DNA of 64,000 nt from positions 124,001 to 188,000 of the forward strand of contig JADGJC010000043.1 of assembly GCA_027596075.1 (NCBI GenBank), written 5' to 3'. This DNA comes from Rhizophlyctis rosea (lineage: Eukaryota > Chytridiomycota > Chytridiomycetes > Rhizophlyctidales > Rhizophlyctidaceae). Position 1 is the first letter of the stretch. Every line of letters starts with the position of its first letter. A program made the position numbers and the translations under genes. This document shows, in pieces, positions 1 through 64,000 of the stretch. Below the pieces are notes generated by a model. It did no database searches. It was given only the letters and a program-made list of their open reading frames with translations, and had not been told where the DNA came from.

Positions 1-243
1 TTCCTTCCCATTTGAGGCATCAAACAAGATGTCGGCAAGGTGGAAGGTATCTATCCCGTGGATGTTCTTCAGTCTTTTCGCAAATTGCTCCAAACTCTTC
101 GCTGAAAGAGTTCTTCGGACTCAGGAGAGCAATGACCTCTGTCTGATGACAACAATCATCCTGGATACACTATACTTTTTTTTTTAACCGTATCTTACAA
201 TATATACAACGCGGCACCAAAAAAGGAAAGCTATGGCATCGAC

Positions 244-1266
244 CTACTCTTTTCTTATCCACTCATCTATATCACTATCCAATTCGGGAGATACATTCTT
301 CAAAAGGTCTACTGGCGCACCGAAAACGCGCTCAAATGCGCTTAGGGTTGCGGGTATTGCGTCGTCGACTGAGATGGTGCTTTTTGAGGGAGCTGAAGAG
401 GGACGGTTTAATTGGTACAACGTGATGTTCAGGAAAGGTGCTGCAATGCGCTTACTCTCAGCTGAAAGCGACGTCGCTTTCTTGTCTGGCAACCCGCACG
501 CGACAATATGCTCAAACCAAGAAAGGTCTACATCGCAGTTGAGTGCGAATCCATGATTTGTGATATGCCTTCGGACGTGAATTCCTGTTGTAGTAGCATG
601 CGGTGTTAGTTCTGATTAATGTGACAATGAAATTAGACACACAAATAGTACCTAATGCTGCTATTTTCCGATCCTCGACCCACACGCCAGTATCGGATGT
701 TGTTTGTGCTGTGACGTTGAATTGTGAGCAGGTGTCGATGAGGGTGCGTTCTAAGTGTTCTATGTAGGATCTGACGCCTATCTTGGATTGTGAATCAGCA
801 TACCAACGCAAACAGAGAGAAAAGAGGCTGCTGTGAAATGCGGATAATCGTACCTCGTAGTGCCGCAAATCAAAAATCGGATATCCAACAAGCTGTCCAG
901 GGCCATGATATGTGGTTTGTCCGCCCCGTTTCACCTGCGTGCGTGTTGTCTCAGCTCTGGGGAAAGTGTTGCTGCTAAGCCTGGAGAACGAACTTCCAAG
1001 CTCACCTCATAATACTCAGCTCCTAGACCCCGTAATCTCGCCCCTTCCGTGTCTTCCGTTCCACGCACTCGTCGTCCTGCGGTGTATGTTGGTGGGTGTT
1101 GCAAAAGGAGGAGAACATTGACGTGGGCGGTGGGTGCTTCGGAGGCGGCGCGGCGGGTGACGAGGAGTTCTTGTAGTTCTAGGCCGCGGAGGTACGGTAT
1201 TGAGGAGCCGAGGTATTTGTAGGCTATTGGTGGGCGGAGGGACGGTAGACGTGGGATGACGGGCAT
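244..1266 (-). CDS. LIP2: Lipoyl(octanoyl) transferase (LipB/LIPT2 family)
   Basis: Transfers octanoyl groups from acyl-carrier protein to lipoate-dependent enzymes, the first committed step of mitochondrial lipoate synthesis. The reverse strand shows the family signature RGGQTTYHGPGQLVGYPI (around 885-934), then EDRKIAALG and, after an intron, NHGFALNCDVDLSWFEHIVACG; the Cys of the last motif is the expected catalytic cysteine and the Lys of DRKIAALG the expected catalytic lysine. The coding sequence is spread over about four exons, so the continuous frames near 244-492, 512-780 and 960-1266 must be joined. The start is the only ATG in the first exon; the longer upstream frame begins at a non-ATG codon. 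The stop is at 244-246. The N-terminus is Arg-rich and Pro-rich and could serve mitochondrial import, but I cannot prove targeting. It is divergent from the CoA-transferase gene, with about 190 bp between start codons. Confidence 0.9.
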
Positions 1267-1454
1267 TGCTGTAAAGGATGATTGGCAAGTCAAGCGTGGA
1301 GGGAAGCAAGGGGAAAGCCAGGGTAAGATGAGGATAATGACGGGATATGGCGCAGCAACGTAAACAAACTAATTTTAGGCTCTTTGGGCAAAATGGGTTT
1401 ACCTCTCTTCCCTCCTCACCCAATCGCTTCCACCATCTCACTCCAACAGTCAAC

Positions 1455-3470
1455 ATGAACGTTCGCAGCACTATTCTACGAAGGAAGCACAGTCGTGTCT
1501 TTACTTCCATTCGTACGTTTAGTACGGACAAGTCTATCAACCCATTGGATGGGTTGCGCGTATTAGAGGTCTTTTGACATATCCCGCTCACTTTTCCACA
1601 CAATTCCTACTGACGGCACCACTCCTCAGGTCGGCCAACTCATCGCTGGCCCTTTCGCCGGGTCGCTGCTCGCATACTACGGAGCAGGTATGAGCCAATG
1701 CGGAAACCTTAACGCCTCTTCTAACGCTATCCCCTGCATTGAGCAGAAGTCGTACGCATCACTCCCTGAACTCCTTACGCGTCGCGCATACATAAACTGA
1801 CGGGCCACCTTCTTACCAGATAAAAGTTGAACCACCAAAAAAGGGCGATCCGATTCGCGTGTGGCGGATGGTGGATGATGACGGAGTTTCACCTTGGTTT
1901 AGGTGTGTTTTTGAGGTCTTCCACGCGGGGAACCATGTGTGCGTCCTGAATCTTTGATCACATCAGATCTATGTCTCGAAACAAGAAGAGCATCACCATC
2001 AATATGCGACATCAAGATGGGCGTAGGTGAGCCTTGAATGACTGATATGTGCATAGTGATGAGCATTAACTCCGATGTCTATGCTGACACTCAACGCAGC
2101 TTGGTCCGTCAATTGATGGACAAATGTGATGTTGTAGTAGAGAACTTCAAGCCGGGCACCATGGAGAAGTGGGGGCTAGGACCAGGTAACTTATCAAGCA
2201 CCTTCAGCTCTTGACAAGGTGTTCTGAACAACGATAAAGATGAGATCGCCAAAACGAATCCATCTCTTGTATATGCGCGTGTCAGCGGCTACGGGTATGT
2301 GATCAGATTGATTCTTGGCAGCTAAACATTGTACACTCATAACAAATTTGCAGCCAGACTGGCCCGTACGCACAACGTCCAGGTTTTGCATCTGTTTGCG
2401 AAGCAATGGGCGGATTTCGGTACGTGACGGGCTTCCCTGGCGAGGCACCGGTACGGCCGAACATCTCCCTTGGTGATTCGTTGGCTGGGTTGCATGCAGC
2501 TTTTGGTGAGAACGTCTGGCTTGATACATATAGCTGTACCTGACGACATTCCCAGGTATTCTGTTGGCCTTGCAAGCGCGGCAAAAGCTGAAAGCGGCGA
2601 ACCTGCCTCAGGGACAGATTGTTGATACTGCTATTTATGAATCTGGTGTGGTCATGTAATGTCAGGTTCTCATATTTCCTGTAGGCTAACCCACGTACAA
2701 ACTAGTATTCAATATGATGGAGGCTATCGTGCCGGAGTATGACCGATTTGGGAAGGAGAGGCCTCCGTCAGGGACAACGCTGACGGGCATTGTACCAACC
2801 AATGCGTACAAGTGCAAGGACGGAAAGCACGTCATAATTGGTGGAAATGGGGACAGTGAGTATTCACATTCCTCAAAAGTCTCTTTCGTTCCTATTTGAC
2901 TTTTCTGTACCAAATAGCGATATACAAGCGGTTGATGAATGCAGCTGGACGGCAAGATCTGGTATCCATCACATGTGCAGTCAGTATTCCCGCCCATTGT
3001 TGAACTGATGGTCTTTGCAGGCGGATGACCCAGAACTAGCACAAAACGTTGGTCGTGTAAGGAAGCAAGATGTCATTGATGGCGCCATTACGGAATGGAC
3101 CATGACCATGCCATCAAAAGATGTGCTGCAAGCCTTGGAGAAGGCACAAGTTCCCTCGGGGCCAATCTACAGTGTCAAAGGTACATACATCCCTCGCACT
3201 TTCAAATAATGACACATGGCTCATGTTCCCTTCTCTCAATCAGACATAGTCGAGGACCCACATTACCAAGCTCGAGGCATGCTAGAAGAGGTGGACGTCA
3301 AAGGGCGCAAGCTCAAGGTTCCGGGCATTAGTCCCGTGTTGACCAAGACTCCTGGAGGGACAGAGTGGGCTGGACCTGACCTTGGGCAACATACGAGGGA
3401 AGTTTTACGGGATTTGATTGGTTTGTCGGAGGCATCGTTGGACGAGTTGTATGCGAAGGGGGCGATTTGA
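1455..3470 (+). CDS. CoA-transferase family III (CaiB/BaiF; SUGCT-like), mitochondrial
   Basis: Class III CoA-transferase, closest in look to succinyl-CoA:glutarate CoA-transferase (SUGCT) and formyl-CoA transferases. The N-terminus MNVRSTILRRKHSRVF is basic and lacks acidic residues, a credible mitochondrial presequence. Successive exons give LDGLRVLEVF, VGQLIAGPFAGSLLAYYGAE, IKVEPPKKGDPIR, a DVVVENFKPGTMEKWGLG motif, SGYGQTGPYAQRPGFAS and SLGDSLAGLHAAFGILLAL, all hallmarks of the family fold; the conserved aspartate lies in the GDSLAG stretch. At least eight short introns interrupt the gene. The final exon ends LDELYAKGAI. It is tail-to-tail with the EF-hand gene (67 bp between stops). The exact acyl donor and acceptor cannot be read from sequence; SUGCT is the preferred assignment because of the mitochondrial leader. 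Confidence 0.85.
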
Positions 3471-3537
3471 TTATAAGTTTTGTGATATGTTGTGGTATAT
3501 ACAGTATGTAGACGTGGACAGGGAGGGTATCAAGAGT

Positions 3538-4341
3538 TTACTTGTCGTCACCAAAGTACATCCGAATGAATTGCTTGTAGTCGAAAATACCGGATTGTGC
3601 TTGTGGTGCTACCTGTTATTGTGGTGAGATGGCAGGAGGGGTCGACGACTTTGGGAGATTAATGTGACCTACTTGAGAAATAAGATCCTCCGCCTCATCT
3701 TTCGGTAGTCTGTTGTCTCCCCAGTCTGTCAGGATTTGCACGAGGGTCTGCATTCCGAGGGTGCCGTCGTGGCTTGGGTCGTCGTTGTCGAAGCTATGCG
3801 TTTGGGGCGTTTGGAGAGGGTATGATGGGTTAGTGAGTGGGATGATATGACTTCATGACCAGTACAGCAAACGCACACTTTGAAAGCTTTCCGTAGATCC
3901 TCCGCTGTCATTGATGCCTGCACTTTCTTTGACATTGCCGCGACGAATGCTACAGATGGTTGTCAGAACACCCCATCAGAAAATCACCAAAACACAACAT
4001 GCAAACCCACTCTCAAAATCAATCTCCCCCTTCCCTTCAACATCAATCTCATTCACCATAGTCTCAATCTCCACCGCCGTCGCACGCAACCCCAGCGTTT
4101 TCATCAACTGCGCCAACTCATCTTTCGAGATCGTGCCACCGTGGTCGACGTCGACTAGGGAGAATATCTCCACCATTTCGAGGAGCTCGGACTCGGAGAC
4201 GCCTGTGCGGGCTGAGAGGGTTGGGTCTACGCGGATGTAGGAGGAACGGGATTCTTGGCGGCGGACGGGGGGTGGTTTGGAGTCGTGGTTTGTGCCGGGG
4301 GCGGTGTGGACGGAGGGGGTTGAGGGTTTTTTTTTGGCCAT
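3538..4341 (-). CDS. Four-EF-hand calmodulin/centrin-like protein
   Basis: Small calcium-binding protein. After a basic, Ser/Pro-rich N-terminal tail (MAKKKPSTPS, then RRQESRSSY) come EF-hand 1 with loop DVDHGGTISKDE, EF-hand 2 with loop DVEGKGEIDFET, a degenerate EF-hand 3 (VFDNDDPSHDGTLGMQ) and a final half-motif SGIFDYKQFIRMYFGDDK. Introns separate EF2 from FVAAMSKKVQ (acceptor near 3950), then KAFKV from FDNDD, then LISQ from the last exon; donors GTGGGT and GTGCGT are visible. Loops 1 and 2 keep the acidic ligands; loops 3 and 4 are weaker. It differs from canonical calmodulin and centrin in its basic N-terminal tail. It is divergently transcribed from LRRC45, sharing about 330 bp, so co-expression with a centrosomal gene is possible (inference). 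Confidence 0.85.
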
Positions 4342-4673
4342 TTTTTGTGGTGGGGGTTGGTGGATGGAGTTAAGTCAAGATTGATGGTTCAGAAGGGGAA
4401 GTTATTCACGTGTTTTGATAGTTTTGGGCTTTAGACTTAGGTGGAACTTGGAGCTGAAGAGAAGAGAGTGAGTGGTGTTAAGCGGCATTGGAGGACCCTT
4501 GAACGCGTCGGGGTCCTTGAGTGGTGTGGCTTTGCCCAAAATGCGTTCATTTCACATGGTGCACTCTGCCCTTTTTTCTTCGCTCCATTTCGCTGTGCCA
4601 AAAACAAATCGCAACTTTCCAACACCCACTCCCGGATATCTCAACTCATCAGCAAACACAAGTGCACCACCAC

Positions 4674-7294
4674 ATGGATGTGTTCAAAACCTCCTACCTG
4701 TCGCGTTGCGCAGACCTAGGCATCGACCCCCTTCGCGCCGTGATAGAGGCCCTGAAACCCTGGACAAAAACAGAAGATGGCTCTTCCCCAACACAAAGAT
4801 CAAAGTCCAGTTGCAGAAAGTTGGATTTAACGAGTCAGTCCATGTCCGTCAAGGCGTGCACGGCATTGGCGGCGGCGCTCGCTGGCGATGTTGTCTTTAC
4901 CCATGTTGTATTGGCGGATGCGTTTTTGGGTGATGATGGTGGGTTTGATCGCTTGATTGTTATATTGGCGGTTTGTTGCGTACTCACAATGCACATGCTA
5001 TACCATTTCAACCTCAGGATGCATATTAATCGCGGGAGCGTTGAAAACCAATGCCACGATAACACATCTGGATTTAAGGGGAAACTCAATACGAGCTGAC
5101 GGTGCAACCGCTTTGGGCCAAATGCTGAAGGTGAATTCTACATTGAAAAGGTAAAAGAGCAGTGGCAGACAAGGGCTCCATTCCGTCAACCTAGATCCAT
5201 GCAAACGTGACTTTCCTCCTTCATGCCCAGCCTCACATTAGAATGGAACTGCATCGGCATCTGGGAAATTGGTATACGAGCCATTGCCGACGCTCTCACT
5301 ATCAACCAGACTCTAGAAGAACTGGACCTGCGGAATAACAAGATCGGACCTCAGGGAGCACAGGCATTAGCTGTGAGCTTGAAGCATAATACGGGGTTGC
5401 GGAAGCTTAGTATGTGCCATCCTGCTTCATTGTGGTGTGAAGATTGAGCTAACGATAAACATTCAGATTTGCAGTGGAATAACGCTGGTCTAATAGGTGG
5501 CAGAGCCTTCGTTGATCTCATGAAGTGGAACATGGTGCTAGAGGATATCCCATTGACTGGAAATGAGGTGCCAGAAGACCTTTGCGCCGCATTATGTACG
5601 TTGCTGCAATTTCTACCATACACATTTTCTCCCCCTAACTTCTCCGTGCAAAAGTCACCTCCCTAGAACGCAACCGCACCCGCCACACCCACGAACAAAC
5701 CTCCCGCCTCCACTCCACCCACCTCTCCGAAACAATCCAAAACCTTACCCAAACCCACCAAGAAGCCCTCCAAACCCTTTCCTCGAAACTCGCGACAACA
5801 GATTCCCATGCGCAGTCGTTGCAGCAGCGGCTGGCATCTGCTAGTAGGGAGATTGCGGAATCACAGGACGCGTATCGAATGATTGAGGCGAAGTATGAGA
5901 GGGTTGCGAAGGAGAAGGATGAGGTGGAGGGGGTTTTGACGAGGGAGAGGAGTGAGAGTCGGAGAGTTATTGGGGAGTTGCAGGGGCAGTTGGTTGCTGA
6001 GCGTGAGGTGGGTTACGGTGGGGAAGGCGGCACTGGAGTTACATTGGTGTAAATGTTGAAAGTCATTCTTCTGACGGTGCATTTTCAACAGAGACGAATG
6101 AAACTCGAAGATACGTGGGAAAAGAACCGCACGCAGGACACACAAAAAGCTTTGGAACTAGAAGCATCATTACGAGAAGCAGAGTTGCGCGTTGAGGTCC
6201 TGAAGCGGGATAAAACCATGCTGCTGGAAGACTTGGATAAGATGAAAGAGAAGGAGAAGTCGATGAGTACGCTTTGGGAAGGTGAGGCACCTGGTTTCTT
6301 GGCCTCTTAGTGGGGTCTTTCGCATTCTAACGATGGGTGTTATTGATGATGTAGAGAAGTTGCAACGCATGGAAGCGACGCATCAGAATAAGCTTAGAGC
6401 ATTGCAGGAAGCGAAGGATAGGGAGGTAGCGGAGAAGACGAGGAAGATGGAAGAGAGAGTTAGGTCTTTGGATCATGAGAAGACTTTGGCGGAGGAGGTG
6501 AGGTTGGATGGGGGATTGTGATTAGGTTCATGAGATACTGATGAGGTGTGGGTACAGGAACTGGATGCACAGAAAGCAAAGTTTTTGGCGGATAAGAGAC
6601 ATTTGATGGATAAAATCAGCGAAACGGAGATCCGATTGCGGAAGGAAGAGGTATGAGAATAAGAATGATCATCCATATGTGTCGCCATCCTGTTTGCTAT
6701 TCCAATATATGTGGCTGACGCATCTGTGACTTTCTACAGGAGACGCGCAGGCGCGATGTCGAAACTCAACTGGACACCATAACGCGCCAACGCGACGCCC
6801 TCCAATCCGAACTCTCCTCCCAAATCCACACCCACACCCAACGCCTCAAAGAACACGAAGTCGAATCCAAACGCGGCCAGGACCAACGCCTGGCCCTCCA
6901 CGAACAGATGAGTGACCTGAAGGCGCAACTCGTACATGCACAATCGGATGCCGCGCAAATGAGAGCTAGATTAGAGGAAGCAAGGAAGGAAGTCAGGGTG
7001 TTGGAAGAGAAGAAGGGTGGGTTGGAGACTGAGGTTACGAAGTTGAGGGAGGAGGTTGTTAGGGAACGGGAGGGGAGAAGATCAGAGGTGGAGAGGTTGC
7101 AGGCTAGTGTTAGTGCTAAGGAAGCGACTATTGCGAATTTGAAGGAAGTCGTGAGAAGGAAGGAAGAGGAGCTCGATGAAAGGGATGAGGAGAATTTGCT
7201 TAAAATGAGGGAGTTGCAGTTGAGTATCAATACTTTGTTGCAGTCTCGGACGAGGAAGCATCATTCGAGGACGGGGACGGATTTGGCTCAATGA
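4674..7294 (+). CDS. LRRC45: LRRC45-like leucine-rich-repeat and coiled-coil protein
   Basis: Homologue of LRRC45, a component of the proteinaceous linker between centrioles that is controlled by NEK2 in animals. The start MDVFKTSYLSRCADLGIDP matches the family N-terminus. It is followed by KLDLTSQSMSVKACTALAAA, then ribonuclease-inhibitor-type leucine-rich repeats: TITHLDLRGNSIRADGATAL, LTLEWNCIGIWE, LEELDLRNNKIGPQGAQALA, LDLQWNNAGLIGGRAF and LTGNEVPEDLCAA. The C-terminal two thirds is a long Glu/Lys/Arg-rich coiled coil ending near HHSRTGTDLAQ. About ten short introns break the frame. The ATG was chosen because family similarity begins exactly there. Order and spacing of LRR and coil match the animal protein, which is unusual for a fungus and supports a centriole-bearing (zoosporic) species. 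Confidence 0.9.
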
Positions 7295-7435
7295 GTAATC
7301 ATGGTTTCTTCTTGGGTGGGTATACGAATTTTAGTTTATTTTTTCTTTCCTGTATGAAACTTTCTTTTTGCGATCCTTTTCATGTCTTGGAAATCTTGAT
7401 TTGAAATGTACCTATAATGTTGTTGTTGACCCTAA

Positions 7436-8216
7436 TTAGTCTGCCTGTCCGTGTGCATGATGCATGATTCTGGTGGTGTGGGAAAACGTACATTGTGGGA
7501 TGTTTGATACTTCGGCAATGACCACGCTAGCAACCCCCAGATTTGCTAGTGCCCCTCGAATTAGTCCACATGGGAACGCAAGATACTATGATGGCTATAG
7601 GGTTTAGCAAAAACGCCCAAGAGCGATTCAATATGAGCATAACGTACGGGGAACGCTTGTCGACTTGTCTCTACTGTCCCGCCGCTTGTTGCCATGCGCA
7701 TGAACCACCGGAAGTTGTTATCTGTTAATACGTACACTCCCTATTGATCGACCAATGTTTGTCAGTACTCTAGGTTGCCTGACACCTGCTTGCATGTACT
7801 TTCGTTGCAGCAGCGAACCTCACCCTATGATTTGTCTTCAAGTTGTCTATTTGTTTCTTGAAAATGGTCAACCAAAACTCTTTACAGATGAATTTCACAA
7901 CGTCTAGGTTATCAAGGAAGCGTGGCCGGTCTTTCGTGAACCTATGATGGAATTCGCATTTGTAAATCGGTGTGCCACTTCCTGCCGCCACTCGTCAGCA
8001 ACAACCCAGAAGCGACACGCACTTCTCAACCAATGCAGCCCCAACACGATATCCAAGCGTTTCAAGCTTGAAGTAAGACGCCTCCTTGTCAACTTCCGTC
8101 CCGTCGGGAAACTGGTGCATTTGTTGCACCATTTCCATTACGAGGAAGTCGAGGGCGGCTTCGGAAACGAAGCGGCGGTCGTCGGGGGCCGCTTGAGGTA
8201 AGGTTGCGGTTGACAT
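7436..8216 (-). CDS. TRS33: TRAPP complex subunit TRAPPC6/Trs33
   Basis: Core Bet3-fold subunit of TRAPP, the Rab1/Ypt1 exchange factor of ER-Golgi traffic. Four exons join cleanly. Exon 1 runs [16 protein letters not shown] to [11 protein letters not shown]. Exon 2 gives [20 protein letters not shown] and [10 protein letters not shown]. Exon 3 gives [18 protein letters not shown] 3' exon gives [17 protein letters not shown] and [12 protein letters not shown]. The phrases [18 protein letters not shown] and [10 protein letters not shown] are signature sequences of the family. The intron before the last exon must use the acceptor CATCATAG, because the nearer AG would bring an in-frame stop. The last residues ([18 protein letters not shown]) diverge from the usual short ending, so a further 3' intron is possible. 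Confidence 0.9.
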
Positions 8217-9044
8217 ATTACTTTTATGGACGAAGTGACAAAATGGGTATGCCGATGTGGGTATAAGTCGTATGACAGAGTAGAAGGTTGGACACGGTGG
8301 GATCTTGGGTAAGCAGCAAAAGAGCAGATGAATGTGTGAAGCAGACAAAGGCAGTGGTGATTCGTTGGAGCCCCTTTATCTGCGTTATCAATAAAACTTC
8401 CTCCAATAGCCGCGGCTATTCCGTCAAAGACCCTGGCGTTTGAATTGACTGCAACTCTTGTAATACTTTCCAAAGCTGAAGTCTTACAAGATCATATGTT
8501 CACGCAATATTTATAGCGAAGAGATCGCCAAAAGTTTCAATACCGTTGCATTTTGAGACATATAGGTCATTGATAGGTACCTTCAATGGAGATTTGATGG
8601 AAGAGTTTCTCGGCAATGGGCTTCCACATCGGAATGTGATGGTCTCCCCAAACGGTTATGTTGGCAATTTTACCTCATTAGCCGTCTGCAACAAATTTGA
8701 GGAATCATGCCGCTTTGCATGAGCGCTCGAAAGCTGCCAATTGCAATTACATCGACATTCAAATGAATTCTGAGGTTCATCATGGATGCAGGCACTTTGA
8801 CGACTATGCGTCCCTCGTGGGTGCCATTTATCTTACATATTTGGGAGTCTCAGCGCGGTGCATTATAGAGGTCACACACACCAATCAGGAATGTTGTAGT
8901 AAACTAAGAACGAAACTCAACAGGAGCAGATGCTGCAACCAGGCACAGTGTACACACTGTACGGTTGATGCGGGGTTGGTGGCACAGTGATGATGCTGTC
9001 AAAGTGCTGCGCCCGCTACTTGCAGTCATCACCCACAGCCAATT
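8217..9044. other. Intergenic region upstream of TRAPPC6
   Basis: About 830 bp with only short unassigned open frames (for example 8697-8990 on +, composition not protein-like). It holds the TRAPPC6 promoter. No recognisable RNA gene or repeat was seen. Confidence 0.5.
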
Positions 9045-9985
9045 TTGATGGCTGCTTCGAGTTCCGAGTCGGCCTTTGACCCGTCAAACTCTCCTGAAAC
9101 CCCACCACCCCCTAGACCACCGCTTCCCACCACATCTTGTTCAAGAACGTCACCGGTCACTCAACAGCAAATAGTGAAAGAAGAACCGTATCGGAGATCA
9201 ATACAGGCACATGGTGCTAGGCACCCCCGTCTCTTCACACCTCGTTGAAAAGGGCATGCCTTAGCGTAACATGCAACAACTGCCTCAACAACTCCCGCAA
9301 CGACCACCCAACCCCTTCCCACTAGCCAACCTCAGCCCCACCTTTTCACAAGCTGGAGCTGCTGCCACCGCCCAACAGCCAATACTCCTAACCCCATACT
9401 CGATGCAGCCGCAACCACAAGGGGCGAGCTCAAGCTCGCACCCACCGGTTGGTGCGTCTCCGCCAGCAACCATCCAATTCTTGGCAACACCTCCACCGGC
9501 AAGTTTAGCCGGGCTTGAAGCACGTATACTCAAGCTCGAGGGTAACGAAAGCCGTGTCACCAAACTCCTTTCCAAAGTCATGCCTCCTCTCCAGGAGATG
9601 CAATCCTGGCGGGTAGATATTTGTTCAACTCTCGGGTGGCTTCTTCAGGACCTACTGCTAATATCCTGTACAGCATGGCCCGGCGGAAGCTACGCTAAAA
9701 GAGCACGCAGCGTCGATCACCAAACTACAATCTACCCTCGAGCAAACCTTTCAGTTGACCAACACTATCACCAAAGCGTCGATACCGTTCCGCTTCACAC
9801 CAACGGCAGATAACGGCAAGCCAACGGTAATAGTAAAGGAAACGGCTGCATCCGGTTTCACAATCAGCACCGTCTCGAACGATCTTGCCGTTGAAGACTG
9901 GACTACAGGAACGTGCCAAACAATCACCTTGCGAGGGTGGTGGTTGTCAAAATCCCTTGTGCGGCACCCTGAGAACGCTCCATGA
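9045..9985 (+). CDS. N-terminal part of the coiled-coil/SIM protein (Pro/Gln-rich), uncertain gene model
   Basis: Three consecutive frames look like the start of the coiled-coil gene downstream. The first is MMAASSSESAFDPSNSPETP (9045 onward), containing VKEE, a SUMO-acceptor-like motif. The second is a Gln/Pro-rich frame from 9271 with a short helix GLEARILKLEGNESRVTKLL. The third follows a convincing intron (9613-9673, donor GTAGAT, branch CTGCTAAT, acceptor TACAG) and continues the helix as HGPAEATLKEHAASITKLQS. How the first two join is unclear: a donor GTGAAAG at 9174 and acceptor CTTAG at 9264 keep frame, but the skipped stretch also looks coding. The third frame meets TGA at 9983-9985, then continues in the same frame into the main coil at 10007. 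Either a weak intron (9959-10027) removes the stop, or it is a nonsense change or assembly error. No family recognised. Confidence 0.4.
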
Positions 9986-10006
9986 TTCCGACCCTTTCAC
10001 ACGTAC

Positions 10007-11956
10007 ATGTCCATGGACCGCTACGAGCAAGATCGGGTGCTCCTGAAGAATTACTTTGCATGCGTTGGGGAAAGTCACAGCCAATTAGCGTACCCTGTTC
10101 ATGGTCATGGTCTAGTCGTCCATCCCTCTCTTATTGCCGTCTACGCCCGCTACGTCGTCGGTGGCGGCTTTGGCTCTGTTCTACAATCGTTACTCAAAGA
10201 TCTGCCGGACGTCACCGCGATCATAAGAGATCCTCCTGCATCTTCCACATCCAGCGCGGACAGGGATAAATTGGAAGTAGATCTGATTGTCAATGTCGTT
10301 CGTCGATTCGAACAATGGCTGCAAAAGGACGGGCTGGCCAGGGCACAAGCGACAGTAGATCAAGTCATGGCGGAAGAACTAGAATCTATCTCGTCGAGGG
10401 TGCGGGAGGACTTGTTGCGTAGCGTCGAGCAGGATTTGCAGACGTACAAGATTGAGACGGGAGAGTCTCTACGGCAAAAGTTCGAGTCATACAAGGAAGA
10501 AGTAACTTCTGCTGTTGAAGTCACCAACACCGAGCGAGAATCATTTGCTAAAGGCGTGGTAGACGAGTTGAAAGCTCGTGCTGATCACGTCGATAAGCAA
10601 ATCGAGGTGGCGAAGGGGGCTATGCAGGAATTGGAGAAGTTGGTTAGGGAGGTGGCTGAGAAGAACCGGAGGGATGGAGCGGCGGAGGAAGAATGGAAGG
10701 CGGCGTTGGCGGAGACGACGGCTTCTTGGGAGCTGAAGATTGGGGCGGTGCAGACGGAGATTTCGGCGAAGGTGGAGACGCTGAGTCAGGGGATGTTGGG
10801 TCGTGCAGAGTGGGAGCAGAGCTCGGCGAGCACGGTGACTATGTTTGAGGGCAAATTGGAAGCGGTTCGAAAGATGGGGGTAGAGAATATTGAGGCGTTG
10901 AAGTCGGAGATGGCGGTCAAATCTGGGGTTGCGGAGGTGCAGAAGATGTTGGAAGAACGGCTGGTACCATTTATTGGTCAAGTTTCTGGTCTTGAGGAGA
11001 AATTCAGTGCATTACAGAAGGAAGTGATGGAGAGACATATTGCGCTGCAGGTAGTTGTATCTCAAGAGTTGGCAACGGCCCGCACTACCTGGCAAGCGGT
11101 GGCGGATGGGAAGTTTCTGGTGTTGCAGAAGCAGACGAAAGAACTTGAAGCCAAGCTCGACGCAAATGCAAAAGCGATAGCGAATCTCGTTCGGTTCAAC
11201 GCGGACACCACAATGAATTTATCGTCAGCGGCATCTACCTGGCAGAAGGAGTCAGACAAGCAAATGGCAGAATTGCGGAAGCAGGTTGATGAATTCGAGA
11301 CCAGACTTAGTGGGATTGCAAAAGCGTCAACGGATGTGCTCACGGCACTACCGGCGCAGGTCGCAGAAGTCGCTGGGAAACAGGTGGCGGTTGTCGAGGG
11401 GAAACTCGAAACGGCGCGAAAAGAATTGACGGAGATGCTGAATAGTCACATCAAAGTGACTACTGAGCACTTTACGAAGGTCGGGTGCCGGGTTGACGAA
11501 TTGATCGGAGCGGTTAAAGATGATAGGGACGTAGCGGACAGGTCGATGAAGGGGTTGGAGAACGGGTTAGTGGCACGGATGGAGCGGTTGAAGAAGGAGG
11601 TTGATGAGACGTTGAAGAGGGAGGTTGAGGAGAGGGCGAAGGGTCGGGAGGTGGGGAATGGGACGAGTGCAGCGTTGGATGTACAGGCGGAACGAATCCG
11701 GCGAGAAGTTCTGGCTGCTGCGGCGAAGGAGTTTATTGTTAAGACGGGGGAGGTTGAGTCGCGGGTCAGGACTTCGTTGAAGGAAGTTGAGACGGATTTG
11801 AGGAAGAGTTTTTGGGATGTTGCGGGGAAGATTCAGGGGTTGGAGGGGTCTTTGGTTGGGTTGACGAAAGTCATCGAAACGGTCAAAACGGAAACGAAGG
11901 CGAATGTTGAGGGGGAGTTGAAGCAGTTGGAAGGGATGTTGTGGGGAAGGAGGTGA
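10007..11956 (+). CDS. Large coiled-coil protein, core segment (no recognised family)
   Basis: An uninterrupted frame of about 650 codons. A non-coiled head of about 80 residues (DRYEQDRVLLKNYF, then VHPSLIAVYARYVVGGGFG) is followed by continuous Glu/Lys/Ala-rich heptads such as ADHVDKQIEVAKGAMQELEK and MAELRKQVDEFETRLSGIAK. There are no transmembrane segments. Such length without a stop, together with heptad spacing, argues for a translated protein. The frame ends at a TGA (11954-11956), while heptad-like sequence continues in the -1 frame from about 11941, so this is probably not the natural C-terminus. Its function is unknown; structural or tethering roles are typical of long coils, but nothing here identifies a partner. 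The first ATG of the frame is given as the start; the upstream feature may supply the true N-terminus. Confidence 0.7.
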   Translation: MSMDRYEQDRVLLKNYFACVGESHSQLAYPVHGHGLVVHPSLIAVYARYVVGGGFGSVLQSLLKDLPDVTAIIRDPPASSTSSADRDKLEVDLIVNVVRRFEQWLQKDGLARAQATVDQVMAEELESISSRVREDLLRSVEQDLQTYKIETGESLRQKFESYKEEVTSAVEVTNTERESFAKGVVDELKARADHVDKQIEVAKGAMQELEKLVREVAEKNRRDGAAEEEWKAALAETTASWELKIGAVQTEISAKVETLSQGMLGRAEWEQSSASTVTMFEGKLEAVRKMGVENIEALKSEMAVKSGVAEVQKMLEERLVPFIGQVSGLEEKFSALQKEVMERHIALQVVVSQELATARTTWQAVADGKFLVLQKQTKELEAKLDANAKAIANLVRFNADTTMNLSSAASTWQKESDKQMAELRKQVDEFETRLSGIAKASTDVLTALPAQVAEVAGKQVAVVEGKLETARKELTEMLNSHIKVTTEHFTKVGCRVDELIGAVKDDRDVADRSMKGLENGLVARMERLKKEVDETLKREVEERAKGREVGNGTSAALDVQAERIRREVLAAAAKEFIVKTGEVESRVRTSLKEVETDLRKSFWDVAGKIQGLEGSLVGLTKVIETVKTETKANVEGELKQLEGMLWGRR

Positions 11957-12255
11957 AGAAGTTGGGTGGTGGGGATCTGAGTGGGAAGGTGAGGAGTTTG
12001 GAGAGGACTGTGAAGGAGGATCGGGATATGTTGTTGGGGAGGATTGAGGAGCAGGTTGAGGATGTGAGGAAGAGTTTGATGGGACGGGTAAATGATTTGT
12101 CTTCAAAGGTTGGTGGTGGGACGGCGGCTCCGGGGCCGGTGTTGAGGAAGAGACGGGGTGTGGTTGATTTGGAGGCGGGTGATGGGGGTCGGTCTGATGG
12201 GTCGAGGAAGAAGTCGAATATCAAGTGTGAGGTTGATTTGACGGGGGATCCGTGA
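11941..12255 (+). CDS. C-terminal coil and SUMO-motif tail of the coiled-coil protein (frameshifted)
   Basis: The frame begins at a GTG with VGKEVKKLGGGDLSGKVRS, continues as coil (LLGRIEEQVEDVRKSLMGRV) and ends in a charged tail: LRKRRGVVDLEAGDG, SRKKSNIKCEVDLTGDP. The tail contains two hydrophobic-acidic stretches of the SUMO-interacting type (VVDLEAGD and EVDLTGD), an IKCE that fits the SUMO acceptor pattern (hydrophobic-K-x-E), and basic patches (RKRR, RKK) that could act as nuclear signals. It has no plausible start of its own. A single-base -1 shift at about 11941 (TTG then GTG) joins it seamlessly to the preceding 650-codon coil. No slippery heptamer is present, so a base missing from the assembly, or a true mutation, is more likely than programmed frameshifting. 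Confidence 0.6.
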   Translation: MGKEVKKLGGGDLSGKVRSLERTVKEDRDMLLGRIEEQVEDVRKSLMGRVNDLSSKVGGGTAAPGPVLRKRRGVVDLEAGDGGRSDGSRKKSNIKCEVDLTGDP

Positions 12256-12809
12256 TGGGGGGTTTTCTTGTGTATAGCGCTTTTATGTAGTTTGCAGTGT
12301 TGCTGTTTGTTTAGCAGTTTACGGTTTGATGTAGTGTAGAATATGTAGCATAGCTTTTGTAGATTTGGAGGGGTAGGGAGCTGTCTGCGGGAAGCTGCTT
12401 AACTTGTACCATAATAGGAGTGTGGCGAGGGGGTTGTCGCCCAACTTGTACCATAGGATGTGCTGGATCTTGTTCAATTCATTAGTTCAGGCAGTGTGGG
12501 CGGAGAAGCTACCAGCGTGAGAATGAGCACGAGCTGAAAGCGTAAGGGCGGACCACATCCCACATGACAAATGATCACGTAGGCCCGACATCAAGCACGA
12601 ACTCCTCAATGGAGGCAACATCGTCGCCAATCAGTGCAGTAGGTTGTAATCTAAATAGTTATTGAATCACCAAAAAAACTAGTATCTAAACACAGGTACT
12701 ACAAATACAAGAGTAGTCCATTCTGTAATATCGATGATACCCCAAAAATAATTTCTATGCCTACATCCAATCTCTCTCATCGCTCATATGGTATATATGC
12801 GTCTCAAAT
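12256..12809. other. Intergenic, convergent 3' ends
   Basis: About 550 bp between the coiled-coil gene and the GPI-protein stop. It contains a near-repeat of AACTTGTACCATA (around 12401 and 12443, about 40 bp apart). No coding or RNA gene recognised. Confidence 0.5.
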
Positions 12810-13575
12810 CTAAGCAAGGGCCGCAGCAAGACCAACAGCAATGGCACCCAACACGGCTCCATTACCCCCTACTGCTCCGGCACCACTGTTACCAGCCTGA
12901 GTCTGCGTAGGTGTTGCGGTGGTGCTGGTTTTGGAGGTTGTGGCACTCGTGGTGGCAGCGGTAGTGGTGGTGGCAGCAGCTGTGGTGGTTGGAGCGGTAG
13001 TGTTTTGACCCACGATGGTAAAGAGACCCGAATATGCTGGTTTGGCACTTCCAGCAATGTCAGCTCGAATGGAGAAAGAGTTGCCGGTGACGAGGTTGTT
13101 GGGGAGGGAACCGGTGAGTGTTCCGGCGCTTAGGGGTGCTTGACCGATGGGGTTGCCGATGTTTTGGCCGGTTGTTGAGCCGGCGCGGAGGTCCTGATTT
13201 TGGGCATTGGGGGGTTAGATCTGATGTCCGTTGTCACTTTTCATATGAGGAGGTGTTGTGGAGATGGTAGGTACCTGGAGGTGGAAAACGGCGACATCGG
13301 TATCCTTGACACCGGGGAGGTCGTCGGTTGCGCTCACGTTGTAGAAGGTCCAGCTGAGGGTTACGACTTGGCCTTGAGTCCAGGTAGTGGCGGAGTTGGG
13401 TGTGTTCCATACGATGGCTATTTTTGTGATGAAGGATCCATTAGTCAAACGCGTCTTACGAATTGAATCGATAACGCGATATGGAGAAGCTGAAAAATTC
13501 ACTTCATGACGTACTGGTAGCACTGACTGCGGACGCGGCAGCGAGGGTAGCGGCGAGGAAGGAGGTGAGCTTCAT
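12810..13575 (-). CDS. GPI-anchored Ser/Thr-rich protein, Kre9/KNH family (copy 1)
   Basis: A 195-residue secreted protein. Exons are 13515-13575, 13275-13417 and 12810-13193, with GTACGT and GTACCT donors; the total is exactly 196 codons. The signal peptide is MKLTSFLAATLAASAVSAT. A single Ig-like Kre9/KNH domain follows: TIVWNTPNSATTWTQGQVVT, LSWTFYNV, TDVAVFHLQ, RAGSTTGQNIGNPIGQAPLS, FSIRADIAGSAKPAYSGLFT. Then comes a Thr/Ala-rich stalk expected to be O-mannosylated, and a terminal hydrophobic segment AVLGAIAVGLAAALA preceded by small residues, typical of GPI attachment. In fungi such proteins sit at the cell surface or in the wall, and yeast Kre9 is needed for beta-1,6-glucan. A second copy lies at 41.5-42.3 kb. 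Confidence 0.85.
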
Positions 13576-15092
13576 GGTTGATAACTTGGACTGTTTTTTT
13601 GGAGGATGAGGTTACAAGTTATGAGACTGGGCTGTAGACTGTTGGTAGGTGAACAAGAAGGAAGAGCGACACTTAAGACGCGTTTCTCTTATATGTAATC
13701 TCACTATCAATAGTAGATGAGGAATGAGGCGGCAAGTAGATTTCGAGTCTTCTTCGCCTTCCCCACTATGACGACCCCTCATGAATGTGGCTCCATCTTC
13801 GTTCCCCATCTTCGGCTCCGGTGTGTTCCAAAGTTGGCGCAAAATGTGCAAATTCTTCAATTCCGTGCGCAGTCTGGCCAATCGACATTTCAGTAAGCCC
13901 GGTTCTGATGAAATGGCGTCCACCAGATTCGGGTGTTCTGGCAAGACATGAGGGGCTGGAGGGGCCGGAGCCTGGAGGGAGGAGCTCGCCGAGATATGTG
14001 GCTTGCAAATCGAGAATTGTGGCGCATCAAGTTTTGGCCCGACGCCAAGCCACCCGCAGTCTTTCAAGTGGGATGTTCTTTTCGTTCTGTCCCTTCCATA
14101 GACACTGGTTTATCAGGGACCCTAGCAGAAAGTTTTGCTTTGATCGATGACAGTTACTAGAATTGTTGGTCAGATCGAGGCAATTCTTCTCACCTTTCCA
14201 GGTATGCCATCAAAACTGAAATTACATTCACGAAAATTGGCTAGGATGCAGATCCGTCAACCTGTAGAGGTCTGCCGAGCTTGTGTAATCAAAGGGTGCA
14301 CACTGGCTTATGCACCACTCAGACAATCTAGACTGTGGCAGAGGCACTGACATCAAGCGGTTCGTGTCCTATATGCCATATGGGCTGCCTTGATGGTGGA
14401 GGACATCTGTACGATTACGGCGACTTCAATGCTTAGGCGCAACAGACATAAAATGCAGTAGCAAGTGCTGCTGTTTGCGATTGATACAAAAGCTGTGGAA
14501 GGACTTCTTGCGCTATTGCACCAATGCAAACACCAGCTGCATAGAAAGCCATATTGATTCATCCTCAACTCATTGCGATATGATGCGCGGCATGTATTGC
14601 ACTATTCTTGATGGAAAGTGGTGTGAGCCTTGATTGAGGGGTCCCAAATGCCTAAAATGCGGATTTGAGAATATCTTGTTATTGGTGCATGAAGCCTGCA
14701 GAAAGACACGTATGCTGCGCCTCACCTAACAGGGGTGCATGTTCAGACCCTCGGACTCATTTTGACGTCAAGTGGCGCAGGGTATTTCCCGTTGATTTGT
14801 GTGACGATGGCATTGATCGAGTGGGCAGAAATGCGCAGATGAAACACACACTCGCAGCACTTTCCCACACTAAACCCTCCTGTCAACCCAATTTGTTTTC
14901 CCACACTGCAAATTTCAACGAGCAGTCTAAGCCGTTCGGCAAGGAGCTGACACAGGGAAGCGAGAGATATTGTCCTCAAGTATGTCATGAGTATGGAAGT
15001 CACTTGTTTCATAGCGCTCAAGCTTATGCAACCATTCAGAGCACAAACCACAACAATCGTGACTCTCAGTCACGGATTTGCCGGGCTGGTGC
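13576..15092. other. Intergenic region (GPI-protein and Clr2-like promoters)
   Basis: About 1.5 kb with several open frames on both strands (13612-14067 minus, 13785-14150 plus, 14665-15092 plus). None shows a recognisable domain, splice pattern or sustained protein-like composition. It lies between two divergent starts, so it contains both promoters. A small lineage-specific gene cannot be excluded. Confidence 0.4.
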
Positions 15093-17996
15093 ATGTCAGA
15101 CTTTGAGGACTTTTTCTCTGCGGCAACCCCGTCGTCAAACTCTGCTGCTGAGGCGGGAGAGCAGGCTTCGCTGAGCGATGGTGGCCTGAACTCGACAATG
15201 GCACAAACTTGGCGCGACGAAGGGTCGCGGGTCCAGCTGTCCTCCTGGTCACCAGAGCGCATTGCAACGGAGGAGCCCAATGACTATTGGCTTTCGGACC
15301 TGTCCTTGAGCCTGTCAGTCACAAAGGACGGAGAGGAGCAGGACACTGGAGTTCCCATGACGCTGGATACTGCTTCGAGCACTGAACCTCTACCCATATT
15401 TGCCCCGCTCAGCATTCCCACTCCCTCCAGAGCTTTTGCCTCACCGTTCCTTGAAACCAAACCCACTGAAGACACTCAAGAAAAGTTTGAAGACCTGTTC
15501 CCGTTCGGAAAGCCAACGTCTGAACCAAATGAGGATGAAGAGAGCCAGTATGCATCCAGCGACGAAGAAATTGTGCAAGCAGTCATCAAAACGGAGGATC
15601 CAGTCTGGTATCAGGAGTTGAAGCAGCGGAAACGCCGGCGGCAGAAAAGGAGAGTGATATTCGATGTCCTTCCTTCACGACATGGTTATGCGTCTGTTTC
15701 ATCTTCCCGCTCACCCACACCTCGACCGATGGGAACTCCCAAGTTCTCGGATGGGGACCCAGCACAGCACCCAATACCCACGCCTACCCTTCTGCCGGAT
15801 AGTCAGACAGGTGATTCAAGAGAAGCGGCCGTCTGGTTACCAAAGCTGGGGCTTCAACACTTTCCGTATGGGTACAAATTGTACGCGCAGACCCGGGGGG
15901 TTTCGTCAGATGGGAGACAGGATCGGTACCTGTTTGGTCACCCCAGGTTCGTTTCGACTATCACCATGAGTACTTGGGTCCGCATATTTTAACATTTTCG
16001 CCATGCACATAGTGGGAGCCGTTTTCGATCTCCAGCAGAATTCATACCCCATCTGGAATGGCTGGTGGACGGTAACCCGCACATGCCGTGCAAATGCTTG
16101 TATTGTACGAAGAGAGGCTACTCGGGTCCAAAAAACATCAAGTGGTCAGATGAAGCACCGGCAGAGACAAGTCAGGTGGAAACAGAACATCTTGAGGCAA
16201 TGGAGGAGGAGATGTCATCATCCGATCATGAAAGCGAGGATGGGTATGGTGGAGGTGATCCTATGGAATATTCGCCACACACAACACCGCCGCCATCAAC
16301 GACCGACACCAGCACCATCGCATCGTCGTCTCCCAATGATGCGTTCATCACACCGGGCATCGTTAATGTATCCCATCATCCCATTGTGGAAACTGCTGGG
16401 GTTGGTATTGGGCCATTCGAACGCGTCGGACTGCCATTCAGCGCCAACAGCGACCAATCGCACCCATTCAAAACCGACACCGCAGGCTCAATCCTTCTTT
16501 CCAACGGGTCACACGATGCCAGTCCAATCAAAATCAATGTCACCTCTCCCTTATCCCCTTCCCCGAAGACCCACGACGAATTTGAGGACACCAAACCACT
16601 TTCCCAATCATCAGCACACAACGGTTCCACTGTCGCCAAAAAGGACGAGCACTGGTTGACGCCGCGCCGTCGAAGCGCTTCCTTGACCGAGATGGAGTCC
16701 ACCGACGCCGTCCTAGCGCCATTCTTCATACCCCCACTGGCCGTCTTCCGTCCGCCGCCAGGCTACAGCACAGAATCAAGCCCATCCTCCGAAAGCAACT
16801 CCCCGATCCAACCGCCGCCCTCGTCCGACCGTCTCGTGGAAGGCGAAAGCTCCCCAATCACCGGTTCAGGCTCAGCCAAACGCAAATTCCTATTCCCAGA
16901 AACGGAAAACAAGATCCCGCGCGTGTCGAGCAGTCACAGGACCCCGCATCCCATTCCGGAGAGCAAGCAAGCCAAGCTGAGGAGAGCGAATGCGGATCGG
17001 TCCAGACCTGGGGAGATTGTTTGGTGCACCGCTGGCGCGTCTGTGTTGGGGATCAGGGAGGAACGGACGTTTGCTCGGTGGCCTGCGTTGGTTGTCTCTG
17101 ATGCGTGGTGTAAGCATTACGTTCCGGGGTGGTCAGCGCCCGTGGAGGATGAGGCGGTGGAGTCGTCGTCGATGGGTGCGCCGAAGCATTATACGTTGAT
17201 TCCGTTGCCGGTGCATCCGAAGAAGGGTGGGGAGGATGGGACGCCGGGGTTTAGACCGATACAGATCCCGGGTGATCACGTGTTGCCATTTTTGGTGACG
17301 ACGTTGCCGGCGGAGCAGCCTAGTGTTGTGTTCAATTGTGCGGTTGTGCAGGCTATTGGGGTTGCGGGGAGTTATGAAGTTCTGGAGGGTGAGGGGAGGG
17401 TGAAGATGGAGCGGAGGGAGGAGGGAGATATGCAGAATGGGAAGGGAGAATTGGGAGGGGGAGGGATGATCTTTGGTGCGGATGGAGCGGATAAGAGCCC
17501 GTCACCGTCGGCAGGAGGTCCCATCATGACGTTGCGAGTCGGAGTGGAGATCATCCAGATTGGCGACCGGATCCGATGTATGCGACGCATTCCTATTACG
17601 GATCAGTCGAGAGGACGATACGAGTTGCGGAGGAGCGGGGTGGAGAAGTTCATGGAGGTTACGAAGATTGAGCGGGACGATAAAGGCGTGATTTACTTGT
17701 TTGGGTATACTGTTAGTGATATTGCGGGACCTGTTGTTAGTGGGGGGGGTGCGGGCGCGGGTGGGAGTGTGAGAGGGGCACGAGGAGGAGGAGAAGGACG
17801 ACCGGCTTTGAAGAGGGTGCATGTGGAGGATGTGGTGGGGAGGATGTACTCTAGGGCGGCGTTGGAGGAGGGTGTGGTGGTGTTTGGAGAGTCTGAGAGG
17901 GTTTGGGAGGAGATGGGTGTGCCGGAGGGTGGGAGGAGGAAAGAACCGAGGGATATTGCCAAGTGTAGGAGACGACGGAAGCCTAATGTCGTTTGA
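15093..17996 (+). CDS. Clr2-like transcriptional-silencing protein
   Basis: A 945-residue protein in two exons (15093-15946, 16013-17996; donor GTTCGT, acceptor CATAG), total 946 codons. Spanning the intron is the N-terminal Clr2 domain: WLPKLGLQHFPYGYKLYAQT, then DRYLFGHPSGSRFRSPAEF, IPHLEWLVDG and CKCLYC. A low-complexity Ser/Pro linker follows. The C-terminal Clr2 domain has GEIVWCTAGASVLGIREERT, FARWPALVVSDAW, MTLRVGVEIIQIGDRIRC and the closing KGVIYLFGYTVSD. In fission yeast Clr2 is a subunit of SHREC, the Snf2/HDAC complex that silences heterochromatin. The start at MSDFEDFFSAA was chosen over the upstream extension, which has no ATG. It faces the LSH-type remodeller tail-to-tail with about 295 bp between stops. 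Assigned from the two conserved blocks; the middle is not alignable by eye. Confidence 0.85.
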
Positions 17997-18291
17997 TACT
18001 GTGGGAATAGCCCTCTCATTGCACATTGATCGTGTGTATTGCAGTTAGCCCCAGAAATTCCTTTTTCGACAGTAGGTAGCCTACAGCCCCAGCTAGCCAC
18101 ATAGTTACAAACTTCCCCTAACAAAAATTGTATAGTGTACCATAACTACCCCCCATTGCAATGTACAAAGAATAGTTGTTTCAACACCCCTGCATCATCG
18201 TTGTACACATTGCTGATCTTATGAATATGTCTAAAAAATCGCTTACATGACCCAAAATTGTCTCCAAGGACATAACCGAAGATAAAGACAC

Positions 18292-21980
<3,689 letters not shown>

Positions 21981-22338
21981 GGTGCTTGCTATTGGGGATA
22001 TATTTCAGCTGTTCAAAATGTTTTGGTTCGTTTTTCACACCGATGACGGTTGGCTTGTTCACCCCACTTGCCTATGATGTGACAAGTCTCTGGTTTGTGT
22101 GAAGGCGTGACGATGTGGTGGAAGAAGGCTGGGCGTTGTCCAGCAGGTCGGACGTGGCCTGACATATGTGGCTATTTTCAAATGATCATTCCAGCCATCA
22201 TTGATTCCCACTCCAGCCAGCCCGCTGCGCATTTCCTCCCACTCTTCCCATGCGTTCCTTTAGCTACTTCTATACATCTACTGTAGCGGTGTTGTAACTA
22301 GATTACTCGTAGTTCAGTTCCTTCGAACTCTGTGAAAC
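21981..22338. promoter_or_regulatory. Divergent promoter region, HELLS-like / PAXBP1-like
   Basis: About 360 bp separating the two start codons. No canonical TATA box stands out. Assigned as promoter from position only. Confidence 0.45.
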
Positions 22339-25300
22339 ATGAGCTTCTCATTCAGAAAGCCTTCAAAGGCGAAAAGCCTGAGGAAGAAAGTCCAAGACGA
22401 CGACGCCGAGGACGAAGTCATCGCGACAGACTCCGTCGTTCACCCAAAGAAATCAAACGGGACGGCAGCAAGAGAACAGAAGACGGACACCAAGAAGCAG
22501 AGCAAATTGCCGAGCTATAGCGGCACAGCTTTAAGCTTTGGTGGAGATGAGGAGGTGAGCAGCTTTCCAGTCGTCGAACTTTTGCGCTGGCGCACCCACT
22601 TACAGCACTCTTTGCCAGCCAGAGTCGGACGCATTTGTCGTTAAAAAGTCTGCAGCAAGCCGCCGTATGATGAAAGCCAACCTCATTCGTGAACTGTTCC
22701 CAGATACACCCATTGCTACCGCTGAACAATCCTCCGACTACTCCGCCGAAAGCCTGCGTATCCTTAAAGAAAGCCAACGAACCAGACCGCCAACTACGAA
22801 GCGCACAGAAACACCTGTCAACGAAGTTTTCAGCTCCGAGTTCGAAGCTATACCCGATGCGGCCGCAATTCACGCCGCACGGAAGCGGAGAGAAGAGCTA
22901 AGGGCGGCAGGAATCAGTGGAGATACTGCAACAGGATTCATATCCCTTTCCGGTGACAAGGTATGATAATATATGATTTATACAGAACGCTACAGCTTTA
23001 CCTAACTGCCGATCGAAGCCGGAGAAAATCGTTGAGAACGAATCCCGGTTGGTGACAGAAGATCAGGAAATCGACGGGGAGGAAGCATTCGACGATTACG
23101 CTGGGGATACGATCAATTTCGGTGGCGATGCTGTAAAGAAGGAAGAGCGGCGACGAAAGGCTGAATTTGAGGCAAACTTATTGGAGGCGTACGTGTTTGT
23201 TCTGAGAGCATGTGAATTAGGGATTTAGCTGATCAGATTCAAAATAGACAAGAGGAAGATGTTGAGGATGAAGAAGAAGAGGAACTACGACAATGGGAGC
23301 TGGAGCAGATTCGGAAGGGTAGATCCAAAAAGCAAAACGATGAGCCCGCTCCTTCCGAACCACCGAAACCTCAAGTCTATCGAAGTATGTCTTCATTATG
23401 CAACCTTCTATAGCCGACTAAATGCTAACAATCGCTCTCAACAGTCCCAAACGCAATATCAATTCCATCATCAACAAACGTCAGTCAGCGGATCACCAAC
23501 TTAGTTGCAACAAAGCAGAACAATCATGACGCAAACTTGGCCATGTTGGCTCATACCAAAGCGGATCTTGACACATCAGTTTCGGCGGCAGCTGCGCTCG
23601 AAGTTGACCGTAAACTGTCATCGGAGCGATATACGTATTATCAGGAGCTGTTGCAGTACATTCGAGAATTGGCTGATTTCCTGGATGCGAAGGTGAGCCA
23701 TACCTGTATGGAAAATACAATCTACGAATGACTAACGTTAAGTCGTTATGCTAGTTTCCAGAATTGGAGACATTGGAGACTGACTATCAAGACATTCTCA
23801 ATTCTGCTGTTGAAGTTGTTCATACTCGTCGCTTGGGTCTGGCTGACAATGATTTCTCTCAGATCGTTGGTATTGAAGGTAGGATACATGTTCTTGAGCA
23901 GTGGTTTCTGGAGTACATATGCTCATCCCACTTTCAGGTGTTGCGCCTCAATCAGAGACAGGTACGACCGCCCTCCTCCACGCACGACAAAGACGACGGC
24001 ACGCACGGCTTCGGGCACGGCAGGAAGTTGCTGCGTCCGAGACGCCGGAGGGACTTTCTACTGATGATGAGTTGGAACCTGAGGATGAGGCGGACATGCA
24101 GGAGAGAAAAGGTGCGATAAATTGATGAAGATCTCTGTTGTTTATTTATCTCATACAATCGCCGCGCAGTTGTTACGCGGAATAAGAGCTCTCGCTTATT
24201 TGAGGATGCCATGGAAGATTTCCGATCCATTATCCTGATAAAGCAACGGTTTGAAACATGGAAGTCTAGACATTCGAAGGACTATGAGAACGGATTTGGG
24301 TCGTTAAGCATGCCTGGGGTATTTGAACTGTTTGTTCGACAAGAGCTGTTGGACTGGGAACCACTCCAGGTATGGTTAAATATGTAAGTTTCATGTCAGC
24401 CCTTCCGTCTTTTGCTCATCCTACCTCTTGTAGTCCCCAGCAACATTCGAATCAATGCATTGGCACAAACAGCTTTCCAACTATGGATTACGCGACATGT
24501 CGGATATCGATGACGATGATCCAGATACAAAGCTTTTGATCAAGATTGTGGAGAAGAGCTGTATACCACGGTTAAGAGCGCGGATTGGTTCTTTTGTTCC
24601 TTGGTCGGGAAGGCAGAGCAAAGCTTTGCGTCGGGTGTTGGGACAGCTTTTGGATTATACGGATACGTCGTCTGCGCCGTTCCAGGTTTGTCGCGCGATT
24701 TTGAGGTGTGACTTTGATGTCGAGGGCATACGAGCTAAACTTATGATGCAGAATTTGATCAATGCGATTGAAACAAAATTCGAAGATGCTGTAACGGGGT
24801 GGACTCAACGCTATGTTTTCCATGCGACGGCTGCATCGAGACCATCTTCTGAGCAAAGTCGGTTGTCGCGGAATCGGTTTTTCTGGACTGGATTTAAGGT
24901 ACGTTGACAGACCGTGAATGTTGGGCTTGTGATGGACATCATTGCTGAACCACTAACTCATACGTAATGAATTAGCTCTTCCAAAACATGTTCACGTTCA
25001 AACGATATCTAAGCCGCGAAGCTCTTCAGCAATGGGCGGTGAGCATGCTGCTTGACGGGTGTATGCTGAGAAGTTTGGAGGGCTCTGAGGATGTGGAGGA
25101 TGTTTACAAGTATGAGAAGGTACGTGAGGAATGACGCGGTTGTCTGAAGTCGCGCTCAATAACCCCGAACCCCTCCGTCAGATACTTGAATGTATACCCA
25201 ACGATTGGATAGGCGACACATACTCAGTACCGGACTTCCTGAGCGGCCTTGAAGCGCAGATGAAGGATTCTGCGCGGCGGATTGCACCGGTCTTGAGTCG

Positions 25301-25460
25301 GGATAGGTATGCGTTGGGTTGCGTTCGTGCGCTGCTCTATGAATGGTGACTGACGCTCTCGTTCTTCTCTGCCAGTGATCTTACGTCGCGATTAACGAAT
25401 CTCTTCGTCCATATCAAGAGCTTTGATCAAGCGTCTCGGTTGGATAAACTGCACAGATAA
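22339..25460 (+). CDS. PAXBP1: PAXBP1/GCFC-domain splicing-related protein
   Basis: GC-rich sequence DNA-binding factor-like protein. In animals PAXBP1 associates with spliceosome-disassembly factors; yeast Ntr2 is a remote counterpart. The start MSFSFRKPSKAKSLRKKVQD is the typical basic N-terminus. Then come ALSFGGDEE, AFVVKKSAASRRMMKANLIR, YIPDAAAIHAARKRRE-like sequence around 22850, an acidic GEEAFDDYAGDTINFGG block, an Arg/Glu helix (EEEELRQWELEQIRKGRSKK) and the C-terminal GCFC region (LFEDAMEDFRSIILIKQRFE, KDYENGFGSLSMPGVFELFV). The gene ends SFDQASRLDKLHR with the stop at 25458-25460. About ten introns of 50-70 nt. It is nuclear by family; the partner TFIP11/Ntr1 is not in this window. 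Confidence 0.88.
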
Positions 25461-25503
25461 AGTGCGGCAAGAAGGGTGAAGGCAACAATATACATCATGT
25501 ACA

Positions 25504-25902
25504 GTGGTTCATGCACCTCTGATGGTCCGGTTATATGTTGTACTGTTGAACGAGGTTGTGCAAGCCATGGCGGTCGCTAAGGGTCTGAAGGCAACATTGG
25601 AGGCGTTGCCGAAGGCGGAGGAGGATTTGCGATTGGCGGCGGTGGTTGCGGCGGCAAAGGATGGCAAGCTCGAAGCTGTGGAGGTGTTGGTTGCGTTTAT
25701 TAGGCGGATAGAACCTCCGCCTTCTAAGACTGCTGCGGTGCTGAGGGAGGCTCTGGATGAGGCGGCCGGTGGTGGCTACGATGCAATTGTGGCGGTCTTG
25801 CGGGAGGAAGTTGGGTGTTGGATGTCGGACTGGGCGTGTGCTGATGTGACGGGACAGGTTCGCATGGATCTGGGCCTGGGATCTCTGTTCAACTTCGTGT
25901 AG
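25504..25902 (+). CDS. Hypothetical protein, weakly ankyrin-like
   Basis: An open frame of 132 codons rich in Ala, Val, Glu and Leu, with helical phrases (LEALPKAEEDLRLAAVVAAA, LREALDEAAGGGYDAIVAVL) that resemble paired ankyrin helices without clear TPLH motifs. The first ATG in frame lies near 25567, so the protein would be about 110 residues; earlier codons lack an ATG. It begins about 45 bp after the PAXBP1-like stop on the same strand, so it could also be untranslated sequence. No homologue recognised. Confidence 0.3.
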   Translation: MVHAPLMVRLYVVLLNEVVQAMAVAKGLKATLEALPKAEEDLRLAAVVAAAKDGKLEAVEVLVAFIRRIEPPPSKTAAVLREALDEAAGGGYDAIVAVLREEVGCWMSDWACADVTGQVRMDLGLGSLFNFV

Positions 25903-26226
25903 GACAAAAAGTTGATTTGCGACGCAAACATGAAACCATGTTATGCGGTATGGATGAAGCAAGGACCATGTGTCTGCTCCAAAACGCTCACGGCGCTGCC
26001 ATCAAGTGCTTATACACATGCATGCGGACATTGAAAGGTAGATTGAGGACCTTGCTCACGTCCACACGCGGCGCATTTGACAGTAACCAGAGCAGATGCG
26101 TTCGGCAGCCAAGTAAGCCACTTCCGAGATGCCGACGAGCTTTCAAGATATATATTGAATACAGGACCTTTGATACAGGCATCCGTTGAAGTTTTTCAAA
26201 GATGTGTGATGATCAATGTACAGTAC

Positions 26227-26293
26227 TCCCCCTGACTGGACTTGAACCAGTATCCTCGTCAAAAGACGGTGCTTTACATTAAGCTACAGGAGG
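26227..26293 (-). tRNA. tRNA-Gln(TTG)-like sequence, possibly mitochondrial in origin
   Basis: The reverse strand folds as a cloverleaf. The acceptor is CCTCCTG with CAGGGGG, positions 8-9 are TA, the D stem is GCTT/AAGC with a six-base loop lacking the GG pair, the anticodon loop is TTTTGAC (anticodon TTG), and the T arm is perfect: ACTGG TTCAAGT CCAGT. Discriminator base A. The anticodon stem is imperfect (about three of five pairs). The short D-loop without GG and the weak anticodon stem suggest a mitochondrial tRNA or a decayed copy; no A or B box check of a nuclear promoter is convincing. See the neighbouring GC-rich repeats. Confidence 0.5.
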
Positions 26294-26349
26294 AGGGAGA
26301 AGACCCCAACACCATCCACGTTTCTGCGGTAGGCAAACCCCATCACACT

Positions 26350-26586
26350 GCCCATAAGGCCACATGCTGCTGGGGCGACGATAAAAAAATGCCCCCCACA
26401 CAACACCATTACCCCGCCCATAAGGCCGCAGGCTGCTAGCATTGAGTGAGCGACCGACACCCGTAGCCCCGCCTGAGGCTGATAGCTACATGATCCAGGT
26501 TTCGATTCCCGTTGCACCGCCCATAAGGCTGCATGCTGCCGGTACCGTCTATCGCGCATCACCTCGCCCACAAGGCCGCAGGCTGC
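26350..26586. repeat. Four copies of a 21-bp GC-rich repeat
   Basis: Copies at 26350-26370, 26416-26436, 26519-26539 and 26566-26586. All share GCCCAYAAGGC at the left and GCTGC at the right; they differ only at a few central positions (CACATGCTGC, CGCAGGCTGC, TGCATGCTGC, CGCAGGCTGC). Each can form small hairpins (GCC...GGC; GCAG/CTGC). They are dispersed, not tandem, and lie within 350 bp of the tRNA-like sequence. The pattern recalls the GC-rich mobile double-hairpin clusters of chytrid mitochondrial DNA (established for Allomyces and relatives), but identity is inference. Confidence 0.75.
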
Positions 26587-26599
26587 TGACACGATGCCA

Positions 26600-28948
26600 T
26601 GGTAGATTGAACCTAAGGCAATAGTTCATGGACTTGTGCACCGTAGTGAAATCCGACCCTCGTGAGAGGGAGGGAAGCGCCCTTGTGCGGAGCGAAGATA
26701 CGACTGTGAGTGGGGTTAACCTGCTTGCATGGGAACGCGGAGACTTGTACTCAGCGTTCCCTTGGCGTTAGTAACTTGGTTGTGGGAAGAGCGAACGAGT
26801 GTGACATATCATTACCTTGTATGCTTGGAGGAGCGGAAGTTCTGTTGGCAACGTACACCTCACAATAGCAGATAAGAGGTGGTGCCCGGTTTCTTGCTAG
26901 CTCGTGTCGTGTGGTGATAGTGATATGTATATGAAAAAATGGCACTAAAGGACGTTGCGGGGACAAAAACGGCTTACTTTGAAAGGCTTAACAATGTTCT
27001 GATGCGCAGCGGCCTGCAAGAAGGAAACATCGGTCAGATACAAAGTCAACATTGCCAGATACCATGAGAGTGAAACACTAAGCATAACAGCCGATATCCG
27101 CCCAAAAAGGCACGGCGTTCAACAGCGAGCGAGGCGCTGTATACACAGTCGGAGCTCGCTAGCCACTGACGTTACGCTGACACTGCTTGCTTTCACCCTC
27201 CAAGTTGTCTGCTATGATGTTGGCCGTGGATACTTATCTTGGAGAGCATCAAGGAAGTCTCTCGAGAGGGTTGTATGAAGCTTGCCGTGCCTTTGCCTTT
27301 GCGCGTGGTTGGTAAAAAAGATGGAGGAAAGGTGGGGATTGGCAATCGCTGCCCGAGTTTGATTGAGTTGGAGAAATGCTCGAGAAACAATGGGTGGGAA
27401 ATTGGGAGGAGAAAGAGAGGAAGAAGCACTCTGGTGGAAAGATCAGTAAGAGGGATAGCCGCAATTAGCCACTTTAGTCCTTAGCAGCGTAGCTGTGATC
27501 GAATCAAGGAATCATTTCATCTCTGGCGAACAATATTCGAAGCCTCACTTCTTTCTTTCCCAACAACTTCATCGAGAAAGACGTTCTTGTCGGAAAGTGC
27601 AGACGTTTGTTTGACCCAATCCCAGTACTTGGTGGACAAGGTTTTGTCGGCCAGATCCCTACTGCTGTACACCTGACCCACCCACAGGCAGGCATGCTTA
27701 TGCAACCGTACAGCTGGGCTGCTGGGGGATGCTAAGAACAACTTTTGCACGAGGCCGGTGCGCAATTATGCCAGACCCAAATCCAGTATCTGACTATCAG
27801 GGCCTATACAACTCCACCGTACAGCCTTGCGCAAGAGCGGAGGTGGTTTGTCATATTCTTCGCGTGGCAACAGTACGGTTGGAAGGGCCGTGTTTGCGTT
27901 TGCAAACCGTGCTGGAGGATGCTCATGGTTGGGTTGCGCAAATGGGTTCAATTCCCATCAAGGACATTGGGAAGTGTATGCAAAGTGCGTTGGACCGAAG
28001 TGTGTAGAGCAATTGGGTGTGCGAAGTTCATGGATCATCACAACTATAATGGCAACACGCTGATAAGTCTCACCGCATCAATTCTTCGTCTCAGAACATA
28101 TTAAACTTCAGCTTCCTGTCTAAGAATATCGTGGTGGGGCAAACCGTAAAGGTAAGACTGTCATGCGTTTTCATATGAGTGGCTATTACTTACTTGGGGG
28201 GGCGATCGGAGCATGGCTATGTGTGAAGTCTGGTCGGAAATGGAAGCTAGGGCCACCAAGTCCTAAAGTAAGTCCCTTCTTGGGCGCCGCGGGCTGTGTT
28301 TGGACAAGGTCTTCGGGGAAGGTGTGCTGGTCACGAGACGGCGATAAAGAGTACGGGAGATGGATCGCTGGTTATGGGCTGGTCGCCTCGTTCCCTTTGC
28401 TTCAGGTTATCGATTATCAAGACTCAAGGTGGCTTCGCGCTGCAACTGTAGCTTTGTATAGTCCATCTTGTACAGCTTAGCATGGTGGGGGATAAGTTTC
28501 CTGGGGGAAACGAATGTGGAGCGGTGCACGTCTGCCGCCAGGCCCCATGCTCGAGCATTTCCATGAATGCCAAGACTTATGTATATGCCTTATATGCAGT
28601 ATTTTACATTCTTTAGAGGGGCCTGAATGCCGCTATGCCAGTCACAAGCCTGGGCTCTCCTTCCACCAAGGAGAGAGGCAGAGTGGGGTCCAAACAATAC
28701 ACATTCGCATAAACTGTATGCTTTTGGCCGGTGTCCTGGATTGCTAGTGCTTAGCTGCGTGGACAACCTTAGTACGATGGTGTCCACATGAAGGCAGCAG
28801 ATCCCAATAAATCTTAGAAAGTGACACGAAACGCAAGAATGTCACTATCTTTCCATCAAGGGCTGATGGACGCATCTATGAAGCTAGTTTACATCAAATA
28901 TACGGGCGGTGTGAGTGTTTTATGTATTCCAGAACCTCGTGGCATCAA
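26600..28948. other. Gene-poor region with unassigned open frames
   Basis: About 2.3 kb. Several short frames on both strands (27745-28104 plus, 28163-28480 plus and 27249-27464 minus) show no domain. One minus-strand reading at 27504-27951 is listed separately. A T-arm-like sequence on the plus strand (around 27942-27958) lacks a matching acceptor stem. Nothing else recognisable. Confidence 0.4.
27504..27951 (-). CDS. Unidentified open reading frame (two in-frame parts)
   Basis: On the minus strand, NPFAQPNHEHPPARFANANT through GPDSQILDL is followed after one TAA, in the same frame, by ASPSSPAVRLHKHACLWVG, SRDLADKTLSTKYWDWVKQT and KNVFLDEVVGKERSEA. A 45-nt segment (GTCTGG ... CTTAG) contains the stop and is an exact multiple of three, so it could be a small intron. 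There is no ATG for the first part. Composition looks protein-like, but no family is recognised. It may be the 3' end of a gene or a decayed copy. Confidence 0.3.
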
Positions 28949-29614
28949 TCAAGACTCCGGAGCCGATGTTAAGACATCCTTTTCCTCCGGTTCTGGCTCT
29001 GTCAAAGCCTTCAAAATAACCTCCCTACTTCCCTCGGCCATACTCCCCACAAGCTCCAATGCTGCCTTGTGCCCCTTGTCACCCATCTTCTTCCACGTCT
29101 TCTTCACGACATCAATCAACTTTTCCTCCGATACTTTGGGCGCAAAAGCATCAAACTCCTTCTCCAAAAAGACTAAACACACAGAGTCCTCAAACAATTG
29201 CACCTCCTCGTCCGTCGCGAGGTTGCGCTTTTGCAGGAGGTCGCGCACGCGGGCGATGGTGGTGGGGTCGTAGCCCGCGGAGAGGAGGATTTGTTCTGCG
29301 GTGTCGGCGTGGAACTTTGCGAGGCCTGCTCGCCAGCGCCTGTAGCCTGCTAGGCCTTCGGGGTAGGAGGAGCGGGGAACTGTCCACCGGCGGATGTGTT
29401 GGGAGTGGGCGGCGAGGAGGAGGGGTTCAGAGGGTTGAGAGGGGAGGGAGAGTTGTTTAACGTAGTGTGCTAGGCGAGCATGATAGATTGGGGAGTAGGG
29501 TATTTGGGTGAAGAGGTTTGTTGGGTCGGGCACTAGGTTTGGATCTTCATTGTGGGCTTCGGTGAAAGCGGCGACGGCGGCAGTGAAGCGAGGTGTTGTT
29601 TCATACGACGACAT
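28949..29614 (-). CDS. DUF4202 family protein
   Basis: A 221-residue intronless gene. Family marks: FTEAHNEDPNLVPDP at the N-terminus, LLLAAHSQHIRRWTVPRSSY, GLAGYRRWRAGLAKFHADTA, ILLSAGYDPTTIARVRDLLQ, KRNLATDEEVQLFEDSVCLV, FLEKEFDAF and KLIDVVKKTWKKMGDKGHKA. The conserved His of AHSQHIRRW and the acidic residues of LFEDSVCLVFLE recall an HD-type metal site (inference). The function of the family is unknown; it is widespread in bacteria and present in fungi. The start ATG sits exactly at the family N-terminus. Lack of introns stands out against its neighbours and would fit an ancestral bacterial transfer. Confidence 0.9.
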   Translation of the reverse strand: MSSYETTPRFTAAVAAFTEAHNEDPNLVPDPTNLFTQIPYSPIYHARLAHYVKQLSLPSQPSEPLLLAAHSQHIRRWTVPRSSYPEGLAGYRRWRAGLAKFHADTAEQILLSAGYDPTTIARVRDLLQKRNLATDEEVQLFEDSVCLVFLEKEFDAFAPKVSEEKLIDVVKKTWKKMGDKGHKAALELVGSMAEGSREVILKALTEPEPEEKDVLTSAPES

Positions 29615-30241
29615 TATGGTATGTGAGACGTGTTGTGAGTAGCGATATGATTGTAGCAGGCGTCTCGGGATTTTAGAAACTACTGACGGAAGGTGTCAAT
29701 ATGAAACCAGGCGTCGACGACAAGGTCTCGAGAAGTCGGGATACGAGCAGACCTTACCTCGCGAGCAATGGGGTTCCGTACAATATACTTTCTGCCCTCC
29801 AATTGCGAATAAGTACTACTATATAGGTGTTCTAAACCCTTCCGTGGAACAACACGTTCCGTCGACTCAAGTAATGGGCTGGTTAACGTGACAAACCTGA
29901 TAGGAGAAAAGATAAGGAGAAGAATGAAGCTGGCATGCCAAACCTTGTGTGTCCCATGTGTGTCCGAAAATACTTCTGGCCGTCTGTGCCGCCGCCACAT
30001 GCCGTCACTGCGCCCCTGACAGCTGCGCGCACCAAGCCACTGCAAGCCATTTGGATTCGCACTTGCGCGCCTGCCCGCGCACCACCCAACTCTTCCTCCA
30101 CACCTTCCTCCATCCTTCTATCCCACCCATCCACTTCGCCAGCGCAGGGTACTCAGTCGCACTCGCGAGTTCCTTTATATCTTTTTCAGTGACGACCTAC
30201 CTAGTTAACTTCTTCATACTGCCGCTGACCAATTTTGAAAC
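29615..30241. promoter_or_regulatory. Divergent promoter region, DUF4202 / RABIF
   Basis: About 630 bp between start codons. Short open frames inside lack family similarity. The right end is CT-rich just before the RABIF ATG, common in fungal promoters. Assigned by position. Confidence 0.4.
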
Positions 30242-30879
30242 ATGGCCCCACAATTCATCACCTACGCCGACACCCTCAACAATCCGACCGTAACTTTATC
30301 GACCGGCGAGTCGGGCAAAGAAAACGCCTATGCCTTATTCTGTCCCAACCCGGATTGCAGGTGTATTATTATCAAGGGCGGTGTCGGGGTGAAGACCGCA
30401 ACTGATCTCTCAGTAAGTTTGGTTTTTGACCTGACAACCGATTACATAGTAAGGGACAAGAAGCTGACTCGCAAACTTGGGATTCACCACAGATTGACCT
30501 CCCACCATACATCGCCTCTCCAACGTCCCCCTCCGCCTCCGCCTCAGGCGCTCTTCATCCACCGTATTACTGGAAGTTGACCGACATGATGCAGTTCGAA
30601 AACATCGGATTCACCAAACCTGTCGACTCCTTGTCCGCTTCCTCTACCTCTTCCTCACTCCCGTCAACGGCCTCCCTAGTCGACCATACCAACAACCAGA
30701 ACGGAGCACCCGCGAAACAGTTCAGATACCTGTCGTGTGCGGACTGTGATGTCGGACCTCTTGGGTATCATGTAGGGCCGCCGACAAGTTACAACGCGAC
30801 AGCTGGTGGCGGGATTGGAGCAGTGGAGAAGGAGTATTTGATTGCTGCGGATAGGGTTAGATATAGGATAGAGGCTTAG
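30242..30879 (+). CDS. DSS4: RABIF/Mss4 (Dss4) Rab-interacting factor
   Basis: Zinc-binding chaperone or exchange factor for nucleotide-free Rab GTPases of the secretory pathway. Exon 1 is MAPQFITYADTLNNPTVTLS to CPNPDCRCIIIKGGVGVKTA; after a GTAAGT...CACAG intron, exon 2 gives IDLPPYIASP, then PYYWKLTDMMQFENIGFTKP and FRYLSCADCDVGPLGYHVGP, ending RVRYRIEA. The CPNPDCRC and CADCD pairs are the zinc ligands, and WxxxDMxxFENIGFTK is the Rab-contact signature. An insert rich in Ser and Ala precedes the second zinc pair, making it longer than animal Mss4. The start is the only ATG upstream of family similarity. Confidence 0.92.
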
Positions 30880-31315
30880 ATGGGCCCGTTATGGAAGGCA
30901 TGAGGTGCGGACGGGTCCGCATGCTTCAATGCTTTGGGGCGGTGTAATGTAGCATCACGGACGATTTTGTGTTTGCTTCCAAACACTACATATCAAAATA
31001 TCGCCATTTGCTCATATTGGATTGGGGAAGAACACGCATTGCGTTGAGAAGGAAAATATGGTTTCACGGAAGGACCATTCGTGATGTGATTGAGTATCAA
31101 ATCACTAGCCTACACAGGAATGTGGTAAGGAACTTTTGTCACATCATGACAAGCCACACGCGTCACCTCCAGGGTTCTGTGTTCTCGCGTTCTGTGCTGC
31201 CTCTGGTCGCCCCACACAAAGCTCCGCTCAGCTCTCAAGCTCTCCAAGCTCTCCCCTCTTTCCGTTACGGCCCATCGTGCAAGAATTTGTCTTTTGCCAA
31301 CCACATAAGAGCTCC
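30880..31315. other. Intergenic, upstream of the PX/DUF3818 gene
   Basis: About 440 bp between two same-strand genes. The frame of the PX gene is open upstream to about 31136 but with low protein similarity; the ATG at 31316 fits family similarity better. Nothing else recognised. Confidence 0.45.
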
Positions 31316-34245
31316 ATGGCCAGTTTGACCACAGCGGGATCCCCAGTGCTAAGCGCTGAGGACGAGCACCTCCTAAAGAAGTACCTCCTAGCGCGCCAGC
31401 TGCGCACCGAAATAACAGCTCTCAACTGCACCCCATTGTCCGTCGCGTCCCTTCTCGTCCCGAAACCCACCAAAGATGTCGATTCAGAACTACTACCTGC
31501 AAACCCACAAAAAGACTTTCCTCTCCTATCCGCAATATTCAACCACCTAATAGTCCCGTTTCCTGCTTTGAAGGCTGCAGATGACGGACCACAGTCATTT
31601 TGGGTCACCTTGGGAAAGTTTGTCGGCCTCCTATTAGGGACCGTCGACTCGGGTGGAACCCGTAAACAGACTTCAAGAAGAGATGCGCTGGCTGATAAAC
31701 TTGTGGATAACTTTGCGGCGCTTTTGGGAAATGCGGTCTTGACGGGTACGGAAGCTAGCAGCAAGGGAAGCAATACACTGGACGCGTCAAATAGTGCAGG
31801 GGCAAGATTGACGGGGAACCAATTGAAGTTTGATAAAATTGAAATAACGACAACGAAAGTAATAAAGAAGAAGAAGCTGTTGTCCCGCACGGAGATTTGC
31901 GAGTATGTTATTTCCTCTAGTCTGAATGGACGGCCGGCTGTCGTTTTCCGGGACCTGGCCGCGTTCAAGGCGCTGCATAGTGAGGTACACACATCCCGAA
32001 GCTGGACATACAAAAGCACTCCTGACTCACTGCATTACCTGTAAAGTTGGTGCGCCGTCCAAATGTAGGCATCCCACCTCTCCCTACCCTAAGTGACTGC
32101 CCACCACCCGGTCCTACCTGCGATGCTGCCTGCGCATCCCTATCACGATACCTCAACTCCATCAGTGCCCCTCCAATATCGTCCGCACTCCGTGAGTTTC
32201 TAGGGCAAGCCGAACCCATTGAGCACACACCCTCAGAAGAAGAAGCTCTAGCCCGTGCCGAAGAAATCACTATCTGCTTGGAGAAGTTCCGAAACGAGCT
32301 GGTGGAACCAGGGGGGATGAAGAAGCTAATGCAGATTGTATCGGCGACCAATGATTTGAATGATGTGCCGCCGCATTATCAGAGGGTTGTTGAGTGGTGG
32401 ACGATGTGGTAGGTTATACGTCGTTGTAGTGGGTCTCTATATGGCAAACCGCTCATCTCATGGAAAAATTAGTGGGGCGGCAGCATTACACCGCACACTA
32501 ATAGAAGATGTTCGAGCGCCGGAGCACCTCCGTCGTCTCAAGGCCTTCCACCGCCGCGCGCCCTACGGTAGTTGGGTTGCCATCCTGAAGGGCACCAACC
32601 CAGTGACGGTCATCAAAGCCATTACCAACATTCTTTTGGCGCGTCCATTCGGTGTCCATTGTCTTTTGCAGAACGCTTTAGTCCGCGGTCTAGACGATGA
32701 TGCTGCGGCTACTTTTGCGGAAATTGCTGAAGTGGAGAAGCTCCTCGGGGATCCGGCAAAAGCGTATCAGGCCAGGGCGTTTGTGTTGGATGCACCTTTG
32801 GGCGGATATGATGATGGTGAGTTTCTAGTAAAGCCTGCTACATGGCCCCTAGTTAACAAGGACATCGCATAAGATTGCGATTTGCACTCTGCGATTTTGG
32901 GATATCGGCCAGAGAAAACGTCGCCAGAATATAGCATAGTGGAGAAGCTGGTAGAGCTACATTGGCACATACGCCGGTTGGGACAGTTCCGTCTTTTAGT
33001 TTTGCAGGTAATGGGAAGAGATTAGATTTGCATCAGCTGTATGCGATGTATTCAGACCTTTTCCTACAGCATGTCACGGTTGATCTAGCCAAGGATGTAC
33101 TGAATATTGCGTACAAGCCGCTTGCGGAAGCGTATAAGGTTTGTTACAAATGACTTGAACTGGAGGTCTTCCCTATTGACTTGTCGCATAGGTTGCATCA
33201 CCTGGCAGTTTCGTACGCGATCTGGCTAAATTCATTGACGATCTGATCAAAGTTGCTGAAAGCGAGCAGATCAGATGTAAGATCACCTTCTTTGTTATAC
33301 TTTTCAAATCTATATCTGAGCTTCTCTGCAGTATATCGTTCCACCGGAACTTCCGAGAATGTGCCTCCGCTAGGACCATTCGTTGCCCTGATTTCTCGCC
33401 ACCAGCATCGCATGTACCGGTTTGTGCGGGAAGCATTCAATGCTAGTCCAGGAAAGGCCGAGTCATTGGCGGATATTGCGACATGGGTGGACAGTGTAGC
33501 TGAGTTCTTGCGTGGCTATGGCCCGACGATTGACTTAGCCAAGGTCGCAAAAGAGAATGTGGCGGACCTAGCGGCGCTGGAACGGGATTTGGAGAAGTTA
33601 CGTGCACGGAAGGAGAAGCGGAGAGAGGCGGTCGCGACGCGTGTCATGAGACGAGTGCGTGGCGAGAGTAAGGGTTCTCATTTGCTGGATGAGTTAGATT
33701 CAGAATCGGAGGGAGGGGGTGATCCGGCTGCGGCAGAGCTTCAGCGCTTGTGGATGGATGTGAGGGAGGAGGAGGATGATAGAGGGAGGAGTAGCGGACG
33801 GCTGTTTACGGACACGTCACGGTCTAATTCCAGTGTTAATGCGAATGAGGAGCCATTCCAGCCGCGTCATGGAGCGACTTTGGAAGTTCCGGGAGCGAGC
33901 GGTTTATCTAGGGTACGGAGTCGGTCGTTTAGCGAGTTGCAGATTCAGAAGGGGGAGGAAGGGGAGGTGCAGGAGATGAGTGAGCCTGAGTTGGAGAAGG
34001 AATTGATGGATTTGGTCATTGCGTCGGATGGATTGGAGGAAGTTGGTTCACCGGTTGAACCGCCGACTCCGGAACTGGAGTTGCCTCTTGGGTCCGGAGT
34101 CGCTGGACGTGGCCATCGTGAGTGGGTTGATCCGTTGAAGTGTGAGGTTGCTGGTGCACTGGTTGAGCCATTTATGGGGGAGATGGATAAGTGGTTGGAT
34201 ACCGTCTGGAAAGACACCTTAGCAAACCAGCATAACTTTAAATAG
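31316..34245 (+). CDS. PX-associated DUF3818 protein (Lec1/YPR097W-like)
   Basis: Fungal phosphoinositide-binding protein. The start is MASLTTAGSPVLSAEDEHLL. The PX-associated (PXB) helices appear as LLKKYLLARQLRTEITALNC and SFWVTLGKFVGLLLG. A divergent PX domain follows (KFDKIEITTTKVIKKKKLLS, RPAVVFRDLAAFKALHSE and, after an intron, RRPNVGIPPLPTLSD). The DUF3818 region contains LVEPGGMKKLMQIVSATNDL, NDVPPHYQRVVEWW, AILKGTNPVTVIKAITNILL, ARPFGVHCLLQNALVRGL, and after more introns DLHQLYAMYSDLFLQHVTVD. The C-terminal exon (33335-34245) ends in an acidic, Ser-rich tail and NQHNFK. Six or more introns. Yeast YPR097W (Lec1) binds phosphoinositides and is linked to lipid or organelle-contact functions; the role here is inferred from that. 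Confidence 0.85.
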
Positions 34246-34557
34246 TCTTTTATGGTTATTTAGTTCATTTTGTATGTAGGGTACTCTCAGTTCGAGAATG
34301 TTGTAAGTAGATGTTGTAAATAGCATCGAGGGCGATCAGCTTGCCAAGCGTGAATGGTGATAAGCCACATGCCAGCGCCTCGGTCGTGGATGATCATCAC
34401 AAGATCCGCTGGGAATGTTGTGGTACCCAACCCGACCGGCCCAAGCATACAGACTTCAACTCCTTTCTTGCACAGTTGCACTCAATTCCCTCCCAGGCCG
34501 CTGTTTCACCACTCAAAAGCAAAGCGAAGCGAGTAGGAAAACCTACGAAGTACGAAC

Positions 34558-36141
34558 ATGGCCGAAAGTGTGGACTTGAGAACGCTGGAGCGTAAAGTGG
34601 ACTGGCGTGAGTAGACCAGCACACGGATAGGCTTTTAGCTTATAGTCACGTCATGCTCGTGCTAATATTGACGCCAGCTTCAGGCAAGAAATTGATACTT
34701 TACCACACGAACTGGGCCATGTATGACCGGAAGTTCCAAGTCAAAGATATTCCCATTCAGTACATCTCCGGTAAAGCGTTGACAGCAATCTGGACGACTT
34801 TTGACAGTTCACGGATCCTCATTCGGACACTCACGTTTCCCCTCAAAACCCCTTGTTAGATATTAACTATGCCTTCTTCGACCTCAAGCCGGACCCACAA
34901 ACGGGCTTCTACGTCCCCACAACAGGCGACGCGTGGGCCGACACCGACAAGCGATTCACAGATTCCAACGAAGGCATTCCCCCACCCGATACCTGGAATG
35001 ACGATCCCACCCAGCCCATACAGTTGTACGGCAACTTGGGGCAGTTCCTAAAGTTGAAGAAGCTTGGGCTGCAGTTTAATCTGGGATTGAGCATTGGCGG
35101 ATGGAGCTGGAGTAAACATTTTTCGGATGCAGTGAAGGGGGAACGGGAACGTGAGGCTTTTGTGGATGCTATTTTGGGGATTTTTGATAAGTGGCCTGGG
35201 TTGTTTAATCGAGTTGATCTGTGAGTTATCGATTTCTGTGAGTTTTGGGTCTAGTTGCTTTACAGAGGGAGAAATTGGTGAAGACTGCTATTAGGGAAGT
35301 ACTTCTCAATACTCAATTCTACCCAATCACAGGGACTGGGAATATATCTCACCACCAGGCCAAAATTACGGCAACGCAGCCAACATCGTCCGTCCTGAAG
35401 ATCCCGCAAACTTTGCATCGTTCCTGGCCCTCCTGCGCTCCCGTCTGGACGCTGCAAATCGAAGACATGTCGAAATCTCCGCCTGCGTCACTGCCGACCC
35501 AGTCAAACTTGCTGTTCTACCTCTGCAAGCTATGGCCACCTACCTCGACACCATCAACATCATGACCTACGACTTTGCATCCTCGGCATGGGGTCCATGC
35601 ATGGCAGGACATCACAGCAACCTTCGCTCTACTCCGTACGCTCAATTGTCAGTAGATCGGGCAGTGACAGAATATCTGGCACGAGGAGTACCGCCACAGA
35701 AGATTGTCATTGGAGTTGCGCTATATTCTCGTGGCTTCAATGCGACTGATGGGTTGGGCATGCCGTCAAGAGGGGTAGTGGACGACAAATCATGGGAACC
35801 GGGAGTGTGCGATTACAAGTCGTTGCCGAGACCTGGGATGGTGGAGATGTGGGATGATCAGGCGTTGGCGGGGTACGCGTATGATGCGAAACGAAAGGTG
35901 TTGACGTCGTATGATACGGTGCGGTCGGTTAAGGAGAAGTGCAAGTAAGTTTGGTGTCAAGGATTCGAAGTGATTAAGGTCTCGAGCGATTGCTAATTTT
36001 GGAAATCGTAGATACATATGGGATAAAGGTTTGAAGGGCATGATTGTTTGGGAAAGTTCTGCCGATCATCCTGTTACCAGCGACCGCAGTTTGATCCGGG
36101 CTCTGTATGAAGGCTTGGCGCGAGATCCGAGAGTTTGTTAG
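34558..36141 (+). CDS. GH18 chitinase-like protein
   Basis: Glycoside hydrolase family 18. Exon 1 MAESVDLRTLERKVDW splices (GTGAGT...GCCAG) to PSGKKLILYHTNWAMYDRKF; the next intron (GTAAAG...GTTAG) leads to DINYAFFDLKPDPQTGF. Then come LGLQFNLGLSIGGWSWSKHF and the catalytic strand, which crosses an intron: FNRVDLDWEY. The general acid Glu and two preceding Asp of DxxDxDxE are present, but the first Asp is Asn. Later marks are DTINIMTYDFASSAWGP, KIVIGVALYSRGF and KGMIVWESSADHP with the conserved Trp. The end is ARDPRVC. No signal peptide is visible from the chosen ATG, so it is either cytoplasmic or the true first exon lies upstream. Chitin is the likely substrate by family. Confidence 0.88.
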
Positions 36142-36375
36142 TGGCCAGTGTTTGGCATAAAAATTTCTACGTAACTACTTTTTCCTTCCACATAGGTTGT
36201 GCTTAGTGCAAATAGTGATAGTGATATTGCAATAAATGTAATGTATATTCGGGTATTTTTGATGCGTTTTCTGTGTTGGGGTTGTGTGATATTGTGCACT
36301 ACTTCAATTCGCTCGCAGCAGGCAGCATTTGAAGCCGCCTATTGATGCGTTTGTTTACATTCGGTGTGGCGTTTT

Positions 36376-36430
36376 GACGCGTTGCCGCAGCGCCCACGCG
36401 GTTGGGCCCACGCGGTTGGGCCTATATAAA
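36376..36430 (+). promoter_or_regulatory. Promoter of the PBZ-ligase gene: ACGCG cluster and TATA box
   Basis: An exact ACGCGT (36377-36382) is followed by two perfect tandem copies of CCCACGCGGTTGGG (36393-36406 and 36407-36420), each with an ACGCG core, then TATATAAA at 36423-36430, about 60 bp before the ATG. ACGCGT is the MluI cell-cycle box bound by MBF in yeasts and drives S-phase genes including the replicative ligase CDC9. Its use here is inference. Confidence 0.6.
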
Positions 36431-36490
36431 GGAACACTCTTCTGTGCATTCCTCTTTCCAAGCACTCTCCTCTCTGCGTACACCTCAACC

Positions 36491-38994
36491 ATGCCCACCA
36501 AACCCAAATGCACCTTCTGGAACAAGTGCTTTCGCAAAAACCCACAACACCTGGCGGAGTATCTCCATCCTGCCGATGTGGATGCACCCTCATCAGACAC
36601 TGATGCGGACGCGAAAGAACAGTGCCCACACGGAGACAAGTGTCGCCTCAAGAGTCGTCAGCACCTGGCCAAATATTCTCACTCTACAGACGACGCCTCA
36701 CCAGCCAAACCCAAAACCCCCACCTTTGATGCAGAAAAAACCATAATCGATTCTGATAGAGACGCGTCGGACGATGAACCTGTAGCCCCCAAATCGAAAG
36801 CTCCACCTCAGAAGAAAAAGAAACCGGCCCCTAAGCGAGAACCTTCTGAGGATGAGGATGAGGATGAAGATGAGGATGAGGAGGACGATTATCAGGCTCC
36901 CAAAAAGGCAGCTGCTGCACCATCCAAAACGGCAACTTCATCCCAAGATGACAGACCCAAATGCCAATTTTGGGATCGTTGCGGGATGAAGAACGCTGGA
37001 CACCTAGCCAAATTCCTCCACCCCGCAGACCTGACCTCCAACAATGGGGTCACTTCCGACAGCGATGCAGAAAAGTCAGACAGCGACCAATCACCTTCTC
37101 CTCCACCCTCCCCTCCCAAAAAGCCAAAACGGAAACTACCTTTCACGACAGATGCAGCAGGGCCATCAAGCTCCAGCAATGGCACCTCCAAGGGCAAGAA
37201 GAAGGCAAAGATCATCCCGAAAGAGGAAGAGGAGGAAGAAGAAGGGGACCATGCTACTATATCGGTTGGGGACACCAAGGTAGTGCTGCCCAAGAAGGCA
37301 ATTGAGGACGTAGTACTTGCCGGTGTTTGTAAGTGCGGGAAGAAAAATGATGAGGATGCGAACTTTTGCAATAAGTGTGGGAGTAGGCTAGTTGCGGCTA
37401 TCAAGGCGGCTGTCGGGGATGTGGAAGATGATGAAGAAGAAGTGAAGGAGGAAGAGGATTCCAAGGAGGAGGACGAACTAGCTTCTATCAATGGGATCAC
37501 ACCGAAAAATGTGCTGAATGATGGGGATGTCATTGAGGTGAGCTAAAACAACCAAGTGGTATTCACCGTAGGCCGGTCACTGACAGTGTCGCGCAGATCG
37601 AAAGTTCTTCATCGTCCGCCAAGTATAGAATCAAACGTACTTGGGATCATTATTATTGCACATGTATGGCGTGGAGGAACCAGGGAGGAATGCCTGTAAA
37701 TGGTTTGTCTCAAAGTGACTATTGATTCTCTATATTGCCCTCGGCTGATTCATTTACTCTCATCCTGCAGCACGAACATGCAAACACCTCAAAGAACACC
37801 TCGGAGAAGCCTACGAAATGGCCCGCCTGAAAATGAAGAACCCGGATGGTCAATTACCAATCGCATCTTCGAGCACTAAGGCCAGTAAGAAAAGGAAAGC
37901 TGCTGCAGCAGATGATGATGAGGAGGATGAAGATGATGACGATAACCCCGCACCAGCAAAGAAAGTGAAGAACACTGGTCCACCAGCTCTTTTGCTGGCC
38001 AACAAGTATGAGGATAAAGTTGATCCGACGGGATGGTGGATATCGGAGAAACTGGATGGTGTGAGGGCGCTTTGGGACCCGGCGAGGAAGACATTTGTGT
38101 CAAGGTTGGGAAATCCGTTTACGGCACCTGCTTGGTTTGTACAAGGTAGGGACTACCATATGATTACTTATGATGGCCCCTGAAGCTGACTGACGTCCAT
38201 TTAGACCTGCCCAAGGATATGTCCCTAGACGGTGAACTCTTCGCCGGCCGCGGCGAATTCGCCTCCACAGTCTCAGTAGTCAAAACCATCAACTCCCCCC
38301 ACTGGCACAAAATCAAATTCCACATCTTCGATGCTCCATCCATCGGTCACCTCCCCTTCGAATCCCGTCTGGACAAAATCAAAAAATGGGCGACCACATT
38401 CCCCACATCTTCCCCACCCTCCTCCTCATCTTCCAAAGGCAAATCCAAGGCTACCGACCCACCATCGAAAGCCACAACAGCAGAACATATTACACTTGTC
38501 GATCACGAGAAATGCAAGAATCGTAAACATGTTACGGAGATGTTGGGGGAGGTGGAGAAGAAGGGTGGGGAAGGACTTATGTTAAGGAAGCCCGGGAGTT
38601 TGTATGAAGGGAAGCGGAGCGGGACGTTGTTAAAGGTCAAGAGCTTTTATGATGCTGAGGCGGTTGTTATTGGACATGAGCCGGGGAAGGGGAAACATAC
38701 TGGTGCTTGTGGAGCATTGAAGGTACGCAATATTTGTGTTGGTGCCTCCATTATCACTTGCTTGAAATTCATCATCAACATGTTTTTCCCAAACAGTGCA
38801 AAATGGAATCCGGCAAGCTCTTCAACGTTGGAACTGGCATGTCGGATGCAGAACGTCGCAACCCTCCACCGAAGGGAGCAATCATTACTTACCGATTCCA
38901 AGAATTGACTAATGATGGGGTGCCAAGGTTTCCAAGTTACATTGGCGTGCGGGTGGACGCGACGGGGCCCAAGGATTACGTATTCAAAAAATGA
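36491..38994 (+). CDS. PBZ-SWIM-ATP-dependent DNA ligase fusion
   Basis: A 747-residue protein from five exons (36491-37537, 37597-37702, 37771-38145, 38205-38722, 38797-38994), exactly 748 codons. Three perfect PBZ fingers (C-x5-C-x6-H-x5-H) have ligands at C7/C13/H20/H26, C45/C51/H58/H64 and C158/C164/H171/H177; PBZ fingers bind poly(ADP-ribose) in APLF and CHFR. A zinc ribbon follows (C280, C282, C293, C296), then a SWIM finger (C370, C372, C388, H390) and a compact ligase: SEKLDGVRALWD with nucleotidyl-acceptor K478, SLDGELFAGRGEF, FHIFDAPS, EGLMLRKPGSLYEGKRSG, LLKVKSF, and an OB fold ending GPKDYVFKK. Acidic and Lys-rich linkers join the modules. The catalytic part resembles bacterial LigE-type ligases more than eukaryotic Lig1, 3 or 4. 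It probably seals nicks at PARylated damage sites; the domain order is seen, the role is inferred. Confidence 0.9.
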
Positions 38995-39276
38995 CCTGTG
39001 GTATGATGGCAGAGAGTAATTTAGCTCGTGGGGATGTGTAATGTAGATAGCTGTTATTGATCATGAATCAATCCATTACTTGATATAGATATCCTTGCAC
39101 CACATGAGTTTTTATTGGAGTGCTTTGACGTTACATGCTTCAAAAGTTCATCCGTGATGAACATTGGACCCGCGAGCAGTCTACTGCTTCATTCACAACA
39201 AGCAGCGTCAAAATGCCTAATGAGGGCGCATCAAGAATTGTATTGACCGTCTCTTTGGCGACCTGCCCAAACCCCA

Positions 39277-41050
39277 TTATTCGTCAACTCCACTAACGAC
39301 ATCAAAATACCTCCGATCATTGAACTTCAGCACCTCATTCCCCCAAGAAGTCCACCCCGGATTCAAATTACGCGCAAAGAGTTCGAGCCGTTTCGGCGGG
39401 GATGATGAAGCATCATGTGGAATGAATTGGTCAAATATATCTGCGCGAGGCACGGGCCTAAATGTCAGTTTTGCGGAAGTGACAATCCTTCAAAAGTGCC
39501 TCTTGCCCACAGCACGTGTTACAAACCTCCCAAATATGGTTTCCGCGAATGATATCGGCTGGGGACACTAACAATAGCTCGATGGTAAGGAAACGTATCC
39601 TGTGGGGAGGAGCCTTCTGGTTCAGGTAGCGATACGATTTCCGTCTCCTCTGCAGGCACTCGTCTGCCAATCAGCAAGATCTCATATGGTTTCCTATGCG
39701 GACTGTGAAGCAGCAAGTTAACAACTGCATGCACTGGCAATTTCTTTCCTGTGTCGCAAAGGACTTACGAAACCAAAGTGTGAAATAGCGACAGAAGCAT
39801 CCATACCTATCCAAAGGTCCAACCCACTCCCCCTTCGTCGTCACCTTGCACCACACCCACACACCAACACACTTCAACCCCCACGCTGGGTACAGCTTGT
39901 CCAGCACAAAGGCACGGAACTTTGGATGATTTGTTACCCAAGTTGCGACAAGAGATCCGGGGATGGTGAGACGTTTCATGGGAATTTTGAAAAGATCGTA
40001 GATGTCCATTGTGGAGTATTTTTGGGATCTGGATCATGCCGGAGCAGATGTTGATTTGAGTTCTAAGCGCATTCCCGATGGACAATACAGGGTGGCATAC
40101 CTTTTGACGCTTCTGTTTTCCCATGGTGGGTCCAGAAGGACGAGAGAGAATGATCCCACTGCATGGATGCAGATTTTTCATGTGAGTAAGTGGCCTTCCC
40201 ACGAATGTCAAGTGGGAGTTCTGAAGAAGGCACATCGCACTTACGTGATGACAATCGTTTGACATGCTTGAAATCACACATCATGAATGTGCTTTGCGGA
40301 GGTATTATGAAGTCGCAGCCATAATGGGTGACTGTATGGGCATCGGAAGATGGATTGCATATGGGAGTATTAAACAATTCTGAAAGGGGGGATGTGGCAG
40401 GTACATCTGCGAAAATACTCTTAGGAATCACCATGGTTTGTGGATGAAGGTTCTATGATGCTCAAACTTTGAATGTTTATAAAAGACGCTGAGACGTCGT
40501 CAGAAGCCTCAAGAGTGCTGAAATTCTGGAACAAGGTTGTCAAAATCAAGCATATTGAAGAGAATCTTTTTATGGCCGCGACAGCGATAACAGGACTCCA
40601 GCATACATTTACAATATCCGCCAATTCCCCGAACTTGATGAAGTCTACTTCCTCAGCGTCCTCTGTTCCTTCGTACTGTTCAGAAGCTACGACAGTGTTG
40701 GCAAATGGCGGAAAGACGCCCGACTCATGAACTAAGTTGGCGTGAGCGCCTAATAAAAACTCCCGTATCGCAGACTCAAATTCGTCTACTCGCGAAGACG
40801 TGCTTACTCCGGTTGCTGGTGACTTTCGAGAAGACCGTTTCCGTTTGCGAGGTACAGTGAGGGCGTTGACGTCGCTGGAGCTGGGAACCTCTGCCGAATG
40901 GGTGGTACATTCTGAACTCTCCATTACTGCAGTGACTTTCACGTATGGTTCGGACAGGTTAAATTCGCTTTCTTTGTATTTGTAAGGGCTTATGCTCTGG
41001 TGAGCTGATTTGAGCACCCAACCAAAAGCTGACTGAAATGCTGTGGACAT
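39277..41050 (-). CDS. METTL4: METTL4-like MT-A70 adenine-N6 methyltransferase
   Basis: The METTL4 branch of the MT-A70 family methylates adenine N6 in DNA or snRNA. The start MSTAFQSAFGWVLKSAHQ matches the family N-terminus, followed by the KRKRSSRKS basic region and VDEFESAIREFLLGAHANLV. A second exon block gives GCDFIIPPQSTFMMCDFKHV, then across an intron (GTAAGT...GCAG) LVLLDPPWENRSVKR; the catalytic DPPW is at 40121-40132. Next are MDIYDLFKIPMKRLTIPGSL, VATWVTNHPKFRAFVLDKLY, KGEWVGPLD and SPHRKPYEILLIGRR. The last exon ends RLELFARNLNPGWTSWGNEV and RRYFDVVSGVDE. All key motifs (DPPW, WVTN, ELFARN) are intact, so activity is expected. It is convergent with the PBZ-ligase gene. Confidence 0.93.
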
Positions 41051-41492
41051 GATATCACGAAGATGCAGCCGTTTGGGCGTGGGAAAGCAGCACGAAAAGC
41101 CGCTGTTCAACTGCTGGTTCAACTGCTCAGGCAAATCACCCGATGCATCAAAGTCGCGTGTGGCTGTGCAGAACTACCCGAGGGTCCAGTAGTTGCACCA
41201 GTAAAGCCAGTCTCAATCCACTTGGGGCAGGTATTCTGCACTTTTTTGATTCGGAAACTTACAAAAGTTGGAAGTGATTTAGACCAGTACTAGTAAAGAT
41301 GCTTCCGCCAAACTTAAGTCCCACACATTATGCAGTCCAGCTTCATCAAAAAACAAAAAAATGAACAAAGAAAGATATAGTCCCTGCGCTATTTTATCAC
41401 CCCCTCGCATGAACACCTCAAATGATATACTAGCGTGCATGTGACTGCAAACAACCGCCTCAATTCTGCTTCTATTCAGCGGCCATAAATGC
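41051..41492. other. Intergenic, METTL4 promoter side
   Basis: About 440 bp between the METTL4 start and the stop of the next minus-strand gene. It contains the METTL4 promoter. No RNA gene or repeat recognised. Confidence 0.5.
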
Positions 41493-42348
41493 TCACAGCA
41501 AGGCTGCTACAACTGCCACTAGCGACATTGCGAATGCTATGATAATGGATCTCTCTGCGTTGAGGCTCGCTGCGCCGCCAGTTCCAGTGGTGGTGGTGGT
41601 CGCGGCTGCGGCAGCCGAGGTGCTGGTGGCGCTGCCGCTGCCGGTAGTGAGAGTGGCCGTATCTGTCGCGGCGGAAGCGGAAGCAGAACTGATGGTGCTG
41701 GTGGGATTCAAGGTGTACGTGGCGGTTTGTTGCGAGTTGGTGAAGGTAAAGACACTGGAATAAATAGGCTGGTTGCTTCCAACAATCACTTGGAGTGCGT
41801 ATGCGTTGTTGAGGTTGTAATCCACCGTTGTGGGAATTGTGAAGGGGATTGAGTTGCTTGTGTTTTCAGGACCGAGAGTTGCACCGCTCGCTCCAATGTT
41901 CTGTGCGATGGCTTGACCAGCAGTTCGGTCTCCATTGGGGTATTCCTGGTGGAGGAAAGCAGATGTAATGTAGTCAATTTAGAATCAGATGCAAGAAGTT
42001 TGGAGCAATGCAAATTGTCAGGTAAGAAATCATCACAACTTGCCTCAAGATTAATTGTGACAGGAGTGTTTTGGGTGACTGCGATTGAGAACACGCAGGA
42101 CGTTTGGTCTCCAGGCGGAACACAGTTCGAGCCTTCATTGGTGCTGCTCCAGGTGTATGTCATTTGAGCCGGGGTACCCGCGGCGTACGATGCTGGAGGG
42201 CTTGCGGGAGGGCTACTCCATGTAAAATCTGTGATTCCCAATCAGCAAAGTATCCACATCATTAAAGGTTAATTATTCGCAACTTACTGGCGTGGACAAA
42301 ACTGATGTAGAAGGATACGAAAGCCAGGAGAACTGAAAGGACGCCCAT
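41493..42348 (-). CDS. GPI-anchored Ser/Thr-rich protein, Kre9/KNH family (copy 2)
   Basis: Secreted surface protein of the same family as the gene at 12.8-13.6 kb. The signal peptide MGVLSVLLAFVSFYISFVHA splices (GTAAGT...CACAG) to NFTWSSPPASPPASYAAGTP. The Ig-like domain has AQMTYTWSSTNEGSNCVPPG, CVFSIAVTQNTPVTINLE, YPNGDRTAGQAIAQNIGASG and NNAYALQVIVGSNQPIYSSV. A Ser/Thr/Ala-rich stalk follows, and the C-terminal hydrophobic helix SIIIAFAMSLVAVVAALL is a GPI signal. A Cys pair in the domain (CVPPGDQTSC) is absent from copy 1, so the two are diverged paralogues, not recent duplicates. Confidence 0.82.
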
Positions 42349-43048
42349 GGTTTACCACTTATACAGAAAACGAGGGGGTAGATAACTTGGATTGGGTGGA
42401 GAAGAGAAAGCTTGTGTTCGTTACTGGTGAAACAACTCGCAATCAGTTGAATGTATGGGGAATGCTAGCTACTTGATGCGATGAATTGAAGATGGAGGTG
42501 CAAGTCCGGATAGGAAAGATTGACGGTAACTCTGGCTTCTTTATAATGGGAGATGCGACAACTTCCGAATCACAGGTTGCTAACACTGATTGGGCCATAC
42601 TTCTCAACAGTGTGGGCTCCGGTTCGGACATCCAAAAGGCCGGAACATTTCATTGAGATTGTTTACCAAATGATTGGCGCATTCCATGTTTACTAGCGGT
42701 CTGTTTGATGCTAGCAAAAGTACTCAAAGCTGTGCTGGTATAGCTGTGGATGTGGAGGATACGCTTCGAAAAAGCTATTCAAGCATCTTAAGTGTGTGAC
42801 TCTTGTGCCAGGGTCCACAAAATGCAAGATGGAAGAGTTTGCCTTTTCATTTTTGGCCAATTCCCAGCAGATTACCTTCTGTTATGTCAGGGAATTGTCC
42901 TTGAGATCGGCCCCCACCAATATAAATGCCCAGCTGGCAGCTGCTGTACCGTGTTGCTCCCCTTGCTCATCAATCTTTTAGCAGGTGCACTTTCTGCCAC
43001 CTCCAACCACCTCAAAGTGCCAAAGTGAAATATTGAGATCCGGCAATC
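42349..43048. other. Intergenic region
   Basis: About 700 bp holding the promoter of the GPI-protein gene. Only short frames without similarity. Nothing else recognised. Confidence 0.45.
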
Positions 43049-43615
43049 ATGAGCTATGACCTGGTCCGTTATCAAGCATCAAGCGCCCTTGGCAACCTGA
43101 CCTCACCTGAGCGCTCAAGCCGTGATCAGCTTCTCGACAACATCTCTATCGTCATATCGAATGCCATGACCGAAGCCGTTCAAGGCATCCGAACATTTGT
43201 TGTCACCCATATCAATGACTGCCGACCAAATTTCACCCTTGCCCTCTACGAACACCAACATGACCGCCCTACGCAATCGTATTAAATCACAAACAGACTG
43301 GTTCGATTCGACATCGATGCTACCAACCAAAATCTGCATCCGGTTTTCCTCATCGACACCAAGTGGGAATGCCCATCCTTCCACGTCAGCGTACTCCGAA
43401 ACGAACGGTACCAAAACTTGTTCAAGCAATTGGTGGAGCAAGACGTGGGGTTGAAGTTTCATAGGGTCATAGTCAAGGAGAAGTTTGGCGACTGCTGGGA
43501 CATAGGAGTAGCACTTCTGCAGTTTGAATGCGACCAAGATATACGGGAGATTGTGGAACGGATTCAAAGGCAACGAAACCTGTCAGGCACCTCAAGCATG
43601 ATAGTGCGGAGATAA
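43049..43615 (+). pseudogene. Open frame broken by one TAA, unknown family
   Basis: MSYDLVRYQASSALGNLTSP and 58 further codons run to a TAA at 43283-43285, then the same frame continues for about 110 codons (NRLVRFDIDATNQNLHPVFL, DTKWECPSFHVSVLRNERYQ, FHRVIVKEKFGDCWDIGVAL). No GT donor in the needed phase can remove the stop. The opposite strand (43115-43573) is also open for 152 codons, so which strand, if either, is coding is undecided. No family recognised on either strand. Confidence 0.35.
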
Positions 43616-43964
43616 TCCTACCTGGAATTTGTTGTCTCTTTGGTCTTGAGCAGTTAGGAGATGAGCTCCATGATGTAGTGAGCCAAAGCATTGCAGCGGA
43701 TGTAATCATATAACAACGCTCACAAATAATATTCTTGACTTGTGATTATGATGTCTTACGTTCGTTACATAGACTGTCCCAATCTATCTATTCAGAAGTT
43801 TTATGCAGGTTGCCTGAGAAGACCAAGCCTCATTGACCACACACAGCAGCTTCAAATCCGTCTCCTCAAGTTGTCGAAAAAGTTAAACAACAAGCCCATG
43901 AAGAAGAGACCTGCATGAAAACGAAAAGTGTCATGACCTATACCAACTCTCTGCTTGACAGAAT
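43616..43964. other. Intergenic, 3' flank of SARAF-like gene
   Basis: About 350 bp with no supported gene; includes the likely 3' UTR of the SARAF-like gene. Confidence 0.45.
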
Positions 43965-45001
43965 TCAACGCAACATACGTTCCAAAACCTGTCCATCGCC
44001 AGCGGCCGGTCTGGGCTCGTAGTAGCCGGCACGATAGCCTTGGCCCGGATAAGGAGTGGCGAAGATCAGACGGTAAGCGAAGTAGGCAATAGCGAGGTAG
44101 ATACCGATGCGGATTGTTTCGGAGATCAGGTTGCGGAGGGAGGCTGTGGGTGAGCGGAGAATGCGGACGGGTTGCCAGAGCAATTGAGAAAAGGATCAAT
44201 CGTGTGCGGTTTATCAGGTTCAAAAACATACCCATGAAGTTTCCACCAGAGTACGAGTGATAGCGTTTCTCCTCCTCGTAGCGCTTCTTGTACCTTGCCT
44301 CATTCTCTGCCTTCTCACGGCGGAGTGCTGCTTCATACTCGGCTTGAGCTGCCGGAGTGCGGTGGAGCTCGTCTGATGTTTAGTTGACGGAAATCTTGTA
44401 AGCAGGAGGGTCTTGTATGTGGCAATACGATGGAGCAACTTACAAGATACCCAACAACTCCCCGGCAACACAAAGGGATCATTATCATGATCATACCCCT
44501 CGCACTTGACCACCGTCTTATCCAAAAAGTACATCGACCCATCCTCACCAGGCGGGTACTTTCCAATGATACAGTCCCATTTCACTCCGCTCTCCTCGAA
44601 TGCAATGTTATTGCAGGTGATGATTTCGGGACCTTTGAGGCGGTGGTCGTAGGCGGAATAGCAGACACCTGCCGTACACCTCATTTCATTTGCTACTCTG
44701 CCATGACGCCGGCTGATGGCGTTGCGGGTCTTGTCGAAAGTGATGGATTGGACGTCTTGGAGTTTGATTTTGGGGATTTCGTATGTGACGGGGATGCGTG
44801 TTGAGGAGGTGGGTGGGGTGGAGGGAGTTTCGGCGGGTGCTGATGACGTTGTGGTTGCCTCAGAAACTGAAGTTCCGAACTGTGTTCCAGGAGCACGCAT
44901 TAGGATGAGCAACGCGCTCTGTCAAAAAGACTTTGAACCTTGCAACATACCACCACCGGCGCTAAAGTTGCCGCCAACAAAATTTGCGTAAAAGCCCTCA
45001 T
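43965..45001 (-). CDS. SARAF: SARAF-like store-operated calcium entry regulator
   Basis: ER membrane protein that, in animals, dampens store-operated calcium entry. The N-terminal signal peptide MRAFTQILLAATLAPVV is followed by an intron (GTATGT), then a Ser/Thr/Pro spacer and the luminal SARAF domain: KIKLQDVQSITFDKTRNAIS, VANEMRCTAGVCYSAYDHRL, EIITCNNIAFEESGVKWDCI, MYFLDKTVVKCEGYDHDNDP and FVLPGSCWVS. The paired cysteines of the family are present. After further introns come a Lys/Glu-rich segment (near 44270-44330) and a transmembrane exon ETIRIGIYLAIAYFAYRLIF, ending PAAGDGQVLERMLR. The cytosolic tail after the membrane helix is shorter than in animals, so autoinhibitory parts may be missing. 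STIM and Orai are not in the window. Confidence 0.87.
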
Positions 45002-45326
45002 GATGCGACGTACAGAAGTCAAACTGCAGGGACAAAACCGACGGTCACAGTATCCGACCTTGCTTTTAAACTTTTGAGATTGAAACCCACTCTTCTCATC
45101 AATGCACTACAAATTTGGAGGTCGCTATGGCATGGCACGCCCGCAGTGACACCTGTCAAACTCTGGTTGTAATTTTAGCACAACGATTCGCCCGGGCCTG
45201 TGGCGCAGTGACGGCGCCTCTTGGTGTCTTCGAAGAAATGACATGAATCTGCGGAACGAACATTTTGCCTTGTTCTCGTCGCTCAACTTCCATTTTCGCA
45301 ACTTGTTCCCACGGTGCTTCGACGCG
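45002..45326. promoter_or_regulatory. Divergent promoter region, SARAF-like / F-box gene
   Basis: About 325 bp between start codons. The F-box frame is open upstream to 45243, but the ATG at 45327 is preferred. No TATA seen. Confidence 0.4.
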
Positions 45327-46783
45327 ATGGCGACTGTCAACTCTAACCAACGTGATGCTACCGCTCCCTGCTACATCACCGTCATACCGGAGCATATCCT
45401 TTTCGACATCTTCGAGTTTCTTCAGCCCAAAGATGCCTTCTTAACCGAATCTCTACCGGAGAGAGGACTAGGGGGTTGCCATACGAGATGCATTTGGCGC
45501 AAGGTGAGCACTGTTCAAATCATATCTTATCTTTGCAGAAGTCAATAACAGTGTCCTGCAGTTTGCAAAATATTCCAAATTACAGCATATCGCTTACGCG
45601 AGGGCAGCTGTCTCGACATATGGAGACTTGTTCCGCTCAGAGATGCCCCTCCATGCGAGGGATGCAGAAACCACGTTGTTTTCGATGTGCTCGACCTCTT
45701 TCTGAACAACCCCCTCCGCGTCCGGTCTGTGCGCACCGCCAATGTGCACCTTGACATGAACCTCTCGGTCTGGACTCCCGGGTCGCTGGTCAGGATGTTC
45801 ACGACAGTCGACTTGAGCCGGCTTCGAGGCTTTTGGCTTTGGAGTGGCGAACTTATGATTCCGTTGTGGATGGACATTATACCTCAGCTCTTCACAAAGG
45901 CAGCCGCCACCGCGCCTCTACAATTGCAAAGCCTCAGCGTCCGAGTTCCAAAAATCGCGGCGTCTTGCTCAATCTTCCATTCTTTCGTCAACTGCGAAAC
46001 TCTCTTCGTCACCTCAGGGTAGAAATTGATAGAGAAAATTCATACGGCGATTATCGGGATGCCCAACTCACCATACCCGCGGACATCTCGTTCGATTCCC
46101 TACAAACACTGCACGTGTCGTCCCGCATCGAATTGGAAGACCTCCCAGCATCCACTCCCAAACTGGAAAGCATTTCCATGGGCCCCTTTTACTCTCGGTC
46201 GTCAGACGCCCTTCAACCCCTTGAGACTCTTACCCAGCCCACAATCACTGGCTTCTCCTGGGACGGCGGCGATTGGCAAAGTTGTCTTTTCTACCTTCCC
46301 AAAACCACTCTCAACCAACTCACTTCCGTCGACCTTCATTACTGGTATGAGTTTCCGTGGCTCCCCATAGACCTTGACGACGAAAGCCCACCGGACGACC
46401 GCAAATTCGACGAACAGCTCATGGATCACTTCTGCCGCCCCTTTGCACAGCTTCGTTCCCTCACTTCCTTCAAACTGTACGGACCTAATTCATTTTTCGA
46501 CTGCAAGTGCTTCTCTGAAATCCTTGACCGCATTCCGAGTAGATTAGAGGTTTTGTGGTTCAATGTGACGGATTGGGATTATGGTGTTGTACAACAGGCG
46601 CTGGAGAAGCAGACTAGATTGACAGAAGTGAGTTTTGATACACGGGATATGGAGGTCGGGGACAAGGAGGCTCGACGCATGAATGAAACGCTGCGCATCC
46701 CGAAATTGGAGTTCAACGGCCGAAGCGATCTGGGAAGGCGGTCTGTGCGTACGGAATCTCGACCTTACGAGCGCGACGACTAA
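45327..46783 (+). CDS. F-box protein with degenerate leucine-rich C-terminus
   Basis: The probable F-box is VIPEHILFDIFEFLQPKDAF near the N-terminus, with CPAVCKIFQITAYRL after a 48-nt intron (45504-45551). This would make it a substrate receptor of an SCF ubiquitin ligase. The body continues CLDIWRLVPLRDAPPCEGCR and LDLFLNNPLRVRSVRTANVH, with leucine-rich-type spacing later (LTSVDLHYWYEFPWLPIDLD, PSRLEVLWFNVTDWD). Around 45970-46025 the coding frame changes without a convincing intron: one frame ends FVNCETLFVTSG with a stop, while the frame carrying LRHLRVEIDRENS continues to 46783. This suggests an indel or an unusual splice. Substrate unknown. Fungi have many rapidly evolving F-box genes, so a decaying paralogue is possible. 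Confidence 0.6.
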
Positions 46784-47529
46784 GTAGGGATTGGGGACGG
46801 AATACTTATTGTAAATAAACCAATAAACAGGCAAACCCTTGGCATCAGGATCATAACATCAGATGTGTGAGTAGTGTGCGGTTGATACACTTCTTACTGA
46901 AAGTTGTCATGCTCGTCATGCGTGTGTCCTGTTCTTTGTTCGTGCCACCCTTCCTCATCTAATGACACATCATTTTTTGCATTGCTGACTGGAAATATAT
47001 TGAGCGACGATCATACAGTACAACTGCCAATTAGATTGACGCACAACACTACTACATCCCCTCATTCCAACCCCCAGAAGCAGCGTATACGACACCTCAG
47101 TTCCGCCCCAGCATCCCATCTACCATGTTATGCAGGTAGCAGCAAAAGGAAGTCTCGTAAACAGATATCGTCGATGCTTGATGGGAACTGCTGAAAGAGG
47201 ATCATCGCGCATAAAAGAATAAAGCTCCGCGTTGATGTTGTGCCATAGAAGAAATGATGCTTATCGCCTCGTCGCCTCCAACTGATTTCCTCAAATATCT
47301 CGAAAGCTTGTTTTCTTTGTTTTGGTGGTTTTCTCACGTTTTTGTTTATCTCGTTAGGTTTGTCGAAACCCCTTACCTACATCCGCCCCTCGCCGAACGC
47401 ATCCATTCGTCCGGCGTCTTATCCCCGCGCGGTCGCCTGGTGGCCTGCGAGAACGAAACATAAAGCGGCATCAGCATGTCCCGAAAGAAAAACCCATCCT
47501 GCTTCAGGGCCCACACCACCCGCTCTCTC
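46784..47529. other. Intergenic, convergent 3' ends
   Basis: About 750 bp between the F-box gene and the poly(A) polymerase stop. Short frames on both strands are not protein-like. No RNA gene recognised. Confidence 0.5.
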
Positions 47530-49878
<2,349 letters not shown>

Positions 49879-50631
49879 TATCTTTTGATGTGTAACAAGA
49901 AGCAGCTGAAATTTGACAGGTTGACTGGCTGAGAGCGGTTCGAACGTATAGCGGAAAAGGGGTGAAGGTTACCGCCACAGAGCTCAAGAGAGCGTGAGAC
50001 TGTTTTCTACTTGGTCCAGGGGGAATCGCTCAGCGCCGTTCGCAACTTCGCAGCGCAGTGCTTTGGTAGAGAAGTAGCACAAGTTCAAAAATGTTCAAAA
50101 ATGCGCAATTCGAGGTGGCTTGGCAGAAGATGCGGCAAGGACCGGAGTGGTGTGCGGGAAGGGTGAGGTAAGTATGGTGAAAATTCGAGGTTTCAGAACG
50201 GATTGAGGGATGCAGAGGGAATATTTGACAGGAAAGGGAGGGGAGAAGGGGCCAAGGGGAGGGCAAATTGCAATCAAGGGGTGGATGTGGCATGACTCAG
50301 TGCTGCTACCCCGTGACTCAATGAAAGGGTAAGTAAAAATCACATGACTGGTCCGAAGCTGCAGACACACCACCGCGCCTTCCTAGTGCCTCACCTCTCC
50401 CATCTGCACAGACTGCACTCAAGGGACTTTCCGCAGTCGCCACCATCTTTGAACGACACTTGCCGCATTGGTCGATAGGAAATCCCGTGGTTTTCACGGC
50501 AACTCCGCTAATACTATCAATCCACTCGAAAGCTCCTTTGACCAACTTACCACGCCAGCAGTGTCTACTCTATCACACTTTACATACCGCCATTGTCATT
50601 TACTGCCAAAAGTGGGTGCCCGGACGCCATC
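49879..50631. promoter_or_regulatory. Divergent promoter region, poly(A) polymerase / NEK2-like kinase
   Basis: About 750 bp between start codons. Several minus-strand frames inside are low-complexity Pro/Ser. Assigned by position; no specific site recognised. Confidence 0.4.
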
Positions 50632-53169
50632 ATGGACAACTATGAGCCTCTGGAAGTTATCGGCTCAGGTTCTTTCGGTGTCATCCGCAAAGTGAGAAGG
50701 AAGTCAGATGGGAAGGTAGGCGCTACCTTATCGTGTTGTCTCACCTTCACGCCCAAAATCTTCTGAGGAAACAACCCAGACGCGTCTCCCGGTTGAAGTC
50801 GAAGCTGCACCCCGTTCCTCACTGTAAATTCCTTGTGTCCCCGACTACTCAGATAATGGCACGGAAAGAAATCGACTACCGCAAAATGAGCGAGAAAGAG
50901 AAGCGACAGCTTGTTGCGGAGGTCAATATCTTACGAGAACTCCGACACCCCAACATCGTCCGATATTATGAACGAATGGTAGATAAGGAGAACCGTCTCA
51001 TTTACATCATGATGGAATACTGCGAGGGTGGTGCGTGTGTTCGTTCTCACTTAAAGAGAATGCACGATGGTGGCTGACATGATTGAATAGGTGATTTGGC
51101 CAGCATCATCAAACGATGCAAAAGGGAGAAGTAAGTTACTGAAAGCTACTGGAACGAGTAAACATCACGGGCAACAACTGATCAAATTGTTGACAGCAAA
51201 CGGATACCCGAAGATATCATTTGGTTGGTACCTTGTCCGTAATGGATATGTCCGAAGTACGACTGAGCGACTTTTGTTAGGGGTCTGTTCACTCAGCTAC
51301 TGGAGGCACTGTTCGCTTGTCACAACGGCGATGTCACGAAGAGGCAGGAGCACCCCACGATCCTCCACAGGTAAGTATGATACGTACCCAAAGGTGTCAT
51401 ATCGCTCTTCCTAAAATCAACGGCATCACAGAGATATCAAGCCAGATAACGGTACAACGTTCTGGTTTTTAGTGATGCATCGCGGAATTTCTTATATTCT
51501 TTTTGTCACACAGTATTTTTGGATGGGGATCAGAACGTGAAGTTGGGAGATTTTGGCCTATCACGAGTGGTAGAAGATCCAGAAATGTTTGCACGCACGT
51601 TTGTTGGGTGAGTACGTTTGACACTCTTGACTGCTAGCACATCGAACTGACGATTTTGGCACGTCAGAACGCCTTTTTACATGTCTCCGGTACGCGCGTG
51701 TAGCGATTCTATGCATACTGCGGAATGCTGACAATCATCACAGGAATTGATCAATGAAACAAGTTACAACGCGAAATCAGATATCTGGGCTTTGGGATGT
51801 TTGATATATGAACTATGTACCCTGGAGTGAGTAGATGTGGCATGGAGGGCAATAGTTCCGCCGGCTCATGACAATTTTCTTGAATACAGACCGCCTTTCA
51901 ACGCCAAAACGCAAGCAGAACTTGCAGCAAAAATTCAGCAAGGAAAAGTTCCACCTCTTCCACCCATCGTAGGTGTCTTTTTGTGTATAAACTTCCCGAC
52001 GATCAAAGTCTCCATATGCTAATTGGTACCACCTTCCGGTAATTAACAGTACTCCTCTGAACTGAACCGAACAATACGGGCAATGCTGAACGTCAATGTA
52101 AGTTACCGCCAGGGGATTGATCCACGCGTCTCTGATCTTTGACCGTCATATGCAAATAGTACATGAAACGACCGAGTGCTGGCGATTTCCTCAAAATGGA
52201 TCGCATCCGGCTCTACAAACGGGAACGTGAGCTGAACAACTAGTAAGTTAGCAGTTTTCTCATCTAGCTTGCTTCGTGATGAAGAGCTCATGCTTTCGCC
52301 GCAACAGTCATACAGATATGAAGCGGAGAGAAGAGGACCTCGCGCGACGAGAGATGGAACTCGCTGCACGGGAGGCGGCGCTTGCCGCACAACAAGCAAA
52401 TTTGAATGCGCAGACGGAGGAGTTCAGGCGAGCGGTGGCGAGTCGAGAGGAGGAGATGCAAGCAAAATGGGTGGCGAAGGAGGAGGAGATGCAAGCGAAA
52501 TGGGTGGCGAAGGAGGAGGAGTTGAAGCAGAAGGAGGTTCAATTGGCAGAGAAGGAAAGGTCTTTGGAGAATATGCAGAAGGGTGGGTTGAGTTGTTGCC
52601 AGGGGGACACGCCCAACGTTTGAACTAAATTTCTCTATTGTTGACAGTCACAATGAGCTTCAACAAACCAGATCCTTTCTCTGAACGTCAACCACTGAAG
52701 GAGAATCGAAATGGGTATGTATAGAAGTACGATTTGAAGATCCATTATCTGCTTCTGCTCACATGCGGTTCCCTACAGCATCGAACCACGCAAACCCCCA
52801 TCCCTCCTGCACCGCCGCCGAAGCATGCTAGAAAGCCCCACAGGCGGCCTCCGCTTCCACAACCCGCTCAACCCCGCAAACTTCCACCACAACAGCAACG
52901 TCCACAACCACTTCGCGTCACACCAGCAGCAGCAGCATCAACAATCACAACAACAACAGCACCGCATCAGCCCGTCCTTTTCGGATCGTCTGACTCCTAA
53001 TGGCAGAGAGAGGCCAGGGCACCACCAACCATCATTGTTACGTGCCGCCACGATGCCGACGGATCTTGATGCGTTGACGAGAGAAATGGAACGCGCGACT
53101 ATTACACCGTCGTATCGGTCTGTGCCGGCCGTGTCTGTGGATTTGAGCATGCAGTTGGCGTCGCCGTGA
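50632..53169 (+). CDS. NIMA-related protein kinase (NEK2/NimA/Kin3 type)
   Basis: Ser/Thr kinase of mitotic entry and centrosome control. The kinase domain opens [20 protein letters not shown] (Gly-loop), then [20 protein letters not shown] with the catalytic Lys, [45 protein letters not shown] (catalytic Asp), [40 protein letters not shown] and [16 protein letters not shown] regulatory coiled coil follows ([20 protein letters not shown], an exact tandem repeat), then a Gln/His-rich and Ser/Pro-rich tail ending [10 protein letters not shown]. At least ten introns, including two microexons: 51432-51451 (20 nt, RDIKPDN core) and 51668-51689 (22 nt, TPFYMSP). The kinase-plus-coil layout is that of NEK2. 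It is divergent from poly(A) polymerase. Confidence 0.92.
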
Positions 53170-53428
53170 TGTGTTGGCGGAGGAGTCCACTCGGGGATGT
53201 GATACCTTTTGGTGCATGAATTGTTCTCTTTGTTCACATACTATAGAACTTGAAATCATGCAAAGTCGTGACCTATGGAAAGGAAGAAAGATGATTGTGT
53301 TTTTTGTTTGTGTGGTTATATGGCACAGGTTTTGATATGTGTGATATGTGGAGGGAGATATCTGGTTACACTAGATAATGGAAACGGCTATATACAACTA
53401 TGGGAAAGATGGACGACGACTCTCGACT

Positions 53429-55198
53429 TCAACTATCAAGAAATTCTAATCCCTCCGCGTGGGGAGTGAGACCTTCTTTTCGGATATACTCGTCGTTCCT
53501 ATGTACATGAACAAGTTATGATGAGTTGGTAGGTTACATAATCCAAAGAATATGAACGATGAAAGGAGTAAACAAAGCGCTCGTGCGTATGGTTGCAAAC
53601 GCGCGGGTCAGGAGAGTGAAACACATACCAAAACTTTGTCAAATGGCGTGTGCCATGATCGTTTATCATTGTTACAATGGTATGACCCTATTATTCAGCG
53701 GTATCGATGAGGAATGAAAAATGATGGTGGCGCGGCAGGAGGTGTGGGGGTAGGGTTTTGCAATCGATGAGTCCGCGCGGCAAGAAAGGCACTTACCGGT
53801 CCAAGCTGTCGAGCAACTCGAACAGCAGCCACACAGTTCACGGCCGATGAACTTCCGACAAAGAGACCTGTTGCGTTGTGTGAAAGAAGAAGGGGAATAG
53901 CGGAGATCAGATTCTCCAATTTCATGTCGAACGCAAGTCAGAACTGCTCGGCCAGATCCTTCTCCTGTTCGCCATTCAGGCAAAACAAGAAGGCAAAGCA
54001 GCAGCATAACGCACCATCCTTCTTAACCAAATACCTCGCCATCTCCACCGCCTCCTGATCCGTAACCTTGATCGCTTCATCAATCCACCCTTTAGCAATC
54101 TTCTCAAAATTCTTCGTCATCCTATTGATCCCCACCCCCTCCACGACCGTATCCACCTGATATCTCCTCCTAGTGCCCTCTGCTTCGGTCGGGGAATACA
54201 TGATATTGTGCTTGACTTTATGGTATAGGCCGGAGCCCCATGGGTCGGCTAGGACGGAGAGGAGGCTGGGTACGCGGGGCTTTAGGTAGTGTGTTACGCC
54301 GGCGAGAGTGCCGCCTGTTCCGGCGCCGAGGACTATTGCGTGGAAGTTGCCGGCGGTTTGGGCATAGATTTCTGGCCCGGTTGTTGTGTAGTGGACCTGT
54401 GGTATGTGTTAGTTGTTGCTCGGAGATATCTTCATGCAGGGCGAGGAGACTCTACCTGATAGTTAGCCAAATTCTCAAACTGGTCGCAAAAGAATCCCCT
54501 CGGCCCGCCCTCCCTCTCAGCCTTTTGGTTCATCTCATCGGCTCGTCGCCGAGCTAAGTTTACGAAGTGGTTTTTGTCTACGATGGAAACGGGACGGACT
54601 TTCTCGACGGTTGCGCCGAGCTTTTCTAGGAGTTCATACTTCTCTTTTGCTTGGTCGTCTGTGGGTAACGAAACATCAGTTAAATGACCAGCTCTGTTGC
54701 CATGGCTGGAAAAAGCACTTTGGAAGTCGTTCAGAAACCTGGCATGACTATATGACACTTATACCCTTTCGCCCTCGCAATTACCGCCAACGATATCCCC
54801 GTACTACCCACCGTCCCCTCAAAGATAGTACACCCAGTATTGGGCGTAATCAACCCCTTCCTCTCCGCCTCACTAATAACCGACAAGGCCACCCGATCTT
54901 TCGTGCTCCCACCCACATTCAAAAACTCGGCTTTGGCGAGTATGTCGCAACCGGTAGCCTCGGAAAGGGACTTTATGCGGAAGAGATGGGTGTTGCCTAT
55001 TAGGCCTTCAACGCCGTTGCGGATTGTGGGTTCGGAGGAGTCGGGGAGGTGGTGAGAGTGACTTGGACGCCGCCGTTTTGCTTTCGGACGGTCATGTTGG
55101 AGGAGGAGGAGGGTGGTGGACGCTGCGGTTAGGGAGAGACCTATTATGAAGCCTGCTGTGAGGGATTTTGCGTCGAGATCCCATATTAGGAATTTCAT
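53429..55198 (-). CDS. Membrane-anchored PLP-dependent cysteine-synthase-like protein (Mcy1/Cys-12 type)
   Basis: Fold-type II PLP enzyme of the O-acetylserine sulfhydrylase/CBS group. The N-terminus [16 protein letters not shown] leads into a hydrophobic helix ([17 protein letters not shown]), as in yeast mitochondrial Mcy1. The core has [40 protein letters not shown] with the PLP lysine, [20 protein letters not shown] (phosphate loop), [40 protein letters not shown], and [20 protein letters not shown]. The 3' end was rebuilt over two introns: donor CCG|GTAAGT to [19 protein letters not shown], then donor TTTTG|GTATGT to [20 protein letters not shown] and LDS, with the stop at 53429-53431. 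Without these the protein would end in a non-family tail. The likely role is cysteine metabolism at the mitochondrial outer membrane, by family. Confidence 0.9.
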
Positions 55199-55657
55199 GG
55201 AGTGTTTTGGAGGGTTCTGTTCGATGCGTGGGAAAGTTAGCAGGGATAATACAAAAGTCTGATGGTGTGGAATAACAGGTTGCGAAAAATAGCCCATGGT
55301 GAGTTTTGGTCACTCGAAATGACGTTGGTAGTCTTGGCGGCACAGACCTGCGGCTTGGGCAACGCGTTTGTGGCCATTGGAAGTTGACACGGGTCCTATC
55401 AGTCCTACTATCTAGCAATCTCATCACATGCCGAAATCGAACGAGCATCCGGTCAATGTTTACATGTTGACGGTGGTGTCTCTTGCTCATATCCAATCTT
55501 CAACAATAACGCTGGTTTCTTTCCAACTCGCTTGTTCGACATTCCGCCTACTGATCAGCAAGATCTCACGCCGCACACTCAACCCACCAACACATACTTC
55601 AACTCGGGGGTCAAACTACGCCTGGATAGTCCATTTGCATCACCTGCTCATGCACTC
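55199..55657. promoter_or_regulatory. Divergent promoter region, cysteine-synthase-like / MscL
   Basis: About 460 bp. The MscL frame is open upstream through most of this stretch (including FFPTRLFDIPPTDQQDL) but has no ATG before 55658, so the promoter or an unrecognised first exon lies here. Confidence 0.4.
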
Positions 55658-56899
55658 ATGGCTTCCTCATCAACACTCCATAACTTGGACCTGGAACGCG
55701 GAAAGAGCGCATCTCAGTCGACAATGGCTCCCAGCACTGCGCCGCCCTACCATTCCCGGGCATTACGGGTCATAGCCCCACTGGAAGCAGAACTTGAAGA
55801 AGCGAAAGATGTTTCCCGGAAAGTCGCCAAGACCGGGTTTAGTGTGGCCAAGGACTTCAAGCAGTGTATGTTGGTGCTGGAGTCGTAGAAGCGAATGCAT
55901 TCCTATGGGCTGACATTGTACGTTGTTGGCCAGTTCTAAATAGGGGGAATGTGGTGGACATGGCGGTGCGTACAGAAAGACCATGCTCATGGAGATCCTG
56001 TTGACCACAGCCTAACGTCTTACTTCCGCACTAAACATCAAACTCCAACGCACCACCTGCAAACCCAAACTCGTCTCTATGCATTGCATCCAGGTGGGTA
56101 TAGTAATGGGCTCCGCCTTCACCGCAATAGTAAACTCCCTCGTCAACGACATCTTCAGCCCAGCAGTCAGCACAGCATCGCAAACCGGCGGTCTACAATA
56201 TGCGTTCTACATCATGCGATGTCCACGACTCCCGAATGGAACCGTAATAAACTGTAGTCGGACAACCTGGCAGACCCCCACAGAAGGTACGTGCATGAAA
56301 TTACTGCAATAGCACCAGCACTGCCCGTTTTCTGATATCCCTTCGACATGCAGCACGCAACGCCGGAGCCGTCACAATCAACTGGGGAAACTTCATCCAA
56401 ACACTCATCAACTTCTTCCTCATTTCCTTCATCGTCTTCTTCCTAGTGAAAGGTACGGTCTCGCCACCTTATGCAAACTGTCAAACACACAAAGTTTTGA
56501 CGTCCGTGTTCCCCACCAGCCTACACAGCAACTTTCCGACGTGAGGAAAAGAAGGAACCAAACACCAAACCCTGCGATTTTTGTACAAAAGGTAGGCAAA
56601 AAGCCCATCCCCTATCCCATGCCACCCCCATCGAAATTTCCAACCCTCTGACACTCCATCATCCAGATATACCGAAAGCCGCCAAAAAGTGTCCAAACTG
56701 CACGGCAGACCTCCCTCCATCAAAACCCGCGACACCGGCCGAAAAGCCGCCAGAAGAGGAAACAAAGGTGGAGGAGTTTGATGACCATGGTGAGGACGAG
56801 AAGAAGGAAGGTGCACGGCGGAAGTCAGTACCCCATAGGCCACCACCACCGATGATGCAAGTCCGGACGCCGGAGAAGAGGTCTCAAACGTGGAAGTGA
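55658..56899 (+). CDS. mscL: Large-conductance mechanosensitive channel MscL homologue
   Basis: Membrane-tension-gated channel, best known from bacteria. The N-terminal cytosolic extension MASSSTLHNLDLERGKSASQ precedes an amphipathic helix VAKTGFSVAKDFKQ. Splicing (donor T|GTATGT, acceptor GGCCAG) gives FLNRGNVVDMAV and, after a second intron, GIVMGSAFTAIVNSLVNDIF, the pore-lining first transmembrane helix with the MscL signature. A periplasm-like loop follows (SPAVSTASQTGG, MRCPRLPNGTVIN), then helix 2 NFIQTLINFFLISFIVFFLV. The cytosolic C-terminus carries a zinc-ribbon-like pair, CDFCTKDIPKAAKKCPNCTA, seen in some bacterial MscL proteins, then a Lys/Glu/Pro tail ending KRSQTWK. Fungal MscL is rare. 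The upstream reading frame is open without an ATG, so the true start could lie in an earlier exon. Confidence 0.88.
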
Positions 56900-57595
56900 T
56901 GCGGGTTTTTGCAAGATATTTCGTTTTGTACGTAGCAGGTAATCTGCAAGAATCAGGATGTTGTACAGTGGGTGGTGAAACCAAAATCCAAATGCTTCAA
57001 CAAACAGGGTACCATCCTATGATATCAGGATGTATGAGGAGGAATCCCGCATAACCATAACTTTCAGCAACACAATCCAACCACCAGACAATGCAAAGAA
57101 GATTTGGCAAGCAAGAGCACGAAAGAAACTCTATTCAAATAAAAAGAAGGATAAAATAATGCAAAGGAAAAGAAGTGCAGCAAGAAATGCAAGGGAATAT
57201 TTCTAAAGTGAAGGCGGGGAATATTTACAGAAGGCAAAAGGAACACCGCCAGAAGAAGAAAGGTAAAGAAAAAGCCCCTCGCGTCTGCACTACACTATCT
57301 GAGAACAATCAAAGACCCATGAGCGCATCAACGAGAAACTCCCACCCCTCCTCTCCGCGTGCGCCATGAGTGTCCGGTTACAAGAGAAAAAGAAAAAGAA
57401 ACTAAGGTACAGAATGATGCTACACAACCAACCATATATACGCCCCCTCCCAACCAAACCCGTTCATTCCAACCCTAGTAAGAAGAACCGAAAACCCCTC
57501 CTGTGAACATGATAAAATAATAGTCTAGCCTAGCCCACCATCAATAAAAAAAATTGCTGCACTCCTTTTGCATGACAGACGACCGGACGAACAAC
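56900..57595. other. Intergenic, convergent 3' ends
   Basis: About 700 bp of A-rich sequence between the MscL and Ded1 stops, including an A/G-rich tract around 57120-57280. No gene recognised; holds both 3' UTRs. Confidence 0.5.
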
Positions 57596-60130
<2,535 letters not shown>

Positions 60131-61089
60131 ACTTTTCTGGGGAAGTATAATATGTATATCTATTCCTGTATATAACACTGAGGTTGTGTTAATTACGTGC
60201 GAGGAAGAGGCTCTATATATATAGTGTATGTCCGAAGGACCGTGAGAAGAAAAAGGGGCAAAGTGGTGCAAGTTGATGGTTATATAGTGGGGCCGGAGAT
60301 GCTTCTGTTCAGAATGAGTGATTTGAATGCTGATGCTTTTTTTGCTTCAATGAATGTGGTGGTGGATCCTCTCGGGCTCTCTTTGAAATTTTTGACTTGG
60401 CCGCATGGGACCCGGCCATCCGGACTTGAAATTCAGGGGCGAGTTGGGCGCAGACTGGGTGCCACACAGGCCCAAATTCGAGCGAGATGGCCCCTTCCAT
60501 GACTGCACCACAACGAATCTGTGGGTCAGAGTGACACATTGATTACAATGCTGATCGAGACTGCTCTTGCCCACAAGGCCAAGCATTGAAATGAAATGCT
60601 GTGTGAATCAGTATGAGTCAGCCCAGACTATCACACAAAGAACGTCATCGTCATCTTCCTTGCCTGGTAGCTCCAAGCTAGCTGGATATTATTCATGGCT
60701 ATATCATGTGTGCAATCAAATGAGTGTCTTTGTGCCCCAGATGTGATGCGGGGACTGATTCCATATCAGGGAGCAACCAACTTTGAACTCGCTGCCTCAC
60801 TTCCTATCAGCCATAACACTGTTGCTGGTACTTTGACACCACTGCCATTGCATTATTTTTTGTGCACACAATACATAGACGTAGTGTCCTTCGGTAATAC
60901 TTCAAGGCCATCGTATTGTCAGCTAAGTGCAACCTTTCCCCAGTCGCAAGCGCGGCGTCAAGCTTCAACTTTATACCCAGCTGGTTCTCTCGTCACTCCG
61001 GTCGTCGTGTTGCTACACAAATCTCAGAAAGTGCAACCACACACTTGTCAACTTTCTGCTGCAGCCCAGAAACGACGTTTCAAACAACC
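60131..61089. promoter_or_regulatory. Divergent promoter region, DED1 / F-box-WD40 gene
   Basis: About 960 bp between start codons. On the DED1 side a TATATATATA run (about 60213-60223) lies roughly 85 bp upstream of its ATG. No RNA gene recognised. The open frame at 60695-61111 lacks similarity. Confidence 0.5.
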
Positions 61090-63669
61090 ATGTCGCACCG
61101 GTCCTTGTTAGAAGGCAGTGATCCGTCCTCCTCGTCCTCTTCCTCCTCCCAGTTCTTTCTCGTCGAGCTGGAGCGCATCCGTGGCGACCCAGAAATCCCG
61201 CTTGACAATAAAATCGACTGTATCGTAGAACTCGCTTCCATGTGCTTCGAAGCGGACGCGAGTGCAGGAGAAGGGAGGAGTCTGCGAAGGGCGGAAAGCT
61301 CAGATACCCTGTCCGACCTATCCGTCTCTAAGAAGCGCAATCGGTCTCCTGAAAAGGAGGACGGAAGTCATACACTTCGCGATGGATCAATAGATATAGC
61401 AACTCTTGGGCGTAATGCGAAGTTAAGGAAGAAGAATGCAGAGCAAAGGTAAATACCAATCATTGGTGGAATCTGCCCCGTGATGCATGACGCTTACGAA
61501 TTTTCTTCGATAGGTCAAGTGCTGGTGCTTCGGTATCCAATCAGACGGCCTGGGACACGAAGGGCGACCGAACATTACAGGTATGTCATGCACCATCAAG
61601 TGTCATTCATCTCCATAGAATATGCAAAATATAAGACCAATTCATGCATGATCATGTAGAACTGCCCGGAGGACATTTTGATGTGCATTTTCGCTCAATT
61701 GGACGCCGCACCACTATTACGCTGTACCCGCGTATGCCGGCGATGGAACCGTCTGATCAACCACTACGAAAAGTCTGTCTGGTCAAAGATGACGCGTCGT
61801 ACATGGCAAATCCCAACCAAGGACGAAATGGGTGCATCATGGAAGCAATTTTACGGCACACATCACAACATTCACACCGGACGATACACGTTTGCCTCTT
61901 TCCGTGAGAACTTCGAAGTGCGCACACCCTCTGAACATTCAAAGCAAAGATTTCTACCTAATTCCAGGCAAGAACCCGTCAACAGGAAGTACATCATGGC
62001 CTGGCCATGCGACCCCAATAACGCGTACATCATCGCGCTGGACGGGAACAAAATCTGCTGGGTAGACACCGAAGCAACCACCGTCATCAACGTTGCGGAC
62101 CTCTCCAATCTCAGCATGACCGCTCTCTCGGACCCTATCAAACCGGAGCTCATCCTAGACCGTCACGTCCAACCCATCGGCCTGATCCTCCCGAACGGCG
62201 AAGGCACCCTCGTCTCCTTCGACGACTCCTCTACCATCATGATCTGGGACCTCAACACGGGCACCTTCGAGCGCGCCATCAACACTAACGACGAGCTGGG
62301 CTTCATCTTCAGCATGAACATCTACAAGCGGCGCATCGTGGCGGGCGGCAAGAACGGCCGGGTGGTGGTGTGGAATGCGGATAACGGGGAGATCGAGTTG
62401 AGTTTGGACATTCCTGCCCACTATCTGCCGAATCTCAACGTGCATAATTTGTTGAATGTGGCGATTTGGGAGGACTTGATTGTTTATGGGTTGTATGATG
62501 GGACGTTTTATGTGTATGATACTGCGGCGAGGAGGGAGATTTATTGCTTTAGGACGGCGGATGCGGCGGGATTGATTGAGGGTGGTGATGGTAGGATGGA
62601 AGAGGTGGAGGAGGTGGAGGAGGTGGACGCTTCGGGGCAAGGAGAAAGTGCTAGCGGGACGGAGGGATTGCATTTTGAAGTTCAGGCGTCGAGTAGCGAT
62701 CAGCCATATGGTAGTCTTAGCAGCGGGGTGCATATTCCAGAATCCGAGGCGACTTTGGAAGGGTTGTTCGCTGCGGTGGATCAGGCCATTGATAACGGCA
62801 GCTGGGGTCCACTACCACCCTATAACCACCCGGATCTCGAACACGGAATAACCGGCAACATCAACCCGATCGATGGACCAGATGAGATGGACTTTTCTGG
62901 GGAGGCTTGGGCAGACACCGTACAAGCAGGCGCGAGCAGTTCGAGCGCAGGTGCTGCCGCTTCCGACACCCAGCAAACGGCACCGGCGGCCCCTCCGGCG
63001 AACCCTCCGGCGCTACCGGCAGCGGCCAATGGAACGGCGAACGCTAACAACAACGCCAATAACAACGCCAACAATAACAACAACAACAACAACAACAACA
63101 ACACGAACGACCCAGCTCTCTGGGGCCCCGAAGACGGCGAACTTCCCCTCTTCCCAATGACCCTCGCCCTAAACGGGCACGTCCTCCTCACCAACGGCCC
63201 CGAAAAAGACCAACTAGCTCTCTGGGACCTTTCGAAACGTCCTTCCTTCCCGCCCGCATCTTCCTCTTCTTCATCTTCCACCACCACATACAAACCAACC
63301 AGCCCCCCACCCCTCCTCGTCCTCTCGGAAACCGAAGCATTAGCAAGAGAACACTTTAGCGTGCCGCCGTTCCGGGAACTGAAGTTCGGGGAGTTAAGTA
63401 AAGATGGGACGTGTGTGTTTGGGAGTGTGGTGTTTGAGAGGGATTTGTGTCTTTTGGTGTGGGATTTTAGGTGGAGGGAGTGGAGGGGGAGGGAGGTTGG
63501 ACGGGATGGGGAGGGGAAGGAAAGTGGTGGGGGGAAGGAGGGGAAGGGAGGGGAAGGGGAGGGGGGGAAGAAGAGGATGAGGAGGTTTGTGAAGAGGCAG
63601 TTGGATGGTGGGCAGGGGAGTTTACCGCTTTTCTTTTGGTTGTGTTATGATGAGGGTGTTGGGGAGTGA
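61090..63669 (+). CDS. F-box and WD40-repeat protein
   Basis: Putative SCF ubiquitin-ligase receptor. The N-terminal region MSHRSLLEGSDPSSSSSSSS has a helix FFLVELERIRGDPEIPLDNK that resembles the dimerisation D-domain preceding F-boxes in Fbw7/Cdc4 proteins. Two introns (GTAAAT...GATAG and GTATGT...TGTAG) precede the F-box NCPEDILMCIFAQLDAAPLL, RCTRVCRRWNRL. The WD40 region follows in one large exon: ISWPCDPNNAYIIALDGNKI-type blades, TIMIWDLNTGTFERAI, RRIVAGGKNGRVVVWNADNG, DLIVYGLYDGTFYVYDTAAR. An acidic insert, a poly-Asn run and a Lys/Gly-rich patch interrupt the later blades (LALWDLSK, CLLVWDFRWREW). The end is LFFWLCYDEGVGE. Substrate unknown. Confidence 0.88.
63043..63107 (+). repeat. 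AAC-type microsatellite encoding poly-Asn
   Basis: A run of AAC/AAT codons inside the F-box/WD40 gene, encoding nearly uninterrupted asparagine with a few alanines. It is probably a length-variable loop between WD40 blades. Confidence 0.85.
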
Positions 63670-64000
63670 AGGGGACGGTGGGGTGGTGGGGGTGGGGTTT
63701 GTCGATTTGCACTTTTTTCCATTCTTTTGTTGCATGAACGTATAGCTCGTCTTTTCTGTGTGCGTCGATCATTTTCCTTTTGTATAGATGTACATATTTT
63801 CTTTTTTGCTTTTCCTACTTTTTTTGTATTGCGTTATTGTACAGTTTACAAATATCATTTTCACATATTTTCCCATTTCTGATCGTGCGCTGGAGAGCTG
63901 TAGGCTAATACTATGATTTGACATTATGACTCTACTCACTGCTCGGAAGTTGATAGGCATTTTTGGCCGATCCATTTTAGGCTTATTTGTCCGCCGTTGC
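63670..64000. other. 3' flank of the F-box/WD40 gene
   Basis: T-rich 330 bp downstream of the last stop, likely 3' UTR and spacer. No further gene is visible before the window ends. Confidence 0.5.

Follow-up and report, generated by a model that had tools for sequence, protein, structure and literature searches.

DNA ligases of the LigE type, defined by a PF01068 adenylation domain and a PF14743 OB domain (PMC10665377), are found fused to PBZ zinc fingers in bdelloid rotifers, Mortierella, Thecamonas and some animals (PMC6264785, PMC10665377). In proteins named LigK, extra domains such as PBZ generally lie N-terminal of the core, with C-terminal positions in Mortierella and Adineta (PMC6264785). 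For LigE, PBZ is described as C-terminal in rotifers; among other eukaryotes, Thecamonas and Mortierella are named as exceptional in having it there too (PMC10665377). The PBZ-LigE genes are reported to be horizontally acquired and, in Adineta and Mortierella, radiation-induced; ligase activity has been reported, and A. vaga LigE is active (PMC10665377). PBZ itself is stated to be restricted to eukaryotes (PMC4030884).

The window examined here (the whole stretch of DNA that was analysed, 64 kb of Rhizophlyctis rosea) encodes a predicted protein that resembles these enzymes in part. Bdelloid AvLigE-A and AvLigE-B likewise have a eukaryotic PF01068 and PF14743 core with PBZ, for which a bacterial origin has been proposed, and AvLigE-B responds to radiation or desiccation with strong induction; their one or two PBZ, however, are C-terminal of the core, within PST repeats (PMC6264785, PMC10665377). 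In the window protein three PBZ fingers stand at the N-terminus, separated from the core by a zinc ribbon and a SWIM-like finger. Mortierella verticillata LigE is also a fungal PBZ-LigE, single copy and X-ray-induced, but its PBZ is at the C-terminus whereas that of the window protein is N-terminal (PMC10665377, PMC6264785). The N-terminal position is shared with the LigE of three other animal species (PMC10665377), which differ in being animal proteins whereas the window gene is fungal. Human APLF has a tandem PBZ that aligns with the first two window fingers (E=5e-9), but APLF is not a ligase and acts in NHEJ and BER (PMC6264785). The first-pass annotation of the locus had not recognised its exact architecture among described proteins. 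PBZ-LigE itself is not new, since PBZ-LigE/LigK fusions were published in 2018 and 2023 (PMC6264785, PMC10665377). What can be kept of that claim is that the main texts of both papers lack the word SWIM, although a finger may be drawn without a name in their figures or supplements. The new element is the layout, in which a bacterial SWIM-LigE module is preceded by a zinc ribbon and, at the N-terminus, by three PBZ-type fingers; this layout was not found in the literature searched.

The gene has five predicted exons at 36491-38994 of the window, on the forward strand like all its features given below, and a product of 747 amino acids. Exon 1 (36491-37537) carries the three PBZ fingers, acidic and basic linkers, the zinc ribbon and LNDGDVIE, the start of the SWIM-LigE module, in an uninterrupted frame with homology to bacterial N-termini. 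Intron 1 (37538-37596, GTGAGC..GCAG) falls within the bacterial-homologous module. Exon 2 (37597-37702) encodes the first half of the SWIM-like finger and is followed by intron 2 (37703-37770, GTTTGT..GCAG). Exon 3 (37771-38145) encodes the end of that finger, a linker and ligase motif I (EKLDG). After intron 3 (38146-38204, GTAGGG..TTAG), exon 4 (38205-38722) supplies the remaining adenylation domain with motifs III-V and the start of the OB domain. Intron 4 (38723-38796, GTACGC..ACAG) precedes exon 5 (38797-38994), which holds the end of the OB domain and the stop codon. The joined exons make 2244 nt, or 748 codons with the stop, and 4/4 introns are GT..AG, reproducing the coordinates of the single four-intron gene proposed in the first-pass annotation. 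An alternative donor for intron 2, GTAAAT at 37696, was rejected by eye as it loses the frame with the 37770 acceptor, and the original join was retained. A TATA-like element, TATATAAA (36423-36430), lies 60 bp upstream of the ATG. It is the sole TATAWAAA of the 64-kb window, against 1.65 expected by chance, and its position is its only support. A promoter scan of 36300-37800 gave nothing beyond bacterial-type patterns. The gene preceding the ligase gene encodes a GH18 (chitinase-type) domain. Elsewhere in the window, at 15063-17993, a Clr2 transcription-silencing domain, which is fungal, extends over two adjacent frames that are perhaps a single gene with an intron. The GH18 and Clr2 domains fit a fungal genome.

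Both domains by which LigE is defined are present in the window protein. The DNA_ligase_A_M adenylation domain (PF01068; residues 466-655, 38013-38641, interrupted by intron 3) scores 39.7 bits against a cut-off of 26.2, and the DNA_ligase_OB_2 domain (PF14743; residues 669-734, 38681-38952, interrupted by intron 4) scores 100.9 bits against 28. The NCBIfam equivalog NF006592 (PRK09125, 'DNA ligase'), which we take to be the LigE model, gives 293.1 bits against a cut-off of 200. The top PDB relatives, 4d05, 8u6x and 6gdr, are LigE-type enzymes. In the four-row alignment with these three solved structures, the stretches that we assign to motifs I, III, IIIa, IV and V are invariant, as is K478 (codon 38049-38051), the predicted adenylated lysine. 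The intact ATP-dependent LigE-like core and the catalytic K478 of the first-pass annotation are thus upheld. Two DNA-contact motifs of LigE have been described as G-K-G-K-aromatic and F-basic-I-G-S-G-F-x-D (PMC6144786). The window protein has GKGKH and FNVGTGMSD at these positions, so that residues are substituted, and the consensus of SWIM-LigE proteins is similar to the window (GxGRH, FSVGTGxSD).

Two further zinc-binding elements had been proposed between the PBZ fingers and the core. The zinc ribbon, CxC-x10-CxxC at residues 280-296 (37328-37378), is present and matches PF13240 marginally, at 25.2 bits against a cut-off of 25. The putative SWIM finger, CTCMAWRNQGGMPVNARTCKH, at residues 370-390 (37657-37787, interrupted by intron 2), fits C-x-C-x15-C-x-H and carries the signature of the finger fused to LigE in bacteria, with 21 residues against 20 and M in place of P. 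The pattern stands as proposed, but the Pfam SWIM profile (PF04434) has no match in the window protein at E<=1, and a genome scan with it at E<=0.1 did not recover the window gene. PF04434 matched 27/41 relatives at E<=10, all weakly, with a best E of 0.019. A fold comparison by structure returned no SWIM match and was uninformative. Because the pattern fits, the profile misses the protein and the structural comparison does not inform, we call the finger SWIM-like.

When bacterial and archaeal genomes were scanned with the window ligase, at least 562 relatives emerged, of which the best 80 (loci L032-L111) were kept. C-x-C-P-A-W-x9-R-[TS]-C-K-H lies upstream of LigE in 80/80 of these best bacterial loci. 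The search pattern required only C, W, C and H, and not the shared P, R and K; the ranking favours finger-bearing proteins, since the query contained the finger. By record title, the best 80 of at least 562 comprise 34 Planctomycetota, 30 Myxococcota and 16 from other phyla or unplaced. A second test, made for this reason, covered 77 genomes of one phylum, that to which a Myxococcus genome belongs. A match was found in 23/77, 11 of them strong (>540 bits) and 12 weak and partial only. All 11 strong matches start at model position 1-2 and include the finger, one of these genomes being the source of L034 in the model, as others may be too. Bacterial proteins thus share with the window protein both the CxCxAW..R[TS]CKH signature and the ligase core, with a highest core identity of 56% over 264 columns (L034, among the best 80 of at least 562). 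As judged from sequence, the SWIM-like finger with LigE is a bacterial module and not a fungal novelty. For one relative, L032, the predicted structure (pLDDT 90.6) matches DNA-bound LigE 6gdr with a target TM of 0.89.

The bacterial proteins differ from the window protein at both ends. PBZ-like patterns were found in 0/160 ligase frames (0/80 of the best 80 of at least 562 bacterial relatives, and the best 80 of 195 viral ones), whereas the window protein has three PBZ fingers. WGR is the break-sensing domain of PARP1/2. A C-terminal WGR follows the OB domain in some bacterial proteins, unlike the window protein, in which the Pfam scan found none. Pfam detected it in 2/4 bacterial proteins picked for scanning (L036 and L039, not L050 and L032), and a WGR-core pattern follows the OB domain in 43/80 stop-to-stop frames of the best 80 of at least 562 (for example L058). 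Repair genes do not recur widely in the flanks (up to 3 kb) of the 80 bacterial SWIM-LigE loci, as seen by eye in the 14 largest clusters; the largest cluster (17 loci) looks by eye like overlapping antisense frames. RuvA- and RuvC-like frames were seen by eye beside SWIM-LigE in L069, L082 and L083, planctomycete loci that look related. L067 comes from a MAG record with the title Klebsiella pneumoniae, probably a mislabelled bin; its SWIM-LigE falls within the bacterial SWIM-LigE cluster.

Viral contigs yielded 195 relatives, and 14/80 of the best 80 carry the SWIM-like finger (L112-L118, L120-L122, L124-L126 and L186). These contigs span 20-527 kb, and our guess is that they are large phages. 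A giant-virus source of SWIM-LigE was considered and set aside: an NCLDV capsid search was empty in 14/14 finger-bearing viral records, weak evidence as the control was also silent. A PBZ search of the same 14 records was likewise empty; its control was silent there, though the same model matches in the window's genome. A quick tree was built from 80 rows, namely the window protein, 61/94 SWIM proteins (thinned at 72% identity), 15/66 viral proteins without SWIM and three PDB LigE. The window protein takes a near-basal position in the SWIM-LigE cluster, some finger-less viral rows are interspersed with finger-bearing ones, and the PDB rows, two of them long branches, fall outside the cluster only under midpoint rooting (support 78). 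The 80-row tree names no donor phylum for the window SWIM-LigE.

At the N-terminus, C-x5-C-x6-H-x5-H is exact in 3/3 PBZ fingers, and Pfam PBZ matches the protein in three stretches (E=1.1e-23). Scored singly, the fingers reach 48.6, 27.6 and 33.1 bits; because each exceeds the 22.7-bit cut-off, they are not chance matches. In APLF the PAR (poly(ADP-ribose)) contacts are Y381/Y386, Y423/Y428 and R387/R429 (PMC6264785), and the finger pair binds PAR >1000-fold tighter than one finger (PMC4030884). Finger 1, CTFWNKCFRKNPQHLAEYLH (residues 7-26, 36509-36568), has F, F and R where the APLF pocket has aromatic, aromatic and Arg. Finger 2 (residues 45-64, 36623-36682) retains its zinc ligands but has H, R and L at the PAR-contact positions, none conserved. 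Finger 3 (residues 158-177, 36962-37021) also retains its zinc ligands and has F, G and M, with 1/3 contacts kept. The APLF-type residues (Tyr, Tyr, Arg or conservative equivalents) are thus kept in 1/3 fingers. The claim of three exact PBZ fingers therefore holds for the zinc ligands, but fingers 2 and 3 lack most PAR-contact residues. Finger 1 looks capable of APLF-type PAR binding and fingers 2 and 3 do not. Since these two have lost most contacts and APLF needs both of its fingers for tight binding, the PAR affinity or avidity of the window protein may be modest or low.

The genome-wide PBZ search gave six rows, three of them the window gene. On contig C45 (78251-80353, reverse strand), a PARP_reg/PARP gene is followed on the same strand, after about 0.8 kb, by a PBZ match; a PARP-PBZ protein or a neighbouring gene is possible. 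An ankyrin-repeat frame on C222 (locus L002:601-3075, reverse strand) carries the canonical PBZ finger CQYGQKCYRKNPAHFKEFAH. An acidic, lysine-rich frame on C206 (locus L001:667-2019, reverse strand) has the single canonical finger CKYGKACYRKNPDHFAEFAH and, besides PBZ, no Pfam match at E<=0.01.

In the reading we prefer, with a probability of about 0.6, the product is a LigE-type DNA ligase with an accessory role in the nucleus, which PBZ finger 1 brings to PARylated breaks and which seals nicks. The catalytic half would consist of the SWIM-like finger and the adenylation and OB domains, a module also fused in bacteria. The N-terminal part, with three PBZ-type fingers, linkers bearing basic NLS-like runs and the zinc ribbon, would be a eukaryote-side addition. 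PARP would make poly(ADP-ribose) at a DNA break, and finger 1, perhaps aided by fingers 2 and 3, would tether the enzyme at that site. Further DNA or protein contacts may come from the SWIM-like finger and the ribbon. K478 would accept AMP from ATP, and the adenylation/OB clamp would close the nick. The sequence itself provides one frame joining the two halves, full ligase motifs, the PBZ zinc ligands, the pocket residues of finger 1, and PARPs and PARG in the genome. We infer PAR binding, nuclear location, recruitment and activity of the window protein. The preferred reading is also supported by analogy: PBZ-LigE is switched on by radiation in Adineta and Mortierella, and the A. vaga enzyme is active (PMC10665377). 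Against it stand the loss of most PAR-contact residues from fingers 2 and 3, the substituted LigE motifs, the failure of PF04434 to match and the fold comparison that returned no SWIM match.

The same finger residues bear on the best surviving alternative, that the array no longer reads PAR and has become a zinc-stabilised region for protein, RNA or DNA contacts in a general accessory ligase without PAR signalling. The H/R/L and F/G/M of fingers 2 and 3 speak for it when set against the Y/Y/R of APLF and of two other strong PBZ frames in the same genome. However, finger 1 retains F/F/R and scores more than twice the cut-off, and genes for PARP and PARG are present in the genome; on balance we consider loss of PAR reading rather unlikely. 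PARP catalytic profile matches number 27 rows, 25 above the cut-off and several per gene, PARP_reg gives 10 rows on six contigs, and PARG gives five rows, with one strong gene on C68 and weaker pieces on C83 and C18.

The first-pass annotation went further and proposed a self-contained repair ligase substituting for XRCC1/Lig3 or APLF/Lig4, which the ligase complement of this 44.1-Mb genome (634 contigs) makes improbable. PF01068 matches occur in 11 rows on six contigs, that of the window gene included. Of the other five contigs, three were compared with PDB and two typed (C296 and C43, not C87); C477 and C299 were inspected by eye. The C296 ligase is Lig4-like (top PDB match DNA ligase 4, 212 bits) and the C43 ligase is Lig1-like. 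The stretch at C299:13463-14103 (forward strand) resembles the C43 gene, has several stops and looks like a decayed copy. A second LigE core was not found in the genome. Lig3 was the best PDB match for 0/3 ligase frames compared and an XRCC1_N profile search of the genome gave no match, both of which would suit a replacement, though the control of the XRCC1_N search was likewise silent. Because Lig4-like and Lig1-like ligases are also present, the window ligase is, by these profile and PDB comparisons, an additional one in a genome with a PAR system, and is not shown to be a replacement. The replacement role is therefore not supported, but the remainder of that proposal, a single polypeptide with PAR-type fingers and a complete LigE in a genome with PARPs of the DNA-damage type and PARG, survives.

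The consensus start of the bacterial relatives, M-x-D-L-x-D-G-E-x-x-E-V, aligns with LNDGDVIE, so the catalytic module already starts at the end of exon 1. Since exon 1, a single frame, holds both the PBZ array and these first SWIM-LigE residues, the two are truly fused at the sequence level. The joins of introns 1 and 2 fall inside the stretch matched in bacteria, where the match mostly starts at query residue 4; with the spliced query, tblastn matches run from residue ~4 to ~400 in most of the kept loci (best 80 of at least 562). The joins of introns 3 and 4 fall inside the alignment with the three solved LigE enzymes. A gene-model artefact, in which a PBZ gene was wrongly joined to an adjacent, separate ligase gene, is accordingly rejected as very improbable: the splice joins are predictions from sequence and the number of TATA-like elements does not exceed chance expectation, but the exon 1 frame is unbroken from the PBZ array through LNDGDVIE, and introns 1 and 2 interrupt a module whose spliced product matches bacteria across both.

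The bacterial SWIM-LigE(-WGR) family was not found in the open-access literature searched. Tentatively, LigE may have become linked to the PARP damage system repeatedly and through different domains. The bacterial form (Myxococcota, Planctomycetota) would be a SWIM-LigE, often with WGR, and the fungus would have acquired the SWIM-LigE module and swapped break sensing for a PBZ array and ribbon, giving a PAR-guided enzyme by a route separate from the rotifer and Mortierella PBZ-LigE; we regard this scenario as possible but doubtful.

If the preferred reading of a PAR-recruited accessory ligase is true, recruitment and sealing would reside in one chain, and PAR-guided ligation would be open to study in a single protein with simple mutants of finger 1 and K478. 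The bacterial SWIM-LigE(-WGR) proteins offer a PBZ-free comparison for the role of the extra fingers. They also suggest where the eukaryotic PBZ-LigE linked to radiation and desiccation may have obtained its catalytic half.
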